A stretch of DNA of 64,000 nucleotides from Saksenaea vasiformis B4078 (Eukaryota; Mucoromycota; Mucoromycetes; Mucorales; Saksenaeaceae): positions 62,001 to 126,000 of the forward strand of contig JNDT01002356.1 in the NCBI GenBank assembly GCA_000697055.1, written 5' to 3'. Made by a program: the position numbers and the translations under genes. This document shows, piece after piece, positions 1-64,000 of this stretch (the stretch's first letter is position 1; every line of letters starts with the position of its first letter). A model generated the notes under the pieces. The model was not told where the DNA came from. It searched no databases and worked only from the letters and a program-made list of their open reading frames with translations.

Positions 1-1414
1 TGCACCACTTCCAAGCAATCATGCGTACATAGCACTTCGTTAGCAATTTGGACAACCTGAATATATTGCTCGTGATTTATATACTCACGTTCACCACAAA
101 TCTGTAGACTATGTGTTCACCTAACATCTCTTCCACCGGCGGCCATCAACTCGCCGGGTTATAAGCAGCGTAATTAGTAATGGAAATGCCAAGGTTTAAA
201 CAGAAGCCTCCGCTATGTACATTATATCATTCATACTCTCTACTACTTCGTGTACAGCCGTGACACCGACAGCGCGGTACTCAGAAGCATAAAGCCTATT
301 CACGTTTTAGAACTGAGTTCCCGTGCCAGTTTTATGACAACCGAGAATTTTCTAAAATTCCATTATAGAGACGTAGTATGCTTAACTCCACGAACCAGTA
401 GCGCCATTCACTACGACCCATGTAAATGCCCAGACATAGTCTCCTACACGGAGACTTGTAGAGGAAAACGAGACTTCACCGGAGCTTTAGGAGCTTCGTC
501 AATGATCATTCATGGGAAGCTATCCGTTTCCCTAATAGTACTAGTCGCATACGCTGAGAAACATTTATGAGGGAGTAGAAAATTATCCCAATGGGCTCCT
601 ATCATGACATTAAACTTGGGGTACTGACTAATAACGCTAAGTGCACGATTTCTAAGAAGGTCGGCTTGTTGCAGATTATTATCAAATCTGAAAGACTGTT
701 CTCTGACTCTTCAACGTTAGGATTATAAGGTAAAACGTTTTTGGCATTCACATGCTTATGCACGCATATCATTTGCTGATCGTCCAATGCCATGCGTGTC
801 GATACGTTTATACATTCGACAATGCATTGGCGAAATATTGGAGAATAAGTGCTACAAATGCACTTAGAAGTAGCTGTTTCTTTTGTTATCAACGTTGTCC
901 TCTAAACTCTAAATTTATCTTCCTTTTGCGGGAAAACAAGCGCATTTAAGGAATTTGAATCTCTGTTGTCAGCCAGCAACACAGCGAAGTAGGTCTTCTC
1001 AATGCCTACAATACTTGTTTTATATTGGGGAGGTTTCTGATACCTTTTATACCGAAAGCGTCAATTTGCGTCAATCGGTTACCACTCGCGTTCCTATAGT
1101 GCATGTCTTAACGAAATAACAAAATTTTTGTGTATACCCAACCATAGATGTGAAGGCTGCCCTCGTTCAAATTAGGGATGAAACGCTGCTTTTGGAAAAG
1201 AATCTGCTTTTTCATCTATCTGGCTATTGACTATGGTAAACAAATCCGTAAGATGTTGTAATACTAGATGACAGGTTATCCGTTGCACATGTTATTAAAA
1301 ATCGCTGTTGAACTATGGTGGTAATTACCCAAAATTCTAATAGATTTACAGGAGACTAACAAAAGGAAGGCATCTCATACAAAGAGGGAATATACAGTGA
1401 AGAAAGTACCTTTT
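1..1414. other. Intergenic, no gene seen
   Basis: AT-rich sequence downstream of the NHA1 stop. Open frames here are short (the longest about 100 codons), show no domain and no splice-linked continuation. I see no RNA gene or repeat. Confidence 0.6.
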
Positions 1415-4117
1415 CTATGCCTTTGGGGAACCAGACTCTTTCTCAGTGGGGTATTCTAATTCCTTTATTTCTTCTTCCACCTGCTGATTCCAGTCTGGCT
1501 CGGACACCTCAGCCTCGCTTTGAGGATCCGTACCTTGATTGTCCTCAGCACTAAACTGGCCGTTTTCCCAGCGTTCAGCCTGCAATTGGTGCTGCTCTTC
1601 GACCACTGCACTAACTTGATTGGAAATCAAGTCTTCTGCATGTTCGATTTCCTTCCCATCAACTGAAGGAGTGACATCTGTCGGTAAGTTGTCGAGTCCA
1701 GTCTCTTTGCGTCGGCGGAAAATATACCGCAATCCTCCATTCCCGACTGATAGTTCAGGTTCTTCTTTATCTTTTGCTTGGCGTCGACGCCAAGCCTTCA
1801 AACTTGGCACGCTACTTTCGTTTTTCTCGATATTCAGATTGACTTGTGACGACGACCTAGGCTTCACTGGCTCGACGAACCGAATGCCTTGCCCCTCTAA
1901 TGCAGATGAACTTCCTCGTCGTTCTTCGTTAGCAAAAACGTTGCGCGGTGTCACATCCGTTTTCGAAGTATCGTCCGGCAAAAAGTCCTCCTGCATGGTA
2001 TCTGAGTCGGATCGATAATCTGGTATTGCTACAATACAGCTGGGTACCGCAGTTGCGCTATTACTGTTGTCTTCTTTCGGTCGGTCGCGTTGAATAGTGT
2101 TATACAATGTGTTACGTTCCAATTCGGTCATTGATATTTCGAATTCGCGGCTGGTATGACTGCGACGGTCGTCTTCGCTTCTTCTAAACTTAGGAAGTCT
2201 AACCACTTGATTGCTGCTACTACTAGAAATAGAGAGTGTACGTGTTCGTATTCGCTTTCCAAGTTTGAATAGCGGAATGGTTGTGCCGTGCACTAAAACC
2301 GAAGAAAGAACGATAAAAAGGACAACAGGGTTGATCACTTTGACTGACACTGGTGTTTCCTGACCGACGTAGATTTTCTCAAGATTTTCTTTGGCGATCT
2401 TGGACAAAAACACGGCACCAACTCCCATTGGACCAAACCAACCACTGAAAAGCGCTTCCCGGTATGTTTTTATAGTGGGCATCACAGGCTTAAGTAGTAC
2501 CACAATCGGCAGCCGTCGGAAAAGTAATATAAGTATTGCGATACCCACAAGACGGCCTGGAGAAAGTCCTAACGCTGTATTCCCAAAATCAGACCAAGGC
2601 TGCAGGTCGGAAAAAGAAAGGAGGAAGTATTAGTTTCATTTAGTAATGTCGCAGAAATATACTGACAATGATTGCACCGATGTACACAAATATGGCCAGA
2701 TTAAGCATCATATCGATAACTTCCTGGAAGTGCGCTTCCTCTGTCTCGCGTCTAAACCAGTCATCCCAAGAAAATGCATTACCAGCGGCAAAGCATGCCA
2801 GCACATCGTCACTGCCTGAAAATCCTGTCATGCTCATCAAAAAAAGCTAGTCCATTTAGTTTACTCCGCCGATATTTCCAGCATTCCAAAACCGCTTACC
2901 GCAAGCGCAATAGCAAACGACAAAAATGATGGTTTATCAATTAGGTGGCTAGCAAATGAATAAATACCAAAGCATGAAAAAGGACAAAGAAATACACTGA
3001 AATAAACTTACTGACGTTCAGACCATTGCAAGATTTTACGCGCAATCCAGCCAACGATTACACCAATGACACAAGACAACGCGATTTGGAACAAACAAGT
3101 TTCGTAGATCCATTTACCAACCGCTTTCCCCACACTTTCTTCACCAATGAGGAAGATAGCAAGGAAGAGAAAAGGAAATCCCATACCATCATTGGCACCA
3201 CTGCGTGAACGTTGAGAACTTGCCACACAACGTTATCAATCACTCTCTCACCTCTCTGCCGAGAGAGCATTTCGAATATGGGCCGGCACGTGTTTTTCTG
3301 CAAAGCGACCCTTAACCACCGAGTTGGCTAAAATCTAACATGCCACACATATACAATTGGCTGAGCGTACGTTCTGAATGCCGAACCCCTTTTCCTCCTG
3401 TACAACCACACACAGTTCACATAGCCACTCCAGATAAGTAAAAAAATATACTAACAGGATCTGTGGGACACACGCAAGCCGAGATAACAAGCGCATCAAG
3501 CTATTCAGATAAAAAATAAGTGATTCATATATGCCTCACAAGGGAATGAGCCAACGTACGTAGTTAATAGGCGGCACAAGGCACCAAATGAATAATCCAC
3601 TGACGAGCCACATGAAGATCATGACAGGCAACAGTAGCATTAACATAGTCAGCCATTCTTTCTTCATATAGTGCCTATCAACCGTCAGTTTCTTTTCCCT
3701 CCGACTTGGATAACGTTATATCTGTGCTTTACTTTGGCAATTCAATCCCAACAGCCATCACCTACGGTGTAGAATGGTTATGGCCAGTTTAAAAAATGGA
3801 CTGCACTTAGTTACCTGAATTGCGATGACGCATCGGGTAAGTTGCTTCGTGATCTCGTCGCTATCTCTCCAACTATATGGATTGATCCCATTACTCACAA
3901 GCGGGCCTGCCAATATTCCGACGATCACAGCGACGACTTTATTCTGCTTAGTATCACTGCTGCTCCAAATGCAAATTCACAACTTACATGCTTCGGAAAG
4001 AAAAAGCTTTTCTTTAAGAAACATGGAAACATAACCAAAAAATACAATAAAACCGCTTAGCACCGCGATCGCGATGGTGAATGGCGAAAGTTCGCCAGGA
4101 ATGAGATCGACGGACAT
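1415..4117 (-). CDS. NHA1: Na+/H+ (K+/H+) antiporter, plasma-membrane NHA1/SOD2 family
   Basis: Exchanges cytosolic Na+ or K+ for external H+ at the plasma membrane. Ten exons join in frame to 714 residues: 4117-3988, 3936-3815, 3761-3733, 3674-3560, 3500-3452, 3327-3252, 3200-3012, 2948-2865, 2832-2667, 2599-1415. The N-terminal half is a multi-helix CPA1 antiporter core. Family landmarks in order are LSEAFVAVIVGILAGP, the Asp-Pro pair in VCPTDPV, SAESGANDGMGFPFL, CFAAGNAFSWDDW, and LLKPVMPTIKTYREALFSG. After the last helix comes a roughly 300-residue hydrophilic cytosolic tail rich in Ser, Arg and Glu, as in fungal NHA1. Exon 3 is only 29 nt, the intron at 2833-2864 only 32 nt, and one donor reads GTCAGT. 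The start is the first ATG, giving MSVDL. It is divergent from the two-helix protein gene. Family assignment is secure; ion preference cannot be read from sequence. Confidence 0.95.
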
Positions 4118-4497
4118 GAGAAAAGAAATAACAAAAACAAGAGAGAGCTAACGCATGCAATTAAAAGGATGTGGTTTAAGAGAGAACAAAAGTAGCCTAA
4201 GAAATGCATTCGTCTTTTCTGCAGCATTTTCAGCTGCTGAGATCAAAAAATGGAAGACTCGGCTGAAATGCCTGCGTCGATCTCGTTACACATGTGTGTT
4301 CATTTTTTGGACACCCCTTGCTTTTACTACACCTTCAGTCGCCCCTAACCAGAATCTTTCTCTTTCTTTATCCACAATGAAGTCTATGCACTGTGTTCTT
4401 TTACACAACCATTTCGATAACCAATACTCGCTCGACCTTCATGGTTTCGTAAGTAGACACCAGTACCGGACATCCAGAAACTCACATTCCTACAAAG
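4118..4497. promoter_or_regulatory. Shared divergent promoter interval
   Basis: A 380-base gap between the start codons of NHA1 (minus) and the two-helix PY-motif protein (plus). Pyrimidine-rich blocks are visible near 4310-4375. No specific operator could be assigned. Confidence 0.4.
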
Positions 4498-5192
4498 ATG
4501 ACGCAGCAGGAGTTTACTGCCACAATGAATACATTTAATGATGTAGTTAGGCGTCATCCACCGCCAAGATCACTCCACTCTGGCCTTTTTACGCTAGTTC
4601 TGTTATTCACTGGTGTCATCTTTCTCTCTGGTGTCGTTTTTGCAGTCCACTATTCACATCACGTAGCTTTCGTTCTCCTTATTCCTCTCTCATTTTTACT
4701 TGTGAGCGTTCTTGTCATTACCTGGCGTCGGAAACTGAAAATTAAGGTAAGAGTAGTTCATCAACGCCGTTGGCGTCTTTTCCTGCGGCATATTAATGCT
4801 GTTTGACTCTCCCAGTTTGAGAATGAAGTTATACATCTGTGTTCTTGCATAAATGCTACAGAAAATGTCCGCGGTATAAACTTTCGTTTATCAAAGTACA
4901 CACCAGAACAATCTCCTTACAAAACCACTTATGCAAGTACATCCTGCAGCCCTTCTTTGTGGCTAATTCTAACTCAGAGTCTATTTCATCGTTATAGTCC
5001 ATTATCATCGAGTTTGACGACCGTTACAACTTGTTGCATCACTTTGGAACGCCACAGCAACATGCTTTAAACGATCAGCACCCAATATTGCCACCCTATA
5101 GACCTGCAGCAGTAGCATCACCTCCCGCCTATTCAAATGAGGGTTCCCCTCAACGACCACCGGACGCATATCGCGCGGACGAAAAAGTCTAA
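4498..5192 (+). CDS. Small two-helix membrane protein with PY motifs, function unknown
   Basis: I do not recognise the family. Three exons (4498-4746, 4816-4932, 4998-5192) join in frame to 186 residues. Two strongly hydrophobic helices lie at about residues 28-50 and 55-75, separated by a short loop and followed by a basic stop-transfer WRRKLKIK. The soluble C-terminal part is hydrophilic and proline-rich at its end, with LPPY at 153-156 and PPAY at 164-167. PPxY and LPxY are known ligands of the WW domains of Rsp5/NEDD4 ubiquitin ligases, so an adaptor or ligase target in a membrane is a reasonable guess. Intron 2 would start with the GC donor GCAAGT; the normal GT one base later does not keep the frame. 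The head-to-head position with NHA1 may mean co-regulation, which is inference only. Confidence 0.78.
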
Positions 5193-6870
5193 GGAGACAC
5201 ACACTATTGCCAAAAGAAACGGATATCCAAAGAGAAGGGAGGCGTTACTATGGCGGCGAAAACCGGAGCAAATACTACGATAAAAGTAATCGATTCAGGG
5301 GCTATTTCTCGTGTGGAAGCAATAGGGCTTGGCTTTCATGATCAGAACATCGCACGAAAAGAAAAAGGGAAATACAATTCATATATTACGATTTGAACCT
5401 TCTTTCCTCGAACTTTTTAATTTGTCTATAAACACCAATGAATTATTATTAGATGTCAACGTGGTTCGCTAATTCATGTTGATCTTGATCTCTTCACTGC
5501 ATCCGCATATGTCACGTTGTTCGAGAGTAAACATCTACGATAGTGCTCATTTGGACATTATTCCTTGCCACGCGGGAACATGAGCCCGAGAGCAGCTCAT
5601 CATCGTAAAAACCGCTATATGTGATTGATCGTACTTATGAAGAGCTCTTTAGTACTTTATGAGTCACCTTTTGGTCATTTTCTCTCAAATACCTACTGTA
5701 AGCGTACTTATATGCAAATTGAATATCCACCGCTCCTGAAAGGACAATGCAAAATAATCTCTTCTGTGGCAGAACTCACACTTCCGTTTTCAAATATAGC
5801 CTTCTAATGCGTGCCATGGTTGTCTTGTGGGAGTAACTTCATTTTGTAGTGCTATGATCATTCTTCTGCCATTAAGCAACATTTCAGTATATTAGGTGGC
5901 GTTGTTCTCCTGGAAAGACAAACAAAGGATTTCCCTCCTCAAATTACGCCTTGCAGCAAAGAATAGGAATGCCATCCTAGGTACATGATGTATTTTCTCC
6001 TTGTTGGTCGAGAATACTAACGAGATACTTTCTCCTAGCCAGGAATGGTACCAAACTATTGCCGTGCAAGCACTAAACTTCTTCGCTTGTCAATGGGAGG
6101 TTTTTTAAAATCTCCCAGAATGAACAACGAACGTACAATCAAATGCATCCAAGTTCCTTCGCAGCTTCTGTGTTTCTTTTTATTCCATTATATCAGTAAC
6201 TGAATAGCTCACAATCTTGTGAAAGAAAACAAATGCGCGCTTTTCTTAATACCACTAGTTTTTGCACGTAGTTTTGCATCAGCATGGAATCGTCTGGCGT
6301 TACTTCCATCTAATGCTTATGTTGGCGTACTATATTCTTCCACGTTGCGTTCTTGCTAGGAATTGATTTCGTTTTCCGCCACAAAGCCTATTTCAGATAA
6401 TGGATGGACGGGTAACTAAGCGGAAAGATTGCTCTTATTCTTTTTCTTGTCTTTTGGTTGTCGTCATTTCAAGGTCTATTTTCTATAAGAACGTCAATCG
6501 ATCACATTTACATGATTCTTTTTGCTCTTTGTATATTTTTTTTTAGTTTGTACAATCTCTCTCCTGAACTATCTGGGCTGTGCACGTAACCTGCGTCTAC
6601 CATCTAGGCAAGTGATGTCCTTTCAGTCAACATCAGCAGACGATGTACCGCTTCATATCTTCTGCTTGCGTTGCAGAATGCATACGCCTTTGATGCTAGA
6701 GATTAAACTTTACCGCCACTACCTGTTGTAGATGCGGAGTGCACCGTCCACACTGCTGTCTAAGTATTATTTCATTACGGAAGCCGACTGCAGGAAATCA
6801 ACAATGATACCATATGCTGTGAACATATAAGCGAAAGAAGCTTGGTGAAGGTGGTAAACTATTATTCATA
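5193..6870. other. Intergenic, no gene seen
   Basis: AT-rich, with only short unlinked open frames (longest about 70 codons). No coding family, RNA gene or repeat recognised. Confidence 0.55.
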
Positions 6871-7320
6871 CAGTGTGTCCCCTCTTAATTCAGTCCTCGA
6901 ACTTTTCATCCCTCGCCTATTTTCAGGAATTTCACCGTGACCAAAAAATACTTATAAAAACTTTCATTTCCTCGCCAATGCCAACATTCAAGGTGTTTTG
7001 GAGGGTTGAAGAAGAATCGGGGACCCCTTTGCGAGGCATAAAAAGTACATATCAGAGGAATCTGACCATTATTATGCCAACGTTTTATTGTTTGGGAAAA
7101 TATCAAGTAATCAAAGACTGATATTGGCTATCCAACCACTCTTAATGGAGATCCTTCCTCAGTTTGCGGAGATGATTCTTCAGTTTTCCCTGTGTAACAA
7201 TGGAGATTTGCTATATCTAATCCACAGGTGAACTATAGTGACCTTTTCTCTTAATTCATCCCCGCCTATTTTCAGGATTTGGGCTGTTACCAAGGCCCTA
7301 AATTAAGAGGGGAGACACTG
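6871..7320. mobile_element. MITE with Tc1/mariner-pogo type ends (450 bp)
   Basis: The two ends are inverted repeats: 6871-6893 and the reverse complement of 7298-7320 agree at 21 of 23 bases, both beginning CAGTGT. A TA dinucleotide lies directly outside each end (6869-6870 and 7321-7322), as expected for target-site duplication by the Tc1/mariner/pogo superfamily. A subterminal stretch around 6908-6928 is repeated almost exactly in the same direction around 7256-7277. No transposase is encoded, so it is non-autonomous. Confidence 0.82.
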
Positions 7321-9911
7321 TAACAGACCTGAAGATCTCAATTTGTAGATGAATCATTTTGCTGTTTTGTTTCCATGTCTCAATCTCGAGAATATACATA
7401 TTGTTAGTCTCAGAAACGTAGGTAGTATGGCATCTCGCTTGTTTTCGCAAATTCGAGAAAGATACATGATAGTATTATCTTTCGATGATAGACGTGAGCC
7501 TCGTAGCAATCTTTATCCACTCACAGAAAATGGGTCTGTTCTACATACGCCAGTATATTCAACAAGTGAGTTTAGGGGGACACGACGCAGCAGTCTTTGA
7601 ACCACGTTGATGGTCTTTGGCTGTTTACTGGGAATTACTATACCACGATAACCGTCCACGCTGTCATTTCAACTCTCAGCGTGTCTATTTGGTATGGCCT
7701 CATCTACACGTGGGGGAATATAATTTAACGGCATTTCTTGTATCAAATACAATGACAAGATCATGCTGCAAATTTGTCTTACTTCGTGCCCAAGAAGTCC
7801 TGGAATTTTATCTTGTCTCTTAACCATGTACTGAGTGAGATGGAGACCCTTTAATGTCGACTAAGCTTGACACAGTGCGGATCTGTAAAACTTTGTACTA
7901 AGGTCTATCACAAATTTTGCAAACTATTCTGGTCACAGACCCTGGAAAGAAGCTGAATACATACAATTTAGGGAAATATAGCAAAGGAGGCGGCAAAAAC
8001 TCTTACAATATAATGTGGAGGAATCTCAGAACGGAATCCCTGCTGAGTCCAAGTAAGGTTTACCTTTCGATTGAAAATACAGCTTTTTTTTTATCTTGAT
8101 TTACAAGGCATCGAGACAACCTTCGAATCCCGCAAACGAGGAGGTGCTCATGAAAATCGTAGAACAGTCCAACTTTGTCCGATCAAGGCGGCTGGATCCA
8201 TCACCAAATTTCTTCTTTTATCGATGCATCAGGTTTTGCCTACATTTTATTTTAGAAAGTTACAAGTACAAAGGATAGGCCGACAGCGTGTAGAACTGTT
8301 ATATATCTACAGTGGCTTGATAACAAGAAGATGAGGAAATGAAGTTGAGAGTGATATCTCTTACAGTGTATTCCCATCTTGCCATGCTCGAGCGTCCAGT
8401 AATTTCTCCAGATCTAAGCGGTCAACGCCATGGCACTGGCTAATAGGGCTATCTGTTCGCAGTCAGTCATTTTGCAGTTTCTAGTATAAAGCTGGCACTC
8501 CTGAGAGATATCCGCCTTTTTGAGAGAATCGTGATGTGCATCAATCCGTGTACAGCAACAACTCGTATATAATCTGTCTGAAATATAGAATTTATTGCAC
8601 CAAAGAATGCCTTTGCTGGGCACCAGTAAGCCATCTTGTAGACCGGATGGATATCTAAGGAAATATAATGAAATATCTGGCAGTGGAATAAAAAATGAGA
8701 AAATAGTTATCCGAGAAGGTCGACTTTCTTCGTCATTTCACATGATTTGTATCTGTAAAGAAGAGAGAAGTGAAAAGTATGCTTGAGCTTCAATTTGATC
8801 CACCTTTTCATGGCTTTATCATCAGTTTATTTTCCCTGGACGTAATCTATGAATATTTTTGCACAGAACGATTATCAAATTTCTGGATGTCAGAACAAGG
8901 TCATCTTACGCTGTTCCATGGATTACTTGGGATACATGCGTTGAGGTAGTTCATTGTGATAAGTTATCGCAGTAATCCAACTGGAACGTGTAAGATAAGG
9001 AAATACATGAACCGCTTCTTTACTTTATTTGGGACTGGATTAACCGCGTGTATAGGATCATCCACGTCAACAACTTAGACGTATCGTCATTGAACAAAGA
9101 ACTTGACTGATCTTCAATGCCGATTACCGCTCCATTAGGTTTTACCACGCCACTTCGTGATGCAAGAGATGAAATATGTTCATTAATCCATTGGATAGTA
9201 ACATTTGTTGATACACAGTCGATTGAAACGCGCGATTTATTGCAGCAAACTTCAAATCTTTTAATTCATCCGCTATAAGGAACACTCATAGGGACACCTA
9301 CAATGGCAAATAAAGGGAACGAGATGTGCTAGCTAAACTAGGAAAGGGAGAAGACGAACGATAAAGGACTTTTGAACGATGACGGTGTACACCGTTGGTG
9401 TATCATCGAGGATAAACCATAAATCGAGTGTCCCAGAGGGCAGGATGGGTGTTGCTGATGGTTTGGTGTGATGGGACGGAAGGAGTGAGATTCCTGAGGT
9501 GTCTCTTCATTCTACTGGTTGCTTATAACATAACTCTCATGGATTTTAACGCTGCATTCTGCTGTCTAAGATGCGTTAAACAACCTATATGTGAGATGAA
9601 CCAAAATCTGCAATTCCTAAAATTTGAGCACGATTTGGGGGCAGGAGTTCCTTTGGACACACCGACAACAGTCCTTCTTGGTGTGTCCGAAGGAAAATCC
9701 CTAACAAGACGCTTTTGGAGAAAAAGGGCTGCGGACATTGGTCCTTTTTTGGGAGAGAGCCTGGTGCACCAATGGGTGCCCGTAGGACAAAAGCTGAACC
9801 ATCATGACGCAACGGGATTACAAATTATCCCTTCACTGCGCCATCAAATTTCCCATTTCTCTCTCCTCTCCCTTTTTTATTAAGTTTCTCATCTAAACCT
9901 CCAATTCAATC
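7321..9911. other. Intergenic, no gene seen
   Basis: Upstream region of the MUB1-like gene. Open frames of up to 151 codons around 9428-9883 have low-complexity, non-family translations and overlap frames on both strands, so I treat them as chance. The region contains a palindrome at 9650-9693. Pyrimidine-rich sequence at 9850-9910 just before the ATG looks like a fungal 5' leader. Confidence 0.5.
9650..9693. repeat. Inverted repeat with 14-base arms
   Basis: Arms CCTTTGGACACACC and GGTGTGTCCGAAGG pair with one mismatch around a 16-base loop. The right half with its 3' flank (9677-9696) recurs exactly at 41032-41051, so this is probably part of a dispersed repeat, not a terminator. Confidence 0.6.
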
Positions 9912-11440
9912 ATGCGAGAACCAAACTTATGCTTTCCATCGCAAAACAGAGCAGCTGTCTGTATTACATCAGCACTGTACGATAGAAGAGCATTGGATTG
10001 CACAGCAACATTACCATTGATCAATTCTCTGACTCATCTTGTGTACCTCACTTCCACCTCACCTCGCATCAGAGAAATCCTTGTTCTTGACGGCGGTTTG
10101 GAAAGACTTGTACGAATCCTATCTTCTCAACCACCACGAACCGACCGTCGGAGTTCATGGAAGTGGTCCTTGGCATTCCAGTGCGTAGTCAACATTGGTG
10201 TGAGAGGAACAGAGCAGATTCGAACAAAGATTGTGGAAGCTGGCATGATTCGTGTCATCTTGCGTATGCTAGAACATTCATTGAGAGCAGTGGAATTGGC
10301 CAGACAAGAAAACCAAATGCAAGAGAAAAGGATAACAGGTGACCCGCGTGCACCTGCTATCCCACCAAGAACACTTGCTACTCTTCGCAGTCTTCTGTCT
10401 CCTCCAGATAACTCGCCTCCCCTTTGGGATTCACCTCCGATGTGGGCCAACTTGCCGATAGGTTTGTTTTCCGACCATCTGCATCACCTGTTCACTTCAA
10501 CTAATTTTGAGTTTGCATCCCAGCTACCTCCCCACGGCCAGTTCGAGCACAGCCCATTGTTCCCCCGATAATTCCATTTGCATCAACACAGCCACCGACT
10601 ACTGCAGATGTGTTATCACCAGCATCTATACCTCCAAGCACTGATATACCCAAGTCACAGAATGCACTGCGTGCGCCATCTCGAGCAGCAACCCGACGAA
10701 GAGTCACTTTTCCATATGCCAAAGTCGATCCTGCACAACGCCGGCGGAACAGAGTTAACAGAGAACCACTACGTTCGGTGCCACCATGGAGAGATTTGAC
10801 GAACCCCACCGCTAATTGGTCTGTTTATCGCGATGAAGATATCCTACTGGCATTACAACTTCTGGCTTATCTTTCCAAATACCCACACATTCGAGAAGGA
10901 CTTCATACAGACTACGATCGTAACGTCTTCTCTGTTGTTGAAAAATTCTGCCATCGTATTCATCCAGGTTCCATTCAACACTGGGCCAGCGTTATCATGC
11001 GTAATGCCTGCCGTAAAGATGAAACACAGGGTGGCATTCGTCGGTGTGCCAACATGCAGTGTGGAAAATGGGAGCAACAACCACGCGATTTCGCAAAATG
11101 TCGAAGATGCCGCAAGGCAAAATACTGCAGCAAAGCTTGCCAAAGTAAGGCGTGGGCAGATGGACACCGATGGTGGTGTGTGGAACGTCAGATGACCACG
11201 AGGGACATCACCCAGACAGGTGTCGTGCAAGAAAGACAGTCCGAAGTAGCAAATGCCTCAGATCCACGAACAAGTACGACACGAGATAGAGACGCAGTTG
11301 TCGTCAATGATTTGGTACAGAGTCATGGCGACATGAGCATGATCGAGCGAGATCGATTAGGTGACCGTGCGGAACCTGCTTCGGCAGATAGTGCGGATAA
11401 CAGAAACATCCTTGTGGATATGGGCGTTATGGAGCTATGA
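9912..11440 (+). CDS. MUB1: MYND-type zinc finger protein, MUB1/SamB family
   Basis: Two exons (9912-10461, 10524-11440) join in frame to 488 residues; the intron has donor GTTTGT and acceptor CAG. The N-terminal 150 residues form an armadillo-like helical region characteristic of SamB/MUB1. A proline-rich middle follows, then a C-terminal MYND finger with Cys and His ligands in order (RRCANMQC, CRRCRKAKYC, CSKAC, HRWWC). In yeast, Mub1 pairs with the ubiquitin ligase Ubr2 to turn over Rpn4 and other targets. In Aspergillus, SamB affects polarity and morphogenesis. The tail after the finger is hydrophilic and not conserved. The chosen ATG gives MREPNLCFP, which matches the start seen in the family. 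Confidence 0.94.
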
Positions 11441-11901
11441 TTGATATTACTTCAATACCTTTCCATTCTTTTTTTCCATTTAACTTCCTTTTCTTCCTTA
11501 TTACGCAAATCCTCTCCTTTTCTGTTCTATTACCTAAGTTCACTGGTAACAGCATGAATTATGCAAGGTTGTATCGAGAAGCAAAATAATACATTCATAT
11601 TTGATTCATCGTATTTTGAGACAAAAGTTCCCACGTGAAACCGTTCCTCGAAGTGTACAACATAACTAACCCACAAACTAGCAAAGAAAACTATTAAAAA
11701 ATGAATATTATTATTGTTCCTATTGCTCAATGACTGTGTGCGAGAATTTTCTCATTGTTTTCTGCTAAACTTGTTGAAATCTCCAAAGGCATGAGCCGAT
11801 TTGGGGAATTTGCTCCTCAGGCTTTTCTGATTGGCTAGCCAGATTAACAAGCAAAAGACTGCTTCGCTTGTCCCGACGAGCACCTTAACATCGAAGGTGC
11901 C
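11441..11901. other. Intergenic, TRAPP gene leader
   Basis: 461 bases between the MUB1 stop and the TRS85 ATG on the same strand. T-rich sequence after 11460 is consistent with 3' UTR. No other feature seen. Confidence 0.5.
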
Positions 11902-14900
11902 ATGGAGAGTAAACCGCTGCCAACTACACCTCCGATTCGTTCACCATCGCCCTCCGTTCTTGGATCAACGCCTATCCAATCAACACCTCGCGATGAACTG
12001 GCCCGTTCACTTTCCCCGCTCATCGCTGTGGCAGCAAGTCCAGATGCCGACGAGATTTGTCAGGATAGCCACATTGCATCATTTGCCGACTTCATCAGGC
12101 CCTTTGGCGACTACATAGAAGGCAGAGGTTTGCATGCCATCCAAAACGAGAAAAATGCCATTTCTTTTTTCATGTTCATCCTCTTCTTTCGTATTAGTGT
12201 CCCCACGCGACTGCCAAGGTGTCCCTATTCCTATTGACAATTTCAATGTCCGGTTTAGACATATTAACAAGTTAGACGAACCGAATCACCAGGCAGTGAT
12301 GAGTATTATCGATGATTACGTGAAGACGCGTGGTATAGACCCTTCAGCAACGGAAGGACCACAAATAAGGACACGAGCGGACGTGAACGATGCGTATCTC
12401 AATGGTAAAGGGACTGCATAAATAGTTGTCGTGTACTGATTGAATGCTAGTTGGATTGGATGAGATGATGCCTTGGTATGAGGATTTCAAACGTATGGTC
12501 TATGAACTTCGAGGTATTACCGAGCATGAAACATTTGATCACCCTGTCGCCGTCCTCATCGTCATATCCTCCGCCAATCCTGATCCGATGGGAACGATCA
12601 TGCAGCTGTACAACCCTAACGTTCCCTCTTTTACCATCGACAAACCTTACGTTGATCCAAGCATCTTGAGGTTTTATGTTCTACTGCACGATCCACACCG
12701 AACAACGCTGGAACAGTAAGCTCCTTTTTCTTTTCTCCTTTATCAGCTAAGCAAGACATTTAGTTCGAAAAATGTATTTGAAAAGATGAAATCCTCTTTT
12801 GGGTTACACTGTCACATGCTTCAAATCAGTTCACGACCAAGACCACCACCTACGGATTTGTTAGAGCATGACGCTGCGGTACCAGAAACGGATATAGCAG
12901 ATGAAAGTATTCAGGCAATTTGGCGTCAGTGTCTGACAGAGACATCTATGATCGAAGCAAGGCTGCAATCCCATGCCAATACAGCTTCGGATACCCCCCT
13001 GCCGTCGCCATCGCCGTCACCATCCTACACGAGTTCTATCTCATCCAGCCTAAGCGCTCTTCCTGCAACGATCACTGCGAATGCCACGGCTCTTCAGACA
13101 ACGCCACTTGATTTGAGCGGAACGCTTGAGGAAACCTTGGAGGAGGAGGAAAAATCGCTCCCTATGCGTTTGATCGACAGCGAGGATACACCAGACGTAC
13201 ACTATGGTCGTTACATGACTTCTGAGGATGTGGAAGCGGCTAAAGCGATGACGAGAGAGCTCGTCGTGCAGAGTCTAATCCCTTTCATGGAACGTAATAT
13301 CCAACATTGGAACGAGCAGGTGGCGTCTGCGAGAAGAGGATTAACGGGTCGTTTGTTTGGCGCGGGTCGTCGACTTTTTGGAGGAGCAGGCCGTTCACCA
13401 TCCACACAGTCGATGCAAACAATTCCTGCCACGGGATCAAATACGGTTTCGGGAGCGAGTACACTGACGATGTATGTAGGTGCGCAGCGTCATTGATATG
13501 CTGTCTGTTAAACGATTTGGATAGATACCCCTTCGCTGCTCCCGAAGCGCAGATGCGGAAACTGGCTGACTTTGCTTTCATGCTTCGTGATTACAAGTTC
13601 GCACAAGCCATCTACGATACAGTTCGTCGTGATTATGCTACAGAAAAGGCGTACAAGTATCACGCGGGTACACAAGTAAGGAAAGGAGAAAGTTAGTGAA
13701 CGTATGCTAATCAACCTATGATCGGAAGGAAATGATTGGCATTTGTTTGCTGATGACCAACCTTCCTTTGACGAATAAAATGGACGTGGATCGCAACTTC
13801 GAGTTAGCTATACAGCAGTATCTCGGTCGATGTCGCTCTCCTTTTCATGCAATGCGTGCAACCACCATGTATTATGAGTTGCTAAAGGCGCGTCGCATGT
13901 GGAAGGAGGTGCCCACAGCCTTGGTAAGGATGACTGGAGAGGATTCCGATCTGCGATCAGCCCTGTTTCTTGAACAGGCGGCCCACTGTTTCCTACGAGC
14001 ACCCAAGCCAATGGTACGAAAGTATGGGTTTCACTTGGTCATGGCTGGCCATCGCTATGGAAAGGCGCTACAGGTACTAACATATCGTTAAAATATGTGA
14101 GCAACTGAACGTTGGAATTTCAGCGACAACACGCCTTCCGGTGTTACAACATGGCATCGCTTATTGTAGAAAATCATGGATGGTCTGTGGCCAAGAATCA
14201 TATTCAGTTTGCATTAGGTCGTCAGTCGTTTCACTTGGGACGACTGGAGGACGCTGTAACGTACTTCACCAATGTGCTAGCGGACGAGAAGCAGACATCG
14301 CAGCAGCAAATTGCGCATATCCGGGAATTTCTCTTTATTTATGAAGTAGGGACTAGCGATTGTTTAATACATTTATTAACGATCTTCAGAAATATGCGGC
14401 AGAAACGGGCATTGATCCTTTGAAGGAGTGCTTACCAAATCTTGCATTGCCAGTGATCTATGATCAGGCCACACGTGTGAGCCTCTCGAACGCACAATTT
14501 AATACGGAAAATCCGGAAGAATGGATGGCTATGGAATTAGAGCTATTGGAAGAAAATATTGCCAAGGGATACATTTCAAACTCCAAAAAGGCGCTCGCTC
14601 TACAGCAACAAGATGATAATCGGACTGTCTGCGCTGTAGGAGGTAACGAGTTGAGAAACAAAATTCGATATGGAACTTATTAAACTGGATGAACAGAATC
14701 GACGACGGTGGAGGTTACCTTGTACAACCCGCTGAAAGTGGCTATTACATTAAATGAACTTATTCTTGGGTGTGAATATCGGGAATCATTGAAGCCACAA
14801 AAACAACCTCAGTGTGCCGATGCGTATGAGCCTATGATTCATGGCAAACTTATCCAAGACGACATGTATGATTTTGATGATTTTGAATTGCAAAAGATTC

Positions 14901-17161
14901 AAGAGATAGAGTTGGAACCTTTGGAAAAACGAACAGTACGTGCACATGTAGCCATATTGGAAATTTATACCTTTTTAATATAGGTCAGTTTGGCGATGGT
15001 ACCTCGACGTGAAGGATCTGTGGCGATTCGAGGACTTCATTACACCTTGAACGGCTTGGTTCACACATTTCGGCCCTTTAACAAGAAGGGGAAGCGCCTT
15101 AACAACACTAAAGAGCAGCGTATTACACCTACTTACGCTCCAGACTGCACATTGGATATCTTAGTAACCTCACCCATGCCATTATTGGACCTCGCGTTCC
15201 ATAATTTGCCAGAGACAATACTAAGCGGCGAAGTTGTGCAAGCAGTACTCGAGATCAACAACAAAGGAAACAAAGGTTTAACGGCACTGCGTCTCAAATC
15301 AAGCCATCCAAGTTTTATCTGCATTGGTAATCCCGAAGATATGGAAAAATCTATTTATGGTGAGTTATCAGTCGTCAACGAAGGCGTCGCGCTCATTCTT
15401 TTATGCAGCTGTCGATCAGCCGTCCAAGGATGAAACATGTGAACTCGGCAACCGACTGTTCGATGCAAGTGTCCTGTCGATTCCTCTTCCTGTGAACAGC
15501 GAACAAAAGAGCGATGAACGAGGGACAGTTAATCCTGGAGAGACTACGCTGGTCCCACTATGGATTCGTGGTGATCGCATCGGAAAGCATACGTTCAGAT
15601 TCTTGTTCTCCTATCAATCTGAGGCAAGTCAATCAATATGAAAAGCAAGTAACCGGTTTAACGACGTCCTTTAGGAAGATAATGCTGCCATTGCCCACCG
15701 CACATTACGATACACTGTCAATGTGCAGGTGTTACCGTCTTTGAAAATCAATGCGTTCACGCGCCCAAGCACGACAGCTGTGAATGAGTACATTTTGGGC
15801 ATTGAGGTAAACCTAGGTGCATAATGACAGTGAAGCTCATTCCCTCTAAAAAATTAGATTGAAAATCTCCAAACAGTGGCCAAGTTTGACTTGACTCAGG
15901 TGACTGCCAGTAGTCCTTCATGGACAATCACACCATTGAGCATTGATATGGCTTCGAGGTAAGATACAAGAGCATCGATCGTCGCATTTGGATACTTAAT
16001 ATGTGGTCAATAGTCAAGATATAGAAGTGAAGACATCTGTTCCTCCAAGGCAGACAACATTTGCCTATTACAAAATTCGCAAAATTGAAGATTTGGAGAA
16101 ACCTACACTATCGCCTGAAGCATGGACATCTGGTGCCCTTGAAGCGTTGTTGAATCACGCCGAATACGAAGTCTCGCCCCAGCCAATTAGCCTCCGCCTT
16201 AGTAAGCTATCCTTTGTAAGTGTACCTTCGCTATTTGTATCATGGTTACAGATACTAATAATTGTCCATAGACAGGAAAAGATATCCCTTTTGATACGCT
16301 TCCTCTCAAGACATTTGCGTTGAATTCTCGAGTGTATTGGCGCATATCGAGCCTTCAGACTCAATTTCCTACGATTGCAACTGAGCAATATGCTGATTTA
16401 TTTACCCTTTACAATTCCAGTGACGTTGATCTAACGTTGTACTGGGACATACCAAACTTGAAGCGTCATGGCCATCACTACATCATTGGCGTCAACCTTG
16501 GTATTGCCCAGAATCCGTTCCAAGGCCGAATAGAAGCAGGTACAGGAGGAAGCAATCGAACGATATTTGAGGCAACAGCCAAGCAACGCTGGGCATTAGT
16601 CAACAACCTCACCAGAAATAAACTCATCAAGGATGAGAGCCCAATTAAACTCATGGTCAAGGCGCCGGACAGCATTCAGCACGACTTTGATGAAGGGTAA
16701 CAAGATTTGTTTCTTTTTGATTGAAAGGCTGATGAGAAATTGCTTAGTCTCTTAAAAGTGCCGGTACAAATCACATTGAAGAACTGTTCGTGGAACAAAT
16801 GTACCCAATTCACCCTAGAGCTTCTCTCATGGGCAGACAACCAGTCATTGCAAGCACAAAAGAGGTATAGATTCCACTTAAAAAGGAAGCACGTCTGACA
16901 AGCATTCTCCATTCTTTTAGTGGCACCAAACCTTCCCTTAACGTTCATCCGTTCCATTGGACAGGTAGTACGGTGTTCACTGGTACTTTGGAACCGGATA
17001 AGACAAACGAGCTGCAAGCCTACGCTACGTTCCAACTGGCTGGTGTCTACGATATTAATCGATGGAAGTTAACGATACAGACATCTCAAGATCATGATGA
17101 TGGCAGCTTCTTCGTTCATTGGCCTAGTCTACCACAGATCATTAGTATCAAAGATGTCTAA
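11902..17161 (+). CDS. TRS85: TRAPP complex subunit TRS85/TRAPPC8
   Basis: Subunit of the TRAPPIII tether and Rab1/Ypt1 exchange complex, acting in autophagy and ER-Golgi or endosomal traffic. Seventeen exons sum to 1474 residues in frame: 11902-12127, 12198-12404, 12451-12715, 12764-13471, 13525-13675, 13729-14073, 14124-14345, 14390-14642, 14697-14935, 14984-15359, 15409-15623, 15675-15806, 15858-15958, 16014-16215, 16272-16696, 16748-16864, 16921-17161. Family landmarks: IASFADFIRPFG near the start, LDEMMPWYEDFKRMVYE, the helical repeat part beginning YPFAAPEAQMRKLADFA, and immunoglobulin-like beta modules toward the C-terminus (for example VTLYNPLKVAITL). The intron after exon 11 begins GCAAGT and appears to be GC-AG. 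The first 60 residues are Ser/Pro-rich and disordered. A Ser/Pro/Thr-rich loop in exon 4 separates the conserved parts. Confidence 0.92.
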
Positions 17162-17686
17162 AGAACTATTTTTACTGCAATTAAAATTAAAGTTCGCGTT
17201 AAGGCGAAGCTGATGTTTCCGCGGGGTGTTGAGGACCTGCGTCATGTTTCTTGCGACAGTCTCTGACCATATGTAGCTGATGGAATAGATGCCCTGAGCA
17301 AACGTGCTCTTACCGAATACTTACTCTTTCTTTCTTCCTACAAGATGTATCTAGATGAAAGTGGTGGATGCATCCAAATCATCTTCATACCGTTTGTATG
17401 CCTCCTCTCTGCAGGGAGTAGCATAAAAATCCAGTATGATTATGCCATATCAGATCTAAGTAGATAGTATCATGGACAGTCAACGAATCATCGATTCGGA
17501 TCTGTTGTTAGTAAGGAAAAGGTATGACCTTTTACCCCAATCATGCCAATAATGGAAAGAAAGTTACCGGCGGAAAAGATTTTCCGATTTCTCACGTGTG
17601 CACATCGGGCTCAAACCTAAATCCAATCCAATCATCAATTTTACTTTGTTTCTTTTCCTCTGTCGTCGTCCGTGTCATTCCTTACC
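17162..17686. promoter_or_regulatory. Upstream region of sconB/MET30
   Basis: 525 bases between TRS85 and the F-box/WD40 gene on the same strand. I looked for the CYS3/MetR consensus ATGRYRYCAT and found no perfect match. CT-rich leader sequence at 17640-17686 precedes the ATG. Confidence 0.4.
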
Positions 17687-19620
17687 ATGAAGAGCCACAA
17701 CGACGGCGATGGACCTGACCCCAATGACAGCACCCCAGCCATTCACGACTTTTTAGCACGCCATGTACCTGCTCAATTGTCGAATCCTAGGAAGCTCTGC
17801 TACCGCCACCGTCCCGATCTAGTCCGCAATCGCATGCCCGATTCATTTGATTATCAAAGTGTGCAGCAGGTAAAGAAAGAGGACTTGTTAACGTGAACTG
17901 ACATTTTTTTTTACAGCAAATGGACAAGTTACCGACCGCAGATAAAGAAGCGATCAGTCATATCTGGTCTTTGTTTTCAGCTGCTCCTGCTGACCAACGT
18001 ATCTTAATTCTAAAAGGTGTTTTGTCGACTTGCTGTATGCCTCAGCTTTCGTTCTTGTACGATGCGATCAAGCCGCTTTTACGAATTGATTTCATTGCTA
18101 TCCTGCCTCGTGAGGTTTCATTAAGGATTTTTTCGTACCTGGACGCCAAATCACTGTGTCATGCCGCACAAGTGTCGCAGACTTGGCGATACCTTGCTGA
18201 CGACGATGCACTTTGGCATCGGATGTGCGAACAACATATTGATAAGAAGTGCACCAAATGTGGATGGGGCCTACCTTTACTAGATAAGAAACAGCGATCC
18301 GTGGTGACAGTACGGAAACGACCTTTAGCGGTTACACCAAGCGACGTGCCGTTGCGCGCAGCTTGTGGGCCTATGGTGTCTGATCGACAAGTATCCCCAA
18401 AACGAGCGCGTACGGAAGAAGGGCAAGCGGGCGAATCCTCACGCGTGGAGTCTTTGGAAGGACAATTACCTGCTCAAGCAAATGGGAAGCCGATTGCGGC
18501 CGTTCGACGACCGTGGAAAGATGTGTACAGCGAACGAATGGTTGTGGAACGCCATTGGCGCAATAATAGATATAACGTGCGTGTGCTAAGAGGTCACACC
18601 GATGGCGTGATGTGCGTTCAGTTTTGTGATTTGATGAATATTCTGATGACAGGTTCGTACGATAAAACGATCCGTGTATGGAATATGGAAACAGGCGAAA
18701 CGATCCGTACAATGACAGGCCACACACGATGCGTACGAGCGATACAGTTTGATGATGCTAAGCTCGTCTCAGGTGCGATGGATAATACATTGAAGATTTG
18801 GAACTGGCACACAGGACAATGTATCCGGACGCTCGAGGGTCACACAGGAGGCGTTCTCAGTCTCCATTTTGATTCACGGCTTCTGGCCAGTGGATCTACC
18901 GATCACACCATTCGCGTATGGAATTTTAGTGCCGGCGAATGCTGTACTTTGATCGGTCATACCGAATGGGTGAATTCTGTACGTATTTACCAAGAAACCC
19001 AGCTAGTCTCTGGAAGCGATGATTCAACCATTCGACTATGGGACCTCTCTACACGGACTTGCCTACGCGTGTTTCGTGGTCATGTTGGACAGGTGCAAAC
19101 GGCAATACCAAGCCCCAAGGGATTTACCCACCGATTTAACACCGATCCCATCCTACCACAAAGCAATAGACATACTGCTGCTCGCCGTGCTTCTATTGAT
19201 CCAAGTGCACCAGGCTGTGCCGCAACGAATGAGGTTACACAGCCCATTGTGGCAGAAGCAGATCATATTGCCTCTGCCACGTTGTCTGACCGTCCTATTA
19301 TCATGTCTGGATCACTAGATAACACAGTCAAATTATGGGATATGGCCACGGGTGCATGCCTGCGGACGCTATTTGGTCATGTGGAAGGTGTCTGGAGTAT
19401 CGCCTACGACAAGCTACGCATTATATCTGGTTCTCACGACAAGACGCTCCGTGTCTGGGATACGGAAAGTGGGCGATGTATGTATCCTCTTGAAGGCCAC
19501 AGTGGTCCTGTCACGGCTGTTGCGCTTGGTGATACGAAAATCGTGTCAGCTTCAGATGATGGCGATGTGATGATCTGGGACTATGGTAGATCTGGAGCAA
19601 CCATCCCCCCACGTCCGTAG
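17687..19620 (+). CDS. sconB: F-box/WD40 sulfur controller of SCF ubiquitin ligase (MET30/sconB/scon-2)
   Basis: Substrate receptor of an SCF ubiquitin ligase that represses sulfur-assimilation genes by controlling a bZIP activator (known for yeast Met30, Neurospora SCON2 and Aspergillus SconB). Two exons (17687-17869, 17917-19620) give 628 residues. The F-box is at about 120-165 and runs straight into the family-specific zinc-like segment CEQHIDKKCTKCGWGLPLL. RPWKDVYSERMVVE then introduces seven or so WD repeats, about 245-620, each opening with GH and closing with a Trp-Asp or Trp-Asn pair. A roughly 60-residue hydrophilic insertion follows GHVGQVQ, as in other SconB proteins, which argues against CDC4/FBXW7. 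The ATG at 17687 was chosen over an in-frame GTG at 17672. The next gene downstream is its likely substrate. Confidence 0.94.
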
Positions 19621-22213
19621 CATTTACCTTAGATGGTGCAACCAAAGAGAAGGCAGAGGAGGGTTGCACCATGCTAATCCCTGGAGTACACCCCTTTCCG
19701 CAGCTATACAGGCACAAACAAGTTTTACCATTAGAAAAACATCATGCTACATCCACAGCAAGAGACATCAAAACCAAACCGTGTTTCTCCAGATAGGCAA
19801 TCCTTGTAGAGGCACCTTCGTCCGAGCACGCGTGATACAAGATAACCCATGCCAAAGCATTGCTCTTTCTTTTCTTTTCTTTTCCTTTCTTTTCCTTTCT
19901 TTTCCTTTCCTTTTTACTAACATTGCGATAACTGACGAAATCCATCATCGTCGTCCTCCTACCTTGCTACCCTATTTCTTTTTGTTTGTTTCTTTGCAGA
20001 CGAGAATACTGTATCATGACCATACTGAATATACATGTTCTTTTCTCGTTTCGTAAGTCCGTGGTGAACGCGTCTGTATAACCGGTAAGACATCGTTTGA
20101 ACACAAATCTCTAAAAAAGATTAGCATAACAACATGTTATGGGGTAAGCGGATCTGAGCAGACCATTCTCCGCTTCATCTCCCATCTCTGTCGCACAGAG
20201 CGCTGATCTCACGGACCATGTCCGTCATTCATAGAGGTGATATCCCGGCGATGTTCGATTTGAGCATGTCTTTTTCTGCCTCCGCCAAGTGTTGTTGTGG
20301 TATCTGGACAAAAAAGCTTATATTTAGTTTAGATCTCCAATGATAAATGGCTTCTTCTTGTACCGAGTAATTGCCAAGATACTGCTTCCATTTTTATTTT
20401 GACGAACAGAAGCAATGGGAGGGGAATAGTACAGGCTTAGCAAAATGCCATGCGCTCTTCTTCTCTCTTCGCTTCGTTGTTCGGCGGGGGAAAAAAGGAA
20501 CTCCGCGCGCGTCCGCTGCGTGTAGTTCGCGATGGCGTGATCCGTGCCATCTATGAGCCCGCGATATCTCATTCGCGCACTACATCTTCACATGTATTGA
20601 TGTTATAAGGTTCTTCTTCAATTGAAAAGTGCTTTTCTTTTGTAGAGAGCCGACTGTTACACGAATCTTCGAGCTACCACAAATTGACACATTGATGCTC
20701 GCATTCCATGCATCCTCCCATGCTGTCTATGCCAAACATGTGGTGCGAGTACAGAGTGTCATCCTTTCCCATGACTTCGTTCCTGTATTATCTATCCTCT
20801 TATATAAACGTAATTGCTGCACGCGACATGAACTACATTTAAAGGACATCAGGTTGTACTATGGTTATCAAAGGGGCGCGATGTATCTTGCTTCAACATC
20901 ACACTAACTGCCTTATTAAAGCAACGAAATGAAATGTACATCTCTCTAGTTAAACGAATCGGTAGTCTATCAAGTTGTTGCTTCTGCTTTCTTGCAGTGA
21001 CAAGGATTAGAGTTTTTCATCCAAGAAAACGTGGTAGCTATAAACGAATAAAGTAGTAAGATAGGGCGTGTCGTTATGAAATGTATGCAAATCGACAGTC
21101 AGGCTATTTGTAGAGCAAATCTTTAACCGATATGTACTTGGAAAGCTTCCTCCGTAATCAAGCACAGCGGAAGATGTAGTATGATATCTTCTCGTTCTCC
21201 ATCTACCAGCGACTTGGTTTCTATGTGTAACGTGTACCTTACAATCCCGTTTTGGTCAACACGCTGTGGTTTGGCAAAATTATCTGATACAAGAAGCAGT
21301 ATCCAAAACCGGCATCGTTCCAGTAGCCGTGATATCAACTAACATGCATCTGTGCTTACGTTACGTCGTAAAGTCTCTCTCTCCCTCCCGTCTTTCGGTG
21401 CGACAGGTGCCACAGATAGCCCATCACCGTTCAATGTGTACTAAGCGTAGCTAAAGTCATTCGTAAACCCCCAAACATGGACATTATACTTTGCAATCAA
21501 ACTCTATTCGCACGGGATGAATTTTTCCGCAGAGTGACCCTGCTCGTGACAGATTGTCGTGGGCGTATCTCTCTCTCTCTTTCCTTTATGCAACATTCAA
21601 TTAGCTAATCATATATTCATTTTAAGATCTATATCAGCCCCAGCGGAGGTTTATCTGGTTAACTGTGAACCTGTACTTTATCGGAACCTCCGCAACTGCG
21701 TCCATCCTAATCGGTACTCTTTTTGGTAACCATTCACTACGTTACTTCATTGTATTATCTCACAGAGCGCAAACATCTCGGCGTTTGCTGTAATAATTGT
21801 CCATTACCGTCTGATACAGCGCACTGTGTATGGTAAACAGTCTGCTCTTTTAGTGCCCTTGAACTCCTTGATTCTCATGGTTGATATCCGGAAGACCGCG
21901 CCGGTGGTTCCTGCAAAAAATCCCCGGAGGGTGGCGTTGGGAGGTATGACATGTCCAATCAGTTCATGCTCTTGCTAATCACGTCATTTGTGCAAATAGT
22001 TATCTCGTATCCCGTACCTATGGCGACATCATCGCTCTTTTCCAATCATCTTCACAAAGTTGTATTTGATTTTCCTTCTTACGTTAGACGGCGATGGCTT
22101 CTACCTGGACAGGACCTCCAGCCGTTTGCGAATTGTCTGTATTTCCCAGCACACGCACACACTCTTTTTTTTATATCTTTTTTTTTCTCCCTCTCTAAAA
22201 TCCATCCTTTCTG
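19621..22213. promoter_or_regulatory. Long intergenic region upstream of the CYS3/MetR gene
   Basis: 2.6 kb between the two sulfur regulators, much longer than neighbouring same-strand gaps. It holds a TTTTC-type pyrimidine microsatellite (19861-19915), several pyrimidine tracts and no convincing ORF. The size fits a complex promoter, possibly with upstream ORFs or a leader, but no specific site is assured. Confidence 0.45.
19861..19915 (+). repeat. TTTTC/TTTCC microsatellite
   Basis: About ten imperfect tandem copies of a T-rich pentamer, likely in the 3' flank of sconB. Confidence 0.8.
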
Positions 22214-22549
22214 ATGAGTACAAAGCAACAGCAGCCATGGGATCATACACCCCCAACCTCGGATGAGGCTTGGCGAATGTCTTCCATTGCTACGTTAAAT
22301 CAATCAATGGATCCATACATCTTGACAGATACTGAACTCCAGCGAGAGTTGGCCATTTTTGCTAATGCTCAGTTCCCCTCCGAACCAAAATCCGAGGGAT
22401 TGGACAAGTCATGCGAAAAACTGGAATGCGATCCGATTGATTTTTCTTTCCTCATGAAATCTCAGTCCTCACCTACAGTTCTTAGCCATGGTAACTACAA
22501 AAAGAAAAAAAAAGGGTGTGTGTGTGTGTGTCTGTGTGTGTGTGTGTGT

Positions 22550-22593
<44 letters not shown>

Positions 22594-23112
22594 GTGTGCG
22601 TGTGTGTGCTAATCCTTTTTCTTTTTTCTCTAGAAAAATCGCCTCTTGCAAGCCCCACTACCACCTCGCCTACTTCTACAACGTATGGAGAGGCACCATG
22701 GATGGACCACTTCATGTCTCTCATGTCAGTTGTCGCAGAGCAACCACCTCACCCTAAACAAGGACACGAAGTGCCGATTGCACCAGTATCTGCTTCTTCC
22801 TCGAGTTCTACTGTGGTAGATAAGGCACCGGAACCCACCAAATCGACCAGTACCAAAAAGAAGCCGAAAGACAAGGAATATATCGAAGATAAGCGACGTC
22901 GTAACACGGCAGCGAGCGCCCGGTTCCGAGTCAAGAAGAAAATACGAGAACAGGAAATGCAACGTACAGCCTGCGAAATGACAGAAAAGGCCAATCGCTT
23001 GGAACTTCGCGTGAAAGAACTGGAACGTGAAATCCAGTGGCTCAAATCGTTGATCGTCGAACAGAACGAGGTCCGCCTGCAGAAGCTGATAGAAGAAAGA
23101 CCAATGAATTAA
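22214..23112 (+). CDS. cys-3: bZIP sulfur regulator, CYS3/MetR family
   Basis: DNA-binding activator of sulfur assimilation genes in filamentous fungi (CYS3 in Neurospora, MetR in Aspergillus; related to yeast Met4). Two exons (22214-22490, 22634-23112) give 251 residues. The C-terminal bZIP has basic region DKRRRNTAASARFRVKKK (about 178-195) with the invariant Asn and Arg, followed by a leucine zipper to about 235 including RLELRVKELEREIQWLKSL, a signature of this subfamily. The N-terminal 170 residues are acidic/Ser-Thr-Pro-rich, fitting an activation and degron region. The single 143-base intron contains a long TG microsatellite. The gene lies 2.6 kb downstream of the SconB/MET30-type ligase gene on the same strand. 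In model fungi that ligase controls this factor. Confidence 0.92.
22516..22609 (+). repeat. (TG)n microsatellite inside the cys-3 intron
   Basis: About 47 near-perfect TG units broken by a few TC and CG variants, lying between donor GTAACT at 22491 and acceptor TAG at 22631-22633. Alternating purine/pyrimidine sequence of this length can adopt Z-DNA and is prone to length change. Confidence 0.95.
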
Positions 23113-23413
23113 CTGCTACTACTACTACTACTCCCATCATTCTTTTCATTGTAGCATGTATGACAAGAGGCGGCTTTTCTCTTTTCTCTTTTCCTTTTCC
23201 CTAACTCATGGTCTCCCATTCTTTTCTTTTCGTGAACATGTATGCCCTTTTTTTCCCTTATATTTATGTAAAGACCCATTTCTATGCTTTTTCCCCCCAT
23301 CTCTATAGGTGTATCGATGTAAGAAAATAAATTTATGCTCTTTTTTATGCCAAAAATAGTTACTGAAAACCCCTCATCAAATGCAGCTATCACTTTTTAT
23401 GTACAAGAAAGGT
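23113..23413. other. Convergent 3' interval
   Basis: 301 bases between the stops of cys-3 (plus) and the ZNHIT3-like gene (minus). Holds a short CTA repeat after the cys-3 stop and T-rich sequence. No gene seen. Confidence 0.5.
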
Positions 23414-24032
23414 TTAATCATATTCATCTTCATTTCGTGTTGTAAGCACCAAAGCCCGGACAAACTCTTCAAAGGTCGGATCTGTCGCCCGGGTGGTGTC
23501 CAGCAACTTTTCAGGATCATCCGATCCATCAATTCTTCTCACCAAACGTCGGATCTCTGGGTACTTTAAATATCGACGGACAGCATCCGAGTAAGCTAAA
23601 TCAATCATAAGTAATGGTCGATAAATCGAAGAAAAGAAATGCAATAGCTAACCGAGACGACGCAATTGTTCTTCAGATAATCTTTCATCATCCTCTTCTA
23701 GTAAATCGTTTCTCGATCCATCCGCTCTAGGTGCTCGTGGTGCTTTTTCCTTCAAGTTAGCTTTGAACCTGCCATGTCAACCGTTAATACCTGGTGCCGG
23801 ATCCTTGGGGGAATCACAAGGTGTAACTAAATCAGTACAGTGAAAACGAGGAAATGGTTGACCAAGAAGCACTAATTACTTTTGTGAACTTTGTAACATG
23901 TCATGGAACAGCTACGCAAAATAGGGTCAGCATGGCAATGGCTTTTGCATTGTTTACTTACTAGGGCAGTCTACAAGTTGGACACTTGTACTTGTGGTCT
24001 GCATTTTTACAAATCTCACAAAGTTGACTCAT
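23414..24032 (-). CDS. HIT-type zinc finger protein, ZNHIT3-like
   Basis: Five exons (24032-23962, 23911-23880, 23826-23791, 23760-23653, 23595-23414) join to 142 residues. The N-terminus is a complete HIT finger: Cys5, Cys8, Cys17, Cys20, Cys25, Cys29, His33 and Cys38, including HKYKCPTCRLPYCSMTCYK. A charged linker follows, then a helical C-terminal domain with ALVLTTRNEDEYD at the end. This layout and size match ZNHIT3/Hit1, which takes part in box C/D snoRNP assembly with NUFIP/Rsa1. Intron 3 is only 30 nt; a 57-nt alternative (donor at 23817) also keeps the frame but would delete Cys38, so I prefer the short one. The start codon precedes the finger by four residues, as in the family. Confidence 0.84.
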
Positions 24033-24787
24033 CGCAACGTAGGAAAGAAAACAACGCAAAAACCAAAGTAACAAATCGGGAAGATGTGGTCCGCAGAACA
24101 TTTAAAAGTCAGATATTCGAAGATCAAAGGGCTGCTGGGAGTGTGTCAGTTACGTTACTGGGAATCGTGTGCCAAATTCATTAGTTTTACGGAATATTCT
24201 ATGAGAACTGATCAATTATCAGGAAGTTTTTTGAAGCATATCGAAGTTATTCGCATGTACAGTCTTACAATTCATGTCACTGCCCTCAGCAAAGAGTCCC
24301 AGTTGCAGACTGCTTTCTCTCCGCTAGAGTTACGACTGATCACTATCTGGATCTTGAATGATTGCTGAGCTTTCCACCTGTATCAAATGTTTCTTCGCAA
24401 GGGAAAACAGAAAGAACCACGTAGAAAAGGCAGCGATCTCTACTTTGCTGCACTATTTCCGCTCTCTCTTCCTCTATTTCTCTCCACCGTTCCTGGTTCA
24501 ATAACGCATGATTCGTGTTTTATCCCTGATTACAGGGGAAGAACAGGCAATCCACACCGTTTCTTCCTTATGTGCCTCTGTTTCGTCACATACACCCAGG
24601 GCGATCCGTGAGTACCATGATCAAAGAAAGTGTTGTGAACCGAAGAGATAGTGAAAAGGAATTTCGCTTTCTTCTTTTTCATACGCAGACCGCCAAATAC
24701 GACTTTAATTTTGATAGTTGCGACTTGCAAAACTGGAAAAAAATAATTCACAGGCGTGGCTGACGATTTCCTTTTCCGCTACCCCTC
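24033..24787. promoter_or_regulatory. Divergent promoter interval
   Basis: 755 bases between the start codons of the ZNHIT3-like gene (minus) and NAT3 (plus). Short open frames only. No recognised site. Confidence 0.4.
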
Positions 24788-25536
24788 ATGAGTTTACTGA
24801 GACGATTCAAGGCCACCGACCTCTTCGAATTTAATAATGTGTACGCTACAGCTATCATGTACCTTTTTACTGAGTCTCATCGCTCGATAGCAATCTCGAT
24901 GTCTTAACCGAGACTGTAAGGAACGAATAAGAAAAAAAAGAACACCGTAGGCTGATAAAGAGATGAAGTACAATATTTCATTCTATCTGCAATATCTTGC
25001 CCGTTGGCCAGATCTCTTTAGCGTCCAAATATCTCCTCAGGGCAATCTCATGGGTTATGGTAAGATGGTGGTCAAGAACATGAGATGGCTAACAAAGGGC
25101 AAAAAGTGATGGGCAAGACTGAAGGCACTGGTAAAAACTGGCATGGACACGTCACAGCCATTACAGTCGCTCCAGAATATCGTCGTTTGGGTCTGGCGGA
25201 TGGCATGATGCTGTTACTTGAGGAAGTGTCAGAAAAAGTTTATGACGCTTGGTTTGTGGATCTCTATGTACGTGTAACGAATGCAGTGGCCATAGGGATG
25301 TATCGTAAATTTGGATACTCTGTCTATCGACGTGTCCGCGACTATTACTCTGGAACAGTGAATGAAGATGCTTATGGTAAAAAAAAATGAAATGGCTGGA
25401 CTTCAAGCGCTCAGCCTTTCTTTCTTTCTTTTTAGATATGCGGAAACCATTACAACGCGATAAAGACCGGGAAACTATACGAGAAAATGGAGAAAATGTA
25501 TATGTGTATCCAGAAGAACTGGATTCATGGCGTTGA
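24788..25536 (+). CDS. NAT3: NatB N-terminal acetyltransferase catalytic subunit (NAT3/NAA20)
   Basis: Acetylates the alpha-amino group of nascent proteins starting Met-Asp, Met-Glu, Met-Asn or Met-Gln, at the ribosome together with Mdm20/NAA25. In yeast this modification is needed for tropomyosin-actin binding, and a tropomyosin starting MD lies elsewhere in this window. Five exons (24788-24840, 24891-24915, 24969-25059, 25107-25376, 25436-25536) give 179 residues, the usual length. The GNAT fold is clear: RFKATDLFEFNNV start, FYLQYLARWPDLF, the acetyl-CoA loop in APEYRRLGLADGM, FVDLYVRVTNAVAI, and YRKFGYSVYRRV. The tail begins DEDAYDMRK-like, here NEDAYDMRKP. Exon 2 is a 25-nt micro-exon. 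Confidence 0.97.
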
Positions 25537-25568
25537 AATTAGAAAAGGGGAAAAAAAAAAGAAAAATA
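25537..25568. other. Minimal convergent gap
   Basis: Only 32 A-rich bases separate the NAT3 stop (plus) from the YAK1 stop (minus), so the 3' UTRs must overlap each other and the opposing coding sequence. Confidence 0.8.
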
Positions 25569-28200
25569 CTATGAACTTATCATGGAACGTCGTTTGATGG
25601 CTGCTGCTACACCGATTGTTTTGTTCGTTGAAGGAGGTGTATCTTGTCGCATCATTAACATGCCACCTGCAGCTTCGCCTGCGTGAACCATCCTTGTCGT
25701 CATGCCTCGTGGTCTGTCTTCATTACCCGCATGAACTTCTTCGGGCATGCGGAACGAATCACGCATTCCATAACGCACCTTCACCTGTGGTGCGATCTTC
25801 ACCTTGCGCGACATTGTAGCGGCGTGTTCAGCTGCGGTTTCAGGGTGGCGTTGCTGCGACCCTGTACTAACAGGGACCTCGGGTGGTAATAATCCAATAA
25901 GGTTCCCCTGTGATCGTGCATGACGATGTTTATACCAAGCAAGACCTCCTCCTCCTTCGTCCTCTTGTTGTTGTTCTTCTTCAACGTCCATCTTGTGTTC
26001 ATGGATACCGTGTGTTTGCATATCATGAGCAAGTGTCTGTATTGGATTAGGCATGGTTGGTACGTGCATCGACTGAGCGCGTGGTCGTGTATGATCCGAT
26101 GACGATGACGACGCTATATCGTTGACATAATGGAAATCCTGAGCGCTATTGTTAACAATGGTATCGTTGCTCGACCGATGCACAGTTTCCGCACGGGTCA
26201 TGGCTGTTTTCATATGTAGCTCAGGTTTATAAGGTTCCGTGAAGACTTCGCCCGTGACAAAAGGGTGATAGCGTGCCTCTTGTGGTGTCCATCGTTTTAA
26301 AGGATTTAACTCGAGTAGTCCTTTAAGGAAATCCACCAATGCTTTGCGCGTCTGCAAATCTAGTAGATTTAAGGTTGAAAAGAAGCAGCCATTATGTGTC
26401 GCCTCGTTTCTCTTACCTCGTTGTTTCTCCTGTTCATCTTTCACCACTTTCTGTTTTGAATTAGGGTTGTATTTCATAATCAATTCCGACAATTCTGTCT
26501 CAGCAAAATAGCGTTTGCCAGGAAGTTCTGTTTTCCCTTGCTCTTGACCATACTGTTCCCGGCTTTTCATTTTGTATACCATGCGTTCACCATTACTTTC
26601 TGCATTGAAGAAATAACGAGTACTTTTGCCACGTTCAAGCATATCCTGAGGAGGTGATCTAATGGATGTAACGAGTCAGCTCTTTTACATGGTGAATCTT
26701 TTTTTTTCCTTTTTTACCCTAGCATATCCGTAATCCGACGCAATTGGTTATACTCGGAACTTCCAGGGAAGAAGGGCAAGCCAAGAAAGAGTTCTGCTAC
26801 AATGCACCCAAGGGACCACATATCAATGGCACTCGTATACTGCAATCCAAGTAAAACTTCGGGGGACCGATAAAAGCGGGATTGAATATAGGTATACATC
26901 CTATTGACTTCGTGGCATGCAGATCCAAAATCAATGACCTTGATGGTGGGAGAATCAGGACTAGTGTAAAATTCGACAGGTTAGTTAGTTAAGGGTGTTC
27001 TTTTTTCCATATTGATTCAGAAACCTTTTCAAAAGCACATTTTCCGGTTTCAAATCACAATGGATGATTTTGGCTTCTTTGAGTAGGATTAATGTATCTA
27101 ACAATTGCAAAGCAAATACACGGACCAGATCCACGGATAGACCTTTAAAGGAGTTCTGTTTGATGAGTTCGTACAGATTGAAGGAAAGCAGCTCGAAGAC
27201 AAGACAGAAATGGTTCTTGTGACTGAACGTATGATGTAACTTTAGCATACGGTGACGATCCTCAGGATTGATTTTTTGATTGAGCTAGAAACAGTTGATA
27301 TAAAAACTTCCCAAGTTTCCTTCTCTGTTTGTTACTTACTTGTTTAATGATTTCGACTTCCATTTGACTTTGTGTGCGATAAGCAGGTTTGTTCTTGATG
27401 ACTTTGACCGAAAAAAGTTGGCCTGTGCTTATTTGCTCACATTTAACCACCTGACCAAATGTACCCTGGCCCAATAGATCAATGACTCGATACCTGGTAA
27501 AGAATCAGTAGAAGGCAAAAGGGGTGACCATAACGAACTTACTGATATCCTTTTTCATCGCCAAGGATTTCATTTACTCGTAAAATATAATCATAATCTT
27601 CATTGTCAAACCCGTCGTTCTTTGCTGCTTTACTCGGTTTTGTAAGAACTCGCTTAGGATTACGTTGGGAACTGTATCGGAAACCCGTATTTTGTCTCTC
27701 ATAGGTCGCCACAAGATGAATCGTCATACGGTACAACATAGATAACTAAGCCCTTGTAAGAAGAAAAATGAGAGAAAAGGGAGAAGTGGCGAGCAGACCT
27801 TTGTTCTCGTGGTAGTGCTTGTTGTCGCTTCATTGATAGGACGTTTTTCACCTTGAACAACTTGTCTGAATTGTTTTTTAGTTGGCGGCCACTGTTCGCC
27901 TAGGTGTAATGGAGGTTCAATAACAGTTGAATAAAAAGGAGAATCGCCATTTGGTTTTTGTGGTTGTTGAGTGATGGCGGCCTGCTTATTTTTCCGTAGT
28001 CGATTCCTGCGACGGTGAGGTTGTACATCAACGAGTTCCAACTCAGGATCTGAGTCCCAATCACTACTACTGTTGTCTTGTTGTATATGTGTTGTCAGCT
28101 GTGGATCAATCGTCTTTTTTCGAGGTAAAGAACAATCTATTGGAGAATGCTGTATCAATACGGCTTTATAAGGGTGTCGTCGATAGGAATAAAAAGCCAT
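25569..28200 (-). CDS. YAK1: Dual-specificity protein kinase YAK1 (DYRK family)
   Basis: Growth-restraining kinase acting downstream of PKA/TOR signalling. Seven exons (28200-27799, 27745-27543, 27493-27340, 27284-27025, 26960-26718, 26658-26417, 26359-25569) give 764 residues. The kinase domain starts near residue 205: [10 protein letters not shown] glycine loop, catalytic Lys in [13 protein letters not shown]-type [18 protein letters not shown], and the activation-loop pair [14 protein letters not shown] carrying the autophosphorylated Tyr. Just before it stands the YAK1 landmark KRVLTKPSK, and the catalytic domain closes with [12 protein letters not shown]. The long C-terminal tail is rich in His, Gln, Ser and Met. 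The intron between exons 6 and 7 has a length that is a multiple of three and no stop, so retention would keep the frame. Donor of intron 1 is GTCTGC. Confidence 0.96.
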
Positions 28201-28406
28201 TGGGAAAAAGAAGGAAAGAAAGGAAACAAAACAGTGAGAAAGAAATAGAAACAGGAAAACATAGCCTATTCCTAATTTAAACAAACCCGAGTGAACTGTT
28301 CGATTCGTGTTGCAAACATTTCTAAATCCAATCATTCTGTCACCTTTATTCTATTCCACACTCAATGCAGTAATCATTACAGTGAATTCTCAAAGTGTTA
28401 TTATTA

Positions 28407-31400
28407 TTAGAAATTTACATTCGACGCTGAGTTCGACCGTTCTGGAGGAACAACAGGTGAAGTACGCCGGATCATATCGACAGTTGCAAAAGATGAACGT
28501 CTCTCCGGATGATGATAGTACGTTTGATGTATTCCATTATGTCTATCGTCATCATCATCGTCGTCGTCGTCATCGCCGTCATCGTCTCCATGCATTGTAT
28601 TATCCGTCAAATGTCGGCTTTCGTTGCTTCCATGTAATTCGTTCGAGCTTGACTCCAAAATATGTTCTTGTGATACACTTACGCCAGACTGAGCCATGAC
28701 CGTAGCAGGCTCAGCGTTGGATTTATCTTGACGTCCTAATAACCACTTAAACATGGAATGTGAAGCTACCGTTGCTGCTTTGGCTCCTTCCAAGGCTGAT
28801 TGTTGCATTTGTTTAAGCGGGCGATGAATTCCTGTTGCCTCTTCTGCACGGCGTAACAAGTGTGCAAGTTCCAGCGCAATATTGCTTCCCTCATCTCCAT
28901 TCTTATTGGCACGTCGCTTCTCCGGCTTCTTTTGTTGCTCTCCTGGTGCAAGACGTTTCACTGGAAGCCATAACTGCGGAAGAGCACCCACCAAGGCAGG
29001 ATTGCCGTACCGCTTGAGGCCTGTGTCAAGTACACCCGGATTGAGGCTGATAGGCGGTTGTCTGTAATCCGTATTGATGGATGGCGCTGCTTCATAGTCA
29101 TCTTCGTCCAATGCAACTTTGCGATGGGTAGGGGACCTTAAAATGCTCTTGTCGATGTTTCCTGATGACGTACGTTGTTGCATTACACCTGCTGCAGCTG
29201 CTTTCCATCTAGCTTTGCTCTTTGATTCAGGACTACTGGCAGGGCTGCTTTTTTGTGTTGACTTTTCGTCGGACGTGTGGTGCGTTGGCAGCTGCATGAC
29301 ATTATCACGCAGAAGCTGCATCGGTAAACTCTCACTGTTTTCCTTGAAAGCAGTGTCCATCGTAAACTTGAAGATAAGAGTAAGTACCATCAACGGAATG
29401 ACCAAGATAGCTAGTAGATAAAAATTCTTCAGGACAAATAGACCTGCCATTGTCAACTGGAACACAATCATGCCCGCGATAACTCGAGGAAAAGCCATAC
29501 CCCATAGCGTTCCTGAGGCTTCATACTGTCGAAAGTAAACTGAACTAGGCATCAATCACATGAAATTACATACTGGCCTTACCATAAAGAAGTTGGTACT
29601 TGTAAACAACATAGGTGATGCAAAAATAAATGGTGCCAAACAACAAAATGATAGGTGAAATGGTGGAGTACTCCAGCACAATGATAAAGATAAGTAGTGG
29701 TAATGGAAATTGCATGCCGTAGTTGAATGCTCCAGGTGCTTGATTCTCGGCATAATCACGCGGTGTCTTGCACAAAAACAAATGTGTAAAGCCGCGAACA
29801 AACAAATCACCCAGCAGAAGTAAATTAAGTGGCATGCTGGCGTTGGGCGCACGTTAATTATCCCTCAACAGACACAAAATAATCAACTTACAGAAGCACG
29901 CCTTGCATAATGGTGTAATTGATGAAAAATGGCGAGACCTAACATAAACAGATCAGTAACAAATTTCTTTTTTGCTATACTGCCTTACAGAGGGAAGAGT
30001 TTCTCCCAATAAGTTGACGATACGTGTTGGGTTTTCAAAAAACGTGATGAGTGTTTTTAGGACTGTACTAGCCACCGTAAAGACAAGAAGCACGTTGAAG
30101 AAAAGGAAAAAGAAGTATCTACCCTATCCGTAAGTACAGCGTCATGTCAGCAGTACTAATAACTATTACATACTTGCTAAATGTTGATGCTGCAATAGCG
30201 CTACGTGCACGCAGTCCTTGCACCGATCCAAGTACTAAAGAGAAATGATAAGAATGATAATGCTCATAGACCTGATTTCCTTACTATCAAAGAGGAAAGG
30301 AAGGACGTTCATAACTATATTGACGAGAATGGTAGGAAGGAAGCCTTGGACCAAATTTTGCAATACTCTCCACTGCTTTATCAAATCAGCAACGGCTGGT
30401 GCTACTTTCTCAATGGTTTGCATGCTTGTAAACGAAGCAAATGTCGAGATTGGGATAACCCAGAAGAAGATCAAGGTAATGGTGATAGCCCAGATCAATA
30501 TATCACGTACAATGCGTTCGCGGCCGCGGATGGATACATTCTTCCACACTACATCCCGAGGCTCATAGGCCATGATAGTTCTGCAATTGAACGGCTCGGG
30601 ATGAATAGCGATTTGTGCAGCAATTATCTATCCCATAGCTTTGTCAGACTAATTGCTTCAACAAACAAACCAAAAAAAAAAAAAAAAAGGAATGCAAGCT
30701 TACCGCGCTCGACATGTGTTCAAACGTCACAAAACCAACATTGGTCATTTCAAAATGAGGTGAGTTTCGTGCCTCAGTAACTTGCCGATCCAATTGATCA
30801 AACATTTTGGTATAATACTCGATGGCATCAACTGTTGGTCCACACAGACCAAGAAATCCCGTTTTCACGAGAGGTCTCGCGTTTGTTGTTATCGACGGGG
30901 TTGTAAGTCGTGCAAAAAAGTCATCCGATGGTCTGGATTGATGTGTCTCGGCAAACTGATCGACTTGTCGTAAAAGATGAACGTCATCCAAAATCCGATC
31001 GGGATCGTAATCTGGGATGGCACATGGATTACCCCAATAACTGGCATAAGCCCTTTCGAGATGCCGAAGAGCAGCTGTTCGTTTTTTCAATGTATCGTTT
31101 AAACGGTGGATATGTCGAACAACATGTGCACTTTCGACGGGACCCAGGCCAAGGTGCTCGTAATACTCTGCTAGAGCTTGATCGGACCGAAGCGGCGTTG
31201 GTATTCCTGTGACAATGACAGAACGACATGACAATGTTCGGGAAAGATTGATTAGGTAACGTGCGCGTAAATAAATATAGTATCGGAAGTTTTGATACAA
31301 GAGAACAAATAAAAGAAAGCAAAACAAATACGTCAAGACAATATAAGCAATCAGATAGTTGGAGGAATCTTCCATCACAGTGATAGACATCCTGTCAATA

Positions 31401-32089
31401 TATAAATCTGAGGAAAGTCCGGTGGTGACACTGATGGGTATCAAAATAATTAATCCAAATAGCGAACAGATACCAAAAAGCTTGATACCCATCACAATGA
31501 ATTGAAGTAACTAAGACGCGAAATAAGGTTGTTACTTTGTGTACATTTCTTTAGGTTACACTTACAACAACAGCATCAAGACCGACTTTGTCCAGCATCT
31601 CTTCTTGGTCAATTTTAATCAAAGGGATAATCCAGCCAAAAAATGAATCAGGGAGGGGAGGTGGTCGGTGCCTGCAAATTACAAAAACAAATGAGCAAAA
31701 AACAAATAACTAAATGGTTTTTCCTTTCGCTTTTACCGTTTCATATTCGTACGCGGCGCAAAGATGACGGTTAATCTTTAATGGGAATGAGTAGGACTTA
31801 AACATTGGGTGTAGTAGGGAACATTATACCTTGTCCGTAAGAAACAAAACGTCAAGAAACAAAGCAGACCCACCGAAACACAAATAACAAGTTGTGTTTC
31901 AAGACCGCTTTGGTTCTTTGAGGCATAAACGGAACCTCCAGTAAGATTATAGGGAGTGGAGCCACCAATATCAAAGAGACCTCGTTTCATTGCTGCAAAT
32001 GAAGCATGCAACGTATTAGACGTAGGTAAAGTTGTCGCGTTGTAGTATTCATTGGTGGTGTAGGTAAAATTGGACGACTTGAACACCAT
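28407..32089 (-). CDS. CSC1: Osmosensitive calcium-permeable cation channel, CSC1/OSCA/TMEM63 family
   Basis: Mechanically or osmotically gated cation channel. Ten exons (32089-31830, 31775-31737, 31671-31566, 31510-30704, 30627-30285, 30234-30174, 30118-29989, 29938-29892, 29836-29583, 29539-28407) give 1059 residues. An extracellular N-terminus with several Asn-x-Ser/Thr sites leads into the first helix (about 70-90). FFGWIIPL and VGLDAVV mark the conserved TM1-TM2 linker. Two further helices precede the large cytosolic domain with SRTLSCRSVIVTGIP and FVTFEHMSSA. PEPRDVVWKN opens the seven-helix RSN1_7TM pore region, followed by LPFLFDILGSVQG, GAFNYGMQFP and the RQYEASGTLWG block. The roughly 300-residue cytosolic tail contains a run of ten Asp interrupted by one Gly. 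YAK1 starts 206 bases downstream on the same strand. Confidence 0.95.
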
Positions 32090-33675
32090 CGATCATCGAA
32101 AACAAGAAAAAGAAAACAAAAAACCTGCAATGCGGTAATTTATACAATTTGGAAACTCCGCCCTTTTTCCTCGTCATCTTTGCATTACCGTACGTCTGTG
32201 CGAAGGTTCCCTTCCGGAGGGCAGGATGATGCTTGTTTGTGTCACATCAAGTCTTACTTTTTTTTTGGCCTTTAGAAGAAAGATGTTCTTACTTTGAGAA
32301 GGAGAAGCGAAAGGGAGGATGACTCGATCGGATGGCTGCCGGATAGATACTCAGCCGACAGAAGGCTCTATTGTGCAACAAAGGGAAACAAAATCGCGTT
32401 CCTCCGAAAAATAAGCTTTCCCGTCATCTGGGTCTGACCACCAGTCAATAAGTCTTTTGACTTGGTAAACAATATTGCATAATCGGGTGGCAAGAGAGCG
32501 CAGAGACTATCGCGCTTCATCTCCAACTTTTTGGCAGCTGATTATTTTAGTAGAAAAAACGAAGAAGAAAGCCGCTTCAAATGATAAATGGACTGGTAAC
32601 TATTCCTAGACTGGCTACGATGAGAGGACAGACATAGAACAGTTCTGACGACTTTGAACTTTTCATTGTGCAACCACCTTTTCTCTCTCCGACTTCGATA
32701 ACGAAGCATTCTTATCCTGCAACAGACGTGTCAACAAATTACATCTTCTGCGCAACATAGGTCACCCAACCTTTTTCCGAGCGAGTGATAGACTGCATCC
32801 TCAAGAAAAGGATCACGCAGAAACAGTACGCAGAGCTGAACCTTATGCAATAATACATGTTTTCCTCTTATATCTCTTGCAGCAGGGATCCGTTTTCAGG
32901 AAGCACACATTCAGTAGCCAGCTGAAGAAGGGGTTTCAATTAGTCTCCACATCATTCACCGGAGTACAACCCTTTGGCCACCGTTTCTGTCGGGCCTTCA
33001 TTGACTGCTGACTGACATACAATGAGATATTCGGGGATGAAATGTAATGCCTATGTGCATCGCATCATTGTAGAATGATAGACGAGCACACCTCACCTCT
33101 ACTTACACTTATGGTTTACAATAGGTAGGGAGTCCTTCAATAAATATAGATAAAGAGATGTTCATGGGGGATCATAGAATTATATATTGCTTGCACTTTT
33201 TTTGCTGTTCAAGTGCGATTTCTAGGGGTTTTGTTACATTAGGAAACAGTAGATATTTCATATGAAGTGTCGATGTGCTGATTAGTATAGTGTGAGGTGA
33301 TTCTTTCCTATAACAAAGCCAAATTTCTGGTAAGAAGGAAGTGAGGATTACTGCTTGACGGTTAAAGAGCGTTATCAAAGCAAGACGCTTCACACATTAT
33401 GTCATTGTATATTTAAAACGACTATATGCCCTGACGAAGTGTGCTCTCCTATCAGTACTACGTAAAGGGTTTGATTTCGTCCTAGAAATATGGTGTGCGG
33501 ATAACGTGCACATTGCCGACCAAGAACCAGAACCGGAAAAGAAGTTGTTGCGTCATCGCAAAATTTTCAACCGCTTATTTTTTGTGATGGGCGCCTGAAT
33601 CGGCCTCACCGGGGTGCACATAGAGTATCTCTCAGTCCTTGTGTGAATAAACAACCTAGGCCCTCCAAAACGACC
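32090..33675. promoter_or_regulatory. Divergent promoter interval
   Basis: 1.6 kb between CSC1 (minus) and the mitochondrial uL16 gene (plus). A minus-strand open frame at 33172-33393 has no recognisable family. Nothing else supportable. Confidence 0.4.
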
Positions 33676-34317
33676 ATGTTCGCCGCCTGTAGAAAGACTC
33701 TTTGGGGTGCCGTTTCATCACTGCAGCCAGCATTTACGGCTAGAACGAACAACAATGTGTTACCAGCAACGATGATCACCGCCCGTTACGCCTCCAACTT
33801 CTCACCAAAACGTGTCAAGTATCGCAAGGCCCACAAGGGCAAGATTCCTCTTCCTACAGGTGGATCGACTCGCGGAACCACAGTTGAATTCGGCGATTAC
33901 GGTTTACGTATAAAGGAGGGAGCTCGTTTGACAGCGCGACAACTTACAGCTGTGCACAACACGCTTCGACGTAAACTCAAGACTGTCAAGGGTTCTCAGA
34001 TGTGGATGCGCGTCTTTCCCGATATTCCTGTCAGCAGCAAGGGTAATGAAGTGCGTATGGGTAAAGGAAAGGGAACCTTTGAATACTGGGCATGCCGTGT
34101 ACCTTTGAACCGCATTATTTTCGAAATTGGTGGTATGCGCAAGGAAATTGCCAAGGAAGCTTTCCGTCTCGTCAGTCCCAAGTTGCCGGTCAAGACCGAA
34201 ATGGTTGAACGTGGAGCGAAACCCGTCGTAGGTGCGGGCCATGTTGCGCCACAACCAGCATCAAGAGCCGTATCCCAAGAAACATCTTCATCTACATCCG
34301 CATCTTCCTCCGCCTAA
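33676..34317 (+). CDS. MRPL16: Mitochondrial large-subunit ribosomal protein uL16m
   Basis: Component of the mitochondrial 54S/39S subunit near the peptidyl-transferase entrance. A single exon encodes 213 residues. The first 40 or so are rich in Arg, Ala, Ser and Thr and lack acidic residues, a typical mitochondrial targeting sequence. The L16 fold follows: KYRKAHKGKIP, GDYGLRIKEGARLTARQ, VHNTLRRKLK, MWMRVFPDIPVSSKGNEVRM, GKGKGTFEYWACRV and GMRKEIAKEAFRL. The Ser/Thr-rich tail after residue 195 is not conserved. The ATG at 33676 is taken as the start; the frame is open upstream to a GTG at 33643. It is intronless, unlike most neighbours. Confidence 0.95.
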   Translation: MFAACRKTLWGAVSSLQPAFTARTNNNVLPATMITARYASNFSPKRVKYRKAHKGKIPLPTGGSTRGTTVEFGDYGLRIKEGARLTARQLTAVHNTLRRKLKTVKGSQMWMRVFPDIPVSSKGNEVRMGKGKGTFEYWACRVPLNRIIFEIGGMRKEIAKEAFRLVSPKLPVKTEMVERGAKPVVGAGHVAPQPASRAVSQETSSSTSASSSA

Positions 34318-36024
34318 TAACTCTAAAGAAATGAAAAAGAAAATTTGTCCGAAACCCTTGCCATACCTTGACCTTGTAAATTATGGAAAATATAGATCTG
34401 GTGGCCAAGAGAAAAAAACAATAAACAGTAGATTGTGTAATCACAGAAGAAGAAAACACTGGTTGGATCATTTAGTTAGCACCTATACGAAACAAGCACC
34501 ATGGATGTTTCGTGCAAAAGGAAAGAACTAATGTGACCTGATTTTCTTTATCGTTTGTTATCTTTCTGCAAATAGTATGTGGAATCATGAGATATACGAG
34601 AACATCATATCGAGTCTGTAATCTCCCTCCTTAGCGGAATTCATACAATCCAGTCCCTTAATTATCGTTACTCACCGTCGGATCTTAAAAGCTGCATAAG
34701 TCCTGTGATGTACGAGCGTGCGAACGTCTTCGTATCCTTACTGCTCATTGCAACCAGGCGTGTGGTTCTTTCAGTTCTTGTTTCCCACCTTTATTAGAAC
34801 ATTGTCGCTGAGACCAGGTGGTTCATTGACGATAAGAAATAGCTTCCGTGTGGTCGCAGACGCTTTTTATTACACGGCTTCTCGGTAACTGCCTTAGTTA
34901 CGCTTATATTTTAGCGATTCTCCATCTCCCTGCATTGACGCAGGGTCTGACCTTTGTGGCTATGGCAGAAAGGCTGACACTCTTTTAGGAAACCCACATG
35001 CTTAACCCTTTTACAACGTTGTCTCATCTTGTCTTCTTGTTGCACGTGTTTTGTTAGTCACGTCGCACATGTGGCCAAGTTAAAAGTGGCAACGGTGTAG
35101 ACAAACGTGCGAACCTCGGCCGTAATACATAGGATGAATTTCATATGTGGTAGCAAATGTAAATTGCAAGCTAGATTCGCTATCGGCAAATCTGTCTACA
35201 TGGAACGTTGAACTCGTGTTTAGAGTTGCTTCGGTCCATGAAGAATTCGGCAGTGTCCGAAATAGGTACGTAGAACCAAGAATATTCGGTCAGACTAATT
35301 TTGTTCCTTATTCAAGGCTTAACCACACTCAGCAAGTCTGGGAAAATATCGAAGTTCGACCCAGGATCTTTTGTACATCTATTTTAACAAGACCCTATCA
35401 AATATAACGGTTAAGATAGATTGTAGTTTCATTTTAATATATGTTGCTGACGGTATGCTCTAGCTAACATCTAGCTCGCGTTTCCTTAGAAAGATCTAGC
35501 TCGGTGATGGATAAACGAACCAGATGATGGGTTAATATTAGCCCACATATCGTGGCATGATCATTTATAAGCTAGTATACTATTCTATCAGATAAGTGTG
35601 AAAATGGTCGCTCCATATGAGGTGGCCAGGGAAGTTGATGACAGCTTAACTCCGATATTACTGGGCGTGCTGCTCGTCATGGGGTCAACACGTGGAAACT
35701 GCAACTCATAACCAACTGTCTTACAAGACTCATATTATACAAAACCTTCTTTACGAACACATAGGCAGAGCAGAACCCTGGTACTTTCCCCCATAGACGT
35801 ACATAAAAAGATGAATATTATTGAACCATATCCCTAAGAATTTGGCAAGCATAAAATCTATTCATTTACACAAGTTAAAAAGAAAAAAAAAGTGTGATGA
35901 ATTTCTGCACGACTCTAATTCACCCACGCGAAAGAAAAAAAAACTGCCAATAATCCTGACCCTTCTCATTGTAAAAGAAAAAAACGAAAATAAGAAAAAA
36001 AAAAGAGAACTATATATATTGTTG
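34318..36024. other. Intergenic, no gene seen
   Basis: AT-rich, with A-rich tracts at 35880-36005 near the 3' end of the Zn2Cys6 gene. Short open frames without family resemblance. No RNA gene or repeat recognised. Confidence 0.5.
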
Positions 36025-37264
36025 TTATGATTGTTGTTGCGAATTGTTCGTCTCGGTGCGATTGTGATCATGATGGAGTGCAGCCGAGCATAATTGCGAA
36101 AGAAGTGCAAACTTGGATCCTTCTTCATCTTCCGTAGATTCCGGTGGCGAGGGAGTGGCCGAGGATGTCGATGTACTTGGCACTGGTGTCATGGGCTGCG
36201 ATTTGATGAGATTCTCAGACTGTTGTTCTTTCTTCACTTCAGGGCTAGATCGTTCCTGTTGTTGAGAAGCAGCTTGAGGATGTTGTTGCTGAGCTTGCTG
36301 TTGTTGAGTTTGTTGCTGTTGTTGTTGTTGCTGCTGCTGCTGGTAGTGCACCTGCGTCTGTTGGTTTGCATTTTCCGAGTTAAAATGCTCACCAGCAAAT
36401 GGACGCGACTGTTGAGGTGAGTGATGCATCATACCATTATAATGCTGCTGGGCAATGGATGGTGGCTGATAAGGTTGTTGATGTTGGGCCTGGTTATTGG
36501 CGTTGTCACCACCGTTACCGTTACCAGAAACCAAAACAGGATAGCCCATAGGAGGATAAACTGAGCTCACGACATAAGATTGTTGCATCATCTGATCCTT
36601 ATGGTAGGCCGCGTAAGGGCCATAAGGATCATAAGGCTGACCATACTGGTTCAGATTGCTTGGATAGCCGAATGGCATGGAAGACGCGCGCAATGCCGCC
36701 GGTGCGTACTGTCCTTGCGCTGGTTGCTGCTGCTGTTCTGCACCCATATCCTTGTGCCCATTCGCCTTGTCCTCTGTCAGAGAAAAAAATTTTTTTTTCA
36801 TAAATTTTTTTTCTTCTTTTCCTTCCGCCCAAATCCCTTAAACTTACCAGGCTTCTGTCTACGCTTATATGGACCCCGCTTGATCCCCTTTTTACGTTCT
36901 TTTCTGACAGAGTTGACACATGTATCAGCGATACCGTACTTAAGACAACGTGGACAAGGTCGAGCATCGTCACATTTTTTACAGGCTTTCTGACAGTTAG
37001 CTATCCAAGGAAGAAGACGAATTTAGAAAATATTGATGGCAACACAAATAAAAACCTACTGCATGCGTTCTTGACTTGCTTGCGTTTGGGTCGTGGTTGA
37101 ACTGCACCCTCAGAAAGACCAGGATGTTGCAGAGGAGGAAGTCCATTAGCATGATTCATGATGGGCGGATTTCCATTGTTCATCACAGACGAGGTGGCTG
37201 GCGCCCCCGTGGTCGGATAGGCCGGGGCTTGATAACCTTGTTGGTAATATGGCATAGACTGCAT
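36025..37264 (-). CDS. Zn(II)2Cys6 transcription factor with polyglutamine tail
   Basis: Three exons (37264-37060, 37000-36848, 36773-36025) give 368 residues. A Tyr/Pro/Gly/Asn-rich N-terminus is followed by a basic segment KRKQVKNACTNCQ and a complete binuclear zinc cluster with spacing C-x2-C-x6-C-x5-C-x2-C-x8-C (about residues 66-92). The basic stretch KERKKGIKRGPYKRR comes right after. Intron 1 splits the Thr codon after the first zinc Cys. No fungal-specific middle homology domain is present. The C-terminal part is low-complexity, with a run of eleven glutamines and a His/Pro/Ser-rich end. The cluster plus RKERKKGIKRGPYKRR is a subfamily seen widely in fungi, but I cannot name an ortholog or target genes. 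Confidence 0.9.
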
Positions 37265-40025
37265 ACTGTGTTATTGAAGCGGAGAGCCAACAAAAGATGT
37301 CTACAAAAACCACAAAGATAAAGGCCGTTTAGAGTTCAGTTCAAGTTTCAGCACAGCTGAGAAACCCATGTTCCGTTTCATACCACTTGGTAATCTCTCG
37401 ATGAAAAAAAAGAGAAAAACGAGATTACCCACCTCACACCCAAAGGAAAAAACTTGAAAAGACTGCCAAAAAAGCCACCTTACCATTTCAAGCGACAGCC
37501 CTGAACCAATGATTCACGGTCACGCGAACGATCCGTTTTGAAACGACATCGTTCGAACTGAATACTATCTTTGGGATCCTCGTAAAAGAGCAACGTAAAA
37601 TCTTCTTTTTTTTTTCCTTTGTTTATGTCGATCAAAAACTAACATTTCAATATAAAACCCCTACTCTCGCTGAATTGTTATGATTATACAGATCGTGATG
37701 TTTGTACGAGATAACACAAACACGAACACGTTTCAATTGCGTTTGACCGGGTGTCAGCACGGGCGGGGATAGAATTTCTACACAACAACGCAAAAGAAAG
37801 CAGAATTTAACGAATAGTTCGTCTCCTGTTCCAGAAGGTTTTGTGTAGCAAATATAGTATGTTGTTCTCCACTGCGATTGGTGACTACTTTACTCAATAC
37901 TGCAAAAGTGGGATGACACAGCCAGCAATAGCTCGACCGTTACACGTTATCTTTAATAACATTGGGGTTGCCCTTTTACTTGGTTATATATGGAAACTGA
38001 TTGAATGACAGATTGTTTAACCCGATCATGATCCCTGGTGAGCTGATGAAATATGGTTGGTGGACGGAAAAGAAATCACATAATCAACTCAAATCCGAAA
38101 AAGGACCCTGGACGATGATTTCCCTAATGGTTTGAGCTTCTACCACGGCAAGAAGAACATCACCGTACTACTTGGCTGTACCACAGTAACTCGGAGAGTT
38201 TGCTGCATAAATTGTAGAAAAATCCATTCGGCAACGTGCACATTTTTGTACGTTGTCATGGTTGTACACAGGGAGGGTTGGCAAGACATCACCTGAAAAT
38301 AGAATATATGCGCACATGGTAAGCCGATCCAAAGCTAACAGGTTGTCCGAAACTACTTGTGGGTAGGCAAACTTAATAAAAACGGTGACTTTGTCCGAAG
38401 TGCGCACTGATCGATCCAAGATAGGAGCTTTGCGCACGAAAAAAAAATCATTCCGCCGGTACTACCATTTGTAGCAATGTATGAAAAGTCTAGCTTTCAG
38501 TTACCAAAGGGAAGACAGAACTTTCTTGCAAGAAAGTACGTTTGTTTAAGCAACATAGTGTTTTCTTTTTTGTACCGGCAATATGTCTCAAATTCCTCTG
38601 AAGCATTGCGATGACAATAAGATCGATTTTGTAAACGTGGATGTAAAAGAAACAGCTTCTCCAAGCTTATTTTTATGGAAGATACGCATTGCCTATGAGT
38701 GCGTTGTTCAAAATATAATTTCTTTTTAATTTCTAGATTCTAATCTACGACAGGGTTCTCAAAGCGTTTCGTATTCTCAAAACATACTCAGCGGGAAATA
38801 TGCTGTTTAATTTTCCTATTCTATGCAGACTTGGACCGTCTGACTTGGACGCGCAAACAAAATGAGAACTTTAACTCAAGATGTCCCACTGCGCGGCCCG
38901 AGGTAGCAACCAAAGTCTGGATCTCGAGAAGCGTAGCCATCAAAGCAAGAAGCACTGCGCTTGAGAGAATACCAGTGTTCTACCAAGTAGACCCTAGTGT
39001 ATCGAATATAAAGAAAGAAAGCGGAGAAACCCATGCAAATATAACTTGTGGTTGAGGTCTCCGCATAAACCTGTGCGCTTTATGGAATTCCAATGTAATA
39101 ATTTGTTGCTTAAGTTGTAGTCAGCATAGGTTATTATTAGCACGGTTTCTTCTCAGGTGAAGACAGATAACCAACCAAGACCGCTCAGCTTTCCCAAGCA
39201 GTCCATGAATAAATGCTTCAATTTATGGCGCGTTGTTCCTTACTAAGAACGAGAAAAAGTAGTAACAATGATTGCTCAGTATCCTATGTTCTAGTAACCG
39301 TATCATGAGAAATATTTATCGCGGAATAATGTCACCGATTGCAGAATATCCTTGAACTGAAGACAGATACGTACAAAGCACACTCTACCTACTAATCCAC
39401 CAGATTTGTCCGCGAGAATATTTGTCTAAGAATGCTTCATCCCCACATAGTCCCGGAAACTCGTTTTTTCTCAAGAAAAAAGCTGTTTCGTGCTAGGGAA
39501 TCTTTCTGTTTCCGTTCGTAAAGCGTTCATGCGGCCGTATTTGTTCCACAACGCTAGTAAAAGAAAGATACATCGTTTTGTATCATACGAAAACGTGTGC
39601 CGTTGAAAATAATGGAAATTCTTTTATGGACTGCCAAGGAGACGGCTGCGTACCGTTAGTACGTACAAACCCGAAAGTCAGGCAAGATACGTCTGCATGT
39701 GGCTGTATGACTTTTATGCGGTTAAAATACGATAGTCTGCCGTTAGTTAAGAAGACATGATATGTACAGATGCCTTTGCAAGACACACAACCTTTTTTTT
39801 TTTATGATGAGGCTATTTTTAGATGCACAACTCAGTTCTTTATCGCATTTTCTTTGCTTATCGTCGCAGGATTACAGTCTTATGATAGAAACGTAACGAC
39901 ATTTCCTTAACCAGAGTCTAACGCTAAACAATAGTGTCTAGGGTAAGTGATAGAGTTAATATCGCTTCACAATTATACATACCTTATACATTCTATAACA
40001 GGTTTCATTCAGCATACAAAAAGAA
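37265..40025. other. Intergenic, one possible gene fragment
   Basis: 2.8 kb upstream of the Zn2Cys6 gene. A minus-strand open frame at 38168-38437 (89 codons) has a protein-like composition and a Cys-x2-Cys pair but no exons that extend it. Other open frames are short. No repeat or RNA recognised. Confidence 0.45.
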
Positions 40026-40953
40026 TTATGAGCGATCGATGACAAATCTAGAGACGAAGCTGAACATAGCTTGACAGCTGGCACGTGTCGTGGGAACAAA
40101 GTGCCTGAGAATGAAAGTTAATGGTGTATTTGTACATCCTTCAACGTTACCCTCCCGCATGCCTAAATACCACTGGCTTCTCAAAATACGTAGTATTCTC
40201 GACCATAGCTTCTACTGGCACTATCGTGTCGGATTCCCCTATAATGTGCAAACTTGGAGTACATATTTTGCTTTTATAGAGATGTTCCATGCCCGTATAG
40301 CCTTTTAAACGTCCTCCGGAGATAAGAACACAGAAGGATAGAGGTGGATGATCAAACCCAGGTGCCAATAAATCTGATGAAGAAGGGATCTGGAGAAGCT
40401 TAGCGAATATGGAAGCAAGAACCGCGCCTTGCGAAAATCCTATCATTCCATCGAAAGGGCCCTTTGTCCATTAGCTTAGATATACGTATTCAAATAAACT
40501 GCCCAATAAGATTATGAACACTCGTATATATACCTGTTCTGCAAGAACTTCCTGGATAAACTTAAGAGACTCATGGAAGCCTATATAATGGGCAAGTCCT
40601 GGAGCAGACGTTTGAGAAGTTCGCCACCAAGTAAATGGTCGGGTCTCTGATCAATGGCATGGATAAGTGTGACCTGTTATCGGCATGTTATCTACCTTCA
40701 GATAGTTGTTCGTTGGCGGCTTTCTCTCGTTCTTCTATAGAGGAGTATTCGGGAATGTGAACTGCATGGGGTGCAGTAATGTATACTTTGAGAGGATCAG
40801 TCCCATTCGCCCTGGAAGGATTACATTACCAAGCTCTGCGATGTCGGATAGGGCATCTTGAAACTTCGTCATCTTCTTTCGAAAATATGTTGCATTATGC
40901 GTGTGACCATGAAGACAAAGAATCTTCAGCTTGGATCTCTCTTCAACAGCCAT
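40026..40953 (-). CDS. Serine hydrolase of the FSH1/OVCA2 family
   Basis: Five exons (40953-40830, 40785-40696, 40646-40534, 40461-40151, 40104-40026) join to 238 residues, the normal size. All parts of an alpha/beta hydrolase triad are visible: nucleophile elbow GFSQG, acid in GESDTIVP and base in HAGGHFVP, the last split by intron 4. The opening KILCLHGHTHNATYFRKKM forms the first strand and oxyanion region. ITAPHAVHIPEY and the ETRPFTWWR segment match the FSH family. The biological substrate is unknown for the family; ester hydrolysis is expected. Because the protein is broken into five exons none exceeds 104 codons, so it is easily missed. Confidence 0.88.
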
Positions 40954-41524
40954 CAAGTGAGTCTGCCTTACAGCACAAATGAGAACAGTCCTTTTAGACG
41001 TAAAATTGCTGTGATTCGAAACCTTTTGAGACTTGGTGTGTCCGAAGGAAATCCCCTTGAAAAAGTCCCCTCAGTTTACTTCAATACCTTACGGCAAAAC
41101 GGTTGACAATGCTTTGAAAGCCTTGGGGATGTTTATAAAAGAACTGATATAAGCTCTCTTGTAGATGAGAATATAAATGCTCATTCAATCATCATTACGT
41201 TGACTGATAGCAAACCTTCTTGCTGAAATATTCGACTATGCAGTATTCTATGAAAACGCCAACCAAATGAACAACGTAATATCATCCAAATCGAGGACCG
41301 TTGAAGAAGTACAAAGCAGACAGACTTTTAATGCAAATTGCTCACCGCGATTTAACGATAAGTTAAGCAGTGAAAAGTCTGACGGGATCATTTAAATATA
41401 GCCTGTATCTCATATCTATTTTTTTTATAAAACAACCAGTTGCTTACATCCCATGATCTCAGTTATCCACAATGATTAGAAACTGAGGCATTTGTGCAGT
41501 GCTTTCAAGTTTCCTTACGATCAA
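40954..41524. other. Intergenic, one dispersed repeat copy
   Basis: Lies between the FSH-like and F-box genes, both on the minus strand. Contains the 20-base sequence shared with 9677-9696 (at 41032-41051). Nothing else recognised. Confidence 0.45.
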
Positions 41525-43333
41525 TTAAAACAGTGTCAGCATGTCGCACTCCGTATCAAACTTGTCTACGGAACGACATCGAATGGTAATGCGGCGTGTC
41601 TCGAAAGTCATATTTCTAATTCGTCGATCTGACAGCCGTCGAACGCCATGATAGTGGTGTCCTGGACGATACCATCGGATCCAGCATGTCTTTTTATCTG
41701 TTGTTAGGCATTCCAAGCGATTATGCGTTTGTTCCTTTCTTTTCATCGTTTTCTCGGTCTGGGAAAGACAAATCGCAGGAACTAGATCAGCTCTGACCAG
41801 TACGACGAGTGATTTAAGCATGAGTTCGGATAGATCCATATGAAACGTCCATTGGTCTCTTGTCAAGGTCCATTCCATACAACGTACTAAACGGAGAACA
41901 GAAAGGCATGGGAAGTGAGCCGACAGATAAGGAAATAGCTCTTCTGGCGTTTGCGAGTCGAGCAGATGGAGATATTTTAAAGAGTGATGCGTAGTTCTGC
42001 ACTTGGCGTTGCTGCCAGTTGGTACGACTACGTTGACATTGGACAGCTTTAGGTATGCCAACTGCGGCCAATGCTGAATTATCGTGTTGATCTCGAAGTG
42101 CGTTCTGTGTAAAGAATTAAAGAAACTTAATTCTACATGGGTCAGATCAGCACAGAGTCGCAAAGAATCCAGTATCGACGAAATCGCCACCGGGATATCA
42201 GGTTCTTCTAAGCTACCACCTCTGAGCAGTATTTTGACATCGGTAAATGATCTGAAGAGCTCCAACGTCTTAGTGATACCTTCGAGGTGTTGTAGAGTAG
42301 CGCAGTCAGGTAGGACAAAAAATTCACGTAATCTTCCACCAGCCCGATACAGTTCTTCTAGGAACCCACCACGGTACCAATAATAGAGGAGAAGCATGCT
42401 GATCCTCAGCGAAATCAGACCACGACATGATTCTGCTAGTAATCGACAACTATCTCGTAATCCGCTTGATAGGTGCGATCTTAATTCTTCTAATTTGTCG
42501 ACACAAAGAGACAAGTCGCTTATACAAGGAAATTTCCGCGCAATAAATTGCATCCACATAGGCAGTTGATCAACAGTCAATGTAATATCCACGGAACGAA
42601 TGCCATTACTAATCGACATGTCTTCTGGAAAATTATGATCGCTTATGTCAAGAGCATCGACATCAAACCGATAAGCATTCGGGAAATGCTGAATCATTCG
42701 ATCAATGTCTGACCATGACACCCGCGCAGTACCTTGAAGGGCATCGTAATCCAGATTCCGGACACGTAACCACAGTTGCTCAACCCACGGAATCTCCTTC
42801 ATCCTTTCCTTTGTATTCATAAGCTTCCAGGTTTCGTCTTCAAAGCTGAACTCCCTAGTCGTAAAATAATGTGGGAAGTCGCGCAGCAATGGTTTTCTCT
42901 GTTTATCTGAACAAAATTCCACGTGTGGTAGATGCTGAAGATATTTCCAATTCTTTAGGGTATTTGTATAACGCAACTGTCTCCAAATAAGTGGACAAAA
43001 ATCGAGCACTCTGAGATATGGACAGAGAAGGGGAAGCCGTTCGAAGTCCTCAGGTGAGAAGCCAACGCTGTGCTGTACAAAATCCAAATCATGATAGAAA
43101 GAAAGCTCACGAATGTAATGTCCAAAGGGCACATTCTTTGCGTCTGCTGAATATCGTAGGGCGCGGAAAAACAGTTTTCGTTGCCGACGGGTTGAAATGG
43201 AAACAGTGTTATAGCAGATGGGTGCTATGATGGCGTTCCAATGTCGACATACATGTAGACAAACGAACTGATCGACTTGTAGTAAGCAGCGAAATACGTC
43301 TTCAAGGAGTTCACTCGGTAACAATGATTCCAT
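41525..43333 (-). CDS. F-box protein with leucine-rich-like repeats
   Basis: Single exon, 602 residues. The F-box is at the extreme N-terminus (LLPSELLEDVFRCLL through HVCRHWNAII, residues about 4-45), followed by a long region of irregular leucine-rich repeats in which short hydrophobic strands alternate with cysteine and leucine (for example LPLLCPYLRVLDFCPL and WPQLAYLKLSNV). This is the layout of an SCF substrate receptor that recruits Skp1 through the F-box. The target is unknown. Such genes form large lineage-specific families in early-diverging fungi. A degenerate copy of its 3' end lies immediately upstream at 43497-43697, pointing to local tandem duplication. Confidence 0.88.
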   Translation of the reverse strand: MESLLPSELLEDVFRCLLQVDQFVCLHVCRHWNAIIAPICYNTVSISTRRQRKLFFRALRYSADAKNVPFGHYIRELSFYHDLDFVQHSVGFSPEDFERLPLLCPYLRVLDFCPLIWRQLRYTNTLKNWKYLQHLPHVEFCSDKQRKPLLRDFPHYFTTREFSFEDETWKLMNTKERMKEIPWVEQLWLRVRNLDYDALQGTARVSWSDIDRMIQHFPNAYRFDVDALDISDHNFPEDMSISNGIRSVDITLTVDQLPMWMQFIARKFPCISDLSLCVDKLEELRSHLSSGLRDSCRLLAESCRGLISLRISMLLLYYWYRGGFLEELYRAGGRLREFFVLPDCATLQHLEGITKTLELFRSFTDVKILLRGGSLEEPDIPVAISSILDSLRLCADLTHVELSFFNSLHRTHFEINTIIQHWPQLAYLKLSNVNVVVPTGSNAKCRTTHHSLKYLHLLDSQTPEELFPYLSAHFPCLSVLRLVRCMEWTLTRDQWTFHMDLSELMLKSLVVLVRADLVPAICLSQTEKTMKRKEQTHNRLECLTTDKKTCWIRWYRPGHHYHGVRRLSDRRIRNMTFETRRITIRCRSVDKFDTECDMLTLF

Positions 43334-43748
43334 CGCGAATGCTGCGCGTTACGTTCCTGCGAATTTGAAGTTGCACGGTTGTTGTTGTCCCCAATCGGCC
43401 AAGGTGTAACGTGATCGCGCGCCATAACTAGACGCGTAAGTTAACACATATATGGAAGCTCGAGTCGATTGATCACACTTCATTCATTTAAAAAGCTTAA
43501 CTATAGGACACATCGAAGTTTTTGGTCTGATAATGGTCGGATACGTCTTTCTCTATTGCCTGTTGTATGATACCATCTGATCCAATCATTCTTTTTATGC
43601 TCATCGGCGCGCGCAACGCCGTTTGTAGTTGCTTATTTCTCCTTCTCATGGTCTTATCTACATGTAGTAGACCGAGTCTTTGAAACGTCGAGTTCAACGT
43701 CTGTAAAGAGCAATTGAAGCGTAAGTCCAGATATATTTATTAAGAATA
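43334..43748 (-). pseudogene. Degenerate 3' fragment of a second F-box gene
   Basis: Minus-strand sequence around 43497-43697 resembles the C-terminal coding region of the adjacent F-box gene at DNA level. The stretch around 43565-43690 aligns with about 41665-41760, both including an AAGAA..TGGAT(C)CGATGGTATC-like block, while the reading frame has shifted between the copies. No F-box remains. It ends close to the inserted MITE. Confidence 0.5.
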
Positions 43749-43925
43749 CAGTGGTCCCCCAATAATTTCAACCGCCAAAGTACATGCATCTGGTTGAAAC
43801 TACTACTGAGAGCTGAAATTGTGCGGAGTGATTTAAGGTGCAGATGCTTCTCTAGTTTTTCCGAAAAGGTTGAAAAATACTGAGGGTTGAAAACAATCGA
43901 GGGTGAAATTATCGAGGGACCACTG
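43749..43925. mobile_element. MITE with Tc1/mariner-pogo type ends (177 bp)
   Basis: Inverted ends of about 25 bases agree at 22 positions: the left starts CAGTGGTCCC at 43749, and the reverse complement of the right end starts identically at 43925. TA lies directly outside both ends (43747-43748 and 43926-43927). Internal sequence has several copies of GGTTGAAA-type words. No coding capacity. It shares the terminal CAGTG with the MITE at 6871 but is a different family. Confidence 0.82.
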
Positions 43926-46579
43926 TATATGCTGATCTTCTACCACAATTAGGGTTGAAGTCAAATACCCTAAAAAAATGGAAGAGCAGTGGGATGCTTT
44001 CAAATAGATCGCGAAAGAACTCTACGTCATAATGGAAGCGAATGTCACAAAAGCGATGTCTGAGGGTGTGGCATCTTTCTTGGGTTTCGCTACAAGCACC
44101 AGGCGGTGAGCACCAGAATGACGTCACTAAACATTCGGACAACTTGGATTTCTTACCTGCAAATGCCCAGAAGCGTTCGCCCGCTGTACTACCGGACGCG
44201 AAACCCGTACCTAACAAAGAGGCAGGTTGGAAGCTCCTTAACTCCCCATCCCCAGTAGGGGAAAATATGTGCCACGTAAAGGCGGTGAGATCCCAATTTC
44301 CGAACTATAACGAATATTGAGCCAATGATAATTATGTGATAGGGAGGTGTACCAGCACGGTCAACCTTGATGATATCGCTTGCTAATGGGATCTCTGGCG
44401 GGAAATTCGTGGCCACCACAAGCTGACCCAAACTAATAATACTGGAATATTCTAGTAGAATCAGCGGCGCTAAGTGGTCAAGCCCTACTAAAAATGCTAT
44501 TCAGTATGGATTGTGAGGAGTATGGTTTGCTTACCAAAAAAAAAAAAGAAAAAAAGAGCTCGACGGCCATTGCTTGCACACCGTAATATGGAACTCGATT
44601 GGTGCAATGGCTGTCGAACGCTGTTTCAGAAAAAATTAATCAGTAAATTATTTCATCATAACTGACAAGCACTTACAGAAGGGAGAAAAAAAAAAAGAAC
44701 AATACAAGCGACCACCTCACAAACAGAATACGATGCTTGCACACCGCAATATGATCTGTCTGTTCAATAGCCACTGTCACTACATGGTTAAAAAAGAATT
44801 AGAAATTATAGAACACGTAGACAATACTTACAAAAAGGGGGAGGTTAGATAAAGATAAGCAATGATCACATCAAAGGACAGAATACAGTGCTTGCACACT
44901 GCAATATGTTCTGCCTCTTCAATGATACACTGGCTGCTGCATATAATGTTAGTTAATAAACGTGTTCTTCGGACCTGGCTTTCAAGTTGCACTGAAAGAG
45001 CGGTATGTCAAAAAAAATCGTACTGTCGAATGTCATACTGCGAAGGTCTTAAAAAAAGCTGAAAGATTAACCAGCTGCTTCATCCGAAGCAGATGTTTAC
45101 TCGCCTCCGGTTTAAAAAAAATGAAATGTTCGTTCAGCATGCACTATATCCAAGGCAAAGAGAAAAGAAGTAAAAGGATGTGAAACGAAGAAGATGCATC
45201 TTTTGTGTGAAACTGACTCTGGATTGATCAGTGCGTTAAGGTTTCGCCTTCCCAAAATTGGTTGTCTTCTTCTACCGGAACAAGTCGCTTATATCCAAAT
45301 CAGTCGAGTTTGTTAGTGCCATTTTTTTCCTACGAGATCTCGGTTAACGCGAGACAAACTTCAGATAAAAAATCTGTTGTAGATACTTGATGGGATAATT
45401 AATAAAAGTATAGGTATACTAGAGGAGTACCTACATTTGTTCCGCTACGTCACTAAAGGTTAATTTTCATGACGTGCCTGGTGCGGATAACTAGTGCGAA
45501 TAGCCGGACCATCTTTCTGCTTTGCTGAGTGACGTAACAAAAATGGAGACGATGGCAGCATTTCAGCTGGTGCAAACCTGTAGACAAGCAAGCTAGTCAT
45601 CGCATGATGGACAAGTGAACACCTTCTCGTGAAGGTTCGACTGCCAGAGGAGAAACCATACAAACTAACGACGAGAGGAAACCAGCATTTTGTTTGTATC
45701 ACCAAATTTGATGAAGTAATCCTCTGTACGAATAATGGTATCCTGGTTCGGCGGCCTCGCTGTCCCTTGAAACCGCTATGGTATTACCATAGAACGATAT
45801 GCCCTTGCATGATGATAATATCGCCCTGAAGGGAATCACTTTTCTTCTTTCTGTTGGTAGAGACTCCCTAACATCATTTCGTTTTTATAGCAGTGCTTGT
45901 TGATTCAGAGTCCTTTCTGCTGGTCCACCAGCCCCGAAGGGTGACTATAGTGATAAGCAAACGAACTAAAAGCGGTGTGGCATAGTATCACGATGCGCGA
46001 TTTCCTTATGCTAAGCTCTTTCTATAGCTGCAGTTAATCTGCTGTATTATGTTATTCTGTATGTCCTTGCTGGAAGATGTGGTGGTGTGCCATATTCACT
46101 GCAGCTAACTTTTCTACTGGTTTCAGCGTCGATCCACTCGAGGAAACGCAGTAATGCATGGTTGCCACATTATTTAACGTCGGTGATAAGTTTTGCACGA
46201 AAAAGGAAACATTGATGGTCAACGTATACGTATACTAGAAATGCATTCTACGCACATACAACAATTACTATCGAGACGTCCACAGTTGAATATCGATCAT
46301 CCCTGCACATTACATGCGCATCATTGACTTTCATGGTGCAGATTCATTGTTCTGGCCGATATAATGGTCCGTAACAAAAAGTCCATGGCTACGAAGGGCC
46401 AAAAAAGGGAATCACGAGGACGTCCCAGGTCTCCCTTCCCCTGTTCTGCTTCACATTCACTAAATTTCTTCACTCCGCCTTCATTTGATGGACACCAAAG
46501 AGGATGCTGTTCACTTTTCCTTGGAAACAAGGCATTTTTACCTGATATATGTTTTATTGAATGAGTATGGTTTGTTAGA
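43926..46579. other. Gene-poor region with coding-like relics
   Basis: Minus-strand open stretches at 43930-44217 and 44189-44460 have protein-like translations (for example LGQLVVATNFPPEIPLASD) but no family, and cannot be joined confidently. They are adjoined by three copies of an intron-bounded repeat (44540-44990). From 45100 to 46579 I see only short open frames. Confidence 0.4.
44540..44990 (-). repeat. Three direct copies of a 155-163 bp intron-bounded unit
   Basis: A 20-base core, on the minus strand CATATTRCRGTGTGCAAGCA, occurs at 44571-44590, 44734-44753 and 44889-44908, with periods of 163 and 155 bases. Two units are followed on the minus strand by a GTAAGT donor-like site, and units are preceded by pyrimidine-AG acceptor-like sites. 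Frames do not stay open across units, so these look like duplicated exons of a decayed gene or copies of a non-coding element. Confidence 0.65.
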
Positions 46580-47175
46580 TTAGATATCATCTAGTTGCGC
46601 GTTGAATTCATCCAGCTGAGCCTGCAGTTCCTGGTTCTTCAATCGATATTCTTCGTTCTTTCTTTCTTGTTCGAGCAAAGCATTCTCCAACTGTTGGACC
46701 TTACGTTCGAAATGCTCGGCCTTGACATCAGCTTCGCGGAAACTATACAAAGAAAGTGGTGAGTGCGTAAGAAGACTGTCAGAAACGGCCAAACTTGTAG
46801 TCTTACTTCTTGGTAGTTTCTCTTAGTGACTTGTCCGAATTTTCCAGTTCCTGCTCCAAAAGGGCGATCTTGCGCTGCGCAGCATCGTTCTCTTTCTTCA
46901 GGTCATCGTCCTCATCTTCCAGATTTTTCAGCTGCTTGTTCTTTTCCAGAGCTTGCTCCAATTCCTCTTCCAGATTCTTGTTCTTGACCTGCAAAGAGGT
47001 GATCTCATGATCGCGTTGCAAGTTCTCCTCTTCAAGGGCCTTGACTCGGGCCTCTAATTCTTCAGCTCGAGCACTGGCGGCCTCAGCCTCGGCACGAATG
47101 CTGCTAATTTTCTACCATGCTCGTCAGCAAACGGCATAGCTTTTCCTTGAAAGTTACCTCACGAAGCTTATCCAT
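46580..47175 (-). CDS. TPM1: Tropomyosin
   Basis: Coiled-coil dimer that polymerises along formin-nucleated actin cables and the contractile ring. Three exons (47175-47158, 47111-46807, 46742-46580) give exactly 161 residues, the length of fission-yeast Cdc8 and budding-yeast Tpm2. Exon 1 codes only MDKLRE. Exon 2 continues KISSIRAEAEAASARAEE, so the conserved N-terminal overlap sequence is complete. Heptads are uninterrupted, with the family block DVKAEHFERKVQQLE near residue 115 and a short C-terminal end ELQAQLDEFNAQLDDI. Met-Asp at the N-terminus is a NatB substrate; the NatB catalytic gene is also in this window. It is divergent from the gene at 47768. Confidence 0.97.
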
Positions 47176-47767
47176 TAGGTAGGAAAGAAAAGAATAGAAA
47201 AGGAGTAAAAGTAAGGAAAAAGCAAGACGCGTGACAGATCCAGCTTTCAATTGTAGCGCTGGCCAATCAGCTGTGTCGGTACTTGTCAGGTCCACGTGTT
47301 TGGAGGTGATGGTCCAAGTTTAGTAGTGCACCATCAGAGGATTTCATTCAAACACGCAACAGAGTGTACCTGTCTAAAAACAGCATCGTATCTGTTAAGC
47401 AGTATCGACTCGTGGTTGAACCTGATTGACAGATAGATTCAGGGAGATATGTACCTTCTCTAGCAGAATATATCAGCTGTTGGCTCTGCCTCAAATCATG
47501 CGTAAATGCATTCACTGAATTTGCATATAAATGAAACGTTAGCTTGTTCGTGCTTGTGATGCATCTGCAATGTATCCTAAACCTTAAGATAAAGAATCTT
47601 TGCACAATCAAATGAGTTTGTCTTCACATGACAAAATTTCGTTTTCAAACTTCCGGATTTGACATCTCCACTGTGGGTGACAATGTGGATTCAATTTGTT
47701 ATACAATCGACAAGCAAGGCTCAAACATCGTGCTATCCATACTTGATAGGATACCCAACAAAAGGAC
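47176..47767. promoter_or_regulatory. Divergent promoter interval
   Basis: 592 bases between the starts of tropomyosin (minus) and the uncharacterised gene (plus). No specific site recognised. Confidence 0.4.
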
Positions 47768-48881
47768 ATGTGTGCTCCGCCACAAGAGATACATGTCGGT
47801 TTTTCGCCTGAAGTAACGTCTCATATGGATCTTCTGTTACACAGATACCTACAGGAAGTGCGAGATTCCGGAGACCCCAGATGGGCAAACTTCTGCAATG
47901 AAATGCTACGATCAGAACAAATGGTTGTGAATGAGCAAGTAGTGACCAAAGCAGTGACCCTTTTAGAAGAGCTGCACGACAAGATTGCTGAAAACAACGA
48001 CCGATTTGCAGCAGGAGCTGCGGAACGACCCTATTACTTGGCCGTGGCAGAGACTTTGACAGCCTGTAAATCGCAGCATGGGCGGTTTTCGCAGAGATTA
48101 CGGTCGAATCCTTTGCCATTACTGTGTACAATCAATACCAAAAGGTCCTCCTTAGATCATCGTGGAATCCGTATACTAAGTCGAATGTGCATAGAATTGA
48201 AGAGGTAGAGGAGCAAATAGGACGCGTGCAAACAGATGAAGAGTGGAAATGGTTTCTATTCGAGGTAAATGAGATAATGAAAGCAGACTTCGTATAAAAG
48301 GAACAAGTTTTTACGTCCAGAAGACTGGCGATTGTTTATGCACATTCGCACTACGCTTGGAGGCCAGTCATTCGACATAATGCCACCGAGTCTGAAAGAA
48401 TGCGTTGAGTCATTTCTATGTGTATATCATAAACCAAATGCGAAACCACGTCGACACGGCCAGCCATATCAATTAACGGTAGGCGCCAAAGCGTTAAGCA
48501 AACATTGGCATCGGGATCGACAGACTGGATTTTGGGGCAACTGTACAGGAAGTTCGTGCCTTATTCAGCGCTCTTACAAAAACTGACGTTCATTTTATAT
48601 AAGCTGAAATTGCTAAAAACGAACATGCGGCTAATATTCTTACCAGCATCATGTGTAATGCTGTGTGGATCAACCTGCATACACTGCCTGTAAGCGACAA
48701 AAGAAGGGATAGCAGCTACTTAACCGGAAATTGACAGCACGATGAAAGCGTGTACGAGATTCGACAACATCAAGGCTATGGAGCGCGATGGCTACGGACC
48801 AAGGAAGATAGCCGTTGGGTGTTTAGGGGATTTCTTGAACCGCAGATGGAAGACGGACATGCCAAAGGTTGGGTGCATTAG
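47768..48881 (+). CDS. Conserved protein of unknown function
   Basis: I cannot name the family. Five exons (47768-48043, 48097-48264, 48308-48542, 48604-48689, 48738-48881) join in frame to 302 residues. Exon 1 is an amphipathic helical region. The middle holds LTVGAKALSKHWHRD and FWG. The end holds IAKNEHAANIL, then GYGARWLR and FRGFLEPQMEDGHAKGWVH, which finishes the protein. The many His, Trp, Arg and acidic residues in these blocks have the look of a conserved soluble fold, perhaps with an active site or metal site, and I recall similar blocks in other eukaryotic proteins without a role. No signal peptide or helix for membrane insertion. Intron 1 has a weak donor (GTGGCA) and its position is the least certain. 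It ends 212 bases from the convergent DAAO-MFS gene. Confidence 0.78.
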
Positions 48882-49093
48882 AGCATCCATCGTGCGACTT
48901 AGAGCGTCAATATAGATAACGCATGGATAACTAACAGCAAATTTTCATAATGGAGACAATAAAATAGCTGTTGCTGCAGTATATAGGGATTGATTTAATG
49001 CTTTACTAAAAGTTGTTACTACGCTGAATGATGGTATTAATTTTGCTAATGTGCTATTGTGAAAAGGAGCTTACTATACATAAAATCAATGAA

Positions 49094-51475
49094 TTATCCT
49101 GTCACAGTATGAATGCGTTGCCACATGATGATAATTGCAGAACAACCGATAATGGTGAATGCAATTTCCAACGAGGCAACTCCAATTTCTGATACAGCCT
49201 CTGACGAGGTACCCCACACGGCACCTGTCAAGCGTCCAATATAGTTTGACACCTGGACGATCAAAGCACAGACATCAGAAAGTTGGTCTGGGAACAGCTT
49301 TGACATCAGCGAAAGAGTAATCGTGGAAGCAACGTTGTAACCACTGCACACCATGAACCAGGATACACCATAATCAGGCTTGCCTACACCACCGGTACCT
49401 AGACGTGCGATATAGATAATCATGCCGACGAGCGCCGTTCCGAACCCCACGATAGCGGTAGTACGATCTTGAATCTTCTTCGAGTATGCTGTCATTGGTA
49501 CCACAATGACTAGCGTTCCGATACCGATCAAACCGATGAAATTACCAGCGTCCCATTCGTTCCAGCCAAAGTGTTTCGCAGTGAAAATTGGAATGTTGGC
49601 CTCCCAGGCACCCAGTTCGAAAAACACGGAGAAGGCAATGAAGGACATCACGACGGTAATTGCAAGCATACCATAAGAACCTTTCTTGAACATTTGGAGA
49701 ACACTTCGTGTTGCTGCCCTGTCTGAAAGTGCCGATTTCGGAATATCTTTAAAGAAAAGGACGACACTGATCCAGTAGACAAGCCAGATGCACGCCATGA
49801 CCCAGCCAGCAATCGTGTTCATGTTCATAATGACACCACGATCTCCTACGCGCGCCAGCTGTCCACCTACTAGAGGGCCAATGACCATGCCCAGAGATTG
49901 TGACACTACCAAAAGCGAGCAGCACATCGTCCGCCTGCGGATACCAACAATGCGGGGATCTGTACAATAGCGCTTGACAAAAAACCATCCGGTGAAACCA
50001 AGACCGTTGATAAGTCGTCCAATGAATATCAGATACAAGAATTGCGCCCGGGCAGCAAGGGCGTACAGGACATTACCGACCAAAAACGAGGCGCACGCCA
50101 GATGCAGTGTGGCGATATAGCGGTCCCGCAACAGAGGAATTTGATTTAAAAAGAAGATAGACACAATGGAAGTCAGTGTATTGCCGCCAATGACCAGACC
50201 ACTGAAGACGTCGTCGGCGCCGAGCGAATTAGCGTAGTTTGTTACGGTGGGAATGATAATATAGAAAGAGATATTGAAGAGGAAGTTTGCCATCAAGATG
50301 AGAAATAACGAAATTTTTGGTGGTAGTTTGTTGTCCTCTTCTATGATTTCGTCAACAATGGCCGATACATCTTCTGCACAGCCAAAGGACAGAGAAAAGC
50401 CGGCATCGCCATGACCATAACTGTGTATGATTCTCGAGAGTTTATCACTGTTATGAAGCCGCTTCTCACGTTCGACTCGCAAAGTTGGTCTTCTGAAAGG
50501 AAGCAGTGCTACTTCAACTGGCCGGTTGTGGTCAAGATCACCCTTTGCGATATCGGGGTAGAATTCAATGGTGTGATCGAACTGTTTCTGAAGCGCTGGG
50601 TGATTCTCTAAGCTGATGTTCAAGTTCCGCTGATTCGCCTCCGCCAAACCAGTGAGAAGCAGAAGCTGACTGCTCTTCAAAGGGACAATAGATATTGGCT
50701 TGCCGCTATCATCGGCTGGGGCCAACACCATCGGCTGTGTTACTTGAGGAAATTTACTCCCATCGTTGATCATACGTAACGACGTATGTCTCTGCGGGTA
50801 TACTGTGTCATCCGTTGCTAATTGGTGCCCAGCTAGCCCTGTGCTGTTGACCAGGACATCTGCACCATACTCTCGCAATAGAGAAACTTCTTGGTAGTAA
50901 AGATCTCCTTCAATTGTCCTCTCGACAATGGTGGCGCCGAGAGCCTTTACAAGATTTGTAATCCACAACATGAACCGGTTGCAGTCAATGACTGGTGCAA
51001 GATACTGATAGCAATCAACGACGCCAGAATCCTTGTTGATACCAACGTCATCAATAATGGCTGGATCGTGACGAAATTGCTTGACATGTTTTTTGATCTC
51101 ATTCATCTCTTCGGTTAGCTGCGGATTTTCGGCAATGGGTTGCCGAAAGAAGTAATTCGAGAGTAGCATGCTGACGCCGCTCTTCTCGCTTAGTTCTGGA
51201 TCGCTTGCTATCTTGTCAAATTTCTCATATGCAACTTTAGACCATCGCGCAGCATCTTCGGGAAGAGTCGACTCCGCATGTGAAGCGTCGGTAGCGGTGG
51301 CCCAACTCCACAATACACCTGTGGTCTGAGAAGTGATTTTTGTATCAACAGAGGCGTACTGTTTGGAAATAACGGTAACGCGGTGGCCCTTATCAAGAAG
51401 TATCCAGGCAGTAGTTAATCCTACGATACCACTCCCGACAACTAGGATGTGCGGTTTTGATCGAAAAGTATCCAT
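49094..51475 (-). CDS. D-amino-acid-oxidase-like domain fused to a major facilitator transporter
   Basis: One uninterrupted exon encodes 793 residues. Residues 1-380 are a DAO-fold FAD domain: Rossmann motif VVGSGIVGL (12-20), LVNSTGLAG (208-216), TVYPQRHTSL, and the C-terminal HSYGHGDAGFSLSFGCAEDV (351-370). After only about seven linker residues (KLPPK) a complete MFS transporter begins, with about 12 hydrophobic helices between 387 and 787, a RDRY segment after helix 2 (a variant of MFS motif A), and FIGRLINGLGFTGWFF in helix 4. The free paralog at 58942 keeps the substrate-binding Arg in VGLRPFR; here it is VALLPFR (Leu325). The Tyr of the AYIIPR-type motif is Ser262, and the GG of LILGG is TG. 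Thus FAD binding looks possible but D-amino-acid oxidation doubtful. The product would be a membrane protein with a large cytosolic N-terminal domain. Transport substrate unknown. Confidence 0.93.
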   Translation of the reverse strand: MDTFRSKPHILVVGSGIVGLTTAWILLDKGHRVTVISKQYASVDTKITSQTTGVLWSWATATDASHAESTLPEDAARWSKVAYEKFDKIASDPELSEKSGVSMLLSNYFFRQPIAENPQLTEEMNEIKKHVKQFRHDPAIIDDVGINKDSGVVDCYQYLAPVIDCNRFMLWITNLVKALGATIVERTIEGDLYYQEVSLLREYGADVLVNSTGLAGHQLATDDTVYPQRHTSLRMINDGSKFPQVTQPMVLAPADDSGKPISIVPLKSSQLLLLTGLAEANQRNLNISLENHPALQKQFDHTIEFYPDIAKGDLDHNRPVEVALLPFRRPTLRVEREKRLHNSDKLSRIIHSYGHGDAGFSLSFGCAEDVSAIVDEIIEEDNKLPPKISLFLILMANFLFNISFYIIIPTVTNYANSLGADDVFSGLVIGGNTLTSIVSIFFLNQIPLLRDRYIATLHLACASFLVGNVLYALAARAQFLYLIFIGRLINGLGFTGWFFVKRYCTDPRIVGIRRRTMCCSLLVVSQSLGMVIGPLVGGQLARVGDRGVIMNMNTIAGWVMACIWLVYWISVVLFFKDIPKSALSDRAATRSVLQMFKKGSYGMLAITVVMSFIAFSVFFELGAWEANIPIFTAKHFGWNEWDAGNFIGLIGIGTLVIVVPMTAYSKKIQDRTTAIVGFGTALVGMIIYIARLGTGGVGKPDYGVSWFMVCSGYNVASTITLSLMSKLFPDQLSDVCALIVQVSNYIGRLTGAVWGTSSEAVSEIGVASLEIAFTIIGCSAIIIMWQRIHTVTG

Positions 51476-54400
51476 GTTTGGAGGGAAAGGGCTGTGGCAG
51501 CAGGGGGAAAGAAGCGTTGCGCTCGTTTTAATGGTCCACTATGTCACACGGTGTTACCATAAAGATGCGTTACCCAAGCTAACGCAAATCGGGTGAATCG
51601 CAGATACACATTTGCGTTGGTATGCCAGTTGTGCTGCCATGGCCAAGCGGCGCCGAAATGACCAGATGTAGCCCGACATCTCATAAATAGGAAGGGCTAT
51701 CGGGAAGCAATGAAATAGATGTTACACGAAGTTCCATCTTGTACACGTTCGATTAAGAGTGACCTCAATCTATATGGGGGGACGGCTTAGTCAACATCTG
51801 CGGGGGTTTCAATCTGGCAGCCATGGATCTTTTGGTAAGGTTTTCCCAGAGATCACGAGCACGCTCATTAGGGTTTTCTCAATCAAGAGAAGCTTGCAAC
51901 GTACCAAGGAACCATAAAATTCCTGATAGATTTCCCGAGAACTATCTTCTTCTTCCTTGCATTGTGATGTTATAAGCACCGTTGCAACTTAGGGTTGCAG
52001 ACCAGGGTGTCGTTACTCGTTAGCGCCCACAACGCTAATAGCTCCGAGGGAGCAGCTTACTTCCGCGTAGGCCATTCTAGCACTGCTGCTACCTTAGCTG
52101 TTTTTAGCAGATGCAAGCGGAAGATTGACCCTGTGTATTGGAGTCCATAACATACCGGCCTAGTCGCCGCTGCTAACAGCCACACACGGTGGTCACAATC
52201 ATACGGGTTGAACAGGACCGTTCGATGATCCAAAGATATGGGGATTGCATGACGGTGCATAAAACGCTGACGGTGACTAAGATTAATCTTAATCTCCTTA
52301 ACCAGCTCTCGGACCTTGTGCGATACTTCTTAGCAGATATTCTAGACTTAGAAGATGGAACCCTTGTTGAACAAGAGAACAACAGAACAAACGTGATATC
52401 CTGCTCGGCGATGAGATTGCACTGTCCACTGCCTAGATGCGATCCGATACAGTATATCAACAAATTTTGCAATGATTAGCATTCCAGCAATTACAGCATC
52501 TGTCATCAGGGACATGGAGCCTTGAAGCTTGATATTTTAAGACACATCCGGGTCGTTCTTTCCTTGCAACCTTCAGGATGTAGACATATCATTTTGTTCT
52601 TGGCGTTCATTGTGAGACGCTTCTAACGTCAGCAAAACTCCTAGCTGCGTAGGTTACTATACTAGTCTTACTGTATTTTCAATTACGCCACTACTGATAC
52701 AAATTATGGATGCTGATGGTGAGCGAATCAAGTCAGTGTACTAACGTCTTACGCTAATCTATAAGAATTTTGTGCCTGTGAAGAGCCAAGTATGCTCTGG
52801 GAAAGCATTAAATATTAGTTCACTGATACATGAGTTGCTGACAGCTTCATATTCTACTGATACCAACTTGGTTCTTCGATGGACACAAAATCCATGTAGA
52901 ATAGCATAAAGATACACTCGTAGTTAGAAAATGGAACAAACATTGGATGCCATCCTTACTTACCCACGAGGGTAATACTGCTGATAGCGCTAGCCAGTCC
53001 CGCACCATGTCCGGTAAGGCCAGCGAGGGAGGGGACCCTGGCAGCACGAGCCAGTGGTAAGTGTTACACATTGTAGAGAATTTGAAGCGATCCAACGTCC
53101 GGCTATCATTGCAGAATATGAATGATACTGGGTGTGTGTGATTACATGCACTTATTGAAATGACGGGCGAACAGCATAATCACAGCCAAGATAGTTTCGC
53201 ACAGAGGACTTGCAGGCTAGTGACAGACAAAACAGACGTGATTAATCCTGGATGTGCATTTCATCAAAGATACATGCCGGTGATGTCAAAAGAAACAGAG
53301 CCAAAGAAAAAAAAATGATTTATGTATCCCATGAGATATACATCACACCTCGTCATTTAAAGGCAAAAACAGCAATTAGACACTGGAATCAAGAAATCAG
53401 AACAGGTAACCAGTAATACAGAACGAAATGCGCCTTGAGCTGATGCGTAGAGATCAGATTTCCACGCAAGATTCAAGACTTACAGCAAGCAGAAATGGTT
53501 ACATTCGACAATAGATCTATTTGGAACTGACGCCACGAAGGCTTAATTGCAGGATAACTCCAGTAAATCATTTCTCGGATCCAGTTGCCTTCCTTTGCAT
53601 TCTACAATCAGTCCCTTTTATTGGCAATTGTTGGATACAGTGGGATCGTCATTAGTAGCGCCCTAATATCCTATATTGTCTTCTCTTAGTATTCTTATTC
53701 GTACCCGTTATCTGATATGCCGCGCTACTTTTCGATGAGGGAGTCGAATAAGGCTTATATTCTCTGGAAGGAAGTTGTCAATGCGTGAGAGATTTTCTCC
53801 ATGACACGAAAATAACATACCAGGGATACAGGGTTACTCTGTTTCGCGATTTAGGTAAATATGATCATGCTTCAAGATGCTAAACAGTGTCCACCAAAGA
53901 GCATGTCAAGAGCCTGCTAACTTTTGCTTGTTAAAAGAAACTTTAGAGTCGTAGTCTGCTGATGATCTATGTGGCTGCAAATTTTATTTAATTACGCGGT
54001 AGAAGGTTGCGCATCCCAAAACTGATATGAGAGGTCTTCTTGGTGCTAAACAGGACATGATCACATGCAGAGAAAAAAAAAAGGATTTATAATCGCGTGT
54101 GACACTACTCTCTTTCTAACCATTTGATTACAACGTTCCTTGAATGGAAATAGCTCCTTCTAAGAAGACGAATGGATCGTCAAAATAGCAAGAAGTTCTC
54201 AAAGTCAGGCTGTTCATCTCTCCGTCTAACGCTATTAATAGTATTATCGTTTGCCATTCGCGTGGAATTTATATGCATGGTATATATCGAAATTTATAAA
54301 CAAGCCGAAGTAAATGTGGAGCTACGTATCATGTGGCGTGCACACGGGCAATGCAGGGATACATTGCCGAGATACGTACTTTTGGCGAGTAGCAGAGTTT

Positions 54401-57400
54401 TCCAAAGCGCCTGGAAGACTTCATGCTAACGATTTCATTCTAACATATCTTATTCGTTTGACAGTAAGGAAACACATTTGAAGAAGTGCTTGTAGGTTCT
54501 TGCTTTCCGAAAGCACTTTGAGGTCATGAATATTTTGAAAGAGTTTGCTCATCAAAACTAGGGTGAACTTTCATGTGCTGCCGGCCATTGAATTGAAGTT
54601 AGCCGATTAACCAAAACAGAATTCACTCTTAACTGTTCATCAACTAATAGAGAAACGCCAGTTTACAAATCAATATAACGTTCTACCAGTATAAACACGA
54701 TGATGTGTTTCTTTTGAAAAATCGCGTCATGAACACCATTTTCTTGCGGATTTCTGTTGAAGTTGCCTTAGAGGACACCACGAGACTGATGGCGGAATCT
54801 ACCGAGTCCGTTCTAAGACCAAGTCTCTTGGTTCCAGCCCATACAACTCCTGTTACTGGCAAACCGATCAATACGCCATTTACGGTTCATACCATATGCA
54901 GCCTGCGGGCTGAGGGTGGGGGTTCTGGATGCATGGATCGTTTGTTATCTGATTCGTCCCAAGGGAAAGTAGAGAATCAGTAGACATATCCCAGAAAATG
55001 GCGACTGTAATGATTATGTTTTACCAGTTTTCCTTGTATTGCGCCAAGGCAACAGTCATCTTCTTCTCAAATTAAAACCGCTGCAAATTTTTGAAGAGGT
55101 ATCTAGAGAAGCGGTTTTAAGATATATCTAAAAATACTATTGTACCCCATCGACCTTCTTGCGTGGATTGTTAGCCGTGCTGTGGCGGAGCACTCGCAGC
55201 GTTCATCACGAAGTAATTCTAAACTTGACAAAGATAACCACGCACGCGGATCCAGCGCAGGTGATGATCTCCTTGCTTAGAATTAGCTCGTGACCCAAAA
55301 AGACAACATCTAGGTAGCATCTGCTTTTAGCTTACTGGTTCAGCTATGTGCTACCGTTATGTTCACTTTCTCGGTTTCATCCACCTAAAAAAGGCTCGGT
55401 GTAGCCTGCGTTCCATGAAAACCCAGCCATCTTACCCCGATTGGGCGGGCCGACTTGGGCCGAACCCTGAGAATGCCTGTAACGGTGTGGAGACGTTTAC
55501 CATAGTAGTTTCACGTAATTTACCTCCGACAAGTCCAATGCAATCGACTGGATATTGTAAGCTCCAGTTATCCCAAAAAAAAAGAAAAAGAAAAAAGCCT
55601 GCCAGAGAGGAAACGCGATCTAACTAGTAGCATAGGACTAGACTTATTACATTTAAATGACATTTCGCTGTACGCTGGGGTGACTTAGGACTAATGTCTT
55701 GGACCAACTATAGTACTAACGAGACAAGATCCCGTTACATGACGAAGAAAAATACTTATTAGCCTCTAAGTTCGCTTGCAGGTTAACTACCTCACACATC
55801 AGCTACACTATTTTATCTGAAGTATGCAGTTGCATTTCCTTCGACATTTTTTCAACCGTAAGCTTTACGATACATATGCATTTCTTAATCAGTGGCCTCG
55901 GGAAACGTAGAGAGGTTCTAAAGGTAAGCAGGATAACATAACCTCATCACCTATACCAAATTCATTACCTTAAAAGCTACGTATCCCTTTAATACTTCCT
56001 GTTAGATGAGCGATACGATACATTCTGCAAGATACTGTCGAAAGCGCACATTCGTTGGATTCCATAAACTCCCTGAGAGACATAGTTAAGTATTTCTGTC
56101 ATACCGTTGGGAGAGCTGCTAACAGAACGGAAAGACTGGCTCTGGAATATCCGACAGACGTGAACCTATATGATGATCTGCTAAGCGTCCAAAGGATCAA
56201 TTGGAAGTTCTACTATGTGTGGCGCATCTATCGATGAAGATACATTCAAAGCCACACTGATAATTTCAATGACCAAGATCTATTTCGAGCCTGGTGTTGT
56301 ATCATTGCAAATGACGAGCGAGTAACAATCTAGTGCGCGATTTCCTGACATCACAGAAGAAGGATACTTTGTACTAGTAGTACCAAAGGTTGCGGAACGT
56401 AAATAGAAAGTTACATCAAAGAAGATGGAAAGTACTGTATCTGGCTTATTCACAGTAAAATTCGTGCAACCAGTGAAGAAATAAAACTGGTTTACAGATA
56501 AGATTTACCTATTACCTTGTCGTATATCCAGGTATGTCCAGATTAGGCTTATTCCCGGAGTATATGCATAGGATGCGGAGCTAGACATTAATTAAATATG
56601 AAAAAGCTTGTCCTACAACTGAGGACTAAAACTAAAACTTTTGGCACCAAGAGTCTGGCTCCGCCACGTGTCGGATGTAGCTATCACTACCAACGAGATA
56701 ACAGATGGAGAATATCTATCTATCGTGATGATATCTAAGATACTTATTGGAAAGGATAATATAAAAAGGTCGTAATATTTCAAAATCGGTTAATCACTTC
56801 AAATTTTTTATGTTAGTCTCAGTTGTCACACTCAGTCAAATTGCTCTAGACTGGGGGAAAAAGGGCTATTCAAGGAAATATGACAACAGAGCGCTACCTT
56901 TGATGGTTTGTCCGTCCATATATTTTTCAAATACCGTAATCGCGCTGTTATTGTGCCTCAATGTCTAGTGAAAACATTGATGAAAACGACTTGTCGGAAA
57001 GAGATATGCAACAATGTGACCTATATTGTAAGCTTTTCTCCTCCACAAGTATAGCCTGTGCCGCTTTCTACGGCAGATATATTTCGTCTTCAATATGTAA
57101 CGACTACAGCATTCTTACTGTCACTTCTCCTGTGGTAGTGCTCTTTTTCCAAAACGGATGTCAATTCCAGAACTTAGGTAAAACTATACATATGTACGAC
57201 GGTAAACTTGTTCTAGATGCAATGAAAACTTCCATTTTATTTTATAGCAGTGTTTAAACAGCGCATATTAATTCTTCATAACGCCCACCAGTTGAAGTAT
57301 ATCACCACTCGCTGAAAATTCCTTTACTTTGTCATTCACACGTCCATTTACGTGATTACTCTAGCACACAATTCACTCATTACCAATGAATAGATGTGCC

Positions 57401-58941
57401 CACCTGATAAGCTTTATTAAGGAACGTTTAAGATTAAGACTTAGCCGCAACGTTAAAACTGTGCACGTAGAGGCCAAGGCTCGGCTTGCACCTGCTCGCT
57501 CGAGTGATTTGAAAAAAAAATTTTACTTAAGCGTTCTACGTCGGATATAGCTAGAAGCCTTTCTGGCACATCATATTTCTTGGTAATCCCCATATAAAAT
57601 ACTATATTTACATAAGGTAATATTTCCTAATGAAAAAGTACTCTTAAACTTATGTTCTTAGAAGTGTTACTGTTACTGTCTTTGCCTGGTTATTTTGGAT
57701 TTCTCGTGTTACAGGTGGTCACTAGTGTGCTCCATAGATCCCAACATTGCCCACATTGGACCAGTTGCTTTGTTGGGTTTAGTGGAAACATCACTTTAGT
57801 ATAGCATATCAGATCTCGATAGAAGCCAAACTTATTAGTATAGCCGGTAACCAAGGTGACCGGAGAGAGCCTCAACTGTAGAAGCAACCCATTCACTCAT
57901 TTATGGTAATAAAACAATCAACAACTTACAAACTGGTTAGACAGAGTTTAAAAAAAAAGAAAAGGTAATCAGGTCTCTGTTGGGCAATTGACAAATATTG
58001 ACGGCTTGCATGAAAGTTCGGAGTCCATAACCATCTCACCAAGAAAGGACGGATACTGAACCCCGCAAGCCTTGCGGTTCACCGCCCGGGTCCAGTGTAA
58101 CTAAGAGTCGTTTGACAGGGAGTTACAAAGCCGTGATATTGTGCACGTACTGGGCGCAGACTGCAGTTGTCTCGTGACGCGAATAGAGTATTCTACTAAA
58201 TTAGGAAAATAGTTTGGATCTCTCTATAGTTGTACAATGATGAGAGTTTTCATTTGCCGGTTTCATCTATCTTCCAAAACAGAATTAGCTGATACTTGCG
58301 TAAGCGCTTTTAGAGAGATATACCTCTTCTCTTGCTTCTTATTTACGTCGAATCTATGTATTGCACCTAGCAACAATACATTTGAAGGAGAAGGACGACA
58401 ATACCTCCGAGTTTTTCTTTATAAAAGCAGGCGGGTTCGAGGGAACAACATAACAGTGAGTCACTTAAGTGTCGCTCTTTGGCAAGCTTGTCACACTTTG
58501 CAATGAAATTATTGTCAAGGACGGGGAATGGATGAGGGTTCCACCGTTCTCTTGTAGCACAAGTCTCAGGGAAGTTACCCCATATTTAGTAAATGATCCC
58601 CATTGTGAAAGCGCAGGGATGTCTTAAATGTACGAATCTATACGGAAATGCAATAGCCGAGCCCTATTTGTAAAGTAATGCCACCGTCCTAGCACATTCA
58701 GATCACAGGTCCCAGTATGTCCGACTCAAAGTGCGCCTGATACCCGCAGAATAGGCGTAAGAACCATGAGAAGGACCGGAGATGCTTTCAGCTAATAGGA
58801 TTACAGACATCTACATGCCTTAGAAGTTATCTATTTTGGTAATCGATCTTTCTTCTGTGTCACAATCAAGTACCCTTTAAATTGACGCGAAATATGGGGT
58901 TTTCCTTGCTACATACCTGTTTTCCCATAGAACAATCAAGA
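51476..58941. other. Long gene-free interval between the two DAO genes
   Basis: About 7.5 kb of AT-rich sequence with no open frame over 100 codons, no splice-linked coding pattern, no recognised transposase, and no clear tRNA or inverted-repeat element. It lies between the 5' ends of two divergent DAO-domain genes, so at least its edges should be promoters. Confidence 0.5.
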
Positions 58942-60132
58942 ATGACCTCTTCTTACCATACAAAGCCTCATGCCCTCATCGTCGGTGGTGGTGTAACTGG
59001 TTTAACTACGGCTTGGACATTACTGGAGAAAGGTTACCGCGTTACCATCATCTCCAAGGAATACGCTTCAGAAGACAAGAAGATCACTTCGCAGATTGCT
59101 GGTGCTCTGTGGGAATGGCCTCCAGCCGTGTGTGGTCGTCATACCGATCTTATTTCTCTTACAAACTCCAAACGCTGGTGTATGGTAGCCTGGGACAGAT
59201 TTGACAAGATGGCTGCGGATAGAGAACTTAGCGAAAAGTCTGGCGTCAAGATGAGACTAGCAAACTTCTTCTTCCGTACTCCTGTTGCCGAAGATCCCTA
59301 TCAGCTTGCTAAAATGAACGAGATCAAGGCCAATGTCAGGGGTTTCCGCCACGATGCTGCTATTATTGACGAGCTTGGTGTAAGCAAGGAGTTCGGTGTG
59401 GTAGACTGCTATCAACATCTTGCACCAGTTATTGATACCGATCGCTATATGGAATGGCTAATCGATCACGTAAAGAAGCTGGGAGCTTCTGTGTTGATAA
59501 GAGAAGTCCGTGGAGATCTCTTCCAACAGGAGGAATCACTTCTCCGTCAATATGGTGCCGACGTTTTGATTAACTGCACTGGTCTCGCCGGCAAGGAATT
59601 AGCATCGGATGACACAGTTTACCCACTCCGTGGATCTCTTGTGCGTGTTATCAACGACGGCACCAAGTTTCCCCGTATTACCCAGGCAATGTCTCTCTCA
59701 TTGGATGGTCGCGAGGGTGAAAACGATCTTATCTTCATTGTGCCTCGCAACGACAACCTTCTCATTCTTGGTGGTATGGCCGAGCCACACAAGTATGATT
59801 TAGATATCAATCTGGAAAACTACCCACCCATTCGCGAGATGTACGAACGTAATGTCAGATTCTATCCTGACCTTGGCAAGGGCGAGATCGATCCCAAGTA
59901 TCCTGTGGCTGTCGGTTTAAGACCATTCAGAGCACAAAACGTCAAGGTCGAACGTGAAAAGAGATTACACAATGGGGAACGAAAATCAAAATTGGTCCAC
60001 AGTTACGGACAGGGCGGTGCAGGTTTCTCTCTCTCATTTGGATGCGCAGATGATGTGGCTGACATCGTTGATCATATATTGGCTGAAGACAAATCTACAA
60101 CTTCTACTGCGCCAGTTAAGGCCAACTTATAA
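58942..60132 (+). CDS. D-amino-acid oxidase (FAD-dependent)
   Basis: Oxidises D-amino acids to keto acids, ammonia and hydrogen peroxide. Single exon, 396 residues, from the ATG giving MTSSYHTKPH just before the Rossmann motif LIVGGGVTGLTTAW (12-25). An upstream in-frame extension uses only a TTG start and an unconserved leader. Family marks: GVVDCYQHLAPVID, LINCTGLAGKEL (209-220), DTVYPLRGSLV with the conserved Arg-Gly, LILGGMAEP, VGLRPFR with the carboxylate-binding Arg327, VEREKRLHNG, and HSYGQGGAGFSLSFGCADD at the end. The usual Tyr in the YIIPR motif is Phe265 here, which may change substrate range. It ends in ANL, not a standard peroxisomal SKL. It is closely similar throughout to the oxidase half of the fusion protein on the opposite strand. 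Confidence 0.93.
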   Translation: MTSSYHTKPHALIVGGGVTGLTTAWTLLEKGYRVTIISKEYASEDKKITSQIAGALWEWPPAVCGRHTDLISLTNSKRWCMVAWDRFDKMAADRELSEKSGVKMRLANFFFRTPVAEDPYQLAKMNEIKANVRGFRHDAAIIDELGVSKEFGVVDCYQHLAPVIDTDRYMEWLIDHVKKLGASVLIREVRGDLFQQEESLLRQYGADVLINCTGLAGKELASDDTVYPLRGSLVRVINDGTKFPRITQAMSLSLDGREGENDLIFIVPRNDNLLILGGMAEPHKYDLDINLENYPPIREMYERNVRFYPDLGKGEIDPKYPVAVGLRPFRAQNVKVEREKRLHNGERKSKLVHSYGQGGAGFSLSFGCADDVADIVDHILAEDKSTTSTAPVKANL

Positions 60133-60450
60133 ACAAATAAAGATACACTGTATAAATAGTTCGTCATCGCGGTTACATGGTGCGTTCAGTAAATTAAGAT
60201 ATTAATTGTGTGTCATCTTTTTCATGATGACCTTTTCTACGTGTGGTCTATCTAATAGGGGTTCGCAGTACCTTGAGCTCGCATTTCTGAGCGCCTGTCT
60301 CGCTATGATGCAAACAAGTTAACCGTAACGTCGATTTTTGTTTCAATTTGATTATTTGAAATATCACTCCTTCATTTGGCGATAAGTTTAAAAGGCGATT
60401 CATTCATTCATGTCTACAATGGCAAGTAGAAACTCTTGTAGTGGACTTTC
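60133..60450. other. Intergenic, no gene seen
   Basis: 318 bases between the DAO gene and the transposase remnant. Nothing recognised. Confidence 0.5.
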
Positions 60451-60990
60451 TCACCTCTTCATCAGCCTTTCATACATCTGTGCCTTTGCTGTATGCTTCA
60501 ATTTATCGCTGATTTCGCTTGAAGTATCTTCGTATCTTTGTAGGCGCTTGATCTGGAGAGATGCGCTGTCCAGACTGGCAAGTAAAAGCTGTTGAAGCCC
60601 TTTAAGCGCATAGTCACATTTGGCACGCACTTCCTTCTTTATGTCGGACCAGTATCTCTCGATACAATTACACTCCAAGTGAAATTCTGGATAAAGATCG
60701 AAGAGCAGATGATGTTTGAGAAGGATCTCTTGAAGGGCGGTCCGCTGGAATTTAAAATCATCTTCAGCGAGACGGTGATATGCACAGCTGTTTTCTGCAC
60801 TGTTTTCGCAGCGAAGTCACCATAATTTACCTTGCCTTCCAGGGGAATGATCGTCGCCATGCCATAACCGCCTTTCATCCAGTACCGCTTTCATGCCTTT
60901 GAACACTTCGTAGATCTTTTCTTTTCCAGACTTTGTTCTCTTTACTTTTCTCCAGTAAAATGTCTGCGTTTTGGTATGACCGTTGCGTAC
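60451..60990 (-). mobile_element. DDE transposase remnant
   Basis: Read on the minus strand from about 60985, the translation runs RNGHTKTQTFYWRK, GMKAVLDERRLW, then, after frame breaks and a stop, FKFQRTALQEIL, DLYPEFHLECNCIERYWSD, CDYALKGLQQLL and a charged tail to the stop at 60451. The YPxFHxExNxIERYW block, with the final catalytic Glu, and CDY are typical of a DDE transposase-like family abundant in Mucoromycota and other fungi. The earlier catalytic Asp residues cannot be located and the frame is broken, so this is a dead copy. Confidence 0.6.
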
Positions 60991-62568
60991 AAATGTCGTG
61001 CCTTTGAATCAGCAAGGTGGTCTTGTAGTCGTGTAAATTGAGTAAACGTGGTGAAGTGAAGAATATAACATACTACCATTGTGTATATACTGGTTTAAAC
61101 TTACGGTAAAAAAGTGATAGTAAAACCTGTGGTCCCATACATCAGTCAACAGTAGTGCGAAGCACTTCATCTCAGTTGCCATTGATTTGGAAGGCAAGTG
61201 TCGCATCTAACGTTACTGTCGATGGTATCCTTGCTTAAAATGCCAAGGCAAAGAAGGCTTTGGCAGCGATCTTCCACGTTTACATTCCGTCCGCCTAATT
61301 TTACTTTCAAGGTGACCTAGGTTGCAAGACAGCGACAACTGCTCAAGCTTGGTTACTAATGCATCAGGACGAATGCCCACGATATCCTCTGTAACTTTGC
61401 TCGGCCAACGTAGTAGAACGTCTTTGGATGGATCTGCAATCATGCATGAGAGAATGGGATCGAAATAAATCGATCACAGCTCAGACTCCCCGATTCTGCT
61501 ATCATTTTTAATTTCTTTCTTTTTTCGGCAGTTTTGTTAAGAATTTAGAGAAAAACAAATGCTATTAGCAAATTGTGTGACAATGTAGTGATGCATGATG
61601 TACATTACCATAGCGCGATTGCGCGAACGACACGCTGTTTCGAATAGTCTATACTTCGGGAAATAGCAAGCAAATCCAATTGAGCATCCTCAACCGACAT
61701 TTCTGCATTGTAAGTCGTATAATCGGATCCATTAAAATGCGCCCTCTCTAGTTTCAGGTCTTCCATTCCTTGCAAAATGGTTGAAAATTTCGGGTGTTGA
61801 TATCATAGAGGATGTGCCACGAAGCCTTCTGAGTACGAACTGAGCTATGTAGTGGATAAGGCTCTCGTTTGACACACTAAAACGCAATCCTAATACCTTC
61901 CAAAATTGCTGGCGCAAGATAGGTATCATGGATAAAGCTGTTCACGGAGATGAAACAACCTCAGTGTTGGACGCACTTGTGGCAAGCATGAGTTGTCACC
62001 TTCAGTCTATCAATCTCCCGCATCTGCCCCAATATTTGCGTCCTGAAACGTTTGTGCCATTGACAACTCATCTTTCCAGAGATAGGGATTACTTTTTTGT
62101 AAGAAAATGATAAAAGTTAGTGCATCATTTACATGTCAAGAGGTGTGCAGACATGAAGCAGAAGAATGTTTCTGTATTCCTTCCGCGATGACGATTGCTT
62201 CACAGAGGCAAACATTTGTCACATATAAGAATGTTTTCTAACAGCTTTACAATATTAATGTCTACTTGCAAGTAAATCAAACAAAAAGGCGACTTTCAAT
62301 AATCTTATGGAATGATCCCAAGACATCATTTTTCGATAAATATATTTTTCAATCATACAACTAGATATTTCAGTCTATGCGCTACCTCCTTGTACAGCGC
62401 GCTATTAGATCCCACTTCTCATACGGGCCAAATTAGAATGATGATGGAAAGGCGTGATCTTACTATGGCTTTTCGAAGCAAGGTTCCTTTCAAGCGGAGT
62501 AAACAGACTGCAAAATCTGGCTGTTCCTTTTTTACCCTCTCTCTCTTCCACAAACCTTTAAATACACG
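60991..62568. other. Intergenic with coding-like relics
   Basis: The minus strand at about 61615-61790 reads as a good open stretch (LKLERAHFNGSDYTTYNAEM, then AQLDLLAISRSIDYSKQRVV, ending at a GTAATG donor-like site). The minus-strand frame at 61213-61443 also looks protein-like. They could be parts of the same decayed element as the transposase or of an unrecognised gene. No family assigned. Confidence 0.4.
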
Positions 62569-63935
62569 ATGAAAATAAATCCTCGTGTATTTTTTGACAT
62601 TGACATTGATGGCCAACGAAGTAAGTACTTTGCACAGTACACATACTTGGATCATGCTGACCGTAGTGTTTTATTTGTATTGACATTAAGTTGGTCGAAT
62701 TGTGATCGAGCTGTTTGCCGATGAAGTTCCTCATACAGCTGAAAATTTTCGTGCTCTTTGCACAGGTACCAAAGTACGCATTACAATGGAAGAAACTCAT
62801 TTTAGTTTTAGGCGAAAAAGGTCTGGGCAAAGTGAGCAACATGCCTCTTCATTATCGTGGTTCCATTTTTCATCGGTAAGGGGAAATCTCGAAAGTTGAT
62901 CTACGGTACTCAAGCATGATTATACCTAGTGTCATCAAAGGTTTTATGATCCAGGGTGGTGATTTCACGCGCCGTAATGGTACAGGCGGTGAAAGCATTT
63001 ATGGAGCGCAGTTTCCAGATGAATCGTTTGCTCGCAAGCATACAACGCAAGGTCTATTGAGTATGGCCAATCGTGGCCCCAACACCCAATCATCCCAATT
63101 CTTCATCACTACACGCCCCACACCTCATTTGGACGGAAAACATGTTGTGTTTGGTCGTGTCGTAGTGGGCTACAATATTGTCCAAACCATAGAAAATGAA
63201 GCGGTGGATGATAATGATCGCCCCCTTCGAAACGTTATGATTGCCAACAGCGGTGAACTGATGTTGAAACTTCCTCCTGGTGTCAAAGGTAAATGAAACC
63301 GATAATGGTACGGCTTTACTGAAGAACTTTCTCTGTTCAGTGAAGGAGAAGAAGGAAGAGGAGGAAGCTGACGAACGAAAGAAAAAGCGATCACGATCTG
63401 TGTCGGACGTATCGGATAGTGAAGAGGAAAGCGACGACTCGGAAGACGAAAGAAGACGCAAGAAAAAGCGAAAGAGCAAGAAAAAGAGCAAAAAGGAGAA
63501 GAAAGATAAGAAAAAGAAGAAGAAAAGCGACCGTGGACGAAGTCCAAGTCCGGTGTCCGCCCGTAGCAAGAGCATTGAACGTACGCCCTCACCACCACCA
63601 AAGTCTCCGCGCTCTGTTGCTTCAAGAACGCCTTCACGTTCGCCTGTACGAGCAAGTCGTGAAGCAAGCCGAGATAGAGAGGATCGGTCAACCAGTCCTT
63701 ACCGTGCTCGACATACAGGTTCATCTTATAGACCGAGTTACCGTCGATTCATGGAACGTGATGCTGAAAGACCTGAATGGGAAAAACGACGACGCTTTAG
63801 TGATGATGAACCAGAAGTAACATTCAAGGGTCGAGGTCGTGTGGTAAGTTTTCTTCTCAGTTACTTTAACAGGTACTGATCAGTTCTGCATCATAGAAAT
63901 ATCACCGAGGGAGAGGAGGAATGCGTGGTTGGTAA
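62569..63935 (+). CDS. Nuclear RS-domain cyclophilin (PPIG/CypRS type peptidyl-prolyl isomerase)
   Basis: Prolyl isomerase with an Arg/Ser-rich tail, expected in nuclear speckles with the splicing machinery. Six exons (62569-62620, 62691-62765, 62812-62875, 62930-63288, 63341-63843, 63897-63935) give 363 residues. The cyclophilin domain (about 6-178) has the catalytic [36 protein letters not shown] and [17 protein letters not shown]. The CypA cyclosporin-contact Trp is His, as in PPIG and the larger RS cyclophilins, so drug affinity may be low. A Lys/Glu/Asp-rich region and about 60 residues of RS/SP repeats follow, then a C-terminal [12 protein letters not shown] encoded by its own 39-base exon. 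Confidence 0.97.
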
Positions 63936-64000
63936 AAGAGAATGAAAAAATAATAATAAAAAGTTGAAGAAAAAACCACAAAAAAAGAAGAAAAGACAAT

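Follow-up and report, generated by a model that had tools for sequence, protein, structure and literature searches.

One gene of Saksenaea vasiformis B4078 encodes a complete MFS transporter that carries at its N-terminus a domain descended from the DAO family, and this domain has probably ceased to oxidise amino acids. The gene lies in the window, the whole stretch of 64,000 nucleotides that was analysed, which comprises bases 62001-126000 of the contig that carries it (C624). It is the open reading frame at 49094..51475 on the minus strand, with its start ATG at 51475-51473 and its stop at 49096-49094, and the frame is open upstream to 51538. The product of 793 amino acids, P0001, is read in an unbroken frame for which an intron is not needed. 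Pfam DAO matches residues 10-371 over nearly the whole profile, with 82 bits against a cut-off of 27.9, and Pfam MFS_1 matches residues 394-751 over positions 2-346 of the 347 in the profile, with 70.3 bits against 33.4. The GC3 of the two halves is alike, at 0.48 and 0.53. A scan for bacterial promoters and terminators, a type ill-suited to a fungus, returned counts at chance level.

The AlphaFold2 model of P0001 has a mean pLDDT of 90.4 and a pTM of 0.83, with low pLDDT in the blocks 41-50 (59) and 61-70 (52). It contains a DAO part at residues 9-381 and twelve long helices at 387-783, and fold comparison matches it to both DAO folds and MFS folds. On the minus strand of the window, the DAO-derived domain (residues 8-381) is at 50333..51454, the joint NKLPP (residues 382-386), leading from the last DAO helix to TM1, is at 50318..50332, and the transporter (residues 387-783) is at 49127..50317. 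With a Pfam score above the cut-off and a full-length fold, P0001 belongs to the DAO superfamily (PF01266), and with a whole-profile match to MFS_1 and a twelve-helix MFS fold it belongs to the MFS transporters. The preliminary description had claimed an uninterrupted, intronless frame of DAO and MFS domains with about 12 transmembrane helices; its coordinates and domain limits are correct, the strand being minus, and the frame, the Pfam matches and the twelve long helices of the model bear out the remainder.

The fusion is also present elsewhere. Out of some 5.8 billion proteins, the 8000 candidates sharing most words with P0001 were scored, and these yielded at least 36 matches at E 0.001 or better. 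Full-length fusions are found in Apophysomyces sp. BC1034 (P0002, 79% identical over 100% of the query), in A. ossiformis (P0003, 74% over 100%) and as a protein from the assembly of the fern Adiantum nelumboides (P0004, 46% over 98%), and these are deposited as 'hypothetical protein'. By protein identity, the window stands close to Apophysomyces. Because the full-length fusion recurs in other assemblies, an assembly chimera, already considered unlikely in the preliminary description, is ruled out. The order of the domains, DAO and then MFS, is the same in all three homologues, and the joint is uninterrupted in P0002 and P0003, the opposite of the separate genes that had been named as the outcome speaking against a fusion. 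A full-text search of the open-access literature, judged by title and abstract, found no description of a DAO-MFS fusion, which agrees with the earlier view that no transporter with an N-terminal DAO domain had been described. A soluble domain at the N-terminus of an MFS protein is in itself a known arrangement. In the SPX-MFS proteins (PHT5/VPT), such a domain stands ahead of the transporter, according to PMC13153306; the likeness to the fusion is one of architecture, SPX being an unrelated helical domain.

The fused DAO half has lost the residues that hold the substrate. In hDAAO, Arg283 and Tyr228 hold the substrate carboxylate and Gly313 the amino group, as set out in PMC6279847, and PMC8260693 describes Arg278 of DASPO, the equivalent of hDAAO Arg283, as conserved in all known amino- and hydroxy-acid oxidases. 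An alignment was made of hDAAO, six fused N-termini and 122 stand-alone DAOs, the last being the own genome's 2 paralogues and 120 listed of the 141 found. Position 283 is Arg in 122/122 of the stand-alone proteins and Leu, Leu and Val in P0001, P0002 and P0003, respectively. Position 228 is Phe in 122/122 and Ser in each of these three fused proteins, and position 313 is Gly in 116 of the 122 (Asp in 4, Val in 2) and Asp, Asn and Asp in the three. In P0001, the residue in place of Arg283 is Leu325 (50501..50503, minus strand) and that in place of Tyr228 is Ser262 (50690..50692, minus strand). The residue after 'VP' is Arg in 122/122 stand-alone proteins and in P0004 and, as read from the aligned segments, Leu, Leu and Val in P0001, P0002 and P0003; the K given for P0001 in this alignment column comes from a one-residue shift. 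P0004 has Arg, Phe and Gly at positions 283, 228 and 313.

Unlike hDAAO and hDASPO, the fusion of the window is without the carboxylate Arg, has Ser at 228 and no Gly at 313, and has a transporter attached. The residues that mark a functional D-amino-acid oxidase, the carboxylate Arg and the contacts at 228 and 313, are likewise missing from P0002 and P0003. The motifs GxGxxG and HxYGxG are retained in all three proteins, and P0001 keeps the dinucleotide motif GSGIVG at residues 14-19 (51419..51436, minus strand). Since the substrate-holding residues are lost while the FAD-binding fold is kept, it is likely that amino acids are no longer oxidised, and the DAO half of P0001, P0002 and P0003 would appear to be catalytically dead.

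The losses extend beyond the substrate pocket. There are 73 near-invariant sites with at least 98% conservation in the stand-alone set, of which 53 are kept in P0001, 59 in P0002 and 54 in P0003; P0004 keeps 70, and the own genome's stand-alone copies keep 73 and 72. Across P0001, P0002 and P0003, 45 of the sites are kept throughout, 13 are missing from a single protein, 5 from two of them and 10 from every one. At 8 of these 10 the proteins have differing residues, and at 2 they share one new residue. Sites identical within the three make up 48-52% of each of four family-conservation bins and 64% of the most conserved bin (Fisher p 0.037). The differing residues at most of the triple losses, together with this weak tie to family conservation, form a pattern as in loosened constraint. 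With limits drawn from general DAAO knowledge, the FAD half is better conserved than the substrate half in every fused pair, at 0.71 and 0.63 (Fisher p 0.12), 0.65 and 0.52 (p 0.02), and 0.77 and 0.60 (p 0.0007). The three stand-alone pairs are mixed, with 0.86 and 0.93 (p 0.037), 0.82 and 0.81 (p 1), and 0.74 and 0.82 (p 0.1).

The fused DAO half has also diverged faster than its partner. When the window is compared with BC1034, identity is 68.2% for the fused DAO halves and 89.5% for the MFS halves, and the stand-alone DAO of the window (58942-60132) is 87.8% identical to its BC1034 counterpart, P0038. Based on 2000 site resamples of the distances between the two, the divergence of the fused DAO half is 3.63 times that of the MFS half (95% 2.55-5.33) and 3.08 times that of the stand-alone DAO (95% 2.18-4.40), and the stand-alone DAO has 1.18 times the divergence of the MFS half (95% 0.78-1.80). 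When assigned to branches, the ratio of the DAO rate to the MFS rate is highest on that of the window, with 6.8 (4.1-12.5), followed by A. ossiformis with 3.5 (2.3-5.5) and BC1034 with 1.67 (95% 0.95-2.95). The acceleration of the fused DAO is clear on the window and A. ossiformis branches and is not clear on the BC1034 branch, where a ratio of only 1.67 suggests that the domain may be constrained.

With positions 283, 228 and 313 changed, the FAD motifs kept and the DAO half diverging faster, a transporter with a pseudo-oxidase domain is the most likely explanation. The MFS half would be the working part, a 12-helix transporter, and from the usual MFS topology its N-terminus, and hence the DAO-derived domain, is most likely on the cytosolic side. 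The best guess for this domain is an accessory role, be it docking, stability or tuning of the transporter in response to a ligand or to flavin, by analogy with what the soluble SPX domains are thought to do for the SPX-MFS transporters. It may also be a flavin or ligand sensor akin to a transceptor, as the preliminary description had suggested, the likeness here being one of architecture. The domain would be under weakening constraint, with the proteins of the oomycete type retaining only a small Rossmann-like remnant. The DAO half may thus be regulatory, structural or decaying, and the choice between a domain that serves the transporter and a decaying passenger is nearly even: a kept role is favoured by the confidently predicted fold, by the preservation of the FAD half and by the branch of BC1034, and decay by the remnants, by the divergence rates and by losses scattered over the proteins. 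A more specific proposal, which is speculative and rather unlikely as it stands, is that a retired, FAD-folded oxidase on TM1 tunes the MFS protein through the redox state of its flavin or through an amine-type ligand. The stages of such a flavin-gated transporter might run from the intact active site of the Adiantum-assembly protein, through the pseudo-oxidases P0001, P0002 and P0003, to the oomycete-type stub.

The alternative that survives best, with a substantial though minority chance of being correct, is that the DAO half is a functionless passenger, kept since translation has to run through it to reach the MFS part, and drifting and being pared down. The faster divergence of the fused half is what would be expected of this, as are the scattered losses of near-invariant sites and their weak tie to family conservation. 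Shortened DAO-like stretches ahead of the MFS part are found in P0008 of Pythium insidiosum (628 aa, with a stretch of 222 residues) and in the metagenome protein P0158 (576 aa, 170 residues). Both are below the Pfam DAO cut-off, at 16.9 and 17.0 bits against 27.9, so that their DAO descent rests on alignment and position, and the remnant of P0158 is above the Pfam cut-off for Pyr_redox. The two remnants are 25.8% identical to each other, near the level of unrelated short sequences, and their MFS parts are 77.6% identical. Relatives with the MFS part only also exist, and among the matches listed they are from Gaertneriomyces, Sorochytrium, Phlyctochytrium, Saprolegnia and Achlya, with more distant ones in Basidiomycota. 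Those of the zoosporic fungi and oomycetes (P0005-P0007, P0009, P0159 and P0160) are 47-54% identical to the MFS half and, like the fusion, have a transporter that begins with LPP or MPP ahead of TM1, but their deposited models are without the DAO domain. In P0006, the MFS-only protein from Sorochytrium, the short N-terminus before TM1 can be loosely aligned to the final DAO helix seen in the fusions, which could mean that a DAO half was once there, that the gene model is truncated, or nothing more than chance. Against a mere passenger, the whole DAO fold is still confidently predicted, the FAD motifs have been retained in P0001, P0002 and P0003 with the FAD half outlasting the substrate half, and the BC1034 branch is not clearly accelerated.

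It is unlikely, but worth considering, that the loss of the carboxylate clamp has instead made the DAO half an amine oxidase, working with an MFS protein that carries amines. The laboratory variant DAAO(Y228L/R283G) reportedly oxidises amines, and the existence of a variant at these two positions makes a turn to amine oxidation possible. The same positions, 228 and 283, are altered in the fusions and in this variant, which is named in the title of structure 4yjd. The pocket replacements are alike in P0001, P0002 and P0003 (L/L/V, S/S/S and D/N/D), as might be the case if a new ligand had been acquired and binding not simply lost. Among the top fold matches for the MFS half are NorA, SotB, VMAT and VAChT, antiporters of drugs and monoamines of the DHA1 type, with VMAT and VAChT carrying monoamines and acetylcholine and NorA being a drug antiporter. 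However, the identity to these antiporters, which have no enzyme-derived domain, is 11-16%, and the matches are unspecific, with phosphate, choline and oxalate carriers scoring nearly as well, so the transported substrate cannot be read from them. The change of Gly313 to Asp or Asn, the accelerated divergence and the loss of many other near-invariant sites also tell against a new enzymatic activity. Other searches with the MFS half gave no NCBIfam model at E 0.01 and nothing under E 1 in a single-sequence search of the PDB. When the PDB sequences were searched with a profile at E 0.1, FLVCR2 alone came up, as two sequences (E 1.9e-7 and 4.9e-7). The stretch 'RYCTDPRIVG..RRRT' of the MFS half may resemble CLN7/MFSD8 and PHT5.

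There is little to recommend the possibility that the two halves are not one protein, either because the DAO and MFS parts are transcribed or spliced into products of their own or through an accident of annotation or assembly. In P0001 the stretch between 249 and 395 is free of Met, and Met395 is inside TM1. The stretches without Met are between 249 and 515 in P0002, between 292 and 389 in P0003 and between 292 and 390 in P0004. Because no suitable Met is ahead of TM1, the MFS half of these four proteins is without an ordinary start of its own, and a separate start of that kind is rejected for each of them. The same uninterrupted joint is present in the assemblies of P0001, P0002 and P0003, and the spacing from the SFGCA motif to the joint motif is similar in five proteins, being 15, 15, 15, 18 and 17 residues in P0001, P0002, P0003, P0004 and P0008, respectively. 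The one point in favour of separate products comes from P. insidiosum, where the Met at 224 of P0008, immediately before TM1, could start the MFS part alone, so that the remnant need not be in every product. The four MFS-only proteins inspected have a Met 12-48 residues before the ANFLF motif of TM1. In the own-genome assembly (38.7 Mb in 666 contigs), an MFS query from a chytrid, used in a six-frame search considering best candidates only, gave two matches, each of them in the fusion frame itself, so that this type of MFS was seen there solely as the fusion. P0001 is presumably expressed as a single protein.

Least probable of all is the idea, put forward in the preliminary description, of an active amino-acid oxidase coupled to amino-acid transport: it is unlikely to hold for P0001, with the carboxylate Arg, for which the DASPO equivalent is so widely conserved, and the two other substrate positions replaced in P0001, P0002 and P0003 and with a divergence in the DAO half about three times that of the transporter half and of the stand-alone DAO. 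The point in its favour is P0004, which is built alike but retains Arg, Phe and Gly, along with 70 of the 73 near-invariant sites. The retention of these three residues in P0004 indicates that the DAO-MFS architecture is compatible with catalysis, and the fusion in the lineage of the Adiantum-assembly protein may be catalytic.

The closest sequence kin of the fused half are stand-alone fungal DAOs annotated 'FAD dependent oxidoreductase' (P0038, P0039 and others listed). Two uninterrupted members of this group, with the active-site Arg kept, share the contig of the fusion. One, used here as the comparison gene, is at 58942..60132 on the plus strand of the window and encodes 396 amino acids; the other, L003, encodes 397 amino acids and is at C624:56535-57749, about 4.3 kb to the left of the window. 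They are 79% identical to each other, and with the fusion there are three DAO-type genes of the same subfamily within about 66 kb. In BC1034 the locus tags of the stand-alone P0038 (DFQ28_001520) and of the fusion P0002 (DFQ28_001521) are consecutive. Unlike the fusion, the own genome's two stand-alone copies have no MFS part that could be found behind them. Five MFS queries run through tblastn gave no trace of an MFS on either side of them (best E 2.3), so that there is no sign of recent fission and no support for their being broken fusions. A match running past the stop of L003 was rejected as an MFS trace, being a short hydrophobic run. Further strong matches to the DAO domain are present in the own genome at C475:92643-93743 and C560:159480-160367. 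Beside the stand-alone DAO of the window, a reading frame fragment at 60451-60816 (minus strand) resembles by eye the end of a transposase and has no Pfam match. Elsewhere in the window, at 22495-22612 (plus strand), a GT-type microsatellite is read as a Val-Cys run before a bZIP coding stretch.

Two DAO trees were made, sampling 26 and 12 of the 120 stand-alone DAOs listed, with the 2 own-genome copies added to each. In these trees, the fused half of P0001, P0002 and P0003 groups with stand-alone Apophysomyces copies (support 94/90 and 88/92, neither starred). The topology tests concern groups that were named after the trees had been seen, and their p-values are indicative only. For the DAO half, a single clade of the fused P0001, P0002 and P0003 with the fused Adiantum protein has a p-AU of 0.013, a group of the fused Apophysomyces, fused Adiantum and stand-alone Apophysomyces sequences has a p of 0.020, and the same group with Blyttiomyces added has a p of 0.17. 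For the MFS half, one clade of the six fused rows has a p of 9e-5, or 0.22 when Saprolegnia and Achlya are added, and one clade of fused Apophysomyces and Adiantum has a p of 0.31. There may have been either one old fusion followed by later fissions and losses, or the same two families may have fused more than once.

Among these relatives, the same transporter comes with an oxidase that has an intact active site, is substrate-dead or is reduced to a stub, or with none at all, so that they offer a comparison of what becomes of an enzyme once it is fused to a transporter. If the regulatory role is true, this would be a flavoprotein pseudoenzyme that controls an MFS protein. If the domain is vestigial, it would clearly exemplify an enzyme that persists for no other reason than that translation must pass through it to the domain downstream.
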